Assembly (NCBI RefSeq): GCF_014648275.1
Contig: NZ_BMQU01000006.1
Location: 62,001 to 126,000 of the forward strand
Source: Pseudomonas laurentiana
GTDB lineage: Bacteria; Pseudomonadota; Gammaproteobacteria; Pseudomonadales; Pseudomonadaceae
DNA length: 64,000 nucleotides
Direction of reading: 5' to 3'
Shown: one piece after another, positions 1 to 64,000 of the stretch
Numbering within the stretch: the first letter of the stretch is position 1
Layout: every line of letters begins with the position of its first letter
Notes under the pieces: generated by a model
What the model was told of the DNA's origin: nothing
The model's database searches: none
The model's input: the letters and a program-made list of their open reading frames with translations, nothing else
Position numbers and translations under genes: made by a program

Positions 1-378
1 TCGGGCATCCTCGCCATTGCCGCGCTGTTGCTGGGTGCGCGTCAGGCGGTCGGTACCGATATCGACGTGCAGGCCCTCGAGGCCTCCCGCGACAACGCCG
101 GGCGCAACGGTATCGCCGATGAGCGGTTCCCGCTGTACCTGCCTGAGCAGATGCCCGCCATGCAGGCCGAGGTACTGGTCGCCAATATCCTCGCCGGCCC
201 ACTGGTTTCACTGGCGCCGCAGCTCTCCAGCCTGGTTCGCCCGGGCGGCCTGCTGGCACTGTCCGGCATTCTCGCCGAGCAAGGCGCAGAGGTCGCTGCC
301 GCCTATGCCAACGACTTCGAGCTGGACCCTATCGTCGAACGCGACGGCTGGGTGCGTATCAGTGGTCGCCGTCGCTAA
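1..378 (+). CDS. prmA: Ribosomal protein L11 methyltransferase (C-terminal part)
   Basis: The window opens inside this gene, so only about the last 125 codons are visible. PrmA uses S-adenosylmethionine to methylate ribosomal protein L11 in the cytoplasm. The visible part begins within the SAM-binding glycine loop ([13 protein letters not shown]), continues through the acidic ribose-binding strand (GTDIDVQAL) and contains the PrmA-type catalytic-loop sequence VANILAGPL near residues 60-68 of the fragment. It ends normally with a TAA at 376-378. The order prmA, zinc-ribbon protein, dusB, fis is typical of pseudomonads and supports the call. The start codon and the N-terminal substrate-recognition domain lie outside the window. 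Confidence 0.93.
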
Positions 379-418
379 GAGCACCTAAAATGGACGCTTG
401 CACAATTCGGATCGCCGC

Positions 419-1672
419 ATGACCGACAGTTTCGTCACCCAGTGCCCGCATTGCCAGACCAGTTTCCGCGTCAGCCACACTCAGTTGAGTGTGGCCCGTG
501 GAGTGGTTCGCTGCGGCAACTGTCTGCAAGTGTTCAATGCTGCTCGCCAACTGCTTGAACAGCAGGCCGCGAACAAGGCTGCCGCCGAGCAGCCACCCGT
601 GCCGCTCAGCGAACCTGCCGCCACCCCGCCAGCTCCGGCGATCAGCCAGCGGGAATGGCGCGCGGCCGAGCTGGACCTCGACCACCTTGACCTCGATGAA
701 GAACTCGCACGTCTGGAACAGCGCGAGATCCAGCCGATCACCGAACTCAAAGGCCCGGCACGACGCGATACCGGCCTCAGTGCCAGCCGTGACGGTGATG
801 AACCGCCACTGGCCGACGACCTGTTCGGCAACCCGGTGGACGAACCTCCCGTCGACGCGGTAGAAGCGCCTGCCCCACCCCTGGTGGATGAGGCCGCGAC
901 CGACGACGAACCTGCTCAGGGGGAACGTACAGAGCCCTCCCTGTCACTCGATTTCAACGACTTCGATGATGAGCCACGCCGCGAGCGTGATGCCCACCAC
1001 GATGAACACGACCTGACAACCGACCGCCTGTCGGCGCACGAACCACTGGACACCGATGAGGCGCTACCGGCCGAGCAGGAGCGCCAGGAGCCAGGGCTGG
1101 GGGCCATGTCGGGGCGAGCGGCCCGCAAGGAGCCATTGCTCGACCTGGTAGACGACCCGTTGCAACTCGATTGGCAAAAACCACGCAGCTCGTGGGGCCG
1201 CACGCTGCTCTGGAGCCTGTTGATCCTGTTGGCTGCGTCCGGCCTGGCCGCCCAGTACATTGCCTACCACTTCGATGAACTGGCTCGCCAGGACCAGTAC
1301 CGCCCCTGGTTCCAGCAGCTGTGCCCGCAATTGGGCTGCAGCGTGCCGTCAAAAGTCGATATCGCTCGAATAAAGAGCAGCAATCTGGTGGTCCGCAGCC
1401 ACCCGGACTTCACCGGCGCACTGATTGTCGATGCAATCATCTACAACCGGGCACCGTTCTCCCAGCCGTTTCCCTTGCTGGAACTGCGCTTCGCCGACCT
1501 CAATGGTCAACTGATTGCCAGCCGCCGCTTCAAGCCGGCCGAGTACCTGAGTGGCGAATTGGCCGGCAAGGCGGAAATGCCCAGCCAGACGCCTATACAC
1601 ATCGCGCTGGACATCCTTGACCCGGGGCCAAAGGCGGTCAATTACAGCCTGAGTTTCCGCTCGCCCGAGTAA
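419..1672 (+). CDS. Zinc-ribbon membrane protein, DUF3426 family
   Basis: The N-terminus carries an MJ0042-type zinc ribbon with two CxxC knuckles (CPHC and CGNC, residues about 8-32). A long acidic, low-complexity middle (about 60-245) follows, then one transmembrane segment (about residues 262-282, LLWSLLILLAASGLAAQY) and a C-terminal DUF3426 domain that should lie in the periplasm. The ATG at 419 was chosen because the zinc ribbon starts right after it; an in-frame TTG at 398 would add seven residues. The function is unknown. It sits between prmA and dusB-fis, as in other pseudomonads. The domain order suggests a membrane-tethered cytoplasmic metal-binding module joined to a periplasmic domain. 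Confidence 0.85.
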   Translation: MTDSFVTQCPHCQTSFRVSHTQLSVARGVVRCGNCLQVFNAARQLLEQQAANKAAAEQPPVPLSEPAATPPAPAISQREWRAAELDLDHLDLDEELARLEQREIQPITELKGPARRDTGLSASRDGDEPPLADDLFGNPVDEPPVDAVEAPAPPLVDEAATDDEPAQGERTEPSLSLDFNDFDDEPRRERDAHHDEHDLTTDRLSAHEPLDTDEALPAEQERQEPGLGAMSGRAARKEPLLDLVDDPLQLDWQKPRSSWGRTLLWSLLILLAASGLAAQYIAYHFDELARQDQYRPWFQQLCPQLGCSVPSKVDIARIKSSNLVVRSHPDFTGALIVDAIIYNRAPFSQPFPLLELRFADLNGQLIASRRFKPAEYLSGELAGKAEMPSQTPIHIALDILDPGPKAVNYSLSFRSPE

Positions 1673-1683
1673 TTGCGGGCCTC

Positions 1684-1703
1684 GGCGCCACATTCGTGGC
1701 GCC
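1684..1703 (+). terminator. Hairpin downstream of the DUF3426 gene
   Basis: A perfect 8-bp inverted repeat (GGCGCCAC / GTGGCGCC) with an ATTC loop starts 11 bases after the stop codon. No clear T-run follows, so it may be a weak terminator or a 3'-end stabilising hairpin. The remaining ~140 bases to dusB should hold the dusB-fis promoter, but I could not assign its boxes. Confidence 0.55.
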
Positions 1704-1846
1704 AGCAGAGCCCTCGTAACCGGTCGGAATAAGCCTATAGCTGTTCAGATTTTATCCAAATCGACCTTTATCCAGTCATCGAGAGCGGGTATCATGCGAT
1801 CCCTTTTTCGAACTCCAATGATCCGGCCCCACAACAGGGAACTCCT

Positions 1847-2860
1847 ATGTCGGCGGTACGCATCGGCCCCTACACACTGCAGAACGCCTTGATCCTCGCG
1901 CCGATGGCCGGGGTGACGGACCAGCCATTTCGTCAGCTCTGCCGACGCATGGGCGCCGGGCTTGTGGTCTCGGAAATGGTCAGCAGCGACATGAGCCTGT
2001 GGAACAGCCGCAAGTCGCGTCTGCGCATGATCCATGAAGGTGATCCCGAGCCACGCTCGGTACAGATCGCCGGTGGCGACGCACAGATGCTGGCGGCAGC
2101 GGCCCGGGCCAATGTCGAGTTTGGCGCCCAGATCATCGATATCAACATGGGTTGCCCGGCGAAAAAAGTCTGCAACAAAGCGGCAGGCTCTGCTTTATTG
2201 AGAGATGAAGCCTTGGTCAGCGAAATCCTCCATGCGGTGGTTGCCGCAGTGGACGTACCTGTCACCCTGAAAATCCGCACGGGCTGGGACCGCGCGAACA
2301 AGAACGGCCTGACCGTGGCGAAAATCGCCGAACAGGCCGGCATCCAGGCGCTGGCGGTCCATGGACGCACCCGCGCCGACCTGTATACCGGCGAAGCCGA
2401 ATACGACACCATCGCGGCAATCAAGCAGGCGGTGTCGATACCGGTTTTTGCCAACGGCGATATCACCTCGCCAGAAAAGGCCCGTGTCGTGTTGAACGCC
2501 ACCGGAGCCGACGGCCTGTTGATTGGCCGGGCTGCTCAAGGGCGGCCATGGATCTTTCGCGAGATCGAGCATTACCTGCGCACCGGCGAAACCTTGCCGG
2601 CACCGCAGTTGGAGGAAGTGGAACGAATTCTGCTGGAACACCTGGCCGCGCTGCACGCCTTCTATGGGGATGTGATGGGCGTACGCATTGCCCGCAAGCA
2701 TGTCGGCTGGTATCTGGCAACGCTGCCGGGCGCCAAGGAGTTTCGCGCCCAGTTCAATCGTTTGGACGATACGCAAGCGCAGTGCGCCCACGTTCACGCG
2801 TTTTTCCGTGAACGTGAACAAAGCCTTGAGACAGAGGACGGACAAGGGGTGGCCGCATGA
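1847..2860 (+). CDS. dusB: tRNA-dihydrouridine synthase B
   Basis: This FMN-dependent enzyme reduces specific uridines in the tRNA D-loop to dihydrouridine using NADPH. The 337-residue length fits the family. Visible marks are the N-terminal TIM-barrel start ([13 protein letters not shown]), the segment [20 protein letters not shown] with the catalytic cysteine (KKVC), the KIRTGW strand, and the FMN phosphate-binding segments VHGRTR and NGDI / [15 protein letters not shown]. The stop codon overlaps the fis start (ATGA), so the two genes are co-transcribed and probably translationally coupled, as in gamma-proteobacteria generally. The subfamily call rests on this linkage to fis. Confidence 0.97.
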
Positions 2861-3177
2861 CGATGATGACCGAGACTTTAGTGAGTGGAACAACGCCCGT
2901 GAGCGACAACGTCAACCTGAAACAGCACCTCAACACCCCGAGCGAAGAGGGCCAGACCCTTCGCGGGAGCGTGGAGAAGGCGCTGCACAACTATTTTGCG
3001 CACCTTGAGGGTGCTGCCGTCACGGACGTGTACAACCTGGTGCTCTCGGAAGTCGAAGCGCCGTTGCTCGAAAGCGTGATGAACTACGTCAAGGGCAACC
3101 AGACCAAAGCCAGCGAACTGCTCGGGCTCAACCGTGGCACGCTGCGCAAGAAACTCAAGCAGTACGATTTGCTCTAA
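2857..3177 (+). CDS. fis: DNA-binding protein Fis
   Basis: Fis is a small nucleoid-associated protein that bends DNA and adjusts transcription of rRNA and many other genes with growth rate. The product is 106 residues, close to the usual pseudomonad length, with an unstructured N-terminus, the dimerising helices (about residues 40-80, [14 protein letters not shown]) and the highly conserved C-terminal helix-turn-helix ([20 protein letters not shown]). It overlaps dusB by four bases, and an intrinsic terminator follows 17 bases after its stop. Several in-frame ATGs lie near the start; the first was kept because it overlaps the dusB stop. Confidence 0.97.
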
Positions 3178-3194
3178 ACATGAATCCAAACCAG

Positions 3195-3230
3195 AAAAGG
3201 CGGCTCCCATTCGATGAGGTCGCCTTTTTT
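3195..3230 (+). terminator. Intrinsic terminator after dusB-fis
   Basis: The arms AAAAGGCG and CGCCTTTT enclose an 18-base loop, and the hairpin runs into a T-tract ending at 3230. It lies just after fis and before purH, so purH must have its own promoter or rely on readthrough. Confidence 0.8.
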
Positions 3231-3259
3231 GCTGAAACCACCGCGTTATGGAATCTGAA

Positions 3260-4861
3260 ATGACCGACCAGACCACCCGCCTGCCGATCCGCCGCGCCTT
3301 GATCAGCGTTTCCGACAAGACCGGGATCCTTGAATTCGCCCGTGAACTGGAACAGCTCGGTGTCGAGATCCTGTCCACCGGCGGCACCTTCAAGCTGCTC
3401 CGGGACAACGGCGTTGCCGCAGTCGAAGTCGCCGACTACACCGGCTTCGCTGAAATGATGGACGGCCGGGTCAAGACCCTGCACCCGAAAATCCACGGCG
3501 GTATCCTCGGTCGTCGCGGTACCGACGATGCGATCATGGAACAGCACGGGATCAAGCCGATCGATCTGGTCGCGGTCAACCTCTACCCCTTCGAAGCCAC
3601 CATCTCCAAGCCAGGCTGCGACCTGCCGACCGCTATCGAGAACATCGACATCGGCGGCCCGACCATGGTGCGTTCGGCGGCCAAGAACCACAAAGACGTT
3701 GCCATCGTGGTTAACGCCAGCGACTACGCCAGCGTCCTGGAAAACCTCAAGGCCGGTGGCCTGACCTACGCTCAGCGCTTCGACCTGATGCTCAAGGCCT
3801 TCGAGCACACTGCTGCCTACGACGGCATGATCGCCAACTACATGGGCACCATCGACCAGTCGGCGCAGACCCTGACCACTGAAGACCGCAGCGAATTCCC
3901 GCGCACCTTCAACAGCCAGTTCGTCAAAGCCCAGGAAATGCGCTACGGCGAGAACCCGCACCAGAGCGCGGCGTTCTATGTTGAAGCCAAGCCTGCCGAA
4001 GCCAGCATCGCGACGGCCGTACAACTGCAAGGCAAAGAGCTGTCGTACAACAACGTGGCCGACACCGACGCCGCACTGGAGTGCGTGAAGAGCTTCGTCA
4101 AGCCGGCCTGCGTCATCGTCAAGCACGCCAACCCGTGCGGCGTGGCTGTCAGCCCTGAGGGTGGCATTCGCCAAGCCTACGAACTGGCCTATGCCACCGA
4201 CACCGAATCGGCCTTCGGCGGTATCATCGCCTTCAACCGCGAGCTGGACGGCGAAACCGCCAAAGCGATCGTCGAGCGCCAGTTCGTCGAAGTGATCATC
4301 GCCCCGAGCGTCAGCGATGAAGCCCGTGCCGTGGTTGCAGCCAAAGCCAACGTACGCCTGCTGACCTGCGGCGAGTGGCCTGCCGAGCGCGCCGCTGCCT
4401 GGGACTACAAGCGCGTCAATGGCGGCCTGCTGGTGCAGAGCCGCGACAATGGCATGATCTCGGCCAACGACCTGAAAGTCGTGACCAAGCGCGCACCGAC
4501 CGAACAGGAAATCAACGACCTGATCTTCGCCTGGAAAGTGGCCAAGTTCGTCAAATCCAACGCGATCGTCTACGCCAAGAACCGTCAGACCATCGGTGTC
4601 GGCGCGGGCCAGATGAGCCGGGTCAACTCCGCGCGCATTGCCGCGATCAAGGCTGAACACGCTGGCCTGCAGGTGCAGGGCGCAGTCATGGCGTCGGATG
4701 CATTCTTCCCGTTCCGTGACGGCATCGATAATGCAGCTAAAGTGGGTATCACTGCAGTGATCCAGCCAGGCGGTTCGATGCGCGATGCAGAAGTCATTGC
4801 TGCCGCTGACGAAGCGGGCATTGCGATGGTCTTCACCGGCATGCGTCACTTCCGCCACTAA
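3260..4861 (+). CDS. purH: Bifunctional AICAR transformylase / IMP cyclohydrolase
   Basis: PurH catalyses the last two steps of de novo IMP synthesis: formylation of AICAR with 10-formyl-tetrahydrofolate, then ring closure. The N-terminal MGS-like cyclohydrolase domain (about residues 1-150) shows SVSDKTGI and [15 protein letters not shown]. The larger transformylase domain contains KHANPCG, which includes the catalytic Lys-His pair, and ends with the typical [10 protein letters not shown]. The ATG at 3260 was preferred over the in-frame ATG at 3248 because a GGAA motif lies six bases before it and family members begin with this short lead. The product is 533 residues. purD follows after 123 bases. 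Confidence 0.97.
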
Positions 4862-4868
4862 GCGCGAA

Positions 4869-4947
4869 GGAGCCGGCCTTGCCAGCGATGCAGGCAGCGC
4901 GCAGTTTTCAGGACTGCTCCGCGCCCATCGCCGACAACGCCGGCTCC
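4869..4947. repeat. Inverted pair of REP-like elements between purH and purD
   Basis: GGAGCCGGC at 4869-4877 is the exact reverse complement of GCCGGCTCC at 4939-4947. The similarity extends inward: GGAGCCGGCCTTGCCAGCGATG on the left matches, with three changes, the reverse complement of the right end. This is the head-to-head arrangement of two Pseudomonas REP sequences (BIME-like), placed inside the presumed purH-purD transcript, where it could limit 3' decay. Confidence 0.6.
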
Positions 4948-4984
4948 CGCAGTTTTCCAGAATTAGCGTCATCGAGGTTTTGAC

Positions 4985-6280
4985 ATGAAGGTTTTGATTA
5001 TTGGCAGCGGCGGTCGTGAACACGCCCTGGCCTGGAAAGTTGCCCAGGACCCACGCGTCGAGAAAGTCTTCGTCGCCCCAGGCAACGCCGGCACCGCTAC
5101 CGAAGCCAAGTGCGAGAACGTCGCCATTGACGTCACTGCACTGGAACAGTTGGCCGATTTCGCCGAGAAAAACGTTGCCCTGACCATCGTCGGCCCGGAA
5201 GGCCCGCTGGTTGCTGGCGTCGTCGACCTGTTCCGCAGCCGCGGACTGGACTGCTTTGGCCCAACCAAAGGTGCCGCCCAGCTGGAGGGCTCCAAAGCCT
5301 TCACCAAGGACTTCCTGGCACGCCACAAGATCCCGACCGCCGATTATCAGAACTTCACTGAAATCGAGCCGGCACTGGCTTACCTGCGCGAAAAAGGCGC
5401 ACCGATCGTGATCAAGGCCGACGGCCTGGCTGCTGGCAAGGGCGTGATCGTAGCCATGACCCTGGCAGAAGCCGAAGATGCCGTACGCGACATGCTTGCC
5501 GGTAACGCCTTCGGTGAGGCCGGCTCGCGCGTGGTTATCGAGGAGTTCCTCGATGGCGAAGAAGCCAGCTTCATCGTCATGGTCGACGGCCAGAACGTAC
5601 TGCCGATGGCCACCAGCCAGGACCACAAGCGCGTTGGCGACGGCGACACCGGCCCGAACACCGGTGGCATGGGCGCCTACTCGCCAGCACCGGTCGTAAC
5701 CGCCGACGTGCATCAGCGGGTCATGGACCAAGTGATCTGGCCGACCGTGCGCGGCATGGCCGAGGAAGGCAATGTCTACACCGGCTTCCTCTATGCGGGC
5801 CTGATGATCGACAAAGCGGGCAACCCGAAAGTCATCGAGTTCAACTGCCGTTTCGGTGACCCGGAAACCCAGCCCGTCATGCTGCGCCTGGAATCGAGCC
5901 TGGTACTGCTGATCGAAGCCGCATTCGCCAAGGCGCTGGACAAGGTCGAAGCACAGTGGAACCCACAACCAAGCCTGGGCGTGGTCCTGGCCGCTGGCGG
6001 CTACCCTGGCGACTACACCAAGGGTGCGCCGATCCACGGCCTGGAAGCGGCTGCCCAACTGACCGGCAAGGTGTTCCACGCGGGTACCGCACTCAAGGAT
6101 GGCGCAATCGTCGCCACCGGCGGTCGTGTACTCTGTGCAACCGCTCTGGGTGAAACCGTTGAAGCCGCGCAGCAGCAAGCGTACCGCCTGGCCCGTGAAA
6201 TCAACTGGGAAGGCAGCTTCTACCGCAACGACATTGGCTACCGTGCCATTGCCCGTGAGCGCGGTGAACATCAGCAGTAA
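4985..6280 (+). CDS. purD: Phosphoribosylamine-glycine ligase (GAR synthetase)
   Basis: PurD joins phosphoribosylamine and glycine using ATP, the second step of purine synthesis. The 431-residue protein has the N-terminal domain start MKVLIIGSGGREHALAWK with its glycine-rich phosphate loop, the ATP-grasp core (IVIKADGLAAGKGVIV at about residues 139-154, then VVIEEFLDGEEASF), the metal-binding region with GPNTGGMGAYSPAP, and EFNCRFGDPETQ. All expected signatures are intact. purH lies upstream with a REP pair between them, and retS downstream after a terminator-like hairpin. The purH-purD-retS order matches P. aeruginosa. Confidence 0.97.
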   Translation: MKVLIIGSGGREHALAWKVAQDPRVEKVFVAPGNAGTATEAKCENVAIDVTALEQLADFAEKNVALTIVGPEGPLVAGVVDLFRSRGLDCFGPTKGAAQLEGSKAFTKDFLARHKIPTADYQNFTEIEPALAYLREKGAPIVIKADGLAAGKGVIVAMTLAEAEDAVRDMLAGNAFGEAGSRVVIEEFLDGEEASFIVMVDGQNVLPMATSQDHKRVGDGDTGPNTGGMGAYSPAPVVTADVHQRVMDQVIWPTVRGMAEEGNVYTGFLYAGLMIDKAGNPKVIEFNCRFGDPETQPVMLRLESSLVLLIEAAFAKALDKVEAQWNPQPSLGVVLAAGGYPGDYTKGAPIHGLEAAAQLTGKVFHAGTALKDGAIVATGGRVLCATALGETVEAAQQQAYRLAREINWEGSFYRNDIGYRAIARERGEHQQ

Positions 6281-6320
6281 AGCAACACCACGGGTACGCC
6301 TGGCGTGCCCGACCAGACGA

Positions 6321-6341
6321 CAAGGCCCCGCGTGGGCCTTG
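6321..6341 (+). terminator. Terminator-like hairpin after purD
   Basis: CAAGGCCC and GGGCCTTG form an 8-bp stem with a 5-base CGCGT loop, 40 bases after the purD stop. Only a weak T-rich tail (CCTTCGTCT) follows. It separates the purine genes from retS. Confidence 0.6.
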
Positions 6342-6404
6342 CCTTCGTCTCGGCGCGCCGCGCATAGTGGTACCCCGGCATTCAGCTAAGGAAGGGATTT
6401 CGTC

Positions 6405-9188
6405 GTGCGTCGGCTCAGGATTGCCATTGGCCTCACCGTCAGCCTGCTGACCCTGTTCTGCCTGTTTCCGGCGTCTGCCGACCATGGCGGTGGCTGGGCT
6501 GTTTTGCTTGACGAGCAAGCCAACCTGCAACTGAGCGATGTACGCTCCGAACGTTACCGAAACCAGTTCAGCCCTATCCAGCTCAGCCAACTCAACGCTG
6601 CCGCCCCCAATCACGCATTGTGGTTGCACTATCGACTCCCCCCGGGCGAGAACGAACAACTGTTGCGTGTCTTCGCCCCGGACCTTTCCAGCCTTGATCT
6701 GTATGTGCTGGATAGCAACGTGCTGCTCAGGCAGTCACTCAATGGCCGTGTCGGCGACACCAGCGAGCCCGTGCTGCGTAGCAGTGACCACTTGTTACGG
6801 CTGCCCAACAGCACGAAGCCACTGGATGTCTATCTACGATTGGTGTCCGATCACCAGTTGCGCCCCGACATTAGCCTGCAACCGGCCGCCGAGGCCGCCG
6901 CCGACCAGCGTGAAGCCGTAATGTTCGGCCTGCTGTTCGGCTGCATCGGCATGCTGATACTGCACAACCTTGCCCGTTTTGCCTATTCGCGCTCGACCAC
7001 CAGCCTGGCGCTGGCTGCGTACCAGGGCCTGATGCTGTTCAGCGCACTGATCCTGCTGAACCTCGGTAGCCCCTGGATCAACCTCTGGCACTCCGCCCAA
7101 ACCCCTGCGGCGTACCTGACAGCGTTGCTGGCAACGCTGTGCGGCCTGGTCTTTACCGCACGCTTTTTCAATGGCTTCGATCAGCCCCGCCTGACGCGCC
7201 TGCTGCAGGCAGACATGCTCTTGATCAGCCTCTGCGGCCTGGTGCTGCTGTTTGTCGATACCCTGCCGCTGAACCTGATGACCTACGCCCTGATGGCGTT
7301 GGGCAGCCTGAGCATGCTGTTGGTGGCCAGCCATCACTGCTACAAGGGCTATGCGCCAGCCAGGCTGCTCACCCTGGCCATGCTGGTGTTCAACATCGGC
7401 TGCCTGGTCGTGCTCCCGGCCTTGCTGGTGCTCACACGCACACCGACCCAATGGTTACTGTTCATCCTGCTCGGTCTGACCGCACTCAGCGGCTTGCTGC
7501 TGAACCTGGCCGTCAGTGAACGCTTGCGCACCATCAGAGAAGCGCGCTTCAGTGCCAGCCGGGCATTGGCTGCAAGCAATGCCGAGGTCAATGCCAAGGC
7601 CGAGTTTCTCGCCAGGATCAGCCATGAAATCCGCACGCCCATGAACGGTGTGCTGGGCATGACAGAACTGCTGCTGGGTACTCCGCTGTCCGTCAAACAG
7701 CGTGACTATGTACAAACTATTCATAGCGCCGGTAACGAGCTGCTTACCCTGATCAACGAGATCCTCGACATCTCCAAGCTGGAGTCCGGGCAGATCGAAC
7801 TCGACGACGTGCAGTTCGACCTCAATGCCCTGATCGAAGACTGCCTGGGTATCTTCCGGGCCAAGGCCGAGCAACAGAATGTCGAGTTGATCAGTTTCAC
7901 CCAACCACAAGTCCCACGGGTTATCAGTGGTGACCCGACACGCCTGCGCCAGGCTCTGCTGGGTCTGTTGGAAAACGCGCTGAAGACCGTCGATCAAGGC
8001 GAAATCCTGTTGGTGGTAGCCCTGGATCAACGCACTGATGCCCCACGCTTGCGCATCGCCGTTCAGGACAGCGGCCAGCCGATGTCCGACAGCGATCGCG
8101 ATACCTTGCTGCAAGCCGAACTGAACAGCCGGCACTACCTCTCTGAAAGCAAGCTGGGCGGGCATCTGGGCCTGGTGATCGCCAAGCAGTTGATCACCCT
8201 GATGCACGGCGAGTTCGGGATCAAGACCAGCCCCAATCAGGGCAACACCCTCTGGATAACCCTGCCGCTGGACCCGCAACGCCTGGAGCAACCTGCCGCC
8301 GACCTGGATGGCCCTTTGCGTGACGCTCGCGTACTGGTAGTGGACGACAACGACACCTGCCGAAAGGTGCTGGTACAGCAGTGCAGTGCCTGGGGCATGA
8401 ACGTCAGCGCCGTACCCTCGGGCAAGGAGGCGCTGGCCCTGCTGCGTACCAAGGCCCATCTGCGGGACTACTTCGATGCGGTACTGCTCGACCAGAACAT
8501 GCCGGGGATGACCGGCATGCAGTTGGCCGCGAAGATCAAGGAAGACCCGAGCCTGAACCACGACATCCTGCTGATCATGCTCACCGGCATCAGCAACGCG
8601 CCGAGCAAGATCATTGCGCGCAACGCCGGGGTAAAGCGGATCCTGGCCAAGCCCGTGGCCGGCTATACCCTCAAGACGACCCTGGCCGAAGAGCTCAGCC
8701 AGCGAACCAAGGGACCGCACCTGCCCCCCATCGCAGCGCTTTCCCAGCAGCCACTGAAGTTACCCAACGACTTCCGCATTCTGGTCGCCGAAGACAACAG
8801 CATTTCGACCAAGGTCATTCGCGGCATGCTGGGCAAGCTCAACCTGGAGCCTGACACGGCCAGCAACGGTGAAGAGGCCCTGTCGGCAATGAAAGCACAG
8901 CGCTATGACCTGGTCCTGATGGATTGCGAAATGCCCGTGCTGGACGGCTTTTCCGCCACGCAACAACTGCGCGCCTGGGAAGCCAACACCCAACGCAAGC
9001 GCACGCCCGTGGTAGCCCTGACCGCGCATATACTTGCCGAACACAAAGAGCGCGCACGCCTGGCCGGCATGGACGGACATATGGCCAAGCCCGTTGAGCT
9101 GTCACAACTGCGCGAACTGATCGAACACTGGGTGGTTCGTCGAGAACAAGAGGCCAGCCAGACGACAGGCACTGATACACTCCTTTGA
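6405..9188 (+). CDS. retS: Hybrid sensor kinase RetS
   Basis: RetS is the inner-membrane hybrid kinase that, in P. aeruginosa, binds GacS and blocks its signalling, lowering the sRNAs that titrate RsmA/RsmE. The 927-residue product has a signal sequence (about 1-25), a periplasmic 7TMR-DISMED2 sensor domain (about 30-160), seven transmembrane helices (about 175-370), a HisKA domain with phospho-acceptor His407 (SHEIRTPMNGVLGM), a HATPase domain (LLENALKT, DSGQP) and two receiver domains with Asp696 (LLDQNMPG) and Asp840 (LMDCEMP). As I recall the P. aeruginosa numbering, these three sites sit at a constant offset of 17-18 residues. The start is GTG, with AAGGAAGG about eight bases before it. 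The position after purH-purD supports the name strongly. Confidence 0.94.
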   Translation: MRRLRIAIGLTVSLLTLFCLFPASADHGGGWAVLLDEQANLQLSDVRSERYRNQFSPIQLSQLNAAAPNHALWLHYRLPPGENEQLLRVFAPDLSSLDLYVLDSNVLLRQSLNGRVGDTSEPVLRSSDHLLRLPNSTKPLDVYLRLVSDHQLRPDISLQPAAEAAADQREAVMFGLLFGCIGMLILHNLARFAYSRSTTSLALAAYQGLMLFSALILLNLGSPWINLWHSAQTPAAYLTALLATLCGLVFTARFFNGFDQPRLTRLLQADMLLISLCGLVLLFVDTLPLNLMTYALMALGSLSMLLVASHHCYKGYAPARLLTLAMLVFNIGCLVVLPALLVLTRTPTQWLLFILLGLTALSGLLLNLAVSERLRTIREARFSASRALAASNAEVNAKAEFLARISHEIRTPMNGVLGMTELLLGTPLSVKQRDYVQTIHSAGNELLTLINEILDISKLESGQIELDDVQFDLNALIEDCLGIFRAKAEQQNVELISFTQPQVPRVISGDPTRLRQALLGLLENALKTVDQGEILLVVALDQRTDAPRLRIAVQDSGQPMSDSDRDTLLQAELNSRHYLSESKLGGHLGLVIAKQLITLMHGEFGIKTSPNQGNTLWITLPLDPQRLEQPAADLDGPLRDARVLVVDDNDTCRKVLVQQCSAWGMNVSAVPSGKEALALLRTKAHLRDYFDAVLLDQNMPGMTGMQLAAKIKEDPSLNHDILLIMLTGISNAPSKIIARNAGVKRILAKPVAGYTLKTTLAEELSQRTKGPHLPPIAALSQQPLKLPNDFRILVAEDNSISTKVIRGMLGKLNLEPDTASNGEEALSAMKAQRYDLVLMDCEMPVLDGFSATQQLRAWEANTQRKRTPVVALTAHILAEHKERARLAGMDGHMAKPVELSQLRELIEHWVVRREQEASQTTGTDTLL

Positions 9189-9212
9189 GTCCATCTGCCG
9201 CGAGCCCATGCC

Positions 9213-9809
9213 ATGCTTCATGAGTTGTTCAGTGTCTACCTGAAAATGCTCGTGCTCTACAGCCCGTTCTTTGTTCTGTCCTGCTTCATCAGCCTGACAC
9301 GTGGTTACTCCAGCAAGGAGCGCAAGCACCTGGCCTGGAAAGTCGCCATTGGCGTGCTCGTCTCCAGCGTTCTGCTGTACCTGTTTGGACGGGCGATCTT
9401 TGGCATTTTCGGCATCACCGCCGACGCCTTCCGCATCGGTGCGGGCAGTGTGCTATTCATCTCCGCACTAGGCATGGCACAGGGCAAGTCTGCGGTGCAA
9501 ACCGACAACGTGAATCAAGACGTCACCATCGTGCCACTGACCATCCCGCTGACGGTCGGCCCCGGTACCATCGGTGCGTTGCTGGTGATGGGGGTTGGCC
9601 AACCGCACTGGGACGACAAGCTGCTGGCCATCATCAGTATCGCTGCGGCCAGCCTCACGGTCGGCCTGGTACTGTACCTGTCCAACCGCATCGAACGCCT
9701 GCTCGGCGACCAGGGCTTGCAGATCGTCAGCCGGTTGATGGGGCTGTTCGTCTGTGCCCTGGCGGCGCAAATCATCTTTACCGGGATAAAAGGCTACCTT
9801 CTCCCTTAG
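9213..9809 (+). CDS. MarC-family integral membrane protein
   Basis: A 198-residue, very hydrophobic protein with about six transmembrane helices. It carries the MarC/UPF0056 signatures: the first helix with FFVLSCFISLTRGYSSKER, a middle helix with FRIGAGSVLFISALGMAQG, and the conserved VPLTIPLTVGPGTIGALLVMG segment. The family was once linked to multiple antibiotic resistance in E. coli, a link later withdrawn, and its transport substrate is unknown. It starts 24 bases after retS in the same direction, so it could be co-transcribed. Its stop overlaps by four bases with the stop of the convergent unknown gene at 9806, with no terminator between them. Confidence 0.88.
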   Translation: MLHELFSVYLKMLVLYSPFFVLSCFISLTRGYSSKERKHLAWKVAIGVLVSSVLLYLFGRAIFGIFGITADAFRIGAGSVLFISALGMAQGKSAVQTDNVNQDVTIVPLTIPLTVGPGTIGALLVMGVGQPHWDDKLLAIISIAAASLTVGLVLYLSNRIERLLGDQGLQIVSRLMGLFVCALAAQIIFTGIKGYLLP

Positions 9810-10438
9810 AGCTCCAGACTGAGGATTTCTTTCTGCAGGACACTGTTCAACCTCACCAGGACCCGGTCTCGGTGTGTGTGCTCGAACCCGCGCGTATTGA
9901 AGCGCACCAGTTCCGCCCGCGAGGATGAAACAGTCGTGTTCGACTGAAACAGAAAACCGCGGCTCTGCTCCGAGATATTGAGCGTTTCATGGTACAGCAC
10001 CATGTCGACAACACCTGAAGCGCCTTGGCTACAGGGGATCAACTGGAAATAGGCATAGTCCAGGTTCCTCGAGCGGCTCTCGAACAGCGACAAGGCATTG
10101 CCGTCCTTCTCCAGCGCGTCAATCGAACGCCGACTCGCCTCGGCATAAGGCCTGCCGGCCACTTGGGAAATCTTTTCCAGCGCCTGTTCGACCACGCGTT
10201 GTCGACTCGGATCAGGGCGATACGTCGCATCGGCTGGGGTCGCATCCCAGCCAAAGTACTTCAGCTGGTTCTTGTAGTAGCTGTACCAGTCCTCCACCTG
10301 ACCATCCTTATAGGCACTCAAGGCTGCACGCTGGGCAAACAGGGTTGCCAATTGCACAGACTCCCGCTGCTGGGCAGACACACCCGGCAGAAACGAGACC
10401 ACACTGGCCCCCACCACCGACGCTTGAACGTTATCCAT
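9806..10438 (-). CDS. Unknown protein, third member of a three-paralog operon
   Basis: I do not recognise this 210-residue protein. It has no signal peptide, transmembrane helix or known motif. It shares a layout with the two genes upstream: an N-terminal helix-like stretch (ESVQLATLFAQRAAL, residues 26-40), then Trp51 and Gly63-Trp64 with exactly the same W-x11-GW spacing as in both paralogs, a NALSLFE motif (114-120) matching QAFSLFK in the first paralog, a beta-rich middle (GVVDMVLYH) and a C-terminal helical segment rich in charged and leucine residues. The ATG at 10438 was chosen; it lies inside the end of the preceding gene (8-base overlap) and is preceded by CACGGAG, suggesting translational coupling. 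The stop overlaps that of the marC-like gene. Confidence 0.8.
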   Translation of the reverse strand: MDNVQASVVGASVVSFLPGVSAQQRESVQLATLFAQRAALSAYKDGQVEDWYSYYKNQLKYFGWDATPADATYRPDPSRQRVVEQALEKISQVAGRPYAEASRRSIDALEKDGNALSLFESRSRNLDYAYFQLIPCSQGASGVVDMVLYHETLNISEQSRGFLFQSNTTVSSSRAELVRFNTRGFEHTHRDRVLVRLNSVLQKEILSLEL

Positions 10439-11135
10439 GGGTGACCGCTCCGTGAATGGATTCAACCTTGCTGGTGTACGGGAACGCTTGACGCTTTTCT
10501 GCCATCAAGCTCGCCAGTTTCTGGCGATAAGGCTCATACAGACTCGACTCCAGTTGGGCAGAAAAGCCCTGAAGGCGGGTCTCGCCAATCAATGACCGGG
10601 CCGCCAACGGCTCAACCAGCCAATGCTCACCCGGCACTTGCTCAGTGCCCAGGACAACGCTGTTGAACAACACAACAGGCCCTGGCTGAACCACGCCGAC
10701 CTCCAGCGCAATATGGGTAACCGTGCTGGCTTCAAGCGGTTGCACCACTTGCTGGCGAAGCACGTCCAGCACCTGCAGGTCCGGCGCTTGGCGCAAGGCC
10801 TCGACAGCGTTCGCCAGCACCTCACGGAACGCTGGGCACTGGCTGACAAGTTGCGTCTGAAGCGGCTGAACAGGCGCAACAGGCGCTAGCGCCGAAACCG
10901 TTTCTACCGCTTGATACTGCTGTGTCAGCAACCAGCCACGGTCCGTCAGGGCGGTCCGATACGTGCGGTACCACGTCTCATGCTGAGTAAAACGCGAACC
11001 TGCACGCTTGTTTGCCAGCAATTGCGCGTACAGGTGCGAGTCCAATACCGCCTGCCGCTCAGCGTCCTTAACCTGTGGCGCGACAAATAACAGGCTGCCA
11101 CCATTGATCCAAATGCTATAACCGTCGACATCCAT
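10431..11135 (-). CDS. Unknown protein, second member of a three-paralog operon
   Basis: A 234-residue protein of unknown function, most diverged of the three. The N-terminus (MDVDGYSIWINGGSLLFVAP) looks like a beta strand and turn. It is followed by the family's helix (AVLDSHLYAQLLANKRA, about 29-45), Trp55 and Gly67-Trp68 with the W-x11-GW spacing kept, a Pro/Val/Gln-rich linker (about 75-95), helices, and a beta segment (THIALEVGVVQPGPVVLFNS) that corresponds to the same part of the first paralog. The ATG at 11135 has a strong GAGGAGG ribosome binding site seven bases away. It lies 75 bases after the first paralog and overlaps the third by eight bases. Confidence 0.8.
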   Translation of the reverse strand: MDVDGYSIWINGGSLLFVAPQVKDAERQAVLDSHLYAQLLANKRAGSRFTQHETWYRTYRTALTDRGWLLTQQYQAVETVSALAPVAPVQPLQTQLVSQCPAFREVLANAVEALRQAPDLQVLDVLRQQVVQPLEASTVTHIALEVGVVQPGPVVLFNSVVLGTEQVPGEHWLVEPLAARSLIGETRLQGFSAQLESSLYEPYRQKLASLMAEKRQAFPYTSKVESIHGAVTHG

Positions 11136-11168
11136 GCTCACCTCCTCGTCTGAATAGGCTTCCGTACC

Positions 11169-11195
11169 GAGATGAGCCGCATGGCGGCTCATCTC
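11169..11195 (-). promoter_or_regulatory. 12-bp hairpin between first and second paralog genes
   Basis: GAGATGAGCCGC (11169-11180) and GCGGCTCATCTC (11184-11195) are perfect inverted repeats with a 3-base loop, located in the 75-base gap after the first unknown gene. No T-run follows on either strand, so it is more likely an mRNA-stability or partial-termination element than a full terminator. Confidence 0.65.
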
Positions 11196-11210
11196 GCCGA
11201 CGACATATCG

Positions 11211-11903
11211 TCAGATTTCGTAGTCGAGGATTTTGGACAGCGCACGATCGCCCAACTGCTGCTCAATGCGCGAGCGCAGACGATCGTAGATCACCTTGTT
11301 GAATGACAGCGCTGCAGTGCCTTTGTAGGTTTCGGAAGAAGCCGAATCCCAGTCAAAGAACAGCACATCCACATCATGGGCGCAGGCACGACGCTGAATA
11401 GCACCCAGGGCCATGACCACCTCACCATCGGCAGTCTCGATGCACGAAGCAACACCTACCACCGCGGCCGTCTTTTGGTTCACGTTACGCTTGAACAGCG
11501 AAAAAGCCTGATCGCTCTCGGGCAGGCCACCGATCGCCTTGCGTGCCAGATCCCCGAGTACCGCCACCGCTGGGGCACCTGGTACTGCAGCAGCTGCGGC
11601 TGCCTGGACAGCCTTGACCACCACGTTCGAGAGTTTGATCGACTGACCGGAAGTCGTTTCCTTTTCGTAGGTGCGATGCGCTGTCACCCAGCCACAATCT
11701 TGCATGACCTTCAGGAACTGATTGAACCAGGCCTCTCCCTGAGTCGTCGGATCAAACAGTTTGTTGGTCGCCAGCGTGGCAAACAGGTAAGCGTTTTTGG
11801 CGTCGTTACGGCTTTGCAGGGACATGCCGGCGCCGAATGCAACCAGCGAGCTTTCCACTACCGCTGCAGAATCGATGCTAAGTACTTCGTTGTTTTCGCT
11901 CAT
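11211..11903 (-). CDS. Unknown protein, first member of a three-paralog operon
   Basis: A 230-residue protein that I do not recognise. It has no signal peptide. The order is: N-terminal segment with a hydrophobic stretch (SAAVVESSLVAFGAGMSL), helix (DAKNAYLFATLATNKLF), Trp59 and Gly71-Trp72 (W-x11-GW, the spacing shared by all three paralogs), an Ala/Val-rich hydrophobic segment (about 94-125, with a run of six alanines), AFSLFKR (133-139), beta strands (EVVMALGAI, VDVLFFDW) and a charged helical C-terminus. The Ala/Val-rich segment is amphipathic to hydrophobic and could insert in a membrane, but that is only a guess. The ATG at 11903 was chosen over one 39 bases upstream because the ribosome binding site AAGGA lies just before it. 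Confidence 0.82.
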   Translation of the reverse strand: MSENNEVLSIDSAAVVESSLVAFGAGMSLQSRNDAKNAYLFATLATNKLFDPTTQGEAWFNQFLKVMQDCGWVTAHRTYEKETTSGQSIKLSNVVVKAVQAAAAAAVPGAPAVAVLGDLARKAIGGLPESDQAFSLFKRNVNQKTAAVVGVASCIETADGEVVMALGAIQRRACAHDVDVLFFDWDSASSETYKGTAALSFNKVIYDRLRSRIEQQLGDRALSKILDYEI

Positions 11904-11968
11904 GATTGAGTAGTCCTTGTAGTGATCGGAAAATCCCTTCACTGGGATTTCCCGATCAAACTACTCAA
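11904..11968 (-). promoter_or_regulatory. Structured 5' leader with CsrA/RsmA-like site over the ribosome binding site
   Basis: Read on the minus strand, GATCGGGAAATCCC and GGGATTTTCCGATC (inner arms, 11944-11957 and 11924-11937) pair over all 14 positions with one G-U, around an AGTGAA loop. The single mismatch is a G-U only in the minus-strand RNA. Outside it, TGAGTAGT (11960-11967) can pair with ACTACTCA (11907-11914), or its GTAGT part with a second ACTAC (11919-11923). Between the two ACTAC copies lies AAGG of the ribosome binding site. The sequence TACAAGGA (11914-11921) matches the core of the published CsrA consensus. The pairing was worked out by eye; the regulatory role is inferred. 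Confidence 0.6.
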
Positions 11969-12010
11969 ACAGGCCATGGCAGGTCAGGAGCGAAAACCTT
12001 CCTCGGCAGA

Positions 12011-13711
12011 TCAGCCTTGCTCAGGGTACCAACGTGGCGTGTAGACCCACTGGCCACCCTCAGGACGAGGGAACACGCAGGTAGTGGAGGATCCCACCAG
12101 CACCATGGTGCGCATATCCACCAGCTCAGGAGTCAGCTCGCCCAGGGTGATTGCCCGTAATGTCTGCCCCGGCCTACCAATATCACGGCCAAGGACTACC
12201 GGGGTTTGCGCTGTGCGGTGCTGACGCACGATATCCATGGCGCGCCCAAGCTGCCAGGGCCGCGCGCGTGAGATCGGGTTGTAGAAGGCCAGCGCCAGGT
12301 CAGCCTGAGCGGCCAGGTCGAGGCGCTTTTCGATGATCGACCAAGGCTTGAGGTTGTCCGACAGCGACAGCACACAGAAGTCATGGCCCAATGGCGCACC
12401 CGCTTGAGCCGCAGTAGCCAGCGAAGCCGAAACCCCCGGCAGGATCTCCAGGTCAACCGCATGCCAGGCCGGATCGTCCGACTCATGAAGGGCTTCAAGT
12501 ACCGCCGCCGCCATGGCGAACACGCCAGGGTCACCCGACGACACGACCACTACCGAACGACCCTGAACCGCCAGCTCGAACGCGTGACGTGCTCGCTGCA
12601 TCTCTTCGCGGTTATCGGTGCAATGCAGTACCTGATCGTCGCGGAATGGGCCGGCCATACGCACGTAGGTCTCGTAACCCAGTACATCGTTGGCACGGGC
12701 CAGCTCGGCCTTGACCGCCGGAACCATGAACTCCGCAGCCCCCGGCCCCAGGCCGATCACCGCCAGTCGACCACGGGCACGACCGATCGACTGAACGTCG
12801 ATAGGCTGACTGGCCACAGCAATGGCAATCCCTTCACCCATCGCCTGAGGCGGTAGCAGTTGAGGCAGCGCCTGTGCCGCCAGCGCCACGACACTTTCAG
12901 CAGCCGGAGCGAAACGCAGGGCAACGCCCAGCTCAGCCGCAGCATCACGTAGCGCCGGGCTGCTCATCTCGCTGTCTGCCGCCAGCAGGCAAGCCAGTGC
13001 AGGTTCGGCAATCTTCGCCGCCTGCAAGGCAGCCCGCACGGCCTGAGCGGGCTCGGGCAGTGTTGCACTGATTGCCACCAATACGCAGCGAGGGTGAATC
13101 AGCAGTTCGTTGGCGGAGGGCTCACGGGCTTCACAACCCACACGAATCGAACGCTGTGCATGCTCATCATGTGGCAGTTGCGCCTGAGCCAGCCAGGGCG
13201 CCGCCCCCTCAATACGCACCGGCTCACCGGCCAACAGGTCAGAGACAAAGCGCTTGCCCAGCTCAAGGTCAGCCAGTGCATAGCCACTGGGCGGGTTGAG
13301 CAGGCAGGTACCAAAACGCAGTTCGCCACTGGTGGTAATCGCTGCCGCCACACCCAGGCCAGCCCCAATCTCGCGGGCCATTACGTTGACGCCACCCAGG
13401 CCGCCCAGCAAGGGCACCACGGCGCTGCCATCTTCGGCCACGGCCAGCACCGGCGGCTCGGCGCCCTTCTCCAACAACAGGTCGGCCAAGGTACGGATGA
13501 CGATACCGGCGGCACACAGGGCGATGATCGGCGTGTCCTGCTGATACAACTGACGCAGGGTCTGGCCGAACGCCTGATAACTCAGGTCGACACCCTCGAC
13601 CCGGCCTGCCAGACCATGGATAAGGGCGTCGGGATACACCTGCTGGATTTTCCGGGCAGTGGCCAGGCTGCCCTTGCCAAGAATCACGATGGCCGGAGCC
13701 TTGCGCACCAT
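12011..13711 (-). CDS. cobJ: CbiG-CobJ fusion: precorrin-3B C17-methyltransferase
   Basis: CobJ methylates C-17 of the corrin precursor and contracts the ring. This 566-residue protein is more than twice the size of a lone CobJ. Residues about 1-320 resemble CbiG: an N-terminal domain (IIALCAAGIVIRTLADLL, PLLGGLGGVN) and a C-terminal CbiG_C/CobE-like domain (NELLIHPRCVLVAISATLPEP). From about 325 a SAM-dependent tetrapyrrole methylase follows (LAVIGLGPGAAEFMVPAV, VVVVSSGDPGVFAMA, ILPGVSASLATAAQ, LALAFYNPISRAR). The ATG at 13711 shares its A with the cobI stop (TGATG). It is the last gene of the leftward cobGHIJ operon. Confidence 0.92.
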   Translation of the reverse strand: MVRKAPAIVILGKGSLATARKIQQVYPDALIHGLAGRVEGVDLSYQAFGQTLRQLYQQDTPIIALCAAGIVIRTLADLLLEKGAEPPVLAVAEDGSAVVPLLGGLGGVNVMAREIGAGLGVAAAITTSGELRFGTCLLNPPSGYALADLELGKRFVSDLLAGEPVRIEGAAPWLAQAQLPHDEHAQRSIRVGCEAREPSANELLIHPRCVLVAISATLPEPAQAVRAALQAAKIAEPALACLLAADSEMSSPALRDAAAELGVALRFAPAAESVVALAAQALPQLLPPQAMGEGIAIAVASQPIDVQSIGRARGRLAVIGLGPGAAEFMVPAVKAELARANDVLGYETYVRMAGPFRDDQVLHCTDNREEMQRARHAFELAVQGRSVVVVSSGDPGVFAMAAAVLEALHESDDPAWHAVDLEILPGVSASLATAAQAGAPLGHDFCVLSLSDNLKPWSIIEKRLDLAAQADLALAFYNPISRARPWQLGRAMDIVRQHRTAQTPVVLGRDIGRPGQTLRAITLGELTPELVDMRTMVLVGSSTTCVFPRPEGGQWVYTPRWYPEQG

Positions 13712-14442
13712 CACCCTTGCCACCTCTCACCCGGCACAATAATCAGCGAGAAATAAGGTGATGACTGCGGGTCGACCTCATCCAGCGCGACGATCTTCTG
13801 ATTGGCCATGGTCGCCCGCTCGACATACAACGCTCGCTCGGCCAGACCCAGTTCACTCAGCACCTGACGGACCTTGGGGAAGTTGCGCCCCAGCTTCATG
13901 ATCACCGCCGCGTCGGCATCGGCCAGGCGGCGCTTGAGCTCTTCGTGCGGCAGCACGCCCGAGAGGACCGACAGACTCTGGTTGCGATAGACCAGCGGCG
14001 CCCCCAGCACAGAGGCGCCACCGAGCATCGAACAGACGCCTGGCACCACTTCGGCGGCGTAACGCTCGGCGAGGCGGTCGTGCAGGTACATGTAGGAGCC
14101 GTAGAAGAACGGATCACCTTCACAGATCACCGCCACATCGCGACCGGCATCCAGGTGCGCGGCCACTTCAAGGCTGGCCTGATCGTAGAAATCGCTGATG
14201 ACCTGCTCATAGGACAACGGCGCTGGCAGTGCTTCGGTGGTCACCGGATAAACCAGGGGCAGCAGGGTCTGGGCATCCTGCAAATGCGCTTCGATGATGC
14301 CGAACGCATTGCCACGCTTGCCCTTGGCGACAAAGTAAGCCACCACCGGCGCTTCGCGCAGCAGGCGCAAGGCCTTGACGGTGATCAGTTCCGGATCACC
14401 TGGGCCGACGCCCAGGCCAAGCAAACGTCCACGAGCCTGCAT
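13711..14442 (-). CDS. cobI: Precorrin-2 C20-methyltransferase
   Basis: CobI adds a SAM-derived methyl group to C-20 of precorrin-2, giving precorrin-3A. The 243-residue product has the usual tetrapyrrole-methylase signatures: an N-terminal [22 protein letters not shown] split across the first loop, the [21 protein letters not shown] loop, and [19 protein letters not shown]. Its length fits the family. The ATG at 14442 overlaps the cobH stop, with GAGGTGGAG just before it; a GTG one codon earlier is possible. The tight overlaps with cobH and cobJ show one transcript with coupled translation. Confidence 0.95.
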
Positions 14443-15068
14443 CACTCCACCTCCGTGGCCAGGGCGTTGACCGCCGCTGCGGCCATGGCGCTGCCGCCAC
14501 GGCGGCCTTCGACGATCACAAACGGCACGCCACGGCTATCGGCGGCGAGCATGGCCTTGGACTCGGCAGCCCCGACAAAGCCCACCGGGAACCCCAGGAT
14601 CAGGGCAGGCTTGGGCGCCCCGGCATCAATCATTTCCAACAGGTAGAACAAGGCAGTAGGCGCATTACCAATCACCACCACACTGCCTTCCAGGTAAGGT
14701 CGCCACAGCTCCAGCGCCACGGCCGAGCGGGTATTGCCCAGTTCACGAGCCAGGTCCGGCACGCTGTCGTCCTTGAGGGTGCAGATCACCTCGTTGTTCG
14801 CCGGCAGGCGTGCACGGGTAATGCCTTCGGCAACCATCCGCGCGTCACAGAGAATCGGCGCACCCGCCGCCAGCGCATCGCGCCCGGCCTTGCCCGCACC
14901 CGGCGAGAAACGCAGGGCATCAACCACTTCGACCATGCCACAGGCATGGATCACCCGCACCGCGAGCTTTTCCAGATCAGCCGGAATCCGCTCAAGACGG
15001 GCTTCCTGGCGAATGATGGCGAAGGAGTTGCGATAAATCTCCTGGCCGTCGCGGATGTAATCAATCAT
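14442..15068 (-). CDS. cobH: Precorrin-8X methylmutase
   Basis: CobH moves a methyl group from C-11 to C-12 of precorrin-8X to yield hydrogenobyrinic acid. The 208-residue product matches the family length and begins [23 protein letters not shown], in which the conserved region RNSFAIIR is visible. The likely catalytic histidine lies in [11 protein letters not shown], followed by the methylmutase segments [27 protein letters not shown] and [13 protein letters not shown]. It overlaps cobG upstream by eight bases and cobI downstream by one. Confidence 0.96.
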
Positions 15069-16389
15069 CGATGTTGCTCCATAAACGGGTGTCCAGATAA
15101 ACGCCCGCTTCTTCTATTGTCAGATCGCGCCCGCTGAGGACGCCCAGGCCCGGCTGCGCCGGGTCGTGTAAATACAGGTCATAGTGACCGGGGCCCACCG
15201 CCAACAACGTAGCTGGCGCGGCATGGGCCATGGCGCAGGAGCGCTTGCAACCGCTGAGGTGGACAGCACCGACCCGGTCCGGTCGGGACAGCAGCGGTGC
15301 CAGCCGCAGGGCATCATCCTTGGTGTCAGCCAGCGCCTTGGCACAGCCCGTCGAACCGGTGCATGCCACCAGTCGGGCCAGGGGGTCACTCACATCACAC
15401 AGCAACCCCAACGTACTCAAACCGGCCAAAGCCGCAGAGGCCTGCTCAACCGCGACATTCGGTATAAGCACGCCCTGCCACGGGGTCATGCGCAAGCTGC
15501 TGTCGCCGAACTCACGGGCCAGTTGTGCAGCACCGCGCAATTGCCTGGCACTCAACCGTCCCAACGGGGCCACTGCACAGACAGCCGCACGATCAGGCTG
15601 AAGCTGTGGATAGACTCCCAGTGGCTGGACAAGGTCACCCGCAACCCTGCGCCATTGGCGGACGGCAGCATCGCGCCGCAGCGTCAGGGGCAAGCGGGCG
15701 ACGAACGCCTCCACGCCCATCGTCGCCAACAACTGGCGCATACGCGCCTGCTCGGGCGTGGCCAGATCGAGAAACGCGTTCAGCACTGCCAGTACCAAGG
15801 CATGCCCTTGTGCCAGTGGTACTGCACCCAGCGCAGCATCCTGGCCTGGGCATCCTGCCAACCCGAACGCCAGCCAGGCCTGACCGTCCAGGCTAAGGGC
15901 CGAGAGCCATAGGTCATGGGGATGCTGCAGCATCGTCAGCGCTTCACCGCCATCCAGTTGCACGGCGAATTTCGGCGACAATTGCTGGAAACGCGGACTG
16001 CTTTGCAACGACTCGAGAATCTGCCGCGCCAAGGGCCGGGTATCGAACAGCATGGCGCGATCCAGGCCGGCCGCAGGGCTGAGCATCACGTTGCGCACAT
16101 CATCGCCAGCCATCTGGGTAGGCCCCAGACCAGCCGCCAGCAAACAGGCGATCAGCCCCTCGCGCTCGGAGCCGATACCGCGTATCTGCAGGTTGCTGCG
16201 GTTGGTCAGCTCAATCACCCCGACGGCAAAGCGCTCAGCCGCATCGGCCACTGCATCAGCTTGAGCCGCACTGATTTCACCACCATTGAGCTTGACCCGG
16301 GAAATGCCGCCATCCAACGCCTGGACAATGCGCCACAACCCCGGACAGGCCGAGGGGCGGAACGCAGGGGTCGGCTCAAGCTCGCTCAA
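15061..16389 (-). CDS. cobG: Precorrin-3B synthase (monooxygenase)
   Basis: CobG is the oxygen-dependent enzyme that hydroxylates precorrin-3A to precorrin-3B, the hallmark of the aerobic corrin route. The 442-residue protein has two ferredoxin-like half-domains of the nitrite/sulfite reductase family and a 4Fe-4S site with cysteines spaced C-x5-C and C-x3-C (ACTGSTGCAKA and SGCKRSCAM in the last third). It is the first gene of the leftward operon; the 116-base gap to cobL, transcribed the other way, must hold both promoters. I searched that gap for a B12-box or riboswitch core and saw none. Confidence 0.93.
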   Translation of the reverse strand: MSELEPTPAFRPSACPGLWRIVQALDGGISRVKLNGGEISAAQADAVADAAERFAVGVIELTNRSNLQIRGIGSEREGLIACLLAAGLGPTQMAGDDVRNVMLSPAAGLDRAMLFDTRPLARQILESLQSSPRFQQLSPKFAVQLDGGEALTMLQHPHDLWLSALSLDGQAWLAFGLAGCPGQDAALGAVPLAQGHALVLAVLNAFLDLATPEQARMRQLLATMGVEAFVARLPLTLRRDAAVRQWRRVAGDLVQPLGVYPQLQPDRAAVCAVAPLGRLSARQLRGAAQLAREFGDSSLRMTPWQGVLIPNVAVEQASAALAGLSTLGLLCDVSDPLARLVACTGSTGCAKALADTKDDALRLAPLLSRPDRVGAVHLSGCKRSCAMAHAAPATLLAVGPGHYDLYLHDPAQPGLGVLSGRDLTIEEAGVYLDTRLWSNIDD

Positions 16390-16505
16390 AAGATCACCCG
16401 ATAATCGTCAAAAGGCGCTGGTTGTGGGAAGGCGCGGTATTATGCCTGCTTTGTCCGGCCGCAGGATAAGCCTGCTGGTCGGATTGGCAGTGTAGAGGAT
16501 GTGGC

Positions 16506-17717
16506 ATGGCCCCCTGGCTCACCCTGATAGGAATCGGCGAAGACGGCTTCAACGGCCTCGGCAAGCAAGCCCGCAGGGCGTTGCTCGGCGCTGCGCGGGT
16601 GTTTGGCAGCCCACGGCAGTTGGCCTTGCTGCCGCGTTGCATTGGCGCCGAACGCGTGCTCTGGCCCAGCCCGTTTTCGCTGGCGCCGTTGCTGGCGCTG
16701 CGCGGTGAACCGGTATGCGTATTGGCCAGTGGCGACCCCATGTTCTACGGCGTTGGCGCCAGCCTGGCACGCCAGGTCGAGGGCCGTGAAATGGCGGTGC
16801 TGCCGGCACCGTCTTCCTGTTCGCTGGCCGCTGCCCGGCTTGGCTGGCCGCTGCAAGACGTGGTCACCCTCTCGGTCGTTGCCCGCCCGGTCGCTGCCGT
16901 TGCCGCTCACCTCTATACCGGTCAGCGCCTGTTGGTGCTGAGTAACGACGCCAGCAGCCCGGCAGCGCTCGCTGAACTGCTACGGGCACGCGGCTTTGGC
17001 GCCAGCCGCCTGGTGGTGCTGGAGCACTTGGGTGGCCCGCTGGAACGTCAACACGAAGGACATGCCACGACCTGGTCGAACCCGGACGTCGCAGCACTGA
17101 ATGTCGTCGCCATCGATTGTCAGGCCGACCCCGACGCACCGCGCCTGTCGACCTTGGCCGGCCTGCCGGATTCCGCCTTTCGCCATGACGGCCAGATCAC
17201 CAAGCGCGATGTCCGCGCCATCACCCTCGCCCGGCTCGCTCCGCAACCCGGCGAACTGCTCTGGGACGTTGGTGCCGGCAGCGGTTCCATCGGTATTGAG
17301 TGGATGCGTGCGCACCCCAGTTGCAGGGCACTGGCCATCGAAGCTGACGAAGGTCGCCAACAACTGATCGAACACAACCGCGATGCACTCGGCGTACCCG
17401 GCCTGCAATTGATCCGTGGGCGCGCACCGCAAGCGCTGGCAGGCCTGGAGCGGCCCGATGCGATCTTCATCGGTGGCGGCGTCACCCGCGAGGGTGTCCT
17501 GCAACACTGCTGGGAACAGCTACGCCCTGGGGGCCGCCTGGTCGCCAACGCCGTGACCCTGCAAAGCGAGGCCACCCTGGCCGACTGGCGTGAGCGCCAC
17601 GGCGGTGAACTGACCCGCATTCACATCGCCCAGGCGCAGCCGCTGGGTGAGTTCGACACGTGGCGCCAGGCGCTACCCATTACCCTGCTCGATCTGGTCA
17701 AACCCCTTGATGCGTGA
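16506..17717 (+). CDS. cobL: Precorrin-6Y C5,15-methyltransferase (decarboxylating), CbiE-CbiT fusion
   Basis: CobL methylates C-5 and C-15 of precorrin-6B and decarboxylates the C-12 acetate. The 403-residue length fits the two-domain form. The N-terminal CbiE domain (about 1-205) shows [15 protein letters not shown] and [18 protein letters not shown]. The C-terminal CbiT domain (about 220-400) has the junction motif [17 protein letters not shown] and a SAM-binding glycine loop [16 protein letters not shown]. It leads the rightward operon cobL-cbiD-cobK; its stop overlaps the cbiD start by eight bases. A GAGG about eight bases before the ATG serves as ribosome binding site. Confidence 0.95.
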
Positions 17718-18804
17718 CGAAACGGCCGAACAACCCGCCCCTTTGCGCAGCGGCCTGACCACCGGTAGCTGCGCCACGGCCACCAGCCTCGCGGCGGCCC
17801 GCCTGTTGCTGACCGGGCAAGCCAGTGATGCGGTGCAGATCACCCTGCCCAAGGGCAAGGTCGTGCAGATGCGCCTGGAGTTCTGCCGCTTGCTCGACGA
17901 CGGCGCCGAAGCGGGAACGCTCAAAGATGCCGGTGACGACCCGGATGTCACCCACGGTGCGCTGCTCTATAGCCGCGTTCGCCTGCAAGCACAGCCCGGC
18001 GTACGGTTTGTCGCCGGCAGCGGCGTCGGTACCGTAACCCGCCCCGGGCTGGTGCTGGCGGTAGGTGAGCCAGCCATCAATCCTGTACCTCGGAAGATGA
18101 TGACTGAACACCTGCAACGGCTGGCAGAAGAAGCCGCCTATGCTGGCGGCTTTGAGGTGACGGTGAATGTCCGCGATGGCGAAAACCTCGCCTTGAAAAC
18201 CATGAACCCACGCCTGGGGATTCTCGGTGGACTGTCGATTCTCGGCACCAGCGGCATCGTCCGGCCGTTTTCCTGTGCGGCCTACATCGCCTCGATTCAT
18301 CAAGGCATCGATGTCGCCAAAACCAACGGCTACCTGCACATCGCAGCCTGCACCGGCAATGCCAGTGAAGACACCATGCGCCAGTACTATCACTTGCCGG
18401 AAATTGCCCTGATCGAAATGGGCGACTTCGTCGGTGCGGTGCTCAAGCACCTGCGCAAGGTGCCCGTCGACAAGCTCAGTATCTGTGGTGGTTTCGGCAA
18501 GATCAGCAAGTTGGCCGCCGGGCACATGGACCTGCACAGCCGCCACTCCAGTATCGACCTGCCACAGTTGGCCGGTTGGGCGGCCGCTATAGGTGCCGAC
18601 ACAGAACTACAGGCGGCCATCATCCAGGCCAACACCAGCCAACAGGCGCTGGCGCTGGCTCACGCGGCAGGCGTGGCCTTGGGCGATGCCGTCTGCGCGC
18701 ATGCTCGAGCCTTCGCGCAAACCATCGTCCCGGCCCAGGTGCAGGTGGAAGTCTTCGCCATCGACCGTCAAGGTGGCATTGTCGGCCAGGCAGGTGTGCA
18801 ATGA
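17710..18804 (+). CDS. cbiD: Cobalt-precorrin-5B C1-methyltransferase
   Basis: CbiD methylates C-1 of the corrin ring, a step that CobF performs in the classical aerobic pathway. The 364-residue product begins with the family signature [22 protein letters not shown], and contains [44 protein letters not shown] and the [21 protein letters not shown] segment. The start at 17710 was chosen because homologs begin shortly before the glycine-threonine motif; an in-frame GTG upstream would run through the cobL coding frame. The ATG lies inside the end of cobL, and the stop overlaps the cobK start. Confidence 0.94.
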
Positions 18805-19517
18805 GCCCACGTATCCTGCTGCTCGGCGGCGTCACCGAAGCCCTGGCCATTGCACGTCAACTGGGCCCCGAACATGTCTACAGCCTGGCAGGCGTTGGGC
18901 GGGTGCCACAGGACCTGCCCTGTCAGGTACGGGTTGGCGGGTACGGCGGCGCGCCAGGGCTCGCCGCTTACCTGCGGGCAGAGGGCATCAGCCTGCTGAT
19001 AGACGCCACCCATCCGTATGCCGCACACATCAGCCGTAACGCCGTCCTGGCTGCCAAACAGGTCGGCATCCCGTGCTGGGCACTGCGTCGCAAGGCCTGG
19101 GAAGCACAGCCCGGGGATGACTGGCGTGAAGTTGCAGACTGGGACGAACTGATGCAGGCGCTGGCCCCCTTCAAGCGCCCGCTGTTCACCCTGGGCCGCG
19201 AACCATTGCAACACCTGGACGAGATCCCGCTCCAGCAGTTCTGGACCTTGCGCGCGCTGGAGACCTGCCCCGGCAACGAGCGCTGCGAAATCATCGGTGC
19301 GCGTGGGCCGTTCCGCCTTGACGACGAGCGCGCCCTGTTCGCACGTCGGCAAATCGATGTGTTGATCAGCAAGAACAGTGGCAGCAGCGCCACCGAGCCC
19401 AAACTGGACGTGGCGCGCGAGCGCGGGGTGCCGGTGTTGATTCTCAAGCGCCCGACACTGCCCGAGGCAGACCGGACCTTCTGGTCAACACAAGCGTTGC
19501 TGGAGGCGCTGCGCTAA
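18801..19517 (+). CDS. cobK: Precorrin-6A reductase (CobK/CbiJ)
   Basis: CobK reduces precorrin-6A (or its cobalt form) with NADPH during corrin synthesis. The 238-residue protein starts [18 protein letters not shown], the N-terminal nucleotide-binding loop, and has [17 protein letters not shown] with the conserved ATHPYA motif, and near its end the [22 protein letters not shown] segment that contains the conserved SGG/SGS-type loop. It overlaps the cbiD stop in an ATGA, which fixes the start at 18801. It is the last gene of the rightward cobalamin operon. Confidence 0.94.
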
Positions 19518-19636
19518 GCGCCAGGATCGATTTGCCGAGCCAAGCCTGCGGCACTTCATCGCACCCGGGCTTTTGTACTTATACTGACACTTCTGGCTAA
19601 ATGGCCACCACTCACGATTCCTGACCGGATCTCTCC

Positions 19637-20023
19637 ATGCCACGACAACGGCTTGCCTACGCCTGGATCGCCTGCATCGCCGTATTGGTGAACATGCTGG
19701 CGATGCCGTTGTCCGCGGCCGCACCCAAAGGGCAAGCCGAACAACTGCTGTGGGGGGCGTTCTGCTCTGCCAGTGGTACGCAGTCGGTGGCGATTTCGCT
19801 GGGCCAGAGCGAGCCCGGGCCGTCAAATGACGATCATTCGGTGATGCAGCATTGCTGGTGCTGCTCCGGATCGGCGCCGGTGCTCGCGCTACCGGCACAA
19901 CCACCACGGTTGCTGTTGCCCGAACAGGCGTTCGGCGTACCGCAACCACTGTTTATCACCCTCCAGCCAACACCGCGGCAATTGTGGCCCGCCCTCAATC
20001 CTCGCGCCCCACCTCTGGTTTGA
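19637..20023 (+). CDS. DUF2946 family protein (copper cluster)
   Basis: A 128-residue protein with an N-terminal signal or anchor helix (LAYAWIACIAVLVNMLAMPLSAAA) and a short His/Cys-rich stretch HCWCCSGS (about residues 72-79), in the style of DUF2946 proteins found beside copper-uptake genes. The C-terminal third is proline-rich. The family has no established biochemical role; the Cys and His residues suggest metal binding in the periplasm. It is 46 bases upstream of the PCu(A)C gene and reads in the same direction, so it is probably the first gene of the copper operon. A second, distinct DUF2946 protein lies at 20557. Confidence 0.75.
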   Translation: MPRQRLAYAWIACIAVLVNMLAMPLSAAAPKGQAEQLLWGAFCSASGTQSVAISLGQSEPGPSNDDHSVMQHCWCCSGSAPVLALPAQPPRLLLPEQAFGVPQPLFITLQPTPRQLWPALNPRAPPLV

Positions 20024-20069
20024 TTCTCTACGCTATCCGTTGCGAAACCGAATCGACTGGAGAACTACC

Positions 20070-20537
20070 ATGCTATTGAAAGCCTTTGCCCTGGCCGCCC
20101 TGCTGCCGGTGACGTTTGCCAACGCCCATGAATACACCAAGGGCGATCTGCATATCGCGCACCCATGGTCGCAAGAACTGCCGCCCAACGCGCCCACTGT
20201 GGCGGCCTATTTCGTTGTTCACAACAAGGGCAGCAGTGCCGACCGCTTGCTCAGTGTCGCATCGCCCATCACCGACAACGCCGAGTTGCACGAACACGTG
20301 ATGAAAGATGGCCTGATGAAGATGCAGCAGGTGCAAAGCGTGGTCGTTCCCGCCGGCAGCGACCTGACCTTCGCCCCTGGCGCCTATCACGTCATGCTGA
20401 TGCAACCCAAGGACCGCAGCCTGCTAAGCGACGGCAAGCGCTTCCCACTCACCCTGCATTTCGAGAAGGCCGGCGATATTACGGTTGAGGTAGCGGTGCA
20501 GAAGCAGCCACCCGAAGGAACTGCCCACAGCCATTGA
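20070..20537 (+). CDS. Periplasmic copper chaperone, PCu(A)C family
   Basis: PCu(A)C proteins hold Cu(I) in the periplasm and pass it to cuproenzymes such as cytochrome oxidase. The 155-residue product has a signal peptide (MLLKAFALAALLPVTFANA) followed by a mature start with His. The copper motif is visible as LHEHVMKDGLMKMQ and, about 30 residues later, GAYHVMLM (the His-x-Met end of H-x10-M-x21-H-x-M). The tail ends His-Ser-His. The ATG at 20070 was chosen for its GGAG site and because it starts directly at the signal peptide; an upstream ATG at 20040 adds ten charged residues. It sits between two DUF2946 genes. Confidence 0.92.
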   Translation: MLLKAFALAALLPVTFANAHEYTKGDLHIAHPWSQELPPNAPTVAAYFVVHNKGSSADRLLSVASPITDNAELHEHVMKDGLMKMQQVQSVVVPAGSDLTFAPGAYHVMLMQPKDRSLLSDGKRFPLTLHFEKAGDITVEVAVQKQPPEGTAHSH

Positions 20538-20556
20538 TTGCTGACGCGTAACCGCG

Positions 20557-20973
20557 ATGAGCACCTTGCGCCAGCGCCAGATCCGGCCCGCGACCTTGCG
20601 CGGCAGCTGGCTGAGCCTGTTCGCCATGTTGATGATCTTCATCGGCCCGCTGATTTCTCAGTCGATGCCGATGGATCATCGCGCCTCCATGCCTACTGGC
20701 ATGGAGATGGGCATGGAGATGGCCTGCCACGATGGTGCTCAAGCGACCGGGGCACACAACGACTCGCCATCACTGCACGTCCTCTGGGAGAAATGCGGCT
20801 ACTGCAGCCTGTTCTTCCACTGCCCGGCCCTGCCCCAGACGCACAACCTGCTGGAGAGCGCCGTCGCACCGGCCAACACCGGCCTGATTGCCCTGCCACG
20901 CCAGGGCCACGCCCGCCAAGCCATCTTCCCAGGCGCCCGAACCCGCGCTCCACCCATCCCGTTTTCAGTCTGA
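20557..20973 (+). CDS. DUF2946 family protein, methionine- and histidine-rich
   Basis: A 138-residue protein with an N-terminal transmembrane or signal helix (LSLFAMLMIFIGPLIS). A Met/His-rich segment follows (MPMDHRASMPTGMEMGMEMACH, split here by reading 45-65), then the DUF2946 core with CGYC and HCP (WEKCGYCSLFFHCPALP). Methionine clusters of this type bind Cu(I) in other copper proteins. It starts 19 bases after the PCu(A)C chaperone and precedes the TonB-dependent copper receptor by 75 bases, so it belongs to the same unit. It is only distantly similar to the first DUF2946 protein at 19637. Confidence 0.78.
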   Translation: MSTLRQRQIRPATLRGSWLSLFAMLMIFIGPLISQSMPMDHRASMPTGMEMGMEMACHDGAQATGAHNDSPSLHVLWEKCGYCSLFFHCPALPQTHNLLESAVAPANTGLIALPRQGHARQAIFPGARTRAPPIPFSV

Positions 20974-21047
20974 ACCCACTCTGTATCGAACTCGGCCCGG
21001 GCTCCTGCCCGAAGGTCGACGTCTGCCTTTGACTGAAAAACGTTGGA

Positions 21048-23129
21048 ATGATTATGTCTGGCTGCACCGCTATGTTTCGTCTGTCCCTGCGCGGCACTAT
21101 CGCCGTGGCTTGTGGCTCCCTGCTCAGCCCGTTCATCCTGGCTGCCGACCAAGGCCATGAGAACCACACTCAAGACCCCGCCGAACTGAGCCCCACGGTC
21201 ATCACCGCCGTGGCGCCCAGCTCACCGCTGACCGTGGTCACCAACCCCAAGGACCCTCGCCAGCCAGTACCCGCCAGCGACGGTGCCGACTACCTGAAGA
21301 CCATCCCCGGCTTCTCCGCCATTCGCGCCGGCGGCACCAACGGCGACCCGGTGCTGCGCGGCATGTTCGGTTCGCGCCTGAACATCCTCACCAACGGCGG
21401 CGTGATGCTGGGCGCCTGCCCGAACCGCATGGACGCGCCGACGTCCTACATCGCACCAGAAACCTACGACCGCCTGACCGTGATCAAAGGCCCGCAGACC
21501 GTGCTCTGGGGGCCAGGCGCATCAGCAGGAACCATCCTCTTCGACCGCGAGCCCGAGCAATTCGGTGAGCTTGGCAGCCGGGTCAACGCCAGCCTGCTGG
21601 CCGGCTCCAACGGCCGCTTCGACAAGGTGCTGGACGCGGCGGCAGGCGGCCAACTGGGTTATGTACGGGTCATCGGCAACCAATCGCATTCCGATGACTA
21701 CGAGGATGGCAATGGCGACACCGTGCCGTCCCGCTGGGACAAGTGGAACGGCGACGTCGCCCTCGGCTGGACGCCAGACGCCGATACCCTGCTGGAGCTG
21801 ACTGCCGGCAAGGGCGACGGCGAAGCGCGGTATGCCGGGCGCGGCATGGACGGCTCGCAGTTCAAGCGCGAAAGCCTGGGCCTGCGCTTCGAGAAATCCA
21901 ACCTTGGTGATGTGCTCGACAAGGTAGAGGCCCAGGTCTACTACAACTACGCCGACCACGTGATGGACAACTACAGCCTGCGCACAACGCCCACCAGCGG
22001 CATGATGGCCGGGCCGATGGTCAGCAACGTCGACCGCCGCACCATGGGTGCGCGGATCAAGGCGACCTGGCGTTGGGCCGATGTGACGCTGATCAGCGGT
22101 ATCGATGCGCAGACCAACGAACACCGCAAACGTGGCGGCATGGGCATCGATGCCCACAAGGACAAACCGTGGACCAAAGATGCCGACTTCCACAACTACG
22201 GCGTGTTTGGTGAACTGACCTGGGAAACCACCCAGCAGGATCGACTGATCAGCGGCGCACGCCTGGACCGCGCCTCGGCCAAGGACTTTCGCAAGACCAC
22301 CTCTGGCATGATGCCGCGGCCGAACCCCACCTACGGCGACACCCGTGCCGACACCCTGCCCAGCGGTTTTGTACGCTATGAGCACGACCTGGCAGCCATC
22401 CCGGCCACCACCTACATCGGCCTCGGGCATGCCCAGCGCTTCCCGGACTACTGGGAATTGTTCTCGCCCAAATCCGGCCCTGATGGCTCGGTGAATGCCT
22501 TCGACGCGATCAAGCCGGAGAAAACCACCCAGCTCGATTTTGGTGTGCAGTACCAGACCGACGTGCTCGAAGCCTGGGCCTCCGGTTACGTTGGCCAGGT
22601 GCGCGATTACATCCTGTTCGACTACACCCGGAACAGCTCCCAGGCACAGAACATCGACGCACGGATCATGGGCGGTGAGCTCGGTGCGGCCTACAAGCTG
22701 ACCTCCAACTGGAAGGCCGATGCCACCCTGGCCTACGCTTGGGGCAAGAACAGCAGCGATGGCGCGGCCCTGCCACAAATGCCACCGCTGGAAAGCCGTA
22801 TGGGCCTGACCTACAGTCGCGATGACTGGAGCGCCGGCGCGCTGTGGCGCGTGGTAGCCGCGCAGAACCGCATTGATGAGAACAAGGGCAACGTGGTCGG
22901 CAAGGACTATGAAAAAAGTGCGGGCTTCGGCGTGTTCTCGCTCAACGGTGCCTACCGCGTGAACAAGAACCTCAAGCTCAGCACGGGCGTCGACAACCTG
23001 TTCGACAAAGCCTACGCCGAACACCTGAACCTGGCGGGTAACGCCGGCTTCGGTTACCCGGCCAACGACCCACAAGCGATCAACGAGCCAGGGCGTACGT
23101 TCTGGACCAAAGTTGACCTGAGTTTCTGA
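21048..23129 (+). CDS. oprC: TonB-dependent copper receptor, OprC type
   Basis: An outer-membrane receptor of about 693 residues for copper uptake. After a signal peptide (about 1-32) and a short His-containing lead (DQGHENHTQ), the plug domain shows SDGADYLKTIPGFSAIRAGGTNGDPVLRG in two blocks and GVMLGACPNRMD, which contains the Cys-x3-Met copper site known from P. aeruginosa OprC. Further Met- and His-rich loops occur in the barrel (GMMAGPMVS, SGMMPRP). The protein ends in phenylalanine (KVDLSF), as outer-membrane barrels do. Three in-frame ATGs are possible starts (21048, 21054, 21072). It is followed after 49 bases by a PepSY membrane protein. Confidence 0.93.
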   Translation: MIMSGCTAMFRLSLRGTIAVACGSLLSPFILAADQGHENHTQDPAELSPTVITAVAPSSPLTVVTNPKDPRQPVPASDGADYLKTIPGFSAIRAGGTNGDPVLRGMFGSRLNILTNGGVMLGACPNRMDAPTSYIAPETYDRLTVIKGPQTVLWGPGASAGTILFDREPEQFGELGSRVNASLLAGSNGRFDKVLDAAAGGQLGYVRVIGNQSHSDDYEDGNGDTVPSRWDKWNGDVALGWTPDADTLLELTAGKGDGEARYAGRGMDGSQFKRESLGLRFEKSNLGDVLDKVEAQVYYNYADHVMDNYSLRTTPTSGMMAGPMVSNVDRRTMGARIKATWRWADVTLISGIDAQTNEHRKRGGMGIDAHKDKPWTKDADFHNYGVFGELTWETTQQDRLISGARLDRASAKDFRKTTSGMMPRPNPTYGDTRADTLPSGFVRYEHDLAAIPATTYIGLGHAQRFPDYWELFSPKSGPDGSVNAFDAIKPEKTTQLDFGVQYQTDVLEAWASGYVGQVRDYILFDYTRNSSQAQNIDARIMGGELGAAYKLTSNWKADATLAYAWGKNSSDGAALPQMPPLESRMGLTYSRDDWSAGALWRVVAAQNRIDENKGNVVGKDYEKSAGFGVFSLNGAYRVNKNLKLSTGVDNLFDKAYAEHLNLAGNAGFGYPANDPQAINEPGRTFWTKVDLSF

Positions 23130-23178
23130 TGCATCGGGGCGCGGCTGAAAAGCCGCGCCCACACCGCTGGAGCGTGCA

Positions 23179-24543
23179 ATGAAAAAAACACAACCTTCTT
23201 TCTACAACCTGGCCTGGCGTTGGCACTTCTACGCCGGGTTGTTCGTGGCCCCGATCATGATCCTGCTGGCCATCACCGGGATCATCTACCTGTTCAAGCC
23301 GCAGCTTGATCCGCTGATGTACCGCAACCTGATGGTGGTCGAAGCTGGCCATCACCGGCAAACCGCAGATGCCCTGCAACAGCAGGTGCAACAGGCTTAC
23401 CCACAGGGGCATATCGGCCAGTACCTGCCAGCCCCAGCGACCGATCGCAGTGCGCAGTTCGTGGTCCATGAGGGCGGGCGAGAACTGAATGTATTCATCG
23501 ACCCCTACACCGGCACGGTACTCGGCGCACAGGATGCCAAGCGCAACCTGCAAGCGGTGGCCCGAGCGCTGCACGGCGAGTTGATGATCGGTACGGTCGG
23601 TGACCGCGTGGTGGAATTGGCCGCAGGCTGGGGCGTCGTCCTGGTGGTTTCCGGGCTGTACCTGTGGTGGCCCCGTGGCAAGTCCTCGGGGGGCGTGCTT
23701 TGGCCACGCCTGGGTGCACGCGGACGCCTGTTCTGGCGCGACCTGCACGCCGTCAGTGGCTTCTGGGGCTCAGCCTTGCTGTTGCTGATGTTACTCAGCG
23801 GCATGACCTGGACGGGTTTCTGGGGCAAGCAATACGCCGACCTGTGGAACCGCTTCCCAGCAGCCATGTGGAACAACGTACCGCAGTCAGACCAGCAGGC
23901 CCGCACCCTCAACAACGCTAACCGGCAGACCGTGCCTTGGGCCATGGAAAACACCCCAATGCCAGCATCTGGCGCTCATGCTGAACATGCCGGTCACACG
24001 GCAGCCAACTCGGCACCTGCCCAGCCACAGGTGAGTCTGCAACACGTTGAAGAGATCGCCAGGGCGCGTCAGGTTGAACCGGGCTACAGCATCACCCTGC
24101 CAAGCACGGCCGAAGGTGTTTTCACCATCGCGGTGTTCGCCGACGACCCACGTAACGACGCCACCCTGCATATCGACCAGTACACCGGCAAGGTGCTGGT
24201 GGACGTGCGCTGGCAGGATTACAACGGCGTTGCCCGGGCCACTGAGCTGGGGGTGATGTTGCACGAGGGCAAATTCTTTGGCCTGCTCAACCAGCTCATC
24301 GTGCTGCTGATCTGCCTGATGATCCTGCTGGGCTCGGTCAGCGGGCTGGTGATCTGGTGGAAACGCCGGCCTCAGGGTGGGTTGGGCGTCCCCCCCCTGC
24401 GGCATGACCTGCCACGCTGGAAATCAGCCACCGTGATCATGCTTGTCCTGGGCATTGTCTTCCCGCTGGTGGGTGCCTCGATGCTGGTGGTGTGGTTGCT
24501 GGACCGGGGGCTGGGCCGTCGTGTGCTGATACCGGCCACCTGA
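23179..24543 (+). CDS. PepSY-associated transmembrane protein, probable metal-linked reductase
   Basis: A 454-residue inner-membrane protein of the PepSY_TM family. It begins with FYNLAWRWHFYAGLFVAPIMILLAITGIIYLF, read in two parts as the first helix, and has further helices at about residues 150-170, 195-215, 370-395 and 415-445. Two PepSY-like periplasmic regions include VFIDPYTGTVLG and HIDQYTGKVLVD. A His-rich linker (SGAHAEHAGHTA, about 267-278) may bind copper. Members near siderophore or metal receptors are thought to reduce or pass on imported metal; the location directly after the copper receptor makes copper the likely substrate, but this is inference. Confidence 0.85.
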   Translation: MKKTQPSFYNLAWRWHFYAGLFVAPIMILLAITGIIYLFKPQLDPLMYRNLMVVEAGHHRQTADALQQQVQQAYPQGHIGQYLPAPATDRSAQFVVHEGGRELNVFIDPYTGTVLGAQDAKRNLQAVARALHGELMIGTVGDRVVELAAGWGVVLVVSGLYLWWPRGKSSGGVLWPRLGARGRLFWRDLHAVSGFWGSALLLLMLLSGMTWTGFWGKQYADLWNRFPAAMWNNVPQSDQQARTLNNANRQTVPWAMENTPMPASGAHAEHAGHTAANSAPAQPQVSLQHVEEIARARQVEPGYSITLPSTAEGVFTIAVFADDPRNDATLHIDQYTGKVLVDVRWQDYNGVARATELGVMLHEGKFFGLLNQLIVLLICLMILLGSVSGLVIWWKRRPQGGLGVPPLRHDLPRWKSATVIMLVLGIVFPLVGASMLVVWLLDRGLGRRVLIPAT

Positions 24544-24593
24544 CCTCTCAGGCCTGCCTCGCACGCTGGGCGCTGCAGGCCCAACAAAACACG

Positions 24594-24619
24594 CCGCGAT
24601 AATGGGCAAATTATCGCGG
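24594..24619. promoter_or_regulatory. 10-bp inverted repeat between the PepSY gene and the acetyltransferase
   Basis: CCGCGATAAT and ATTATCGCGG are perfect inverted repeats with a GGGCAA spacer, 51 bases after the PepSY stop and about 100 before the next gene. There is no T-run, so it may be an operator or weak terminator. Confidence 0.4.
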
Positions 24620-24720
24620 TTGAGTGGCAAAAGACTTTGGCAAAAACATGCAAGCCGAGGGTGTACGCGGGCTGGTAACCCTTTAACCTGAATACCTGCC
24701 TTACGCCTTGAGAACCTGCC

Positions 24721-25242
24721 ATGACCTACCTGATCCGCGATGCCGTTCATGCCGACCTGCCGGGCATCCGTGACATCTACAACGACGCCGTGCTGAACAC
24801 CACCGCGATCTGGAACGAACAACCGGTCGACCTGGATAATCGCCGGGCCTGGTATGAGGCACGCCAAACACAACAGTACCCGATCCTGGTGGCCGTCGAC
24901 GCAGCCGGTGAGGTGCTAGGCTACTCATCATTCGGTGACTGGCGTCCTTTCGAGGGCTTTCGCCACACGGTCGAGCATTCGGTCTACATCCGCGCCGATC
25001 AACGTGGCAAAGGCCTTGGCCCGGCATTGATGCAGGCCTTGATCGAACGCGCACGGACTCGCGGCAAACACGTGATGGTGGCGGCTATCGAAAGCGGCAA
25101 CCAGGCGTCGATTCACCTGCATGAACGCCTGGGTTTCACCCTGAACGGGCACATGCCTCAAGTGGGGGTGAAATTTGGCCGCTGGCTGGACCTGACCTTC
25201 ATGCAACTGATCCTCAACCCGGGTGCACAGCCCATGGAGTGA
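24721..25242 (+). CDS. GNAT N-acetyltransferase, phosphinothricin/methionine-sulfone type
   Basis: A 173-residue cytoplasmic acetyl-CoA-dependent acetyltransferase. It shows the PAT-subfamily layout: an N-terminal IRDAVHADLPGIRDIYNDAV, a HSVYIRADQRGKGLGPALM acetyl-CoA loop (Q-R-G-K-G-L-G at about 99-105), IESGNQASIHLHERLGF, and a C-terminal GRWLDLTFMQ. It closely resembles the P. aeruginosa enzyme that acetylates methionine sulfone and methionine sulfoximine, and relatives that acetylate phosphinothricin. The exact substrate cannot be read from sequence. A second, unrelated GNAT gene starts six bases after its stop. Confidence 0.87.
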   Translation: MTYLIRDAVHADLPGIRDIYNDAVLNTTAIWNEQPVDLDNRRAWYEARQTQQYPILVAVDAAGEVLGYSSFGDWRPFEGFRHTVEHSVYIRADQRGKGLGPALMQALIERARTRGKHVMVAAIESGNQASIHLHERLGFTLNGHMPQVGVKFGRWLDLTFMQLILNPGAQPME

Positions 25243-25770
<528 letters not shown>

Positions 25771-25820
25771 CCGGTAGCGTGGCTCGGGGAAGGCCGGCGC
25801 CGGCAGCAAGACAACCTGGG

Positions 25821-26123
25821 TCAGACCTTTAAAAAACGTCCCAGGCGCTGCCTTAGCATGCTGTTCTCGCTACGCAGTTGCTGCACTTCCTCCAGCAGCT
25901 CGAGCGCCAGCGCGACGCCTTCCCACTCCAGTTGCAGGTCGCGCTGCAGTTTCGCTGCGCGCCTGGCCAGGACCGAGGCCTGCTCATCGAACAACCACTC
26001 TTCCGGCGTTCGCCCTGAAGGTTCAACAATGCCGTGTTCGACAATTTCGATCACATAGGCCGCCGGTAGATCGGCTTCCTGACAAAAGGTCTGCATATCC
26101 AGTTGAACGATCAGGGTGCTCAT
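25821..26123 (-). CDS. cbpM: Chaperone modulator CbpM
   Basis: CbpM binds the J-domain of CbpA and blocks its co-chaperone and DNA-binding activity. The 100-residue product is the expected size, with a MerR-like N-terminal part (TFCQEADLPAAYVIEIVEHGIVEP, in two stretches), followed by long helices (RRAAKLQRDLQLEWEGVALAL and LLEEVQQLRSENSMLRQRL) that suit a coiled coil. It lies two bases after the cbpA stop, the usual cbpA-cbpM order. The identification rests on length, layout and linkage together. Confidence 0.9.
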   Translation of the reverse strand: MSTLIVQLDMQTFCQEADLPAAYVIEIVEHGIVEPSGRTPEEWLFDEQASVLARRAAKLQRDLQLEWEGVALALELLEEVQQLRSENSMLRQRLGRFLKV

Positions 26124-26125
26124 AC

Positions 26126-27091
26126 TCAGCTACTCCATTGTGCTCTCGGATTGAACCCGGCCTTCTCCGACAGTTTGGTCCACAGCTCGCGGGTAGCGGC
26201 ATCGGACTGGCTCGGCATCACGACCTTCAACTGCGCATAGAGGTCGCCACGCTCGCCCTGCTTGTTGGCCAGGCCCATGCCCTTGACCCGCAGGCGCTGG
26301 CCGCTCTGGCTATCCGGACGAATGGTCAGGTTGATCTTGCCGGTCAGGGTCGGTACCGCCACCTTGGTGCCCAGTGCCGCCTCCCACGGTGCCAGCGGCA
26401 CCGTGATGATCAGGTCATGACCTTCGACATCGAACAGCGGGTGGGGTGCCATGCGAATGGTCAGGTACAGGTCGCCATTGGCACCACCGCCAATCCCCGG
26501 CGCACCCTGGCCCTTGAGGCGAATACGCTCACCGTCAGTGACACCGGCAGGAATCTTCACGTTCAGCGTCTTGGTGGTATCCCCGGTGCGCTGGCCATGG
26601 CCGTTGTATTGCGGCACCTTGAAGCTGATCTGCTTCGACTCGCTGGACAGCGACTCTTCAAGGAAAATCGCCAGTTCCATTTCCACGTCTTGCCCTCGCC
26701 GCCCGGCACTGCGTTGCTGCTGGCCACGGCCAAATGGGCTGCCGTTGCCACGCCCGCCGGCACCAAAAATAGAACTGAAGAACTCGGAAAAATCGCCACC
26801 CGCAAAACCACCACCGGCACCGGCACCACCACGGCTTTCCCAACCCGGAGGCCCCTGGAACGGCCGGCCATGCTGACCGTACTTGCGCAACTCATCGTAC
26901 TCGGCGCGCTTTTCCGGGCTGCTCAGCGCCTCGTAGGCCTCGTTGGCCTCCTTGAATTTTTCCTCGGCGTCACGCTCCTTGCTGACGTCAGGGTGATATT
27001 TGCGCGCGAGCTTGCGGTAGGCAGTCTTGATCGCCTTGTCATCCGCCGTCGGCTCTACGCCCAAAATCTTGTAGTAGTCTTTGAAGTCCAT
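26126..27091 (-). CDS. cbpA: Curved-DNA-binding J-domain protein CbpA
   Basis: CbpA is a DnaJ paralog that works as an Hsp70 co-chaperone and binds curved DNA in stationary phase. The 321-residue protein has an N-terminal J-domain ([14 protein letters not shown], with the essential HPD in YHPDVSKE at about residues 33-35), a Gly/Phe-rich region (about 75-130, including [12 protein letters not shown]) and the two-part DnaJ C-terminal substrate-binding domain ([37 protein letters not shown]). It has no zinc finger, as expected for CbpA. cbpM follows two bases on. It is divergent from a YegD-like Hsp70 gene across a 167-base gap. Confidence 0.94.
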
Positions 27092-27258
27092 CTAAGGAAT
27101 CACCATCAGTTATCGAATGCATCACTGCTTATAGAGATTGGGGTCAAGCATAGCCTTTCAAGACGCCCTGCGGTTTGCTCCCGGACAGATATTCGGTCTT
27201 GATTCTGCCGGTGGCTGGCATAAACTGCGCGGCCGTTTTTCCCCCGGAACCGCATTCC

Positions 27259-28524
27259 ATGAATCACGCATCCCCGGCCCGTGCCTGCGGCATCGACTTC
27301 GGCACCTCCAACTCCACCGTCGGCTGGCATCGCCCAGATGTGGAATCGCTGATCGCCCTGGAGGACGGCAAGATTACCCTGCCGTCGGTCGTTTTCTTCA
27401 ACATTGAAGAACGCCGCCCGGCCTATGGTCGGCTGGCCCTGCACGAGTACCTGGAAGGCTATGAAGGCCGCCTGATGCGCTCGCTGAAGAGCCTGCTGGG
27501 CTCCAAGCTGATCAAGCACGATACCAGCGTGCTCGGCACCGCCCTGCCGTTCAAGGACCTGCTGGGGATGTTCATTGGCGAGCTGAAAAAGCGTGCAGAA
27601 GCCAACGCCGGCCGTGCCTTCGACGAAGTGGTACTGGGTCGCCCGGTGCATTTCGTCGACGACGATCCGGTGGCCGACCAGGAAGCCGAAGACACGTTGG
27701 CCGAAGTGGCCCGCAAGATCGGCTTCAAGGAGGTCTCATTCCAGTACGAACCCATCGCGGCAGCGTTCGACTATGAGTCGAGCATCACCGGTGAAGAGTT
27801 GGTACTGATCGTCGACATCGGCGGCGGTACCTCGGACTTCTCCCTGGTGCGCCTGGCGCCAGAGCGGCACATGCTCGATGACCGGCACAGCGACATCCTC
27901 GCCACTGGCGGCGTCCATATCGGCGGTACCGATTTTGACAAGCAACTGAGCCTGCAAGGCGTCATGCCTCTGTTCGGTTACGGTAGCCGCATGAAAAGCC
28001 AGGCGCTGATGCCAACCAGCTATCACCTGAACCTGGCCACTTGGCACACCATCAACTCGGTGTACTCGCAAAAATCCCAACTGGCCCTGGGCAGCATGCG
28101 CTACGACATCGAAGACACCGGTGGCATCGACCGCCTGTTCAAACTGATTGAACAGCGTGCCGGGCACTGGCTGGCCATGGAAGTGGAAGAAACCAAGATT
28201 GAGCTGACCCACGCCGACAACCGCCGCGTTGACCTTGGCCGAATTGAACCCGGCCTGGACGTGAACCTCACTCGTGCCCTGTTCGAGGCCTCTATCGAAA
28301 ACCTGCTGGAGCGCGTGCGTGGCAGTGTCGATGAGCTGCTGGGCAAGGCAGGCGTCAGTGTCGAACAGGTCGATACGGTGTTCTTCACCGGCGGTTCCAG
28401 CGGCATCCCGGCGCTGCGCCAAAGCGTGGCGGCCATGCTGCCCAACGCTCGCCATGTCGAAGGCAACATCTTCGGCAGTATCGGCAGCGGCCTGGCGATC
28501 GAGGCGCGCAAGCGCTACGGCTAA
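27259..28524 (+). CDS. yegD: Hsp70-family chaperone-like ATPase, YegD type
   Basis: A 421-residue protein that has the actin/Hsp70 ATPase fold but lacks the C-terminal substrate-binding domain of DnaK. ATPase signatures are present: phosphate 1 (ACGIDFGTSNSTVG), phosphate 2 (LIVDIGGGTSDFSLVR) and adenosine motif (FFTGGSSGIPALR). The ATG at 27259 was chosen because it is close before the first phosphate loop; an upstream in-frame start at 27175 would add 28 atypical residues. It is transcribed away from cbpA-cbpM, an arrangement that hints at partnership with the J-protein, though this is inferred. A lipoprotein gene follows after 54 bases. Confidence 0.9.
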   Translation: MNHASPARACGIDFGTSNSTVGWHRPDVESLIALEDGKITLPSVVFFNIEERRPAYGRLALHEYLEGYEGRLMRSLKSLLGSKLIKHDTSVLGTALPFKDLLGMFIGELKKRAEANAGRAFDEVVLGRPVHFVDDDPVADQEAEDTLAEVARKIGFKEVSFQYEPIAAAFDYESSITGEELVLIVDIGGGTSDFSLVRLAPERHMLDDRHSDILATGGVHIGGTDFDKQLSLQGVMPLFGYGSRMKSQALMPTSYHLNLATWHTINSVYSQKSQLALGSMRYDIEDTGGIDRLFKLIEQRAGHWLAMEVEETKIELTHADNRRVDLGRIEPGLDVNLTRALFEASIENLLERVRGSVDELLGKAGVSVEQVDTVFFTGGSSGIPALRQSVAAMLPNARHVEGNIFGSIGSGLAIEARKRYG

Positions 28525-28578
28525 GAGGCGCTACACGTACATCAATACCCAAGGACGGGATCTTCACAAGGAACGGAA

Positions 28579-29520
28579 ATGATGAACATGCGCGCACTGA
28601 TCCTTGCCTTCACGCTAGCTCTGACCGGCTGCAAGGAAACATTCCTGACCCTGCATTTTCAAACGCCGGTACACAGCCACGACCTCTACAAAGCGGTCAA
28701 TGATACGTATCTCAACGCGCTCTATACCGCGATGAGTACCCGTGGCATTGATCCTGAACAGGTCGACCTGGAGCTGGACGAGAACGATAACCGGGTCATT
28801 CACGTGAAGGTGAGCGACACGCTGGGCGCAGAACAGCGTGCGACCCTGCAAACGTTGTTCGAGGAGGTTCCAAAGGCGCGTGCAGCCACCTCCTGGGAGA
28901 TCGACATGGTGCTGGAGCCGGATGCCAAGGAAGCGGCTGGCTTAAGTACGCAGGAGCGGCAACGGCTGAGCCACTTCACGCAACCGATCGGCCTGACGCT
29001 GAAACTCGATCCGGAACTGAAAATGTACGCCAGCGCCTCAGCGGCCGAGCGTCGACAAGCCCGCCTGAACGGCACTGAAGTGGAAACCGAAATGGACTGC
29101 CATTTCTCCGCGGATATCTCGGGCGCCGTGCCGTTCAAACTGCTGGCTATCACCCAGTTGCCCGGCAGCCCACCGGAACGTGCACTGCTGCGCTACTCGC
29201 GGAACACAGGCTACCCACCTGCAGAAATTCCCGCGCATTTCCTGTTCAAGGACGCCGCCTTGCAGCAAAAGATCGAGCGTGGCGAAGTCCGGCCCTGGCA
29301 GGAAACCGTCATACTGGACGCGAATCCAGCGGGCGGCTTCACCTTGTCACTGGAGTACGCCAGGCTTGGCAGGCATCGGCTCTGGCTGGACCAGCGTCGG
29401 GATTGGCGGATGTACAACCTGAGCGAAGACTGCGAAAACATCATCGCTTATGTCGGTCGCCCCTTCTCCCTGTTTGCTGGCAAGGGGCTCGACCGGCTTG
29501 AGCGGGTCACAGCCCCATAG
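28579..29520 (+). CDS. Predicted lipoprotein of unknown function
   Basis: A 313-residue protein with a lipoprotein signal: a short basic start, hydrophobic ALILAFTLAL and the lipobox LTGC with Cys18. The mature part is mixed alpha/beta with no family that I recognise. Possible features are an N-terminal domain with DLELDENDNRVIHVKVSDTLGAEQ read over residues 56-80, and a tail with two aromatic-rich segments (HRLWLDQRRDW and IIAYVGRPFSLFAG). Residue after Cys18 is lysine, not aspartate, so outer-membrane sorting is plausible. AAGGA eight bases before the ATG is a good ribosome binding site. It lies downstream of the Hsp70-like gene and may be co-transcribed. Confidence 0.75.
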   Translation: MMNMRALILAFTLALTGCKETFLTLHFQTPVHSHDLYKAVNDTYLNALYTAMSTRGIDPEQVDLELDENDNRVIHVKVSDTLGAEQRATLQTLFEEVPKARAATSWEIDMVLEPDAKEAAGLSTQERQRLSHFTQPIGLTLKLDPELKMYASASAAERRQARLNGTEVETEMDCHFSADISGAVPFKLLAITQLPGSPPERALLRYSRNTGYPPAEIPAHFLFKDAALQQKIERGEVRPWQETVILDANPAGGFTLSLEYARLGRHRLWLDQRRDWRMYNLSEDCENIIAYVGRPFSLFAGKGLDRLERVTAP

Positions 29521-29550
29521 GCGCGGGCAGCCCGCCTGCCATGACGACGA

Positions 29551-30558
29551 TCAGACCAGCTCTGCCCGGCGCAGCTCACTCTTCAGGTATGCGTAGTAAA
29601 TCGGCCCTGCCACCACGCCAGGCAGGCCGAAGGCGGCCTCGAACACCAGCATGGCCAGCAGCAGCTCCCAGGACTTGGCACTGATCTGCCCGCCGACGAT
29701 CCGGGCGTTGAGGAAGTACTCAACCTTGTGGATGACAATCAGATAAGCCAACGCGGCCATGGCTACCCAGATCGACAGCGACAGGCCCACGATAGTGATC
29801 AGGGTGTTGGACATCAGGTTGCCAATGACCGGCAACAGACCCAACAGGAAGGTCAGCACGATCAGCGTCTTGGTCAGCGGCAGGTGCACACCGAACATCG
29901 GCAACACCAGGGCCAGGAAGATACCGGTGAAGAAGGTGTTCAGCAGGGAGATCTTGATCTGGGCAAAAACGATGTTGCGAAACGCCTGCACCAGCAGCGC
30001 CAACCGGTTGAACAACGCCGCGGCCAACGGTTTTCGCTTGGAGATATCGGGAATCTTCTGCAGGGCCACGATGGCACCCAGGATCATCCCGATCAGCAGG
30101 GTGACGAACATGTGCGCCGCCCCCTTGCCTACCAGTTGCAACTCACCCAGGTGGGTTTTTAGCCACTCGCCGATGGCCACCTTGAATTCAGCGGCGCTGG
30201 CTGGCAGGTAGGCATCGATAAACGGTGGCAACTGCCCACGCGCCTGATCCACCAGCAGCATGAACTTGTCCAGTGAGGCGCCAGGATTCTCCGCCTCATG
30301 CAGAAGGAAACTGATTGCCCCGGCAAACAACAGGGTCAGGGTACTGACCACCAGGGTTCCCAGCAAAGCGACAGCGAGCCAGCGTGCACGCTGGCCGGCG
30401 ATCAAGTGCTGCAATTTTGGGGTCAGCATATTGACCAGCTCAAACACCAGCAAACCGGCCAGGAGACTGGGAAGCAGCTTGAGCGGCAACACCAGCAACA
30501 GGCCGGAAAACACGATGATCCAACTGGCCAGGGTGACTTGGCGCTGGGTGAACGTCAT
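29551..30558 (-). CDS. AI-2E family inner-membrane transporter
   Basis: A 335-residue polytopic membrane protein of the AI-2 exporter (UPF0118, PerM/YdiK) family. About eight transmembrane helices are visible: two N-terminal ones (ASWIIVFSGLLLVLPL, LLPSLLAGLLVFELV), one at about 70-90, a large periplasmic loop, then MFVTLLIGMILGAIVAL and the C-terminal set including FLALVLPMFGVHLPLTKTLIVL and LLPVIGNLMSNTLITIVGLSL, in parts. Members export varied substrates or ions; only a few handle autoinducer-2. The ATG at 30558 precedes the first helix; an upstream in-frame start would add 28 residues with no family match. Confidence 0.87.
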   Translation of the reverse strand: MTFTQRQVTLASWIIVFSGLLLVLPLKLLPSLLAGLLVFELVNMLTPKLQHLIAGQRARWLAVALLGTLVVSTLTLLFAGAISFLLHEAENPGASLDKFMLLVDQARGQLPPFIDAYLPASAAEFKVAIGEWLKTHLGELQLVGKGAAHMFVTLLIGMILGAIVALQKIPDISKRKPLAAALFNRLALLVQAFRNIVFAQIKISLLNTFFTGIFLALVLPMFGVHLPLTKTLIVLTFLLGLLPVIGNLMSNTLITIVGLSLSIWVAMAALAYLIVIHKVEYFLNARIVGGQISAKSWELLLAMLVFEAAFGLPGVVAGPIYYAYLKSELRRAELV

Positions 30559-30698
30559 ACAACCTCGTCCGGGTACGGTCACAAAGACGGCAGTCTGCCA
30601 GCCTTCGACGGGCAGGCATAGTGACCTGTCACTGGACCTCACCTGAAACCCCTGTCCTCAAGGGGCTGCTCGCACCCGATCAATCGATAAAGCCAGTG

Positions 30699-30989
30699 CT
30701 ATTTCTTCTTCAGGCAATCGCTCATGAATGCCTTGCGTTCGTCGCCTTTCAACGCTTTTTCACCGGCAACTTTGTTGCACATCGTCATTTTGTCCTGCTG
30801 ACTCATGGGCGCAGCAGGTGCAGCCTTGAGGCAGGTGCTCATGAACGCCTTGCGCTCATCGCCCTTCAGGCTTTTGGCAGTGGCCTCGGCATTGCAGGTC
30901 TTCATTTTTTCCTGTTGCGCGGTGGCCGCAAAACCTTGCGAACACAGCAACAGACCTACCATCAGCAATGGCACGTGCAACATTTTCAT
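30699..30989 (-). CDS. psiF: PsiF repeat protein
   Basis: A 96-residue secreted protein with a signal peptide (about 1-22, ending QGFA-A) and two PsiF repeats of about 30 residues: EKMKTCNAEATAKSLKGDER followed by KAFMSTCLK, and DKMTMCNKVAGEKALKGDER followed by KAFMSDCLK. Each repeat has two cysteines that should form a disulfide in the periplasm. PsiF is named after an E. coli phosphate-starvation gene; its function is unknown. I saw no clear Pho box in the 92-base upstream gap. A weak hairpin follows at about 30649-30665. Confidence 0.88.
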   Translation of the reverse strand: MKMLHVPLLMVGLLLCSQGFAATAQQEKMKTCNAEATAKSLKGDERKAFMSTCLKAAPAAPMSQQDKMTMCNKVAGEKALKGDERKAFMSDCLKKK

Positions 30990-31081
30990 GGAGTCGTCTC
31001 CTTGTCGCCGCGCCCTGCGCGCAGCCTCGCCGTGAGTGTAGACAAGAATTTTTACACCTTGCCTCTCGCCAAGAGCCGAGG

Positions 31082-31972
31082 TTACATCCCGGCTGCCTTC
31101 AGGCGCGCCGCGTGCTCACTGAACAATCGCACAGGTTCAGCCCCCTTGCCGACAGCACCCAGCGACTGATTGACGATATCCAGATGGTCGAACGGGTAAT
31201 CGTCACGAATGACTTCGCCCAGGTGCGAGCTGTAGCGTCCGACCATACCGTCGCACTGCCCCGCCTCGCGCACAAAGGTACGGGCGAACAATCGGCAGAA
31301 ACGGTTACTGCCATCGAAGCGGTTCAAGCCTTTATCGGTGACCCCTGGCTGGAGCGTGCCGGACCAGGAGTAGTAACGCACGCCATTGACCGAGGACGGC
31401 CCGTGACCGCCCCAGGTATCCGGCAACCCTTGGGGATACTGCTGATTGAACAGCGCAACGCCAGCCGTGGTCAGTGAATGGTGCGCGGCGTGGACATCAA
31501 TCGGTAGCCGAGGGCCGCGCCAACCGGTTTCCAACCATACGATCAACACCCCAAAAATATGCAGGGTCCCCTTGAGCAACCGCCCCCTGACAGAGCCGAC
31601 GGGATAGCGCCTGTGCAGGTGGTCGGCCAATTCCGAGCCGTGATTGGGGCCGGCAATCGATGTCACCGAAGCCACCCATTCCGGGCGCTTGGCCGCCACA
31701 TAACGCGCACTCAGTGCGCCTTGGCTATGGCCCAGCAAGTTGACCTTCTCGGCCCCCGTCTGGCGTCGAATCGCGTCGATGTGCTGCAACAGTTGCTCCC
31801 CCTGTACCTCACTGGCGTGCAGGGGTGAGACAGGCACGGCAAACACGGTAGCGCCCCCCCGGCGTAACGCCGGAACAATGCCAAACCAGTAGGGGTAGAG
31901 CAGCAGGCGCACAAAGCCAAACATGCCCGGTACCAGTACCAGTGGATAACGTGTGGCAAGCGGCTGCGACAT
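31082..31972 (-). CDS. Alpha/beta-hydrolase, triacylglycerol lipase family I type
   Basis: A 296-residue lipase-like hydrolase. The N-terminal beta strand and oxyanion-hole motif LVLVPGMFGF (residues 11-20) and the nucleophile elbow GHSQG (Ser83) are clear. IAGPNHGSELADHL, in which homologs hold a conserved His, follows, and a late Asp (ANGVRYYSWSG and QCDGMV region) and His probably complete the catalytic triad. Pseudomonas family I lipases are secreted with signal peptides of about 25 residues, but this protein starts directly at the first strand and has no visible signal, so it may be cytoplasmic or membrane-bound. No lipase foldase gene is adjacent. Confidence 0.83.
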   Translation of the reverse strand: MSQPLATRYPLVLVPGMFGFVRLLLYPYWFGIVPALRRGGATVFAVPVSPLHASEVQGEQLLQHIDAIRRQTGAEKVNLLGHSQGALSARYVAAKRPEWVASVTSIAGPNHGSELADHLHRRYPVGSVRGRLLKGTLHIFGVLIVWLETGWRGPRLPIDVHAAHHSLTTAGVALFNQQYPQGLPDTWGGHGPSSVNGVRYYSWSGTLQPGVTDKGLNRFDGSNRFCRLFARTFVREAGQCDGMVGRYSSHLGEVIRDDYPFDHLDIVNQSLGAVGKGAEPVRLFSEHAARLKAAGM

Positions 31973-32043
31973 CGCATCAGGCTCCTGATCAGTGCACAGG
32001 ACTCCACATTACAACCCCGGCAACGACAACCGCAATCGAGTCC

Positions 32044-34095
32044 CTAGGGGGCCGAGAAGGTGATCTCGTCAGTCTTGCCCGCTTGCATCTGCGCCAGTAC
32101 CGGCGTGCATTGGTTCGGCTCATCACCACTGGGGGCGACCAATGCCAGCAAGCCTGCCGCCGGGGCAACCGCCACCCCCAAGGCGACCAGGCCTGCACCA
32201 CGCAACATCAAGGGCACCGCCTGCACCCCGGCACTCGGTTTGGCGAAGGGCCCACGCACATACAGCGGTGAGCGTAACGACAACAACCGTAAGCCTTTGG
32301 ACTGCGGGTCGATGTTCAGGTCCAGTTGTTCCTGGGCCAGGTTGGCCGTACCGTCGATGTTGATAATCGCGGTCTCGGTATCGAGTACAAACAACCGGCT
32401 GGTGGCCAACCCCTCCTTGATTCCGATATCGGCAGCGGCACAGTTGATCTTCACTTCCTTGTCGCCAAACAGTTTGCCGATCACATAGTTGCCGACGTTG
32501 AGACCGGCGATTTCCATCAGGTCACGGCTGATCGCACCATCGTTGATAAGCATCTTCAGTTCACCGCTGGCAGTGCCCAGCAGAGCCGCTACCGAGTTGC
32601 CGCGCCCGTTCAGGTCAGCATCCCCGTTCAGTTCACCAAAACTGGTCTGCATGGGTTCAAAGCCAGGGAACAAGGCTTTCAGCTTGAGGTTGCGGGCACT
32701 GAGCTGAGCGCGCCCCTGCATCGGCACCGTGCGGCCATCGAGATGAACCTTAAGCCGCAGGTTGCCACCGGCCACGCCAAAGTGCAGCGGTTCAAGGCTC
32801 AAGATGCCATCGTCGAGCAGAACGTGAGTCGACAGGTCGCTGAAGGGCAGCCTCGCACCGTGTTCAATACGCTTGCCACTGAAACTCACGTCAGCATCCA
32901 TTGCCCGCCAACGTTCAGTACGGAATGCCTCCACCGGCAGCACCTTGTCGGTTGGCTGCTCGCTCACGCCACCCCGGGCTTTCTGCGCGGTACTGGTATC
33001 GGCACCGATCAACGGTGCCAGGTCCTTGAACAGCACCTGGTTGGACACCAGCGCACCGCTGAGCTTGGGTCGTGGCTGACGGGCAACAAACGTCAGATCG
33101 CCATGAATGTCACTTTCACCAATCGTGCCGTTGAAGCCCTCATAGCGGAACACCGCACCACCAGGCTCTCGCAATTTGGCAGTCAAATGGCCGTCCGTTG
33201 AATAGCTCGGGGAATCGGGCAAGGTCACCCCGGTCAACGGGTACAGATTGCCCAGGCTCGCCCCGGCAAGACGCAGGCGCAAGTCAAGCGCGCCAAGGTT
33301 GCGCGGGTCAGTCAACGTACCCGCGAGGATGACGTGGGTGTCACCGCTACGCAGATCCGCCTGCAACGGGAACGGCTGACGCGCGTCTTGAATGGCCAGC
33401 AAGCCACCGACCTTGCCATGCCCGATCAACGGTTGGCCCTGATAAAGGCCTTCGACCTTGACCCCGAATGCGTAGTCCTGCGCGTTTCTCTTCTGCGCCG
33501 AGGCCTGACCGACGATGTCACTGAACGGGATCGGTTTACCCAGCGGGTCGATCACCAGATTCAGTTGAGTCTTGAGGATCTGGTCGTCCAGGCGCATCTG
33601 CCCCTCGTCAAAGCCGATGGCCCCGATCTCCACTGACCATGGAGAAGGCTCGGCCTGACTGGCCACGTCAAAGGTCCAGTTTGCGCGCCCGTTCGCCAGG
33701 CGTTTCAGGCTGGCGGTCGGCTGTTTCAGGTCAATGCGCGGGATGACGACCTGACGCACCAGCAGTGGCAACAACGACAGGCGAAACTCGACACGCTTCA
33801 AGCCGACCATTTGAGTGCCCGCCAGCCAATCCGGATTGCCCAGGCTCAGGTTCTCGGCGCGAACATGAGCGGTGGGCACCCAGGCGCGCCAACCCTCCAG
33901 TTCGGCATCACGTTGCCAGCGAACAGCCAGATCGCCATTGACGGCAAAGGGCCGATGCAAAGCTTCGGAAACCCGGGCATTGAGTAGTGGCTTGATACGG
34001 TTCCAGTCGAACGTGGCGATGAACACGGCCAACGCGGTCAACACCAGAAGCAGGCTGGCGAAGGCCCAGGTAAGAATTTTGGCAGGGCGCGTCAT
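32044..34095 (-). CDS. AsmA family protein
   Basis: A 683-residue envelope protein of the AsmA family, anchored by one N-terminal transmembrane helix (about 8-28, LTWAFASLLLVLTALAVFIA) with the rest in the periplasm. The start WNRIKPLLNARVSEALHRPF is the typical AsmA domain 1, and the C-terminal AsmA-like domain includes NDGAISRDLMEIAGLNVGNYV and the repeated beta strand pattern of bridge-like lipid-transfer proteins. AsmA relatives are now thought to move phospholipids between membranes. A Gly-containing hydrophobic end (AGLVALGVAVAPAAGLLALVA) lies near the C-terminus. The gene stands alone, with a lipase gene downstream in the same direction. Confidence 0.87.
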   Translation of the reverse strand: MTRPAKILTWAFASLLLVLTALAVFIATFDWNRIKPLLNARVSEALHRPFAVNGDLAVRWQRDAELEGWRAWVPTAHVRAENLSLGNPDWLAGTQMVGLKRVEFRLSLLPLLVRQVVIPRIDLKQPTASLKRLANGRANWTFDVASQAEPSPWSVEIGAIGFDEGQMRLDDQILKTQLNLVIDPLGKPIPFSDIVGQASAQKRNAQDYAFGVKVEGLYQGQPLIGHGKVGGLLAIQDARQPFPLQADLRSGDTHVILAGTLTDPRNLGALDLRLRLAGASLGNLYPLTGVTLPDSPSYSTDGHLTAKLREPGGAVFRYEGFNGTIGESDIHGDLTFVARQPRPKLSGALVSNQVLFKDLAPLIGADTSTAQKARGGVSEQPTDKVLPVEAFRTERWRAMDADVSFSGKRIEHGARLPFSDLSTHVLLDDGILSLEPLHFGVAGGNLRLKVHLDGRTVPMQGRAQLSARNLKLKALFPGFEPMQTSFGELNGDADLNGRGNSVAALLGTASGELKMLINDGAISRDLMEIAGLNVGNYVIGKLFGDKEVKINCAAADIGIKEGLATSRLFVLDTETAIINIDGTANLAQEQLDLNIDPQSKGLRLLSLRSPLYVRGPFAKPSAGVQAVPLMLRGAGLVALGVAVAPAAGLLALVAPSGDEPNQCTPVLAQMQAGKTDEITFSAP

Positions 34096-34434
34096 TGCAC
34101 GGTTCTCCAGTCACTGCATGGCAAAAAGCGGGCGCTTTGATAGCACTCTTGGTGTCGGACCAACGAAATCCCCAAGGGTTTAATCCGGCGTGCATGATAC
34201 CGGCGTTTTCCCGGACCCGGCGGCCAACGCCCCCCCGTACGTCCGGTAGCAGCGTGGCGCCTCGAACGGCTCCCCTGCTGCGGCACATGGCTGGAAGACG
34301 CGGGTTAGAGAGGCCGCAGCAAACTATCAATCCTGTTGATTGTTACCATTACCTTTATGCACTTTTCCATCTGATTTCTGGGAGTAGCATTGGCGCCGTA
34401 CCCACTTTCCAGCCCTTTCAAGGAGCCCTATCCC
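34096..34434. other. Gene-free stretch between AsmA and the repeat protein gene
   Basis: This 339-base region separates divergent genes and should hold both promoters. Its left half is GC-rich, with no convincing frame. Its right half is AT-richer; ATCAA-tcctg-TTGAT at 34326-34340 is a short inverted repeat that could be an operator. AAGGAG eight bases before 34435 is the ribosome binding site of the next gene. I could not assign a promoter. Confidence 0.6.
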
Positions 34435-34749
34435 ATGAAACGCCAACTGCTGCTTAGCCTGTCCTTATCCCTTCTGGCTGCCCATGCGTTTGCGCTGCCG
34501 GCGGCCGAACAAGCCCTGTCCGCCGAAGTGCGTTCCAGCAGCGCGGTGATCAACCGTTCACTGGATACCCTCGCCGAAGGTGGCGCGGACCGCCTGCTCG
34601 AACGCAACCGTATTGCCGAGGGAGGCGCCGACCGCCTGCTCGAGCGCAACCGTATTGCCGAAGGGGGTGCCGACCGTCTGCTGCAGCGCGAACGCGTCGC
34701 CGAAGGCGGCGGTGATCGCCTCATCGAAAGAAACCAGCGCGTGAGCTGA
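34435..34749 (+). CDS. Small exported protein with four 14-residue repeats
   Basis: A 104-residue protein with a signal peptide (about 1-20, ending AHAFA), a 26-residue Ala/Ser-rich lead and four tandem repeats of 14 residues. The repeat pattern is A-E-G-G-A-D-R-L-L-E-R-N-R-I, starting at residues 47, 61, 75 and 89. The repeats are charged and likely alpha-helical with Gly-Gly breaks; ER/DR pairs suggest salt bridges. The product should be periplasmic or secreted. Similar short repeat proteins occur in Pseudomonas, sometimes labelled as phage-infection protein, but I know of no established function. It has a strong ribosome binding site (AAGGAG) and a good terminator, so it looks like a single-gene unit. 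Confidence 0.8.
   Translation: MKRQLLLSLSLSLLAAHAFALPAAEQALSAEVRSSSAVINRSLDTLAEGGADRLLERNRIAEGGADRLLERNRIAEGGADRLLQRERVAEGGGDRLIERNQRVS
34573..34740 (+). repeat. Four tandem 42-bp coding repeats
   Basis: Four 42-base units start at 34573, 34615, 34657 and 34699 and encode the AEGG(A/G)DRL repeats. The first two differ at only a few third positions; the fourth is the most diverged. Exact register (no indels) points to in-frame duplication by slippage or unequal recombination. Confidence 0.85.
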
Positions 34750-34800
34750 TGCCTATGCCGAACAACAAGATCATCAAACGCGCTGACACCCCTCCTCCTG

Positions 34801-34830
34801 GCCCGGTCATTTGAACCGGGCTTTGTTTTT
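34801..34830 (+). terminator. Intrinsic terminator after the repeat protein gene
   Basis: GCCCGGT and ACCGGGC form a 7-bp GC-rich stem with a CATTTGA loop, followed directly by TTTGTTTTT. It lies 51 bases after the stop and 55 bases before the TetR-type gene. Confidence 0.88.
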
Positions 34831-34884
34831 CCGGGCCAAGGCAATACAGTGCAGGGCCGTTTAATTTGCGGATCGACACGTCCC

Positions 34885-35517
34885 ATGCTGCCGCGCGCCG
34901 AACAAAAGCAACTGACTCGCCATGCCCTTCTGGATGCGGCTCGCCAACTGATGGAGAGCGGACGTGGCTTTGGCAGCCTCAGCCTGCGTGAAGTCGCCAA
35001 GAGCGCCGGCATCGTCCCGACCGGTTTCTACCGGCACTTCAGCGATATGGATGAACTGGGCCTGGCATTGGTCTACGAGGTGGATGAAACCTTCCGCCAG
35101 AGCATTCGTCTGGTCCGACAAAATGAGTTTGAACTGGGCGGCATCACCGATGCATCGGTGCGCATTTTCCTGGATATCGTGGCCGCCAATCGCGCGCAAT
35201 TTCTCTTCCTCGCCCGTGAGCAATACGGGGGCTCGCAAGCGGTTCGCCAGGCCATTGCCACCTTGCGCGAAGGCATCAGTTCAGACCTCGCTGCCGACCT
35301 TGCACTGATGCCGCGCTGGCACCATCTGGACGCCGCCGCACTGGCAGTCCTTGCCGACCTGGTGGTCAAGACCGTGTTCGCCACCCTGCCGGAATTGATC
35401 GACCCGCCCGCCGAACCACTGGAACACCACCTTACCCCCGAGGCCAAGATCATCCAGCAACTGCGCTTCATCTTCATTGGCGCCAAGCATTGGCAAGGGC
35501 TTGGCACGCCCGGGTGA
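34885..35517 (+). CDS. desT: TetR-family regulator, DesT-like
   Basis: A 210-residue repressor with an N-terminal helix-turn-helix (LSLREVAKSAGIVPTGFYRHFS, in two parts) and a ligand-binding C-terminal domain. It strongly resembles P. aeruginosa DesT, which senses the ratio of unsaturated to saturated acyl-CoA and represses the desCB desaturase genes: the shared stretches RAEQKQ, RHFSDMDELGLALV, DASVRIFLD and FLFLAREQYGGS are as I recall them from DesT. In P. aeruginosa desT is beside desCB; here it is not, and its neighbour is an AGE-family gene. The ATG at 34885 was chosen from the alignment to DesT. Confidence 0.75.
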   Translation: MLPRAEQKQLTRHALLDAARQLMESGRGFGSLSLREVAKSAGIVPTGFYRHFSDMDELGLALVYEVDETFRQSIRLVRQNEFELGGITDASVRIFLDIVAANRAQFLFLAREQYGGSQAVRQAIATLREGISSDLAADLALMPRWHHLDAAALAVLADLVVKTVFATLPELIDPPAEPLEHHLTPEAKIIQQLRFIFIGAKHWQGLGTPG

Positions 35518-35588
35518 GCACAGCAGAAGCCGGCCACGGTTTCCTGCTACCATGCGCGCAAACGCACCTGCCGCGACGATTTAGACCC

Positions 35589-36698
35589 ATGCCCGACCTG
35601 CGCAATGCTCAGCCCGAACTGCCCGCCCTGCTGACTGACGTCCAGCAGCACTTCGCCCAGCGCATCGTGCCACTCTGGCAAGGCGCGGGCTGGAACGCAC
35701 AGATGGCCTTGCCCTTTGAGGCATTGAGCCCAGAGCACCAACCACTGCCCGTTCAACGCTACCGCGCCATGGCCTGTGCCCGGCAGTTGTACCTGTTCGC
35801 CAGCCGTATCGAGCAGCCAGGCGCCCGTGAACATGCAGCAGCCCTGTTCCGCTCGTTGCAACGGCATTTCCACGATGCCGAGCACGGGGGTTGGTTCTAC
35901 AGCATCGACGCCCAGGGCGCACCGCTGGACCGTCGCAAAGACCTCTATACCCACGCCTTCATCATCTTCGCCTGCGCTCACTATTGGAGCAGAGTCCGCG
36001 AACCACTGGTGGAGTCGACCCTCAACGCGGCCCTGAGCGTGGTCAGTGAACACTTCAGCCGCGATGACGGTCTGTACGAAGCCAGCCTGGCGGAGGACTG
36101 GTCAAGCCTGGACAGCGGTCCACTGCAAAACCCACTGATGCATCTGGCTGAGGCATTTCTGGCGACCCTGAGCGTGCGCAAGGACACCGCAGTACAACAG
36201 GCGCTGGAAGCCTTGGCCGAGGCGATGCAGGCCCACTTCATCGACCCCGAACACGGGGTCATGCTGGAGAAGCCCCGCACCGCTGTGGATAACTGGTTTG
36301 AACCGGGCCACCAGTTCGAGTGGTACTACCTGCTGGCGTCGTCGCCGTTGCTGCGTGGCAGTGCGCTGCACCAGTCTATAGAGCGAGCGTTCGGCTATGC
36401 CGAGCAGCATGGCGTGATGGCCGGGGCGGTGCTGGCGATGCTCAACACCAAAGGCGAGGTGCGGGACGCCACCCAACGCATCTGGGCGCAGGCGGAGTAC
36501 CTGCGGGCACTGGCCTTGCGGCCGGGCGCCGAGGCCAAGGTGCTGGCACAGTTGAAGGCACTGCAAGCGCGCTTCCTGCATGCAGGCGGCTGGTACGAGT
36601 GCCGGGATGCCAGTGGCAAGGTCAGCCGCAACGATATGCCTTCGACCACGCCTTATCATCTGGCGACCTGCCTGGAAGGACTCCAGCTTCAGGTCTGA
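35589..36698 (+). CDS. AGE-family sugar epimerase/isomerase
   Basis: A 369-residue (alpha/alpha)6-barrel enzyme of the N-acylglucosamine 2-epimerase family, which includes mannose isomerase YihS-like and cellobiose 2-epimerase-like members. Visible marks are GAGWNAQMALPFEAL, MACARQLYLFASRIE, HGGWFYSIDAQGAPLDRRKDLYTHAFIIF in two blocks, and PGHQFEWYYLL with the conserved catalytic His region near residues 235-245, then GGWYECRDASGKVSRNDMPSTTPYH in two blocks. The substrate is probably a hexose such as mannose or fructose but cannot be fixed by sequence. The gap after the DesT-like gene is 71 bases, so it may be co-transcribed with it. Confidence 0.82.
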   Translation: MPDLRNAQPELPALLTDVQQHFAQRIVPLWQGAGWNAQMALPFEALSPEHQPLPVQRYRAMACARQLYLFASRIEQPGAREHAAALFRSLQRHFHDAEHGGWFYSIDAQGAPLDRRKDLYTHAFIIFACAHYWSRVREPLVESTLNAALSVVSEHFSRDDGLYEASLAEDWSSLDSGPLQNPLMHLAEAFLATLSVRKDTAVQQALEALAEAMQAHFIDPEHGVMLEKPRTAVDNWFEPGHQFEWYYLLASSPLLRGSALHQSIERAFGYAEQHGVMAGAVLAMLNTKGEVRDATQRIWAQAEYLRALALRPGAEAKVLAQLKALQARFLHAGGWYECRDASGKVSRNDMPSTTPYHLATCLEGLQLQV

Positions 36699-36704
36699 CA
36701 CCAT

Positions 36705-36753
36705 CGCGGCCCCCACAGGCATGCGCTAACACCTGTGGGCTTGCTGCGATGAG
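36705..36753. repeat. REP-like palindromic element
   Basis: CCCCCACAGG and CCTGTGGG are inverted copies about 20 bases apart, flanked by ATCGCGGCC and GCTTGCTGCGATGA. The combination of a hairpin with a flanking CATCGC..GCGATG pair is a Pseudomonas REP layout. It sits at the convergent ends of the AGE-family gene and the SDR gene. Confidence 0.6.
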
Positions 36754-36757
36754 GCCC

Positions 36758-37525
36758 TCAGGCCTTGCTGGAACGATCGATCGAGAACCCCGCCCATGCC
36801 TGGCTCACCGGCATCAGCTCCAGGCTGTTGATGTTGATGTGGGCCGGCTGATTCATGATCCAGAAAATGGTCTCGGCGATGTCCTGTGGCTGGATCGGCT
36901 CCGCCCCTGCATAAGTGGCGTCATAGCGCGCCTGATCACCACCGAAACGCACCAACGAGAACTCACTCTCACACAGCCCCGGCTCAATGTTGGTGACGCG
37001 TACACCTGTGCCTTGCAGGTCACAGCGCAGGCTTAGGGAAAACTGCCCAACAAACGCCTTGGTGCCGCCGTACACGTGGCTGCCAGGATAAGGGTAGTTA
37101 CCCGCCACGGAACCGACGTTGAGAATGGTCGCGCCACGACCATGGGCGATCAGTCGCGGCAACAGCAAACGGGTGCTGTACATCAGCCCCTTGATGTTGG
37201 TGTCGACCATGGTGTCCCAGTCATCCAGGTCACACGTCGGTGCCGGGTCTGCGCCCAGCGCCAGGCCGGCATTGTTGATCAGCCCACGCAGCGTGGCGAA
37301 CGACGGCGGCAAGTTGGCAATGGCCTGTTCCATGGCCTTGCGATCACGAACGTCCAGTACCAGGCCCAGCACTTCGGTCTGTTTCGACAGCTCAGCGCAC
37401 AGGGCATCGAGACGTTCCTGGCGGCGACCGGTCAGCACCAGCGACCAACCCGCCTCGGCAAATCGGCGCGCACAGGCTTCGCCGAACCCCGACGTCGCGC
37501 CAGTGATGAAAACGGTGGAAGTCAT
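36758..37525 (-). CDS. Short-chain dehydrogenase/reductase, YdfG-like
   Basis: A 255-residue NADP(H)-dependent SDR. It has the classical Rossmann start VFITGATSGFGEACARRFAE, split as TGATSGFG glycine-rich loop, an LTGRRQERL segment whose Arg pair favours NADPH, NNAGLALG, a catalytic Ser in ILNVGSVAGNYPYPGSHVYGGTKAF (in two parts) with the active-site Tyr and Lys (YGGTK), and EPGLCESEF. Members of this subfamily oxidise L-serine, L-allo-threonine and 3-hydroxy acids. The ATG at 37525 begins directly at the first strand. The gene stands alone, with a long gene-free stretch upstream. Confidence 0.88.
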   Translation of the reverse strand: MTSTVFITGATSGFGEACARRFAEAGWSLVLTGRRQERLDALCAELSKQTEVLGLVLDVRDRKAMEQAIANLPPSFATLRGLINNAGLALGADPAPTCDLDDWDTMVDTNIKGLMYSTRLLLPRLIAHGRGATILNVGSVAGNYPYPGSHVYGGTKAFVGQFSLSLRCDLQGTGVRVTNIEPGLCESEFSLVRFGGDQARYDATYAGAEPIQPQDIAETIFWIMNQPAHININSLELMPVSQAWAGFSIDRSSKA

Positions 37526-38177
37526 GCAATTCTCCTTGAGTTGACTTGCCCACAGGCAAGCGGGCGGCTGGATTTGCAGCATGCCCGCCAAGCCTCAGGG
37601 CAGCAAGTCGATTCTACGCCTGTACAAAAAACGAGCAATCACGCAAGAGTACCGTCGCAGAGGGCCTGGCGCAGGTTGTACGCACCTTATCCACAACCCC
37701 TTCCACACAGTCTGGGGGCAACTTTCAGTGCTGACGAACCGCGGTGAACAACGCAGAAAGGCTCAACGAAAAGTATTTTCCTTGACGTCCCGCCTGCGAG
37801 TTGACCCGCGGGACAATCCGCCGAAAGCGCGGTGATAGCGCCAAGCCTGTAATTCTGCCGGTCGCGTCAGTCTTTCCAGTGCTTACTCACAGAGTTATCC
37901 ACAGGGTTTCTGATTGTTTTTGCCCGGATTTTCCACAGGACAAAACCCTTGACAAATGCTACTGAGTAACACTTTAAAAAGACTGATCAAAAAACAATCA
38001 AAACTCTGAAAGCCTTGTATTACATGGGCTGTAGACACCTGCTACCAAGTTACCCACAGCCGCTTCCACACGAAAGGTGGACAACTCATCCACCTTGAAC
38101 TACCACCAACTGAAGCGACCCGATGTCACGTGTTGCGCACAATCGCCAACGACTTGTCCACATTTTCAGCAGACAGC
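37526..38177. other. Gene-free stretch with a cluster of DnaA-box-like nonamers
   Basis: About 650 bases without a credible gene, between the SDR start and the bra operon terminator. It should hold the SDR promoter near 37530-37600. The middle (37905-38040) is AT-rich for this genome, with runs such as CACTTTAAAAAGACTGATCA and AAAAAACAATCAAAA. DnaA-box-like sites are listed as a separate feature. Short frames in the region have no ribosome binding site, no family match and poor codon use. Confidence 0.7.
37687..38163 (+). promoter_or_regulatory. Cluster of DnaA-box-like nonamers
   Basis: Two perfect TTATCCACA boxes (37687-37695 and 37895-37903) and four one- or two-mismatch relatives (TTACTCACA 37883-37891, TTTTCCACA 37929-37937, TTACCCACA 38050-38058, TTGTCCACA 38155-38163) all lie on the plus strand within 480 bases. 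An AT-rich stretch lies between the third and fifth. This resembles the layout of an origin-type or DnaA-titration region. The oriC of Pseudomonas is near dnaA and rpmH, which are not here. Function is inferred only. Confidence 0.5.
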
Positions 38178-38206
38178 AAAACGCCCCGGGGATGCCGGGG
38201 CGTTTT
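38178..38206 (-). terminator. Terminator of the bra/liv operon (bidirectional hairpin)
   Basis: AAAACGCCCCGG (38178-38189) and CCGGGGCGTTTT (38195-38206) form a perfect 12-bp stem with a 5-base loop, ending in four T residues in either direction. It lies 12 bases after the braG stop on the minus strand. Confidence 0.87.
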
Positions 38207-38218
38207 GCCAAACGTCAA

Positions 38219-38935
38219 TCAATGCCCGCCGAGATACGCGTTACGCACATCCTCGTTGACCAGCAGTTCCTGACCCGTACCGGTCATGCGAATCTGCCCG
38301 TTGACCATCACATAAGCCCGGTCCGAGAGCTTCAAGGCATGGTTGGCGTTCTGCTCCACCAGAAAGATGGTCATGCCGGTCTTGGCCAGTTCACGCAGGG
38401 TGGCGAAGATCTGCTTGACCACAATCGGCGCCAGCCCCAGTGACGGCTCATCGAGCAACAGCAGCTTCGGTCGGCTCATCAAGGCACGGGCAATGGCGAG
38501 CATCTGCTGCTCACCACCTGACATGGTCATGGCGCGCTGGTTACGTCGCTCCTTCAGCCGGGGAAACAGCTCAAACATGCGCTCCATGTCTTCACTGGCG
38601 TACTTGTCGCCAATGGGGATGGTGCCCATCATCAGGTTCTCTTCCACCGACATGTCAGGGAACACCCGACGGCCTTCCGGCGACTGTGCAATGCCGTTGG
38701 ATGCGATGTAGTGGGACGACTTGTGAGTAATGTCAGTCCCACGGTAGATAATCTGCCCACTGGCCGCCCGTGGCTGGCCAAAGATCGACATCAGCAGGGT
38801 CGATTTACCGGCCCCGTTCGAGCCGATCAGACTGACGGTCTCACCTTCATTGATGTGCATCGAGACCTTTTTCAGCGCCTGGATCGGCCCGTAGAACACA
38901 TCGAGTTCTTTCAGTTCGAGAATGGGTGCGCTCAT
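38219..38935 (-). CDS. braG: Branched-chain amino acid ABC transporter ATPase (LivF/BraG)
   Basis: One of two cytoplasmic ATPases that power the high-affinity leucine/isoleucine/valine importer. The 238-residue product has Walker A (GSNGAGKS), the LSGGEQQMLA-like signature (MSGGEQQMLAIARALMSRPK, split) and Walker B (LLLLDEPSLGLAP). It is the last gene of the five-gene operon braC-D-E-F-G read leftward, and it overlaps braF by four bases. A strong hairpin terminator follows. Confidence 0.96.
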   Translation of the reverse strand: MSAPILELKELDVFYGPIQALKKVSMHINEGETVSLIGSNGAGKSTLLMSIFGQPRAASGQIIYRGTDITHKSSHYIASNGIAQSPEGRRVFPDMSVEENLMMGTIPIGDKYASEDMERMFELFPRLKERRNQRAMTMSGGEQQMLAIARALMSRPKLLLLDEPSLGLAPIVVKQIFATLRELAKTGMTIFLVEQNANHALKLSDRAYVMVNGQIRMTGTGQELLVNEDVRNAYLGGH

Positions 38936-39807
38936 ACCAGCTCCTCTTCATCAGCACCCAGGTAGGCGGCAATCACCGTCGGGTTATGGCGAATATCCTG
39001 AGGCGCGCCCTCAGCGATGACGTTGCCGTGGTCGAGCACCACGATATGGTCGGAGATGCTCATGACCATGCCCATGTCATGCTCAATCAGCACTACGGTC
39101 AGATCATGCTCATCGCGCAGTACCCGAATCATCTTGCTCAACGCTTCGGTTTCCTGCGGGTTGAGGCCTGCGGCCGGCTCATCCAGGCAAATGATCTGAG
39201 GCCGGGTACACATGGCCCGGGCAATCTCGAGGCGCCGTTGCTGACCATAGGACAATTCGCCGGCCAGACGGTTGGCGCAATCCACCAGATCAACCACTTC
39301 CAGCCAGTAGAAGGCATGGTCCAGTGCATCACTCTCGGCTTTGCGGTAGGCCTTGGTGTTGAGCACTCCGGACAGCAGGTTACGGTTTACCCACATGTGC
39401 TGGGCGACCAGCAGGTTCTCCACCACCGACATTTCCTTGAACAGGCGAATGTTCTGGAAGGTACGCGCCAGGCCGGCACGGTTCACCAGGTGGGTACCGC
39501 CAAACATTTTGTAGAACAGCCGGTTGGCAAAGCGCTTGGGCGAGAAGAAGTCCGCCACCTGAAAGCGCTCACCCAACAACTGAATCACGTTGGTACGGCT
39601 ACCGCGCATGTTCAGCTCGATCTTGCCGCCGCTGGCCTTGTAGAAGCCGGTGAGGCAGTTGAACACCGTGGTCTTGCCGGCGCCGTTAGGGCCGATCAGG
39701 GCGAAGATGGCATTGCGTTTGACCTTCAGGCTGACATCGCTGAGCGCCTTGATACCGCCAAACTGCATCATCAGGTTATCGACCGAGAGAATAACGTCGT
39801 CGCTCAT
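38932..39807 (-). CDS. braF: Branched-chain amino acid ABC transporter ATPase (LivG/BraF)
   Basis: The partner ATPase of the BCAA importer, 291 residues, which is longer than BraG as usual because of an insertion (about 70-115) after Walker A. Walker A reads IGPNGAGKTT, the signature LSYGQQRRLEIARAM and Walker B IICLDEPAAGLNP. The C-terminus has the LivG-type tail GNVIAEGAPQDIRHNPTVIAAYLG. It overlaps braE upstream and braG downstream by four bases each, so the whole set is translated in a coupled way. Confidence 0.96.
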   Translation of the reverse strand: MSDDVILSVDNLMMQFGGIKALSDVSLKVKRNAIFALIGPNGAGKTTVFNCLTGFYKASGGKIELNMRGSRTNVIQLLGERFQVADFFSPKRFANRLFYKMFGGTHLVNRAGLARTFQNIRLFKEMSVVENLLVAQHMWVNRNLLSGVLNTKAYRKAESDALDHAFYWLEVVDLVDCANRLAGELSYGQQRRLEIARAMCTRPQIICLDEPAAGLNPQETEALSKMIRVLRDEHDLTVVLIEHDMGMVMSISDHIVVLDHGNVIAEGAPQDIRHNPTVIAAYLGADEEELV

Positions 39808-41087
39808 GGCGCCACTCCTTTACGTGGGGTCACACCGGTACGGCTGATGCGAATCAGCCCGCGCGGTCGCCAGATCATCATCAACACCATCAACACGCCA
39901 AACAGCAGCACCCGGTACTCGGAAAAGCTGCGCAGCAGTTCAGGCGCCACGGTCAGGACAAAGGCCGCAATGACCACACCCACGGTCGAGCCCATGCCGC
40001 CCAATACAACGATGGCGAGGATCAACGCCGACTCGAAGAAGGTGAACGAAGACGGGTTGACGAAGCCCTGATAGCTGGCAAAGAACACACCGGCAAGGCC
40101 AGCAGTCGAAGCACCCAGGGTAAACGCCGAGAGCTTGACCAACACATGGTTGAGGCCCATCGAACGGCAGGCGATCTCGTCTTCACGCAGCGCCTCCCAG
40201 GCGCGACCAACCGGCATGCGGGTCAAGCGGTGCTTGATGTACAGCACGGCCATCACGACGATGAACAGCACGATGTAGATAAACAGGAACTTCAGGTTGG
40301 GGTTGTACTCGATACCGAAGAACTCATGGAACGGCACCCCGCCGTCCTTGGCCCGACGGCCGAACTCCAGGCCCATGAAGGTGGGTGAAGGCACTGGCAT
40401 GCCGTTCGGGCCACCCGTGAACGACAACCAGTTGTTCAGCACCAGACGGATGATTTCGCCGAAACCCAAGGTCACGATGGCCAGGTAGTCACCGTGCATT
40501 CGCAACACGGGAAAACCCAATATGCAGCCCGCCATTGCGGCAGCAATCGCCGCCAGCGGCAACACCGTCCAGAAACCCAGGCCCAGGTACTGATAACCCA
40601 GCGCAAGGCCATAGGCACCGATGGCGTAGAACGCCACGTAACCCAGGTCGAGCAGACCGGCCAGGCCGACCACGATGTTCAGGCCCAGCCCGAGCAACAC
40701 GTAGATCAGGCCGAGGATGACCACGGTCAGCAGGTACTTGTTGGCAAAGAACGGGAAGACGATGGCAATCACGATCAGCATTGGAATGATCCAGCGCAGG
40801 CGCGATTTGTAGTCCGGAGCCAGCACGTGCACACCGGAGCCACCGCCCTCGAAGCCTTGCAGAATGCTCAAGCCCTTCTCGGTCTGCAGGAACAGGCTGA
40901 GCAGGAAACGCCCCGCCATGACCCCGGCCACCAGCCAGGCGACACGGGTCGGTTGAAGGTTGAAGCTGTAACCGTCCAGCACCACACCGACGATGGGACC
41001 GAAGACGATCAGGGAAATCAGCCCGGCGAGAATCGCGTCGATCAGGCTGCGCTTGATATCGATAGCAGAGTTATTGGCAGCAGACAT
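39804..41087 (-). CDS. braE: Branched-chain amino acid ABC transporter permease (LivM/BraE)
   Basis: The second permease subunit. The 427-residue protein has an N-terminal extension with several helices (DUF3382-like region, about 1-110) before the standard LivM core with about eight helices. Conserved segments include LNIVVGLAGLLDLGYVAFYAIGAYG, in parts, GFPVLRMHGDYLAIVTLGFGEI and the coupling region REDEIACRSMGLNHVLVKLSAF. The core ends GRPRGL-like (WRPRGLIRI). It overlaps braF by four bases and follows braD by two. Confidence 0.95.
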   Translation of the reverse strand: MSAANNSAIDIKRSLIDAILAGLISLIVFGPIVGVVLDGYSFNLQPTRVAWLVAGVMAGRFLLSLFLQTEKGLSILQGFEGGGSGVHVLAPDYKSRLRWIIPMLIVIAIVFPFFANKYLLTVVILGLIYVLLGLGLNIVVGLAGLLDLGYVAFYAIGAYGLALGYQYLGLGFWTVLPLAAIAAAMAGCILGFPVLRMHGDYLAIVTLGFGEIIRLVLNNWLSFTGGPNGMPVPSPTFMGLEFGRRAKDGGVPFHEFFGIEYNPNLKFLFIYIVLFIVVMAVLYIKHRLTRMPVGRAWEALREDEIACRSMGLNHVLVKLSAFTLGASTAGLAGVFFASYQGFVNPSSFTFFESALILAIVVLGGMGSTVGVVIAAFVLTVAPELLRSFSEYRVLLFGVLMVLMMIWRPRGLIRISRTGVTPRKGVAP

Positions 41088-41089
41088 AC

Positions 41090-42004
41090 TTACACCTTCG
41101 CCACGAGTGGGCGACCCAGCAGGCCTTGGGGACGGAAGATCAGGATCATCACCAGCAGCGAGAAACTGAACACATCCTTGTAGTCGGAGTTGATCAAGCC
41201 AGAGAACAGCGACTCGGAGATACCCAGAATGATCCCGCCGAGCATGGCTCCCGGCAGCGAGCCGATGCCGCCAAGTACCGCTGCGGTAAATGCCTTAATG
41301 CCAATGATGAAGCCGGCATAGAAGTCAAAGGTGCCGTAGTTCATGGTAATCAGCACGCCGGCCAGTGCCGCCATGACCGCGCCGATGATGAACACATAGG
41401 AGATCACCCGGTCGGTGTTGATCCCCAGGATCGAAGCCATCTTGCGATCCTGCTGAGTCGCACGGCACATGCGCCCCAACTTGGTGAACTTGATGATGTA
41501 GGTGAGCAACGCCATACCCACGAAGGCGGCCACCAGAATGAAGATCTTGGTGTAGGTCAGTTGCACGAAACCGCTGCCCACTTCCAGGCGCCAGGCACCT
41601 TCGAGCAGTGTTGGCACACCTTGCTGACGCGCACCCTGACTGATCTGTGCATAGTTCTGCAGGATCAGCGAAATGCCGATGGCGCTGATCAAGGGCGCCA
41701 GGCGGGTGGAGTTACGCAGAGGCTTGTAGGCAATGCGTTCGATGGTCCAGCCGTAAACACCGGTGACCACGACCGTGAAGATCAGCGTCCCGAGCATCAG
41801 CAGCGGGAAGGATTCGATACCGAAGTACGCCAGCAATGCCAGACTGATCGCCGCCAGGTAAGCGGAGATCATATACACCTCGCCGTGCGCGAAGTTGATC
41901 ATGCCGATGATGCCATAGACCATTGTGTAGCCGATGGCGATCAGACCATAGACAGACCCGAGGGTCAGTCCATTGATCAGTTGCTGCAGAAAAATACCAT
42001 CCAT
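41090..42004 (-). CDS. braD: Branched-chain amino acid ABC transporter permease (LivH/BraD)
   Basis: The first permease subunit, 304 residues with about eight helices. It begins FLQQLINGLTLGSVYGLIAIGYTMVYGI, in parts, which is the family N-terminus, followed by GMINFAHGEVYMISAYLA. The coupling loop is CRATQQDRKMASILGINTDRVI, in parts, and the end reads LIFRPQGLLGRPLVAKV. It follows braC after 164 bases, where a GC-rich hairpin (about 42152-42165) may lower readthrough and so keep the binding protein in excess over the membrane parts. Confidence 0.95.
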   Translation of the reverse strand: MDGIFLQQLINGLTLGSVYGLIAIGYTMVYGIIGMINFAHGEVYMISAYLAAISLALLAYFGIESFPLLMLGTLIFTVVVTGVYGWTIERIAYKPLRNSTRLAPLISAIGISLILQNYAQISQGARQQGVPTLLEGAWRLEVGSGFVQLTYTKIFILVAAFVGMALLTYIIKFTKLGRMCRATQQDRKMASILGINTDRVISYVFIIGAVMAALAGVLITMNYGTFDFYAGFIIGIKAFTAAVLGGIGSLPGAMLGGIILGISESLFSGLINSDYKDVFSFSLLVMILIFRPQGLLGRPLVAKV

Positions 42005-42168
42005 AACGCAATCTCACGTATTTGAGATTGCACAAGCGCCGACTACGGCGGACCCCGGATAAAGCGGTCCTCGCAGCGCAGGGTTGTGCAGATCTACGAG
42101 AAAAGACAGGTACGGCAAAAGCAGGTAACGGCCTGGGCAAACGCAGCGACCCAGGCCGAAGGCCGGTG

Positions 42169-43305
42169 TTATTTTTGTTTTTCCAGCTGGTGGTACTTGC
42201 CGTCCTTGTCCCACTGGTAGACCACATAGTCGGAGACTTTCAAGTCGCCTTTGGCATCCCAGGTTTTCTCACCCATGACGGTTTTTACCGGGTTGGCTTT
42301 CAGCCACTTGGCGGCGTCTTCACCCTTGTTCGACTTGGCGCCAGTGAAACCGGCAGCCAGGGCCTGGACCGACGCGTAGGCGTACAGGGTGTAGCCTTCA
42401 GGTTCGGTGCCGGCCTTGCGGAAGGCATCGACCACTGTCTTGCTGTCTGGCAGCAGGCGCGGGTCGGCGCCGAAGGTCATGTACACGCCATCGACGTACT
42501 GCGGGCCACCGGCAGTAGTCACCAGTTCGTCGGTCACGATGCCGTCATCGGACATGAACTTCACGTCCTTCAGACCTTGTTCACGCATCTGCCGAACCAG
42601 TGGACCCGCCTCTGGATGCAGGCCACCGAAGTAGACCACGTCGGCCCCCGCCGCACGGATCTTGGTGACAATGGCGCTGAAGTCTTTCTCGCCACGGGTC
42701 AGGCCTTCGTACAGCACTGGGGTAACGCCGCGCTTGGTCAACTGGGCCTTGGTTGCGTCAGCCAGACCCTGACCGTAGGTGTCCTTGTCGTGCAGCACGA
42801 CAACCTTCTTGCCCTTGAGCACGTCGACGATGTAGTCACCGGCGACAATACCCTGCTGGTCATCACGGCCGCACATGCGGAACATTGCACTAAGGCCGCG
42901 CTCCGTCACCTGCGGGTTGGTGGAGCCTGGGGTGATCGCAATCACGCCCGCATCGGCATACACCTCAGAAGCCGGAATGGTCGAGGACGAGCAGAAATGC
43001 CCGACGACGCCTGCCACCTTGTCCTGATCAACCAGGCGGTTGGCAACGGCCACGGCCTGTTTGGGTTCGCACGCGTCATCGCCCTTCACCAGCACGATCT
43101 TTTCGCCGTTGACCCCGCCTTTGGCGTTGATCTCATCCGCTGCCGCCTGGGCACCTTTCATGTATTGCTCGCCGAACGCCGCGTTGGCACCGGTCATCGG
43201 GCCCGCTACACCGATCTTGATGTCGGCCTGAACATACGAAGAAACACCCAGCGCCGTAGCAACGGCAAGGGCCAAGAAGCCTTTCTTGTAAAACGTCTGC
43301 GACAT
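42169..43305 (-). CDS. braC: Branched-chain amino acid-binding periplasmic protein (LivK/BraC)
   Basis: The periplasmic binding protein that delivers Leu, Ile, Val (and often Ala, Thr) to BraDEFG. The 378-residue precursor has a signal peptide (about 1-26, GFLALAVATALGVSSYVQA) and a mature start DIKIGVAGPMTGANAAFGEQ. Further marks are the paired domain of type I periplasmic binding proteins with GVVGHFCSSSTIPASEVYADAGV in two parts, MFRMCGRDDQQGIVAGDYIVD in two parts, and the two cysteines that form the family disulfide. It leads the operon; the 430-base gap upstream should hold its promoter. Confidence 0.96.
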   Translation of the reverse strand: MSQTFYKKGFLALAVATALGVSSYVQADIKIGVAGPMTGANAAFGEQYMKGAQAAADEINAKGGVNGEKIVLVKGDDACEPKQAVAVANRLVDQDKVAGVVGHFCSSSTIPASEVYADAGVIAITPGSTNPQVTERGLSAMFRMCGRDDQQGIVAGDYIVDVLKGKKVVVLHDKDTYGQGLADATKAQLTKRGVTPVLYEGLTRGEKDFSAIVTKIRAAGADVVYFGGLHPEAGPLVRQMREQGLKDVKFMSDDGIVTDELVTTAGGPQYVDGVYMTFGADPRLLPDSKTVVDAFRKAGTEPEGYTLYAYASVQALAAGFTGAKSNKGEDAAKWLKANPVKTVMGEKTWDAKGDLKVSDYVVYQWDKDGKYHQLEKQK

Positions 43306-43735
43306 GAGGTGGTGCTCCTAGAGTTTTTTTGGTTGGCACTACAACTTTCAGCACTAGCAATGAGCAAGGGCCGTGCCATCGGTTTTACATTCCGAAAAAA
43401 CTCACGCACAAACTAAGGACGGCGTATTTGCGTCCTTTTTTTACAGGCCGTGCAACCGTCTAGAGCCGCTTTGGCGCCACCCACATCAAAAAAAAGGGCA
43501 ACCATCAGGTGCCATCATTGCAACCGACGTTTTTGGTTACGTGCAACCAACCTGTAACAGCATGCGTAACCGAACTGCACATCGTTGGTGCGCGACTGCT
43601 ACAACGGGCACCATCGCGGGGAGGCCCAATGCTCCGCAACAGACCGTTACCCATAGCCTGCTACGGGTTTTCCCAGCCCCTGGAGAAAAAAGGCTGGCAC
43701 AATGAGCCGATCCTGCGCCCCATCTGGAGCCTTTT
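43306..43735. other. Long gap between braC and pncB with divergent promoters
   Basis: About 430 bases between divergent genes. It holds the braC promoter on the left and the pncB promoter on the right. It also contains a plus-strand intrinsic terminator (43415-43442) that no annotated gene explains; this is listed separately. Short frames in the right half (43509-43705) have no ribosome binding site or family match. Confidence 0.65.
43415..43442 (+). terminator. Orphan plus-strand intrinsic terminator
   Basis: AAGGACG and CGTCCTT form a 7-bp stem with a short loop (gcgtatttg), followed by a run of seven T residues (43436-43442). The nearest plus-strand gene ending upstream is far away, and braC is on the other strand. 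It could end a small RNA that starts somewhere in 43306-43410, or attenuate a long pncB leader. Confidence 0.65.
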
Positions 43736-44941
43736 ATGAGCGAAAGCGCCTTCGCTGATCGCATTGTGCAAAACCTGCTCGACACCGACTTCTACAAACT
43801 GACCATGATGCAGGCCGTCCTGCATAACTACCCGAACGTCGAAGTCGAATGGGAGTTCCGCTGCCGCAACGGCGAAGACTTGCGTCCTTACCTGGCGGAT
43901 ATCCGCGAACAGATCGAGCGCTTGTCGGAACTGAGCCTGGGTAACGGGCAATTGGGCTTCCTTGAGCAGATCAGCTTTCTCAAACCAGACTTCCTGCGCT
44001 TTCTCGGGCTGTTTCGCTTCAACCTGCGCTACCTGCAAATCGGTGTGGAGAACGACCAGCTCTACCTGCGCCTGCGGGGCCCCTGGCTGCATGTCATTCT
44101 CTTTGAGGTCCCGCTACTGGCGATCATCAGCGAAGTGCGCAATCGCCACCGGTATCCGCAGGTCAAGCTGGAGCAGGCACGCGAACAGCTGTACCGCAAG
44201 TTCGACTGGCTGAAAGCCAATGCCAGCGCGGACGAGTTGGCCGAGTTGCAGGTGGCGGATTTCGGCACTCGCAGGCGTTTCTCCTACAAAGTCCAGGAAG
44301 AGGTCGTGCGCGTACTGAAGGCGGACTTCCCTGCCCGCTTCGTCGGCACCAGCAATGTGCATCTGGCACGGAAACTGGATATCAAGCCCTTGGGTACCAT
44401 GGCCCATGAATGGATCATGGCGCACCAGCAATTGGGGCCTCGCCTGATCGACAGCCAGATCGCCGCACTCGACTGCTGGGTCCGCGAGTACCGTGGCCTG
44501 CTGGGGATTGCCCTGACGGACTGCATCACCATGGATGCCTTCCTCAACGATTTCGATCTGTACTTCGCCAAGCTGTTCGATGGCCTGCGCCACGATTCGG
44601 GTGATCCCATCATCTGGGCCGAGAAAGCCATCGCCCATTACCGCACACTGGGCATTGATCCGATGAGCAAGACGCTGGTGTTTTCCGATGGCCTGAACCT
44701 GACAAAGTCATTGCAGATCTTTCGCGCGCTGCGCGGACGGATCAATGTCAGCTTTGGCATCGGTACTAACCTGACGTGTGACATTCCCGGGGTGGCGCCG
44801 ATGAACATCGTGCTTAAAATGACCGATTGCAACGGCCAGCCTGTCGCCAAGATTTCCGATGAGGCGGCAAAGATCCAATGCCGCGACGAAAATTTCGTCG
44901 CCTACCTGCGCCACGTATTCAAAGTTCCCAGCAAGGAGTAA
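43736..44941 (+). CDS. pncB: Nicotinate phosphoribosyltransferase
   Basis: PncB joins nicotinate and phosphoribosyl pyrophosphate, using ATP, to give nicotinate mononucleotide in NAD salvage. The 401-residue product has the expected N-terminal region [28 protein letters not shown], in parts, [39 protein letters not shown], in parts, with the active-site histidine, and the [22 protein letters not shown] loop (in two parts), followed by [15 protein letters not shown], the phosphate-binding segment. It is followed after three bases by nadE, giving a two-gene NAD-salvage operon. Confidence 0.96.
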
Positions 44942-44944
44942 CCC

Positions 44945-45772
44945 ATGCAAGCCGTCCAGCTAGAGATTGCGCAGCAGCTCAAGGTGCAGCCGCCGTTCGC
45001 CGACGATGCCGCGCTCAAGGCCGAAGTGGCCCGACGCATCGCCTTTATCCAGCAATGCCTGCAAGCTGCCGGGCTCAAAACCCTGGTACTGGGCATCAGT
45101 GGCGGGGTCGACTCGCTGACGGCTGCCCTGCTGGCACAACGGGCAATCAACGAACTGCGCAGCAAGACCGGTGACGACCAGTACCGGTTCATCGCTGTGC
45201 GCCTGCCCTATCAGGTGCAGCACGATGAGCATGATGCCCAGGCCTGCATCGACTTCATTCAGCCCGACGAGTGCCATACAGTGAACATCGGCCCTGCCGT
45301 CAAAGCGCTGGCTGCCGAGGTCAAGGCACTGGAAGGTGGCAAACCGAGCATGGTTGACTTCGTCCTTGGCAACACCAAGGCACGCATGCGCATGGTCGCC
45401 CAGTACACCATTGCCGGCGCACGCCAGGGGCTGGTGATCGGCACCGACCATGCCGCTGAAGCAGTGATGGGTTTCTTCACCAAATTCGGCGACGGCGCCT
45501 GCGACCTGGCACCGCTCAGCGGCCTGGTGAAAAATCAGGTACGGGCGATAGCGCGCAGCTTCGGCGCACCGGAATCATTGGTCGAGAAAGTACCGACGGC
45601 CGATCTGGAAGACCTGGCACCGGGCAAGCCGGACGAAGCCTCCCACGGCGTGACCTACAAGGAAATCGATGCCTTCCTGCATGGCGAGCCGGTAAGCAAG
45701 GAAGCCTTCGAGATCATCAGGACCACATTCGAGAAAACGCACCACAAGCGCGTGGTGCCGTTCGCGCCATAA
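44945..45772 (+). CDS. nadE: NH3-dependent NAD+ synthetase
   Basis: NadE amidates nicotinic acid adenine dinucleotide to NAD+ with ATP and ammonia, the last step of NAD synthesis. The 275-residue length indicates the short, ammonia-dependent form with no glutaminase domain. The P-loop pyrophosphatase motif [17 protein letters not shown] (around residues 47-63) is intact, and [25 protein letters not shown] (in two parts) and [18 protein letters not shown] carry the substrate-binding loops. It begins three bases after pncB. A REP-like element follows after about 50 bases. Confidence 0.96.
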
Positions 45773-45822
45773 GACCTCAGCGCAGGCAAGCCTACTCCAA
45801 CAAACGGGGCGAACCCCAGGCT

Positions 45823-45860
45823 GTGGGAGCGGGCTTGCCCGCGATGCAGGCAACGCGACC
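45823..45860. repeat. REP-like element after nadE
   Basis: TGTGGGAGCGGGCTTGCCCG followed by CGATGCAGGCAACGCGAC is a typical Pseudomonas REP sequence: an imperfect palindrome (GCGGGCTTGCCCGC) plus a GATG-containing head. It lies at the convergent ends of nadE and azurin. Confidence 0.7.
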
Positions 45861-45865
45861 TCACT

Positions 45866-45884
45866 GCCCCTGCGATACAGGGGC
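45866..45884 (-). terminator. Hairpin after azurin gene
   Basis: GCCCCTG and CAGGGGC form a perfect 7-bp stem with a CGATA loop, eight bases after the azurin stop on the minus strand. The T-run is missing, so termination efficiency is uncertain. It is adjacent to the REP-like element. Confidence 0.6.
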
Positions 45885-45891
45885 ATTGGCG

Positions 45892-46338
45892 TTACTTCAG
45901 AACGACAGCGCCTTTCATCATCGAGATGTGGCCTGGGAACGAGCAGAAGAAACCATACTTCTCACCCGCCGCCAGCTTGGAAACATCAATCGTCAGCGAG
46001 TCTTTCTCGCCAGCGCCGATGACTTTGGTGTGCGCGATGATCCGGGTATCACCTGCTTTCAGGTAGTTATTCTCGATACCGGCGCCGATGCCGTCGGTAG
46101 CGATGGGCTGCATGTCGGCCTCCTTGCTCACCACCAGGTTGTGGCCCATGACGTTCTTCGGCATTGAACCGGAGTGGGTCAACTCAACCGTGAACTGCTT
46201 GCAGCTCTTGTCGATGGTGATTTCCTTGGTATTGAAGGACATCTGATCGGTGGAGTCGACCGTGACCTTGCACTCGGCGGCCATGACTTGGGCACTGGCG
46301 ATGGTCAGCAGGGATACGGCAACAAATTTGGCAAACAT
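45892..46338 (-). CDS. azu: Azurin, blue copper electron-transfer protein
   Basis: Azurin is a periplasmic cupredoxin that shuttles electrons to nitrite reductase or cytochrome c peroxidase. The 148-residue precursor has a 20-residue signal peptide (ending QVMA) and a 128-residue mature domain starting AECKVTVDS. All copper ligands are in place in mature numbering: His46 (VMGHNLVV), Cys112 and His117 ([13 protein letters not shown]) and Met121, with Gly45 as the axial carbonyl. Cys3 and Cys26 form the known disulfide. It stands alone as a minus-strand gene, with a possible ANR site upstream and a hairpin downstream. Confidence 0.97.
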
Positions 46339-46401
46339 CGTGAATCTCCATGGCAGGGTTTTTTATCGTCTTCAGACTGCCCGATACGCATGGCAAAGCC
46401 C

Positions 46402-46415
46402 GTGATATGGGTCAA
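46402..46415 (-). promoter_or_regulatory. Possible ANR/FNR box upstream of azurin
   Basis: Read on the minus strand, TTGACCCATATCAC matches the ANR consensus TTGAT-N4-ATCAA at 8 of 10 fixed positions, about 65-75 bases before the azurin start. Azurin of P. aeruginosa is known to be induced by ANR under low oxygen. Spacing to the promoter could not be checked because the transcription start is unknown. Confidence 0.45.
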
Positions 46416-46533
46416 GCGCTGCATCGTTAGCCGGGCAGTGAATTTGTTCTATGGTGCTCATCAAGACAATCAACGTGCCCATAATGCCCCTTTGTTGGAC
46501 GATGAAACAACCGCTCACTTAGGAGTAACCGTA

Positions 46534-46623
46534 ATGTCCCTCAATAGTCTGATGCGCAGCCTGCTAGCCGCCTACGCCTGTGGCGCCACCGGCGCCGCCT
46601 GTGAGTTTTCCCGCCCGGAATGA
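46534..46623 (+). CDS. Possible 29-residue peptide gene
   Basis: A short frame starting at 46534 with AGGAG eight bases before the ATG, a good ribosome binding site. It encodes 29 residues, with a hydrophobic, Ala/Leu-rich middle ([20 protein letters not shown]) and two cysteines, then ends in TGA at 46621. It lies 64 bases before the LOG-family gene and reads in the same direction, so it could be a leader peptide or a small membrane protein. I know of no family. There is no independent evidence of translation. Confidence 0.4.
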
Positions 46624-46687
46624 CACAGCGCTTGGAAGGCACACGATGGCGCCTTACTCTGTCGCGCTCAACGATCAGGAGAGCGCC

Positions 46688-47275
46688 ATGTCGTTACGTT
46701 CCGTTTGTGTGTTTTGTGGTGCCAGTACCGGCACCAGCCCCGCTTACCGAGCGGCTGCCGAAGCGCTGGGCCAAGCCATCGCCCGACGCGGCCTGACACT
46801 GGTCTATGGTGGCGGTGCCGTGGGCCTCATGGGGATCGTCGCCGATGCAGCCCTGGCGGCCGGAGGCGAGGTCGTAGGGATCATTCCCGAGCGCCTGAAA
46901 AGCGCTGAAATCGGCCACCCCAATTTGAGCCGCCTCGAGGTCGTCGACGGTATGCACGCACGCAAAGCGCGCATGGCCGAACTCAGTGATGCCTTCATTG
47001 CGCTACCCGGAGGCTTGGGCACCCTCGAAGAGCTGTTCGAGGTCTGGACCTGGGGGCAACTGGGCTACCACGGCAAACCGCTAGGCTTGCTGGATGTAAA
47101 CGGCTTCTACGACAAGCTGACGGGCTTTCTCGACCATATGGTCAATGAAGGCTTCGTCCGCGAACAGCACCGCACGCTGCTGCAGAAAAACACCTCGCCT
47201 GACGCCCTGCTCGATGCCCTTGAGCACTGGAAGCCGCTGGTGCCACCCAAGTGGGCCGACCAGCAGCCTGCCTGA
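46688..47275 (+). CDS. LOG family protein (lysine-decarboxylase-like, cytokinin riboside 5'-monophosphate phosphoribohydrolase fold)
   Basis: A 195-residue Rossmann-like protein of the TIGR00730/LOG family. It shows [20 protein letters not shown] at the N-terminus, [17 protein letters not shown] and the diagnostic [20 protein letters not shown] (PGGxGTxxE with its catalytic Arg and Glu upstream: HARKARM). Members cleave nucleoside 5'-monophosphates, releasing the free base and ribose 5-phosphate; older annotations as lysine decarboxylases are wrong. The ATG at 46688 was preferred to an earlier in-frame start at 46580 because the conserved domain starts immediately after it. Confidence 0.9.
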
Positions 47276-47277
47276 GC

Positions 47278-48168
47278 TCAAGTCAATGGCGTGACCGTGA
47301 CCCGGACATCAGGGTCATGGCTGCCACCGCCAAGAATTACCCCGCGCAGCGGCGAGACATCGGAAAAGTCCCGCCCCCAGCCCAGAGTGATGTGTTCCAG
47401 CGCTGGCCGCAGGTTGTTGGTCGGGTCAAAATCCACCCAGCCCTGCTCCGGGCAGAATACCGAAACCCAGGCATGCGACGCATCGGCACCGACCAAGCGC
47501 GGCTGTCCAGGAGGCGGCCGCGTCAACAGATAACCGCTGACATACCTCGCCGCCAAGCCTCGCGAGCGCAGACAGGCAAGCATCAGGTGGGCAAAGTCCT
47601 GGCATACCCCGCGCCGCCGTTCCAGTACCTCCAGCAGGGGTGTGGCAACCTGTGTCGCCGTTGCATCGAACGTAAACTCGTCGAAGATCTTTTCCATCAA
47701 CGCCTGCACTGCCACTAACAGTGGACGACCCGGCACGAAGCAACGCTCTGCATAGGCCACAAAGCGCTGTTTGAGGCGCACCTGCGGCGACTCGAAACGA
47801 TAGCGACACGCCTCCAGGCGCTCGGCAGAAAAAGGTCGACCGCTGTAACTCAGCGCCTCTCGCACCGCCTCCCAAGGTTGCGAACGAGCCACATCCGGCA
47901 ACGCTCTGGCGTACACATCAAGGGTCAGTCGGGTCTCGACGCGCAACTCATCGTGCTGGCAATCGAACGCCAAGCGGGTCAGCGGGTTACCAAAAACATC
48001 CCGCTCATCACTGCGCCGGGTCGGTGCCGGGCTGATCTGCATGTGCCGCTCAGTGCAGTGCTGCCAGGCACAGTCGCGCGGCCACAAATGGACAAGCTGC
48101 TGGGCCAATGAAACCGGACTGGTATAGCGATAGAGGGTTTCATGAACCACCTGATAACGGACACTCAT
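47278..48168 (-). CDS. Transglutaminase-like protease, COG1305 type
   Basis: A 296-residue protein with an N-terminal beta-rich transglutaminase_N domain (RYQVVHETLYRYTSPVSLAQQL) and a transglutaminase-like cysteine-protease domain with Cys in RRGVCQDFAHLMLACLRSRGL (in two parts), His in ADASHAWVSVF and Asp in GWVDFDPTNN. These three match the catalytic triad. The start ATG shares its A with the stop of the upstream ATP-grasp/alpha-E gene (TGATG). In many bacteria such a protease gene is found with circularly permuted ATP-grasp and alpha-E genes, forming a predicted peptide-ligase system; substrate unknown. Confidence 0.9.
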   Translation of the reverse strand: MSVRYQVVHETLYRYTSPVSLAQQLVHLWPRDCAWQHCTERHMQISPAPTRRSDERDVFGNPLTRLAFDCQHDELRVETRLTLDVYARALPDVARSQPWEAVREALSYSGRPFSAERLEACRYRFESPQVRLKQRFVAYAERCFVPGRPLLVAVQALMEKIFDEFTFDATATQVATPLLEVLERRRGVCQDFAHLMLACLRSRGLAARYVSGYLLTRPPPGQPRLVGADASHAWVSVFCPEQGWVDFDPTNNLRPALEHITLGWGRDFSDVSPLRGVILGGGSHDPDVRVTVTPLT

Positions 48169-50621
48169 CAAATCGACACCGTCTGCTGGCTAAGATCGTC
48201 GACATGCACAAAGTGACGCAGCGCCAGACGCTCCGCCACTTGAGCACATGCCGAAGAGACGCCTTCAAGCAAGCCGACCAGTACGGCAAGGGCAACATTG
48301 ACCGTTGAGGCGCCTTGCACAGTCGCCAGATCAAACTGGCGTAACCGCTCAGCCAGGCTAACCAGTTCAGGCTCTAGCGGTGTGCCGAGTTCACGGTGCA
48401 GCCGATTGAGCGAAGCCGTCGTGAGCTTGAGTTGAAACAACACGGCATGCGGGTTTTGCTCATCGAGCACGAGCAGGTCGAGCACCGGCAACAACTGAGC
48501 CACCTCCAGGTAGCGCGAGCGGTAGGTAATACTGCTGTTGCCCAACTCCAGCAAAGCCTCCAGCCCGGCCTGATCACATACCGCCGGGCCACTCAAGAAC
48601 ACCGCCAGGTTGTCGCTCAAGGCTTGCAGCCGCTCCAGACGACGCCCGATCATCAGAAAGCGCCACCCCTCATCACGGGTCATGTCGTCCAGGGCAAAGC
48701 CCGACAGCGCCGCCAACGACATGACCAGACGGTCGAGGGTTTCCAGCAACTCGCCAAAGCCCGCCTCCGTGTTTTCCAGTACACGCGCTTGCCGCTGCAA
48801 CTCCTGTAATGCCTGCCAGTTTTCCCGTGAGAGCTTGCCGCGTACCTGTGAGGCTGCCCCCTGCAAGCGCTGCAGGTTGGCGCGTAAACTGAAACCCCAT
48901 TCGGCATCCAGCAGTGCGGCACGCAAACGCTCGGGAAGACTGGCGCCCTCAGGCAGTAATGACAAACCGTCCGCCAACGCCACAGCCCCTTCTAGCGCCA
49001 GTGGACTGTCATCGTCCAGGTAACGGGTCAGCAGGATACGCAACAAGCGCGCCCCCACATCGCAGCGCTCGCAGTAACGGCCGAACCAGAACAGGTTTTC
49101 CACCACCCGCGAGGGCAAATACGGGTCGCGACGAATCAGGTCCGCCACGCCAATACTGTGCCGCGCCCGCCACTGCTCGCCGGCGCAGGCGTGTTCACCC
49201 AACACCCAGGCATCCTTGCTGGCGCCGCCACGCTGCATCGAGATCACGTCGGCATCGGCCTCTGCCGACACCCGTACCAGCCCGCCAGGCAATACCCGAT
49301 AGCCATCGGCACATGCCACGGCATACACCCGCATACCCACCGAGCGGGATTGCAGCATGCATTGATCGACCTGCCAGACCGGTGCCTGGGATAACTGCAC
49401 CCGCTCTTGGGCAACATAGACAGCAGGCCGGGCAGCAATACGCGCCGCCAGTGCCTGCTGTTGTTCAGCATCAAGCGCTCCTCCCAGCACAGGCGCGAAA
49501 CGCTGCGAAGGAAAGACCGGCTTGAACACCAGATCCGACAGCTTCTCCAGCGCCTGGGCCAATGCCGGGGGCTCGCCGCACCACCAACTGGCAACAGAAG
49601 GCAGGCTCAAGGCCTCGCCGAACAGGTGCTCATTGATAGCGGGCAAAAACCCAAGCAGGCCAGGTGACTCCAGTACGCCGCAGCCCAAGGCATTGGCCAC
49701 CAGCACGCGCCCCTGACGTACCGCATCGAGCAAACCTGGGACCCCGAGTGCCGAATCCGTGCGCAGCTCCAGCGGGTCGCAGAAATCATCGTCAAGGCGC
49801 CGCCAAATGCCGTGAACCCGGCGTAAACCATCCAGTGTCTTGAGGTACACGGTAGCGTCACGCACCGTCAGGTCACTGCCCTCGACCAAGGGGTAACCCA
49901 GTTGCCGCGCCAAATACAGGTGCTCGAAGTAACTCTCGTTGAAACGTCCGGGGGTCAGCAGGACCACCAGCGGCGCCTCCCCCTCACTCGGCGCGGTCTC
50001 CGCCAGGGTCTGCTGCAAGGCTCGGAAGAACCCCGCGAGGTGCTGTACATGGAGGCTACGGTAGAGCTCCGGCCAGGCACGCGAAAGAACCGTCCGGTTC
50101 TCAAGGGCATAGCCTGCGCCAGAAGGCGCCTGGGTACGGTCTGCGGTGACCCACCAGCGCCCATCCGGCGCCCGTGCGAGGTCCGCGGCGTAGACATGCA
50201 GGTAGGTTCCGCCAGGCACCTCGATACCTTGGCAGGGCCAAAGAAAATTGTTGTGCGCGTAGATCAGTTCGGGGGGTAAAAGCCCTTCGGCCAACAGCTG
50301 TTGCGGTCCGTAGGTATCTGCCAGCACCGCATTGAGCAAGCGTGCGCGCTGAGCGATACCGGCGGCCAGCGGCTGCCACTCCTCGGCAGGCAATACGTGC
50401 GGCAGCAGGTCCAGTTCCCACGGGCGGTCAGCACCTTTAGGGTCGGCGTAGATGTTGTAGGTGACACCATTTTCCTGAAGCTGGCGGGTCAACAGCGCCT
50501 GACGCTGCGCCAACTGTTCGGGACGGCTGCGCTGCAACTGCGCGAACAGCGCCTGCCAGTGCGGGCGTACCGCTCCGTCGCCCTGCAACAGTTCATGGTA
50601 GGAGTCAGGCTGGTCTGGCAT
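48168..50621 (-). CDS. Circularly permuted ATP-grasp / alpha-E domain fusion
   Basis: An 817-residue two-domain protein. The N-terminal part (about 1-490) is a circularly permuted ATP-grasp type 2 domain, with GVTYNIYADPKGADRPWELDLLP in two parts, NNFLWPCQGIEVPGGTYLH and the [29 protein letters not shown] strand (in parts). The C-terminal part (from about 500) is an alpha-E helical domain that starts LPSRVVENLFWFGRYCERCD. In many genomes these are separate genes; here they are fused. The family is predicted to make an amide bond in an unknown peptide, working with the adjacent transglutaminase-like protease. The start ATG at 50621 was chosen; a TTG at 50633 is possible. Confidence 0.88.
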   Translation of the reverse strand: MPDQPDSYHELLQGDGAVRPHWQALFAQLQRSRPEQLAQRQALLTRQLQENGVTYNIYADPKGADRPWELDLLPHVLPAEEWQPLAAGIAQRARLLNAVLADTYGPQQLLAEGLLPPELIYAHNNFLWPCQGIEVPGGTYLHVYAADLARAPDGRWWVTADRTQAPSGAGYALENRTVLSRAWPELYRSLHVQHLAGFFRALQQTLAETAPSEGEAPLVVLLTPGRFNESYFEHLYLARQLGYPLVEGSDLTVRDATVYLKTLDGLRRVHGIWRRLDDDFCDPLELRTDSALGVPGLLDAVRQGRVLVANALGCGVLESPGLLGFLPAINEHLFGEALSLPSVASWWCGEPPALAQALEKLSDLVFKPVFPSQRFAPVLGGALDAEQQQALAARIAARPAVYVAQERVQLSQAPVWQVDQCMLQSRSVGMRVYAVACADGYRVLPGGLVRVSAEADADVISMQRGGASKDAWVLGEHACAGEQWRARHSIGVADLIRRDPYLPSRVVENLFWFGRYCERCDVGARLLRILLTRYLDDDSPLALEGAVALADGLSLLPEGASLPERLRAALLDAEWGFSLRANLQRLQGAASQVRGKLSRENWQALQELQRQARVLENTEAGFGELLETLDRLVMSLAALSGFALDDMTRDEGWRFLMIGRRLERLQALSDNLAVFLSGPAVCDQAGLEALLELGNSSITYRSRYLEVAQLLPVLDLLVLDEQNPHAVLFQLKLTTASLNRLHRELGTPLEPELVSLAERLRQFDLATVQGASTVNVALAVLVGLLEGVSSACAQVAERLALRHFVHVDDLSQQTVSI

Positions 50622-50778
50622 GGCAGCGCTCAAGGGCCGAAGTCAGCCCTGAAGCGCGCAAAAGTTGTGCCATGAGCGGCTACGCCGCGCCTGCGCTCTG
50701 CCTAGCCGATTGGCGCACCAGAATCGTGCCTTGCCGCGCGGGCAACGCACCACCCCGGCGCGCAGGGCCAAGGCCAGG

Positions 50779-53076
50779 TTAGCGCGGCAGTACCGGCTGA
50801 CGCGGCTTCTTCTTGCCTTTGCCCTTGGCGGCGTCTTTGCGCGCTTTGGCCGCATCCTGGTTACGGGCGAACGCTGCCGCCTTGGCCTCTTCGCGTTTGT
50901 CCCACGGCTTGCCACCATCGCTGCCACGCGGCGGCAGGCCGGTGTGCTGAGTCAGGATCTTTTGATCCTTGGCCACCTTGTGGCTGCCAGCCGGCGTCGA
51001 GTTCTTGCGTCGCGCACTCTGGTAGCTGTCGGTTGCAGGCTGGTGCAACGGGATCAGTTGGTGCTTGCCCGGGCCGATCAGGTCGCTACGGCCCATACGC
51101 TCCAGTGCCTCGCGCAGCATCGGCCAGCCCTTCGGATCGTGATAACGCAGGAACGCCTTGTGCAGACGGCGCTGCGCTTCGCTCTTGACGATCGTAACCG
51201 GGTCACTCTTGTAAGTGACCTTGCGCAGCGGGTTCTTGCCCGAGTGGTACATGGCGGTAGCCGACGCCATGGGCGACGGGTAGAACGCCTGAACCTGGTC
51301 AGCACGGAAGCCGTTGCCCTTGAGCCAAAGGGCCAGGTTCATCATGTCTTCATCGGTGGTGCCAGGGTGTGCGGCAATGAAGTACGGGATCAGGTACTGT
51401 TCCTTGCCCGCTTCTTTCGAGAACTTCTCGAACATGCGCTTGAAGCGGTCGTAGGTGCCGATACCCGGCTTCATCATCTGATTCAGCGGGCCTTCTTCGG
51501 TGTGCTCCGGCGCAATCTTCAGGTAACCACCAACGTGGTGGGTCACCAGTTCCTTGACGTACTCCGGCGACTCTACTGCCAGGTCATAACGCAGCCCAGA
51601 AGCGATCAGGATCTTCTTCACGCCCGGCAAGGCACGCGCACTGCGGTACAACTGGATCAATGACGAGTGGTCGGTATTCAGGTTCGGGCAAATGCCGGGG
51701 AACACGCACGACGGCTTGCGGCAAGCGGACTCGATTTCCGGGCTCTTGCAGGCAATCCGGTACATGTTCGCAGTAGGGCCGCCAAGGTCCGAGATGACCC
51801 CGGTAAAGCCTGGCACCTTGTCGCGGATTTCCTCGATCTCGCGAATGATCGACTCTTCTGAACGGTTCTGGATGATCCGGCCTTCGTGCTCGGTAATCGA
51901 ACAGAAGGTACAGCCACCAAAGCAGCCACGCATGATGTTGACCGAAAAACGGATCATGTCGTAGGCCGGAATCTTCTCCTTGCCATACGCCGGGTGCGGC
52001 ACGCGCGCATAAGGCATGCCGAACACGTAGTCCATTTCCTCGGTGGTCATTGGAATGGGCGGAGGATTGAACCAGACGTCCACTTCACCATGTTTCTGCA
52101 CCAAAGCGCGGGCGTTGCCTGGGTTGGTCTCCAGGTGCAGCACACGGTTGGCGTGAGCGTAGAGCACCGCGTCGCCGCGGACCTTCTCGAAGGACGGCAG
52201 GCGAATCACGGTCTTGTCGCGGGTCATTCGCGGGCTCGCCAGCAACTGGACGACCTTGGGTTCGTTCGGGTCTTCAACCGGACCTTTTTCCTGCTCGATG
52301 GCGCAGGCCTGAGTATCCTGGGTGTTCACGTACGGGTTGATGATCTTGTCGATCTTGCCCGGGCGGTCGATACGTGTGGAGTCGACCTCGTACCAGCCTT
52401 CCGGGGTGTCGCGACGGATAAATGCCGTACCACGAATATCCGTAATGGTTTCGATCTTCTCGCCGTACGACAGGCGCTGAGCCACTTCGACGATAGCCCG
52501 CTCGGCATTGCCGTAAAGCAGGATGTCGGCAGAAGCATCGATCAGGATCGAATGGCGAACCTTGTCCTGCCAGTAGTCGTAGTGCGCGATCCGGCGCAGG
52601 GAAGCCTCGATGCCGCCCAGCACAATCGGCACATGCTTGTAGGCTTCCTTGCAGCGCTGGCTATACACCAGGCTGGCGCGATCCGGACGCTTGCCGGCCA
52701 GGCCGCCCGGCGTATAGGCGTCGTCGGAGCGGATCTTCTTGTCCGCGGTGTAGCGGTTGATCATGGAGTCCATGTTGCCGGCGGCGACACCGAAAAACAG
52801 GTTCGGCTCACCCAGCTTCATGAAGTCGTCCTTGGACTGCCAGTTCGGCTGGGCAATGATGCCCACCCGGAAACCCTGGGCTTCCAGCAGACGGCCGATG
52901 ATGGCCATGCCGAAGGACGGATGATCGACGTAGGCGTCACCGGTCACAATGATGATGTCGCAGGAATCCCAGCCGAGCTGATCCATCTCCTCCCTGCTCA
53001 TGGGCAGGAACGGTGCTGGTCCGAAGCATTCGGCCCAGTACTTGGGATAGTCGAAAAGTGGTTTGGCTGCTTGCAT
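50779..53076 (-). CDS. ygiQ: YgiQ family radical SAM protein
   Basis: A 765-residue radical-SAM enzyme of the YgiQ (UPF0313) family with no established substrate. It has an N-terminal B12-like/Rossmann region ([26 protein letters not shown], split), [12 protein letters not shown], the radical-SAM 4Fe-4S cluster motif C-x3-C-x2-C in [18 protein letters not shown] at about residues 380-390, and a C-terminal YgiQ-specific region ([20 protein letters not shown]). The tail (about 700-765) is basic and Lys/Ala-rich. The ATG at 53076 begins close to the conserved start [16 protein letters not shown]. Confidence 0.93.
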
Positions 53077-53177
53077 GTCAGTGACCGGTTCTGAAGTACA
53101 GGAAAATCGCGGGCGCGGACTATAGCACAAATTTTGACCAATTCCGACGCTGCAGCTCGGAATTGGCGCGGCGGAAA

Positions 53178-54575
53178 TTACTCGTCGTCGTCGAAGTTGT
53201 AGCTACCTGGCGCCAGGTTCTCGAAGCGCGTGTATTTACCGATGAATGCAAGCCGGACAAAGCCGATAGGACCGTTCCGCTGCTTGCCGATAATGATTTC
53301 GGCGATGCCTTTGTGCTCGGTTTCCGGATGATAGACCTCATCGCGGTACACGAACATGATGACGTCGGCATCCTGCTCGATCGCTCCGGATTCCCGCAAG
53401 TCGGAGTTCACCGGGCGCTTGTTCGGCCGTTGCTCAAGGGAGCGGTTGAGCTGCGACAGGGCGATGACCGGGCAGTTGAACTCTTTGGCCAGTGCCTTGA
53501 GCGAGCGTGAGATCTCGGAAATTTCGTTGGTGCGGTTGTCACCACTGGAGCCCGGGATCTGCATCAACTGCAGGTAGTCGATCATGATCATGCCGATCTC
53601 GCCATGCTCACGCACCAGGCGACGGGTACGGGCACGCATTTCCGACGGGCTGATACCGGCCGTATCGTCGATGAACAGCTTGCGATCATTGAGCAGGTTG
53701 ACTGCCGAGGTCAGGCGCGGCCAGTCATCGTCATCGAGCTGGCCGGAACGGATCTTGGTCTGGTCGATACGCCCGAGCGACGAGAGCATACGCATGATCA
53801 GCGATTCGCCTGGCATCTCGAGGGAATACACCAGTACCGCCTTGTCACTGCGCAGTACCGCGTTCTCCACCAGGTTCATGGCGAAGGTGGTCTTACCCAT
53901 CGACGGACGGCCGGCGACGATGATCAGGTCAGCCGGCTGCAGACCGCTGGTCTTCTCGTCCAGGTCGGTATAGCCGGTTGAAATACCGGTGATATCGCTG
54001 TCGGAGTTGAACAGGGTGTCAATACGGTCAATGGCCTTGGTCAGCAGCTCGTTGACCCCAACCGGGCCACCGGTCTTCGGACGCGCTTCGGCGATCTGGA
54101 AGATCTGCCGTTCGGCTTCGTCAAGAATCTCTGCCGCGTTACGACCCTGCGGGTTGAAGGCGCTGTCGGCAATCTCGCTGCTGATACTGATCAGCTGACG
54201 CAGGGTCGCCCGCTCACGGATGATCTGGGCATAGGCCTTGATGTTGGCGACCGATGGCGTGTTCTTGGCCAGCTCGCCGAGGTAACCCAACCCACCCACT
54301 TGGGAGCTGAGACCTTCACGGTCCAGTTGCTCGTGCAGCGTCACCACATCGAACGGGGTGTTCTGATCGGCCAGCTTGTAGATTGCACGGAAGATCAGGC
54401 GGTGGTCATGCCGGTAGAAATCGCCATCCGAAACCTGATCCAGCACGCGCTCCCAGGCGTTGTTGTCCAGCATCAAGCCACCGAGCACGGCCTGTTCGGC
54501 CTCGATGGAATGTGGCGGCACCTTCAGGGCAGCGGTTTGCAGATCATATTGTTCGGGAGCGGATATCTCGTTCAT
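53178..54575 (-). CDS. dnaB: Replicative DNA helicase DnaB
   Basis: DnaB is the hexameric 5'-3' helicase that unwinds DNA at the replication fork. The 465-residue product has the N-terminal helical domain ([20 protein letters not shown]), a linker, and the RecA-like ATPase domain (from about 180) with Walker [10 protein letters not shown], Walker [10 protein letters not shown] and the arginine-finger region near the end ([10 protein letters not shown]). It is preceded by rplI on the same strand and shows the rpsF-rpsR-rplI-dnaB order of gamma-proteobacteria. The ATG at 54575 was chosen; a GTG two codons earlier is possible. No intein is present. Confidence 0.98.
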
Positions 54576-54599
54576 GGCCACACGGAAATCAGGGGGACG

Positions 54600-54640
54600 A
54601 AAAAGACAAAGGGCACGACCTGCCTAGCAGGATCGTGCCC
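54600..54640 (-). terminator. Terminator between rplI and dnaB
   Basis: Read on the minus strand, GGGCACGA and TCGTGCCC form an 8-bp GC-rich stem around a 14-base loop that itself can pair (CCTGC / GCAGG), followed by TTTGTCTTTTT. It lies 45 bases after the rplI stop and just before dnaB, so dnaB can be expressed separately. Confidence 0.85.
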
Positions 54641-54685
54641 GATGTTAACCGGCTGACACGCGAGGTGCCAGCCGATTGGTACAGC

Positions 54686-55132
54686 TTAGGCTGCGACAAC
54701 AACCACGCGAACGGTGGCTTCAACGTCGCTGTGCAGGTGCACGGCAACGTCGTATTCGCCAACATTACGGATGGTGCCGTTCGGCAGACGAACTTCAGCT
54801 TTAGCCACTTCAACGCCGGAGGCGGTCAGGGCGTCAGCGATGTCGTGGGTGCCGATCGAACCGAACAGCTTGCCTTCGTCGCCAGCGGTGGCAGTGATGG
54901 TCACTTCCAGCTCGGCCAGTTGGGCAGCGCGGGTTTCAGCAGAAGACTTCTTGTCTGCAGCCAGTTTTTCCAGCTCGGCGCGACGCTCCTCGAACGCAGC
55001 CAGGTTGGCAGCGTTGGCAACGGTGGCCTTGCCTTGCGGCAGCAGGTAGTTACGGCCGTAACCAGCCTTAACATTTACCTTATCGCCCAGGTTGCCCAGG
55101 TTGGCGATTTTTTCCAGCAGGATCAGTTCCAT
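54686..55132 (-). CDS. rplI: 50S ribosomal protein bL9
   Basis: Ribosomal protein L9 binds 23S rRNA near the L1 stalk and helps keep reading frame. The 148-residue protein begins [36 protein letters not shown], read in two blocks, the RNA-binding N-terminal domain. A long connecting helix ([19 protein letters not shown]) and a compact C-terminal domain follow. It is the last gene of the rpsF-rpsR-membrane protein-rplI cluster, and its start lies 21 bases after the membrane protein gene. Confidence 0.98.
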
Positions 55133-55153
55133 TTGGTAATAACCTCTTAACTT

Positions 55154-56053
55154 TTAACCTTCACCGTTCGCGGAACCGTTGTCGGCACCATTTTTGGGTG
55201 CCCCGCGGCCGCGAAAATCAATCAGGCTGTCGACAATGGCCAACACCACGAGCAACGGATAAATCAGCTGCATGAACAGCAGCAGTGTCACGTACAACCC
55301 AACCAGCCAGAACCTCGCCAGCCGGCCCTGCGCCACCAACCCATGCAACAGGGCAACCCCTGCAAACATCAGCGGTACACTGCAAATCGGCGTCAACATC
55401 GCCAACCCGGCCCCGAAATTGGGCCCGATCAGCATGCACGCCAGCAGCACCAGCGCCGGCACCAGCGGTAGTCTGACGGCGCGAAACTCGCGACCGAAAC
55501 CACCCGGGTTATACAACACTGCCTGCCAGTAGCGGCCCAACATCAGGGCCAACAGACTGACGGCTTGCAACAACGCGGCGATCAGGCCGTAGAGGACTGG
55601 TGCGATAAGGCTACCCAGGTGCGCTCGCTCTTCTACCGTCAACTGCTGGTAGAGCCCGTCGAGCATCTGCGGCAAGGCTTTTTCAAGCGCTTGTGCCAAT
55701 GCTTCAACCGGTTCGCGGAAAACCGACCCAAGAACCACACCGTACACCACCCCCAAGGCAGTGCTGATCAACAGCACCCTGTTCCAGGACTGCCCGGCGC
55801 GTAAAAACGCTGCCAGACCCAGGGTTCCCGCCAGCACCATCAAGATGCGGGGGTCGCCAAAGAACCACCAGGCCAACGCAGGCACCAAAGCCCAGGCGAG
55901 GACACCGGAGGCGTCACTGAAACCGCGCCGCAGGAACACCAGGCTCCCAGCGGCGGCACTCAACCAGAACAGCAGCGGCATTGCCGCACAACCAACCACC
56001 ACTAGAGTGGCCTGCACGCGACCGCGCATGATGAAATCAGCCAAGGCGCGCAT
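55154..56053 (-). CDS. Integral membrane protein, DUF2232-like
   Basis: A 299-residue polytopic protein with about eight transmembrane helices (for example PLLFWLSAAAGSLVFL, VLAWALVPALAWWFF, VLYGLIAALLQAVSLLALML, FMQLIYPLLVVLAIVDSLID), and a Gly/Asn-rich polar tail. It resembles the DUF2232/YybS family often found between rpsR and rplI, including in Pseudomonas. Its role is unknown; the location inside a ribosomal-protein cluster suggests growth-linked expression rather than a ribosomal role. No catalytic motif is visible. Confidence 0.8.
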   Translation of the reverse strand: MRALADFIMRGRVQATLVVVGCAAMPLLFWLSAAAGSLVFLRRGFSDASGVLAWALVPALAWWFFGDPRILMVLAGTLGLAAFLRAGQSWNRVLLISTALGVVYGVVLGSVFREPVEALAQALEKALPQMLDGLYQQLTVEERAHLGSLIAPVLYGLIAALLQAVSLLALMLGRYWQAVLYNPGGFGREFRAVRLPLVPALVLLACMLIGPNFGAGLAMLTPICSVPLMFAGVALLHGLVAQGRLARFWLVGLYVTLLLFMQLIYPLLVVLAIVDSLIDFRGRGAPKNGADNGSANGEG

Positions 56054-56089
56054 GCGTTCTATCCCTTGCTACTTGTCGACGACCCGGTC

Positions 56090-56320
56090 TCAGCGGCCGT
56101 GGCTGTCGGTGTAGGGCAGCAGGGCCAGGAAGCGGGCGCGCTTGATAGCGGTAGCCAGCTGACGCTGATAACGAGCTTTGGTACCGGTGATACGGCTTGG
56201 AACGATCTTGCCGGTTTCGGATACATAAGCTTTCAGGGTGTTGAGATCTTTGTAATCGATCTCTTTCACTTCTTCAGCAGTGAAGCGGCAGAATTTACGA
56301 CGACGGAAGAAACGTGCCAT
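56090..56320 (-). CDS. rpsR: 30S ribosomal protein bS18
   Basis: Ribosomal protein S18 sits on the platform of the small subunit and contacts S6. The 76-residue protein starts [25 protein letters not shown], in two parts, and has the typical [33 protein letters not shown] stretch, also in parts. It follows rpsF by 28 bases. The size and sequence fit the family. Confidence 0.98.
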
Positions 56321-56348
56321 GTAATTGGCTCCTCAAAAGGTCCGTGGA

Positions 56349-56774
56349 TTACTCGTCAGCGTTATCGCTGTTGTCGCTGTTGTCGCTGTCATCGCCTTCG
56401 GCGCTGTCAGCATGCTCAGGACGGTCGCGACGCTCACGGCGCTCACTGCGGTTCTCTTCAGCCTTGAGCATCTCGGACTGGCCGGTAACGGCTTCGTCGC
56501 GACGGATGACCAGGTTACGGATCACGGCATCGTTGTAACGGAAGTTGTCTTCCAGCTCGGCCAGGGCCTTGCCAGTGCACTCAACGTTCAGCATCACGTA
56601 GTGAGCCTTGTGAACATTGTTGATTGCGTAGGCCAGTTGACGACGGCCCCAGTCTTCCAGACGGTGGATTTTGCCGCCGTCTTCTTCGATCAGCTTGGTG
56701 TAACGCTCAACCATGCCGCCGACTTGCTCGCTCTGGTCAGGGTGGACCAGAAAGATGATTTCGTAATGACGCAT
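56349..56774 (-). CDS. rpsF: 30S ribosomal protein bS6
   Basis: Ribosomal protein S6 pairs with S18 on the platform of the small subunit. The 141-residue product has the core [25 protein letters not shown] (in parts), [19 protein letters not shown] and a long C-terminal acidic tail (from about residue 105, rich in E, D, N and S, with repeated DNSDNSDN). Such acidic tails carry added glutamates in some species. It is the first gene of the cluster; the 262-base gap upstream, toward rlmB, should hold its promoter. Confidence 0.98.
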
Positions 56775-57036
56775 GAATGCTCCTTACGGGTTGTAGTCTG
56801 CCACCAGAGTGGTCAGACAAGGAGTGAATGACACTTGTATGTCCTGCCTTGGAAAGAGGCACATGCGCGCCTGCCAACACGACAAGGGCCGCAATTGTAG
56901 AGAAGCGCCCGCAGACAAGCAAGGTGATTGGTGATTATTTGAACAGCCTGATGCGCGAGAAGCACAACAGCCTCAAGCCCCTCGCGACGAGACCGGCGCC
57001 TACAGCAGCGCTGTAAGTGCCGGCCTTGAAGGACCG
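56775..57036. other. Gap between rlmB and rpsF with the ribosomal promoter and REP-like remnant
   Basis: The left half should contain the rpsF promoter and leader. The right half (about 56970-57030) holds CGCGACGAGACCGGCGCCTA and a palindrome CTACAGCAGCGCTGTAAG, which look like a REP-type element after rlmB. No gene is visible. Confidence 0.5.
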
Positions 57037-57777
57037 TCATGCGCGACGCTGGCGCACCGCTTCAAACAGGCAGACGCCTGTAGCCACCGAGACGTTCAGG
57101 CTGCTGACACTGCCAGCCATCGGCAATTTCACCAGAAAGTCGCAGTGCTCGCGGGTCAGGCGACGCATGCCTTTGCCTTCAGCCCCCATGATCAGCACGA
57201 TCGGGCCAGTCATGTCCTGCTGGTACAGCTCCTGCTCGGCCTCGCCGGCCGTACCGACAACCCACAAGCCACGCTGCTGGAGTTTTTCCAGGGTTCGCGC
57301 CAGGTTGGTCACCGCGATCAACGGGATAACCTCGGCGGCACCGCAGGCCACCTTGCGCACGACAGGCGTCAGGGTCGCCGACTTGTCCTTGGGTACGATG
57401 ACTGCTGTCGCACCGGCCGCATCGGCGGTACGCAGGCAGGCCCCCAGGTTGTGCGGGTCGGTAACGCCATCAAGCACCAGGATCAACGGCGAACCCTCGG
57501 TACGCTCAAGCAGCTCCTCGAGCATGTTCTCGCCCCAGACCTGGCTCGGGCTGACCTCGGCCACCACACCCTGGTGAACACCTTCGACCCAGGCATCCAG
57601 CTCACGCCGTTCAGCCTGACCAACCGCTACGCGGTTCTGCCCGGCCAACTCCAGCAGTGCCTGAATACGCGGCTCGCTGCGCCCCTCGGACAACCAGATC
57701 TGCTTGACCCGCTTGGGATGGTGACGCAACAGGGCTTCTACGGCATGTACACCGTAGATTTTTTCCAACTGACTCAT
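57037..57777 (-). CDS. rlmB: 23S rRNA (guanosine-2'-O-)-methyltransferase RlmB
   Basis: RlmB methylates the ribose of G2251 in 23S rRNA in the peptidyl-transferase region. The 246-residue protein has an N-terminal L30e-like RNA-binding domain (QLEKIYGVHAVEALLRHHPKRVKQIWLS, in two parts) and the C-terminal SPOUT domain with the knot motifs ILVLDGVTDPHNLGACLRTAD, IVLIMGAEGKGMRRLTREHCD (in part) and IPMAGSVSSLNVSVATGV-like (KLPMAGSVSSLNVSVAT). It starts inside the end of rnr (four-base overlap), the usual rnr-rlmB pair. Confidence 0.96.
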   Translation of the reverse strand: MSQLEKIYGVHAVEALLRHHPKRVKQIWLSEGRSEPRIQALLELAGQNRVAVGQAERRELDAWVEGVHQGVVAEVSPSQVWGENMLEELLERTEGSPLILVLDGVTDPHNLGACLRTADAAGATAVIVPKDKSATLTPVVRKVACGAAEVIPLIAVTNLARTLEKLQQRGLWVVGTAGEAEQELYQQDMTGPIVLIMGAEGKGMRRLTREHCDFLVKLPMAGSVSSLNVSVATGVCLFEAVRQRRA

Positions 57778-60344
57778 GACTTGCCCTTCTTACGGGGAGC
57801 AGCACCAGACTTCGGCGGTCCCTTGCGGTGTTTGCTCGGCTTGGCCGCAGGCTTGCCCGAGGACGACTTGCCAGCGGCATGACTGCCCTTGGCATCAGCC
57901 ATCAAGGCCTTTTTCATTTCGCGGCTCTTGCGCACTTCGGCATTCTTCGCCGCCGCATGGGACGGGAAGTAAGCCTCGGCGGTCTCGCTTTTCTTGCTGC
58001 GACGCGATGGCTCGGCGCTCGGCGCTGGCGCCGATGCCTTGTCGGCAGCAGGCTCGGAGGCCGACCGCTGCTTGCGACCGATCGGCGCACTAAGGGTTTT
58101 TTCGGCCATCTCGAAGTCGATCTTGCGCTCGTCGAGATCGACACGCATGACCCGCACTTCGACGGTATCGCCCAAGCGGAAAGTGCGCCCGGTGCGTTCA
58201 CCAGACAACCGATGGTGAACCGGATCGAAGTGGTAGTAATCCCCCGGCAAGGCACTGACATGCACCAGACCTTCCACGTAGATGTCCGTCAGCTCGATGA
58301 ACAGGCCGAAACCGGTCACGGCAGTGATCACACCCGGGAAGCTTTCGCCCACGCGGTCCTTCATGTACTCGCACTTGAGCCAGTTGACCACGTCGCGGGT
58401 CGCTTCATCGGCGCGCCGCTCGCTCATCGAGCACTGCTCGCCCAACTGCTCCAGGGTGTTTTCGTCGTACGGGTAGATCCGCGCCTTCGGAATGCTCATG
58501 GCCCCGGCGCGCTTGACGTGCGGAGTGTCCTGACGCGAACGGATCACGCTGCGGATGGCCCGATGGGTCAGCAGGTCGGGATAACGACGAATCGGCGAGG
58601 TGAAGTGGGTATACGCCTCATAATTCAGGCCGAAGTGACCATGATTGTCGGCGCTGTACACCGCCTGGCTCAGCGAGCGCAGCATTACCGTCTGGATCAG
58701 ATGGAAATCCGGACGATCGGCGATTTGCGCCAGCAACGCCTGGTAATCCTTGGGCGACGGACCATCCTTGCCCTTGTGCAGCGACAGCCCCAGCTCGCCG
58801 AGGAACGCACGCAGCTTTTCCAGACGCTCCGGCGGCGGACCATCATGCACCCGGTACAGGGCCGGAATTTCGTGCTTCTTGAGGAACTCGGCAGTGGCAA
58901 CGTTGGCCGCCAGCATGCACTCCTCGATCAGCTTGTGGGCATCGTTGCGCACAGTCGGCCGAATTTCCGCGATCTTGCGCTCGGAACCGAAGATGATCCG
59001 GGTTTCCTGGGTCTCGAAATCAATCGCACCACGGCTGTGACGAGCGGTCAGCAGCACCTTGTACAGCGCATAGAGCTGCTTGAGGTGCGGCAGCACTTCG
59101 TTGTACTCATCACGCAGGGCTTTGCCTTCGCGCGTCCGGGAATGCTCAAGCATGCTGCTGACCTTGTTGTAGGTCAGCCGCGCATGGGAGTGGATCACCG
59201 CTTCGTAGAACTGGTAATCGACCATCTGGCCGGACTTGTTGATGGTCATTTCACAGACCATGGCCAAGCGGTCGACATGCGGGTTCAGCGAGCACAGCCC
59301 GTTGGACAGCTCCTCCGGCAGCATGGGGACCACGCGCTCGGGGAAGTACACCGAGTTACCGCGGACCTGCGCTTCGGCATCCAGTGCCGAACCGAGACGA
59401 ACATAGCTGGACACGTCGGCGATAGCCACATACAGGCGCCAGCCGCCGGAAAACACGCGCAGCTTGCCGAGGCTTTCGCAGTAGACCGCATCGTCGAAGT
59501 CGCGGGCGTCTTCGCCGTCAATGGTGACGAAAGGCAGGTGGCGCAGGTCAATGCGCTTTTCCTTGTCCTTCTCTTCGACGTCCGGCTTGAGCTTGCGCGC
59601 TTCCTTGATGACAGCTTCAGGCCAGACATGCGGGATGTCATAGCTACGCAGCGCGACATCGATCTCCATGCCCGGCGCCATGTAGTTGCCGATGACTTCG
59701 ACAATATCGCCTTGAGGCTGGAAGCGTGGTGTCGGCCAATGGGTGATTTTCACCTCGACGAACTGACCGATCTTGGCATTGCCGCTGCGACCCGGGGTCA
59801 CCAGCACTTCCTGCTGGATTTTCGGGTTGTCCGGTGTCACGAAGCCAATGCCGCCTTCTTCGAAATAACGACCGACAATACTTTCATGCGCACGGGAGAT
59901 GACTTCGACCAGCACACCTTCGCGACGACCACGGCGGTCAAGACCGGAAACGCGAGCCAGGGCTCGGTCACCGTCGAACACCAGGCGCATCTGCGCCGGA
60001 CTGAGGAACAGGTCTTCAGTACCGTCATCCGGGATCAGGAAGCCAAAGCCATCGCGATGACCGGAGATGCGACCGAGGATAAGGTCCAGTTTGTCTACCG
60101 GGGCATATGTGCCGCGCCGGGTATAGATCAACTGGGCATCACGCTCCATGGCACGCAAGCGGCGGCGCAGGGCTTCGATCTGGTCCTCGGTGGTCAGGCC
60201 AAACTCCTCCACCAACTGCTCTCGCGCAGCTGGCGAGCCTCGTTCGGCGAGGTGCTGCAGGATCAGCTCACGGCTAGGAATAGGGTTTTCGTATTTTTCC
60301 GCTTCACGAGCGGCCTCGGGATCGAGGGTCTGCCAATCGGCCAT
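57774..60344 (-). CDS. rnr: Ribonuclease R
   Basis: RNase R is a processive 3'-5' exoribonuclease that digests structured RNA, including mRNA and defective rRNA, and is needed for trans-translation. The 856-residue product has an N-terminal HTH region (about 1-70), two cold-shock domains (LIYTRRGTYAPV, GRISGHRDGFGFLI), the catalytic RNB domain (FVTIDGEDARDFDDAVYCE with its metal-binding Asp residues, SPIRRYPDLLTHRAI), an S1 domain (FPGVITAVTGFGLFIEL) and a basic Lys/Ala/Ser-rich tail from about 750. It overlaps rlmB by four bases. The 266-base gap to the tRNA gene should hold its promoter. Confidence 0.97.
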   Translation of the reverse strand: MADWQTLDPEAAREAEKYENPIPSRELILQHLAERGSPAAREQLVEEFGLTTEDQIEALRRRLRAMERDAQLIYTRRGTYAPVDKLDLILGRISGHRDGFGFLIPDDGTEDLFLSPAQMRLVFDGDRALARVSGLDRRGRREGVLVEVISRAHESIVGRYFEEGGIGFVTPDNPKIQQEVLVTPGRSGNAKIGQFVEVKITHWPTPRFQPQGDIVEVIGNYMAPGMEIDVALRSYDIPHVWPEAVIKEARKLKPDVEEKDKEKRIDLRHLPFVTIDGEDARDFDDAVYCESLGKLRVFSGGWRLYVAIADVSSYVRLGSALDAEAQVRGNSVYFPERVVPMLPEELSNGLCSLNPHVDRLAMVCEMTINKSGQMVDYQFYEAVIHSHARLTYNKVSSMLEHSRTREGKALRDEYNEVLPHLKQLYALYKVLLTARHSRGAIDFETQETRIIFGSERKIAEIRPTVRNDAHKLIEECMLAANVATAEFLKKHEIPALYRVHDGPPPERLEKLRAFLGELGLSLHKGKDGPSPKDYQALLAQIADRPDFHLIQTVMLRSLSQAVYSADNHGHFGLNYEAYTHFTSPIRRYPDLLTHRAIRSVIRSRQDTPHVKRAGAMSIPKARIYPYDENTLEQLGEQCSMSERRADEATRDVVNWLKCEYMKDRVGESFPGVITAVTGFGLFIELTDIYVEGLVHVSALPGDYYHFDPVHHRLSGERTGRTFRLGDTVEVRVMRVDLDERKIDFEMAEKTLSAPIGRKQRSASEPAADKASAPAPSAEPSRRSKKSETAEAYFPSHAAAKNAEVRKSREMKKALMADAKGSHAAGKSSSGKPAAKPSKHRKGPPKSGAAPRKKGKS

Positions 60345-60610
60345 TAGGAGGGGTTCACCTTGTCTATATAAGGGTTAGTTTGGCATAGGCGTATTGAAAC
60401 CGGAAATTTCGGCCTTGGACAGCCCCGCCAGAGCCCCTTGAAGCGCTATAAATGCTGTCATGGGACAACAACTTGAATTTTTTAAGATTTTTTCCAAACA
60501 GGGCTTTACAGCTGTTTTGAGCATCCGTATAGTGCGCACCACAGCGACGGACACCGTCGTTATAGTTGAGAAGCAACGTGATGTGAAGCATCATGTGACC
60601 TTAACGAAAT

Positions 60611-60697
60611 GCCCAGATGGTGAAATTGGTAGACACGCCAGCTTCAGGTGCTGGTGACCTTACGGTCGTGGAAGTTCGAGTCTTCTTCTGGGCACCA
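60611..60697 (+). tRNA. tRNA-Leu (anticodon CAG), first copy
   Basis: An 87-base gene. Acceptor arms GCCCAGA and TCTGGGC pair and the gene encodes its 3' ACCA. The anticodon stem CAGC / GCTG encloses the loop TTCAGGT, so the anticodon is CAG (reads CUG). GTTCGAGTC is the T-loop and the long variable arm is that of a type II tRNA, as leucine requires. An identical copy lies at 60779. Confidence 0.97.
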
Positions 60698-60778
60698 ATT
60701 TCAAATTTCAGATTAGCGTAATGCGTCTGGAATTTATGCAACACGCTACACCGTTTCTTGCTTCATCGCTTCACTTTT

Positions 60779-60865
60779 GCCCAGATGGTGAAATTGGTAG
60801 ACACGCCAGCTTCAGGTGCTGGTGACCTTACGGTCGTGGAAGTTCGAGTCTTCTTCTGGGCACCA
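60779..60865 (+). tRNA. tRNA-Leu (anticodon CAG), second copy
   Basis: This gene is base-for-base identical to the copy at 60611-60697 over all 87 bases, including the encoded 3' ACCA. The flanks differ, so the pair is not part of a longer repeat. The two copies are 81 bases apart and probably lie on one transcript that ends at the terminator 60876-60899. CUG is the most used leucine codon in GC-rich pseudomonads, which fits a doubled gene. Confidence 0.97.
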
Positions 60866-60875
60866 TATTCTAAAG

Positions 60876-60899
60876 AAACCCGCGAAAGCGGGTTTTTTT
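60876..60899 (+). terminator. Terminator after the tRNA-Leu pair
   Basis: AAACCCGC and GCGGGTTT form an 8-bp stem with a GAAA tetraloop, followed by further T residues up to 60899. It starts ten bases after the second tRNA. Confidence 0.92.
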
Positions 60900-61011
60900 A
60901 TGCCTCGCGAAAACCATCCATCCCCCTACCCTTCGGCCAGGCTGCCCGTCAGCAGCGGACGAATGCCAACGGTAGCCTGCTCATGAATTTTTCCTCACAG
61001 GCGTACTTGAG

Positions 61012-61025
61012 AAACGATATCGTTT
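61012..61025. promoter_or_regulatory. Palindrome upstream of the iron-type ABC operon, possible Fur site
   Basis: AAACGATATCGTTT is a perfect 14-bp palindrome 44 bases before the binding-protein start, set in an AT-rich context (GAGAAACGATATCGTTTATT). It resembles a Fur box in its AT-rich palindromic form but matches the classical GATAATGATAATCATTATC only in part. Iron control is plausible for this operon, but another regulator is possible. Confidence 0.45.
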
Positions 61026-61069
61026 ATTATTGTTTCCAGATTTGTACCCGTAAGCGAGGAAGTACCCGC

Positions 61070-62083
61070 ATGACGATTCGTATCAAACCGATTTTTCGCG
61101 GCCTGGCCGCCACCTTGTTCACACTGGCATTGGGCGCACCTCAAGTCATGGCCGCCGACTCCGTGTCATTGACCCTGTACAACGGCCAGCACAAGGAAAT
61201 CGGTGAAGCCATCGCCAAAGCCTACGAGGCCAAGACCGGCATTCACATCAACATCCGCAAGGGCAGCAGCAATCAGCTGGCCAGCCAGATCATCGAGGAA
61301 GGTGATCGCTCCCCCGCCGATGTCATCTACACCGAAGAGTCGCCTCCCCTGAACAACCTGGGCGAACTCGGCTTGCTGGCCAAGATCGACGATTCTACAT
61401 TGCAGGTTCTACCCAAAGAGTACGTTGCCAACAATGGCACCTGGATGGGCGTGACCGCCCGTACTCGCGTCGTCGCCTTCAACCCCAAGGTGATCGACGA
61501 GAAGGCGCTGCCGCCTTCGGTCATGGATTTCGCCAACCCTGAATGGGACGGCAAGATCGGCTTCGTCCCCACCAGCGGCGCCTTCCAGGAACAGGCCGTT
61601 GCAATCCTCAAACTGCATGGCCGCGAAGCCGCAGAGGAATGGTTGACCGGCCTGAAGGCCTTCGGCAAGACCTACACCAACAACATGGTCGCCCTCAAGG
61701 CCGTGGAAAATGGTGAAGTCGCTGCCGTACTGGTGAACAACTACTACTGGTACGCCCTGAAAAAAGAGCGCGGCCAACTCGACTCGAAACTCTACTACCT
61801 CGCTGATGGCGATGCCGGTGGCCTGGTAACCATTTCCAGTGCTGCAGCCGTCAAGGCCAGCAAACACCCGCAGGAAGCCCAGGCGTTGCTGGCCTGGATG
61901 GCCAGCGAAGAAGGCCAGCGGGTGATCACCCAGACTACCGCCGAGTATCCACTGCACAAAGGCATGGTTTCCGACCAGGGCCTGAAGCCATTCGAAGACC
62001 TGCGCCCGCCGAAAATTACCCCGGCAGACCTGGGTAACGCCGAGGAAGCCCTGGAACTCGAACGCGAAGTCGGCCTGCTCTGA
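61070..62083 (+). CDS. Iron(III)-type ABC transporter substrate-binding protein, FbpA-like
   Basis: A 337-residue periplasmic binding protein with a signal peptide (about 1-27, ending VMA) and a class-D periplasmic-binding fold. It has LTLYNGQHKEIGEAIAKAYEAKTG (in parts), KGSSNQLASQIIEEG, GDRSPADVIYTEES and NNYYWYALKKERG, where homologs hold the paired Tyr residues that bind Fe(III). The Tyr-Tyr pair is visible in NNYYWY. The ATG at 61070 is preceded by GCGAGGAA; earlier in-frame starts would run through the tRNA. Its stop overlaps the permease start. Confidence 0.88.
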   Translation: MTIRIKPIFRGLAATLFTLALGAPQVMAADSVSLTLYNGQHKEIGEAIAKAYEAKTGIHINIRKGSSNQLASQIIEEGDRSPADVIYTEESPPLNNLGELGLLAKIDDSTLQVLPKEYVANNGTWMGVTARTRVVAFNPKVIDEKALPPSVMDFANPEWDGKIGFVPTSGAFQEQAVAILKLHGREAAEEWLTGLKAFGKTYTNNMVALKAVENGEVAAVLVNNYYWYALKKERGQLDSKLYYLADGDAGGLVTISSAAAVKASKHPQEAQALLAWMASEEGQRVITQTTAEYPLHKGMVSDQGLKPFEDLRPPKITPADLGNAEEALELEREVGLL

Positions 62084-63648
62084 TGAGTGCTGCCCTGCCC
62101 CTGGCGGCCTCGACCACCTATGTGCCACGACGAAAGCGCCCTTCGATCTGGGTGGTGCTGCCGGTCCTGCTACTGGTCGGGCTAAGCCTGCTGCCGTTGC
62201 TGTATGTCGGGCTCAAGGCCTGGCAGGCCGGGCTACACGAAGCCTTGCGCCTGCTCTGGCGCCCCTTTGTATGGGGCCTGATGCGCAACACCCTGCTGCT
62301 GATGGTCGGCGTTACGCTGGCTTGCGCGATACTCGGCCTGGCGCTGGCCTGGCTGCTGGAACGCAGCGACCTGCCGGGAAGGCGCCTATGGGGCGTCATA
62401 CTGTGCCTGCCATTTGCCGTGCCAGCATTTGTCAGCGGCTTTACCTGGGTATCCTTGAGCCCGCGCTTCGAGGGGCTGGGTGGCGCAATTCTGGTCATGA
62501 CCCTGTCGAAATACCCGTTGGTGTTCCTGCCGGTGGCCGCGACACTGCGCAACCTCGACACGTCCCTGGAGGAGTCGGCACGCACCTTGGGCCAGAATCG
62601 CTGGGGGGTATTCTTCAGGATCACCCTGCCACTGCTCTGGCCGTCGATTCTCGGCGGCTCCCTGCTGATTGCCCTGCATATGCTCGTGGAGTTCGGCGCC
62701 CTGTCGATCCTCGGCCTGCAAACCTTCACCACCGCGATCTACCAGCAATTTGAACTGGAGTTCAGCAACGCCAACGCCGCCATGCTTTCGGCCGTACTGT
62801 TGTTCATGTGCCTGCTGATGCTGTGGCTGGAGTTGAGGGTACGCGGCAAGGCGCGCCATGTACGTATCGGCCAGGGCGTGGCACGCCGAGCCGCCCCCGT
62901 GCGCCTGCGCGCCTGGACACCCATGGCGCAGGTGTTCTGTCTGTCATTGATGCTACTGGGTAGCGGCATTCCGCTGGGTATGCTCGTGTACTGGCTGAGC
63001 GTCGGCTCTTCGGCGGCCTTCCCGGTCGCCGACATCAGCCGGGCGCTGTTGTCATCCTTGTCGCTATCACTGGGTGGTGCCGGGGTGAGCCTATTACTGG
63101 CACTGCCGGTGAGCTTCCTGGTGGTGCGCTACAAAGGCCGCCTGGCACTCTGGGCTGAACGCCTGCCATACCTGCTGCATGCCCTGCCGGGGCTGGTGAT
63201 TGCCCTGACGCTGGTGTACTTCGCCCTGCACTACGTGCCCGTGCTGTACCAGACCACCGGGCTGCTGCTGTTGGCCTACGCCCTGCTGTTCCTGCCACTG
63301 GCCCAGGCACCGGTAAGAACGGCACTGAACAAAGCCTCGCCACAACTGGAAGAAGCGGCACGCACCCTTGGCGCAACGTCGTTCGGCGCATTCTGCAGGG
63401 TCACCCTGCCAATCATCTTCCCGGCACTGGCAGCGGCTTTTGCGCTGGTCTTTCTGGATGCCATGAAAGAGCTCACCGCGACCCTCCTGCTCAGCCCGAC
63501 CGGCATGACCACCCTGGCCACCGAGGTCTGGGCGCACACGGCCAACGTCGAGTTCGCAGCAGCAGCACCTTATGCAGCCCTGTTGATCCTTGTCTCGGGC
63601 CTGCCGGTGTACCTGCTGACCACCCGCATGTATCTGAACCGGGCCTGA
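62083..63648 (+). CDS. Iron(III)-type ABC transporter permease, FbpB-like (double-length)
   Basis: A 521-residue permease that contains two copies of the binding-protein-dependent transport inner-membrane domain, with about 12 helices. The two EAA loops read EESARTLGQNRWGVFFRITL (about residues 164-183) and EEAARTLGATSFGAFCRVTL (about 424-443), each the coupling helix to the ATPase. It overlaps the binding-protein gene by one base (ATGA). Such permeases act with an FbpC-type ATPase, but none is next door: the downstream gene is a convergent chemotaxis gene, so the ATPase must be encoded elsewhere. Confidence 0.9.
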   Translation: MSAALPLAASTTYVPRRKRPSIWVVLPVLLLVGLSLLPLLYVGLKAWQAGLHEALRLLWRPFVWGLMRNTLLLMVGVTLACAILGLALAWLLERSDLPGRRLWGVILCLPFAVPAFVSGFTWVSLSPRFEGLGGAILVMTLSKYPLVFLPVAATLRNLDTSLEESARTLGQNRWGVFFRITLPLLWPSILGGSLLIALHMLVEFGALSILGLQTFTTAIYQQFELEFSNANAAMLSAVLLFMCLLMLWLELRVRGKARHVRIGQGVARRAAPVRLRAWTPMAQVFCLSLMLLGSGIPLGMLVYWLSVGSSAAFPVADISRALLSSLSLSLGGAGVSLLLALPVSFLVVRYKGRLALWAERLPYLLHALPGLVIALTLVYFALHYVPVLYQTTGLLLLAYALLFLPLAQAPVRTALNKASPQLEEAARTLGATSFGAFCRVTLPIIFPALAAAFALVFLDAMKELTATLLLSPTGMTTLATEVWAHTANVEFAAAAPYAALLILVSGLPVYLLTTRMYLNRA

Positions 63649-63655
63649 TGCAGAC

Positions 63656-63686
63656 GACAGCCGCTGATCGACGATCAGCGGCTGTC
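63656..63686. terminator. Bidirectional hairpin between the permease and the chemotaxis gene
   Basis: GACAGCCGCTGATCG and CGATCAGCGGCTGTC are perfect 15-bp inverted repeats around a single A. It lies between two convergent genes and would serve both, though T-runs are missing. Confidence 0.75.
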
Positions 63687-63696
63687 GATCAGGTGC

Positions 63697-64000
63697 TCAA
63701 GCACGGAACTGCCCCAGGCTGGCCTTGAGTTGAGCCGCCAGATCGTCCAGCACCTTGCTGCTGGCCGTCGTTTGCTGAACCACCCTGGCAGCGCGCTCAG
63801 CCTGCTCATGAATGGTTTCTACCCGCCCACGTACCGCCTGCGCACCCTTGGCCTGCTCCTCAGCCGCACGGGTCGCCATACCGATGGCGGCATGCACCTG
63901 CTCGACCGATGCTTGTACGGCCTGCTGCACCCGCGCATTGTCACGCAGCACCAGCAACCCCTCGCTGGCTTGACGCCCTGCTTGGCTGATCGCTGCAACC
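63697..64000 (-). CDS. Methyl-accepting chemotaxis protein (C-terminal part)
   Basis: The window ends inside this minus-strand gene; about the last 100 codons are visible and the frame remains open to the edge. The sequence is a long helix rich in Ala, Gln and Glu (QASVEQVHAAIGMATRAAEE) with heptad spacing and methylation-type Gln/Glu pairs, ending in TTASSKVLDDLAAQLKASLG followed by QFRA. This is the C-terminal cytoplasmic signalling domain of a chemoreceptor. The conserved hairpin tip and the sensor domain are beyond the window, so the ligand class cannot be told. Confidence 0.8.
   Translation of the reverse strand, partial: VAAISQAGRQASEGLLVLRDNARVQQAVQASVEQVHAAIGMATRAAEEQAKGAQAVRGRVETIHEQAERAARVVQQTTASSKVLDDLAAQLKASLGQFRA

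Follow-up and report, generated by a model that had tools for sequence, protein, structure and literature searches.

A covarying RNA structure over the ribosome binding site of a predicted Cyt-fold operon in Pseudomonas, with a predicted promoter in the DNA of its 5' strand

The window analysed here is a stretch of 64,000 nucleotides from Pseudomonas laurentiana (contig NZ_BMQU01000006.1). The subject is the leader of a trio of genes on the minus strand, which lies between a cobJ-type gene and a gene for a RetS-like sensor. The genes of the locus are as follows.

12011..13723, minus strand: cobJ-type gene, which we take to be cobJ; final open reading frame of a codirectional cob-like run (16389 to 12011) heading toward the trio
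11211..11903, minus strand: gene 1 of the trio, 230 aa, ATG at 11903-11901, product with a predicted Cyt/volvatoxin/Evf-like fold
10431..11135, minus strand: gene 2 of the trio, preferred ATG at 11135, preceded by the Shine-Dalgarno (SD) sequence GAGGAGG
9806..10438, minus strand: gene 3 of the trio, preferred start ATG at 10438 (alternative TTG at 10465), with CACGGAG (10454-10448) upstream
6405-9188: sensor gene 2-5 kb from the leader, presumably RetS from its domain order

Structure comparison of the predicted model of the gene 1 product (pLDDT 77.8) indicated a fold shared with Cyt delta-endotoxin, volvatoxin A2 and Evf. The sequence identity was 8-10% in the best ten VIA rows, and the Foldseek TM values were only 0.3 to 0.5. 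The protein is predicted to be a member of the Cyt/Evf fold superfamily. None of the three trio proteins matched Pfam or NCBIfam above the curated cut-offs or PADLOC at E up to 1, the gene 1 protein matched no PDB sequence at E up to 1, and a literature search on the trio found nothing. Between genes 1 and 2 there is a hairpin of 12-13 bp (11196-11168), and hairpin-like repeats were seen by eye in this gap in many relatives; one copy (L012) is followed by a T-run and looks terminator-like. This hairpin may lower the expression of genes 2 and 3.

The leader RNA of gene 1 was predicted to fold into two stacked stems, which are made up of the following elements.

11960..11968, minus strand: 5' strand of the lower stem, TTGAGTAGT, overlapping the predicted -10
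11944..11958, minus strand: 5' arm of the upper hairpin
11923..11937, minus strand: 3' arm of the upper hairpin
11914..11918, minus strand: SD sequence AAGGA, with AAG in the bulge between the stems and GA paired in the lower stem
11906..11914, minus strand: 3' strand of the lower stem, ACTACTCAA, which begins at the last SD base and stops just short of the start codon

On the minus strand, TTGAGTAGT (11968-11960) and ACTACTCAA (11914-11906) are complementary to each other. The two stems are separated by a bulge of 7 nt on the 3' side, and the lower stem stops just short of the AUG. The upper hairpin is the minus-strand hairpin with a G-U pair described in the original prediction, and its arms (11958-11944 and 11937-11923) form 15 pairs, 14 of them Watson-Crick and one G-U. 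RNA folding of the leader had been proposed as a check, and folding of 11968-11900 gave -35.6 kcal/mol versus a mean of -14.3 for shuffled sequences (z -7.88), with 0 of 200 shuffles as good. The structure is therefore far beyond chance.

The original prediction had also stated that an arm lying 5' of the hairpin can pair with either of two ACTAC copies, giving two exclusive structures. The two copies do flank AAGG, the second lying at the foot of the hairpin (11923-11919), and both pairings can form in the window. However, the fold with the near copy was 5 to 8.5 kcal/mol worse than the preferred one: it had -31.5 kcal/mol when the pairing was enforced (5.4 worse) and -28.4 when AAGGA-AUG was held open, compared with -36.9 for the preferred fold, and its equilibrium probability was about 0.0002. 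In the closest relative, P. defluvii (L031, 93% protein identity), AAGAC stands in place of the near copy, and under the constraint just a couple of pairs remained at this position. Thus, the two-structure switch was not conserved there, and we rejected it as a conserved mechanism.

A search of the whole window against Rfam at the gathering score gave no hit other than two tRNAs, which lie outside the leader. Two tRNA genes on the plus strand (60611-60694 and 60779-60862) lie near each other and have equal scores. For 11850-12050, no Rfam family was found at E up to 1, and the reading as a riboswitch or known RNA family was rejected. The reading as an intrinsic terminator was rejected for lack of a U-tract: on the minus strand of the window no terminator-like site was found from cobJ to gene 1, and a T-run after the hairpin was seen in 0 of the 46 motif-bearing leaders compared below.

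Relatives of gene 1 were found by protein search in 130 of 199 Pseudomonas genomes. The search of named genomes gave 32 loci, the nearest in P. defluvii (93%). The start was clear in 54 leaders, and the removal of 7 exact duplicates left 47 distinct leaders. Eight of the first 30 loci (L011, L019, L023, L024 and L026-L029) were excluded from the 47 because the start codon lay far upstream of the match. From 40 of the further loci found by the protein search, 20 were picked by eye for scoring and the other 20 were inspected by eye; L068 gave no score. The 46 leaders that bear the motif described below fell into 17 sequence clusters (average linkage, 35% distance cut). A cobJ-like end (YTPRWY plus a few residues) lies directly upstream in 44 of the 47 leaders and is missing in L003, L034 and L038. 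The codirectional cobJ-type C-terminal end YTPRWYP was found just upstream in 40/47, L021 has YTPRWYG, and in L041, L042 and L047 a YTPRWYP-type end was seen by eye in a frame other than the one reported by the script. The L034 contig, labelled as a Paucimonas sp. MAG, has a trio leader and a gene (62% identity) of Pseudomonas type and lacks a cobJ-like end directly upstream, which points to either a binning error or a transfer.

The comparison of these leaders revealed a bipartite motif, GGAA followed by TAnnnT, which resembles a promoter. Its elements in the window are listed here.

11992..12002, minus strand: GGAA-N4-TTC element (GGAAGGTTTTC), GGAA at 12002-11999, abutting the -35
11982..11987, minus strand: -35-like CTGACC, 18 bp from the -10 in the window and 17 in the 38-nt spacing class
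11958..11963, minus strand: predicted -10 TAGTTT, TAnnnTG in most relatives
11950..11953, minus strand: predicted transcription start region, placed by the customary distance from -10 to +1; it falls within the 5' arm of the hairpin

In 46 of the 47 distinct leaders, GGAA stands exactly 38 nt (44 leaders) or 39 nt (2 leaders) ahead of TAnnnT, and among those 46 no other spacing between 15 and 60 occurred. The 38-nt spacing was found in 16 of the 17 clusters, and 39 nt belongs to the window's own cluster. The only leader of the 47 without the motif was L021; L024 (spacing 39) and L068 (38) carry it by eye and stand outside the 46/47 count. The distance from TA to ATG varied from 45 to 60 nt. 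This combination of a rigid spacing upstream and an elastic one downstream is a promoter-like pattern. In a logo of the 46 leaders, GGAA, TA and T are fully conserved by construction, as the leaders were selected for the motif, so the evidence is the 46/47 count and not this conservation. The cluster-weighted logo gave T 0.94, T 0.88 and C 1.00 at offsets 8-10, C 0.94 at offset 15 and 0.87 for the G after the T, and most positions of the spacer carried just 0.0 to 0.3 bits. The -35-like hexamer matches TTGACA in part (TGAC); the conserved C at offset 15 is preferentially followed by TG, and many of the 46 leaders are compatible with a CTGAC-like -35 spaced 17 bp from the -10. A simple scan for consensus sigma-70 promoters called none in the leader region. 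A stricter form of the motif matched 29 times in 396,581 bases from the 32 named loci, all 29 at the trio leader (29/32 loci), and once in the window, again at the trio leader. From these observations we infer a conserved promoter directly behind cobJ, with its start predicted inside the hairpin. The GGAA-N4-TTC element is possibly an activator or repressor site, and we know of no regulator that matches it.

We then examined the pairing of the lower stem across relatives, a check that had likewise been proposed at the outset. The best contiguous helix between the strand from GGAA to TA+4 and the last 18 nt plus ATG was scored, and the partners were exchanged between clusters. With 17 clusters, the native pairs averaged -14.0 versus -11.2 kcal/mol for the swapped ones, and the native mean was reached in 1 of 20,000 permutations (3 of 20,000 in a repeat). 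The controls, two upstream and two coding stretches, were flat (p 0.91, 0.58, 0.26 and 0.47). The segments had been picked after inspection of the leaders. Over 12 settings, which combined 3' lengths of 14, 18 and 24 with cluster cuts giving 27, 17, 16 or 10 clusters, the native value was reached in 0 to 180 of 20,000 permutations, and the test was weakest at 10 clusters (23-180 of 20,000). By part (eleven tests in total), the signal came from the late spacer together with the -10 (p 4e-4). Scored alone, neither of the other parts showed a clear excess: the GGAA part was borderline (0.053), and the early spacer gave no signal (0.56). An earlier RNAduplex test with a 42-nt strand gave -13.8 for native versus -11.0 for swapped pairs, with long internal loops mixed in, and this scoring was superseded by the contiguous-helix score. 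For the upper hairpin (stretch behind the -10 against stretch before the SD), 0 of 20,000 swaps matched the native pairing.

Six further leaders from a separate lineage outside the GGAA-38 count (L023, L026, L027, L029, L063 and L066) form a lower stem from different sequences (TTCGTTAGT / ACTAATGAA and variants), and this stem likewise overlaps a TAnnnT. Together with the 46, a helix of -9 kcal/mol or better lies in the spacer/-10 strand of 36 of 52 leaders and is weaker in 16. Among the pairs formed in the 52, every position of the 5' strand except the T and A of the -10 (16 of 18) showed Watson-Crick pairs altered on both sides. This table takes in only formed pairs, and the decisive control is therefore the swap test. 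In one group the lower stem is built from the GGAA site instead, and TAnnGTG is retained. Overall, the comparison supports the view that the RNA structure covering the ribosome binding site (RBS) is genuine and under selection, with compensatory change across relatives.

We propose that this leader acts as a promoter-choice switch, in which the read-through RNA would be closed and the own-promoter RNA open, and we put the probability of this reading at roughly 55%. It builds on features seen in the sequence (a conserved motif in two parts, a lower stem that covaries, the lack of a terminator with a U-tract, and the predicted opening costs) and adds to these the start site of the promoter, read-through from cob and a block of translation as proposed parts. 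The trio would have its own promoter just behind cobJ, consisting of the GGAA-N4-TTC site, the CTGAC-like -35 and the TAnnnTG -10. The DNA of the spacer and -10 (in one group, of the GGAA site) would double as the code for the strand that pairs with the ribosome site. A read-through RNA of the cob operon would contain this strand and form both the lower and the upper stem, closing the stretch from SD to AUG. The own-promoter RNA would begin inside the hairpin, lack the 5' strand and retain only a shortened hairpin close to its 5' end, and its RBS would be open because the promoter sits in the DNA of the 5' strand. The Cyt-fold proteins would then be made only when the own promoter fires, with no leak from transcription of the vitamin B12 genes.

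The predicted energies are consistent with such a difference between the two RNAs. Opening of positions -14 to +3 was predicted to cost a mean of 10.3 kcal/mol in RNA from upstream of the promoter versus 4.4 kcal/mol in RNA from TA+12. The cost was higher in the long RNA in 45 of the 46 leaders, and by 3 or more in 39/46. The hairpin begins between TA+6 and TA+12 in all 46 leaders (median TA+6), so a start near TA+12 would also cut the upper stem. The codirectional cob-like genes and the lack of a terminator-like site would permit read-through.

One lineage differed from this picture. In 17 leaders sampled from L074-L100, TAGTGT or TAGGGT and the hairpin are kept and the lower stem is missing, with -11.1 kcal/mol for native versus -10.4 for swapped pairs. 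The cost of opening the RBS averaged 6.1 versus 4.8 kcal/mol and was higher in 10 of the 17. The block is thus not kept everywhere. Many of the L074-L100 leaders have a different upstream block, GATGTTTGTCGTCTGGAAA or similar.

Should the true start lie further upstream, the leader would be an ordinary structured leader. Transcription would then begin upstream of 11968, or come from the cob operon only, the two-stem structure itself would set or regulate gene 1 translation, for instance through temperature, a ligand, an sRNA or a protein, and TAnnnT would be conserved for another cause. The covariation of the lower stem agrees with this account, as do the full upper hairpin (from TA+6 in most leaders), which is intact only in RNA begun upstream, and the second, weaker fold 5.4 kcal/mol above the best one in the window. 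However, the fixed GGAA-N34-TAnnnT spacing with its variable interior is the mark of a promoter bound as DNA, and TAnnGTG is retained in the group that pairs elsewhere. Between the stop codon of the upstream gene and GGAA there is also little space for another promoter (8 nt in the window), and no Rfam family appeared at E up to 1. We consider this account unlikely, though a serious competitor to the promoter-choice switch.

The inverted repeat could instead serve the cob operon by ending or protecting the cobJ mRNA, the overlap with the RBS being a by-product. Its position right behind the cobJ-like end in 44 of the 47 leaders and its very stable fold would suit such a role. However, it has no U-tract, and its 3' strand tracks the RBS and AUG. 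The lower stem is also kept, at -10.8 to -15.1 kcal/mol, in L003, L034 and L038, where the upstream open reading frame is not cobJ-like. These features make a role in the cob operon improbable.

The original prediction had proposed that RsmA/RsmE binds TACAAGGA over the SD in competition with two alternative stems, which would tie the operon to Gac/Rsm via RetS. Much of its description was borne out: TACAAGGA (11921-11914) matches the CsrA core at 8/8 positions (best 8/12 for the full 12-position consensus), CACGGAG precedes gene 3, the RetS-type sensor lies 2-5 kb off, and the window sequence allows the alternative ACTAC pairing. The core, however, was not conserved. Of the 46 leaders, only that of the window had the 8/8 match, and at least 7/8 was reached in 5/46 leaders versus 4 of 43 window genes, a set that probably includes gene 1. 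The shorter ANGGA was commoner in the leaders (37/46), which share ancestry, than among window genes (12/43), a point in favour of the Rsm reading. Judging by these counts, the conserved part of the site is the ordinary AAGGA SD, and no RUACARGGAUGU-like site is kept in relatives. In the accessible part of PMC7937890, RsmA/CsrA is described as preferring GGA in hairpin loops. In the predicted folds of the trio leader the GGA lies outside the loop of a short hairpin: it straddles the bulge and the lower stem in the long RNA and is single-stranded in most own-RNA folds. The second ACTAC is also lost in L031. A transcription start inside the hairpin had been named beforehand as a result that would speak against the Rsm switch, and the conserved promoter motif places the predicted start (11953-11950) there. 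The same paper holds Rsm-target data for P. putida KT2440; four tags and gene names that might denote the operon, if KT2440 carries it, were absent from its main text. With the adjacency of the RetS-like gene as the sole link found, we regard regulation by RsmA/RsmE as very improbable. Such a CsrA-like match at an SD means little without conservation.

The promoter-choice switch resembles the leader of the lysozyme gene e of phage T4, as described in the accessible part of a review (PMC3014915). There, the long read-through RNA closes the SD and AUG in a helix, late promoters lie inside the DNA of the 5' strand, and their own transcripts lack this strand and are translated. The effect is given as 100-fold, related T4-type e leaders are described in the same way, and the logic is that a harmful product stays silent until its time (PMC3014915). 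The trio leader shares the predicted RBS-closing helix in the long RNA, and the DNA of its 5' strand carries part of the conserved promoter-like motif; a covarying helix over the SD and/or AUG was found in the long RNA, and it is absent in one lineage. It differs in that the trio is an operon on a bacterial chromosome, located between cobJ and a retS-like gene, and that its predicted promoter is sigma-70-like and accompanied by a GGAA-N4-TTC site. The proposed source of read-through is the cob operon, and the closure is predicted from sequence here, whereas it was measured in T4. A second parallel comes from the IS10 and IS50 transposase genes, where read-through RNA carries a 5' inverted repeat that masks the ribosome site and shields the gene from outside transcription. 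The accessible part of PMC4265352 gave no confirmation of this shielding. In the trio, in contrast, the strand is promoter DNA and not a terminal repeat, and no mobile element end was noticed. CsrA/RsmA-repressed leaders share with the trio leader a GGA at the SD beside a hairpin, but the trio GGA is outside the hairpin loop and the consensus is unconserved in relatives.

Beyond the window, and with a little less than even confidence, we suggest that these leaders are a widespread, fast-changing insulation device of Pseudomonas in which the pairing is conserved. The promoter DNA would serve as the strand against the RBS, and the Cyt-fold operons would be deaf to cob transcription. The strands would differ by lineage, taken from the spacer and -10 or from the GGAA site. 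This would place the logic of T4 lysozyme on a bacterial chromosome, with the GGAA-N4-TTC regulator site in addition. If this is right, promoter DNA would be under selection for RNA pairing in transcripts that the promoter itself does not make, and the choice of start site would by itself set translation. A risky gene would be insulated from its neighbours without a terminator, and other such loci could be recognised by a promoter lying within the 5' strand of a stem that closes the RBS.
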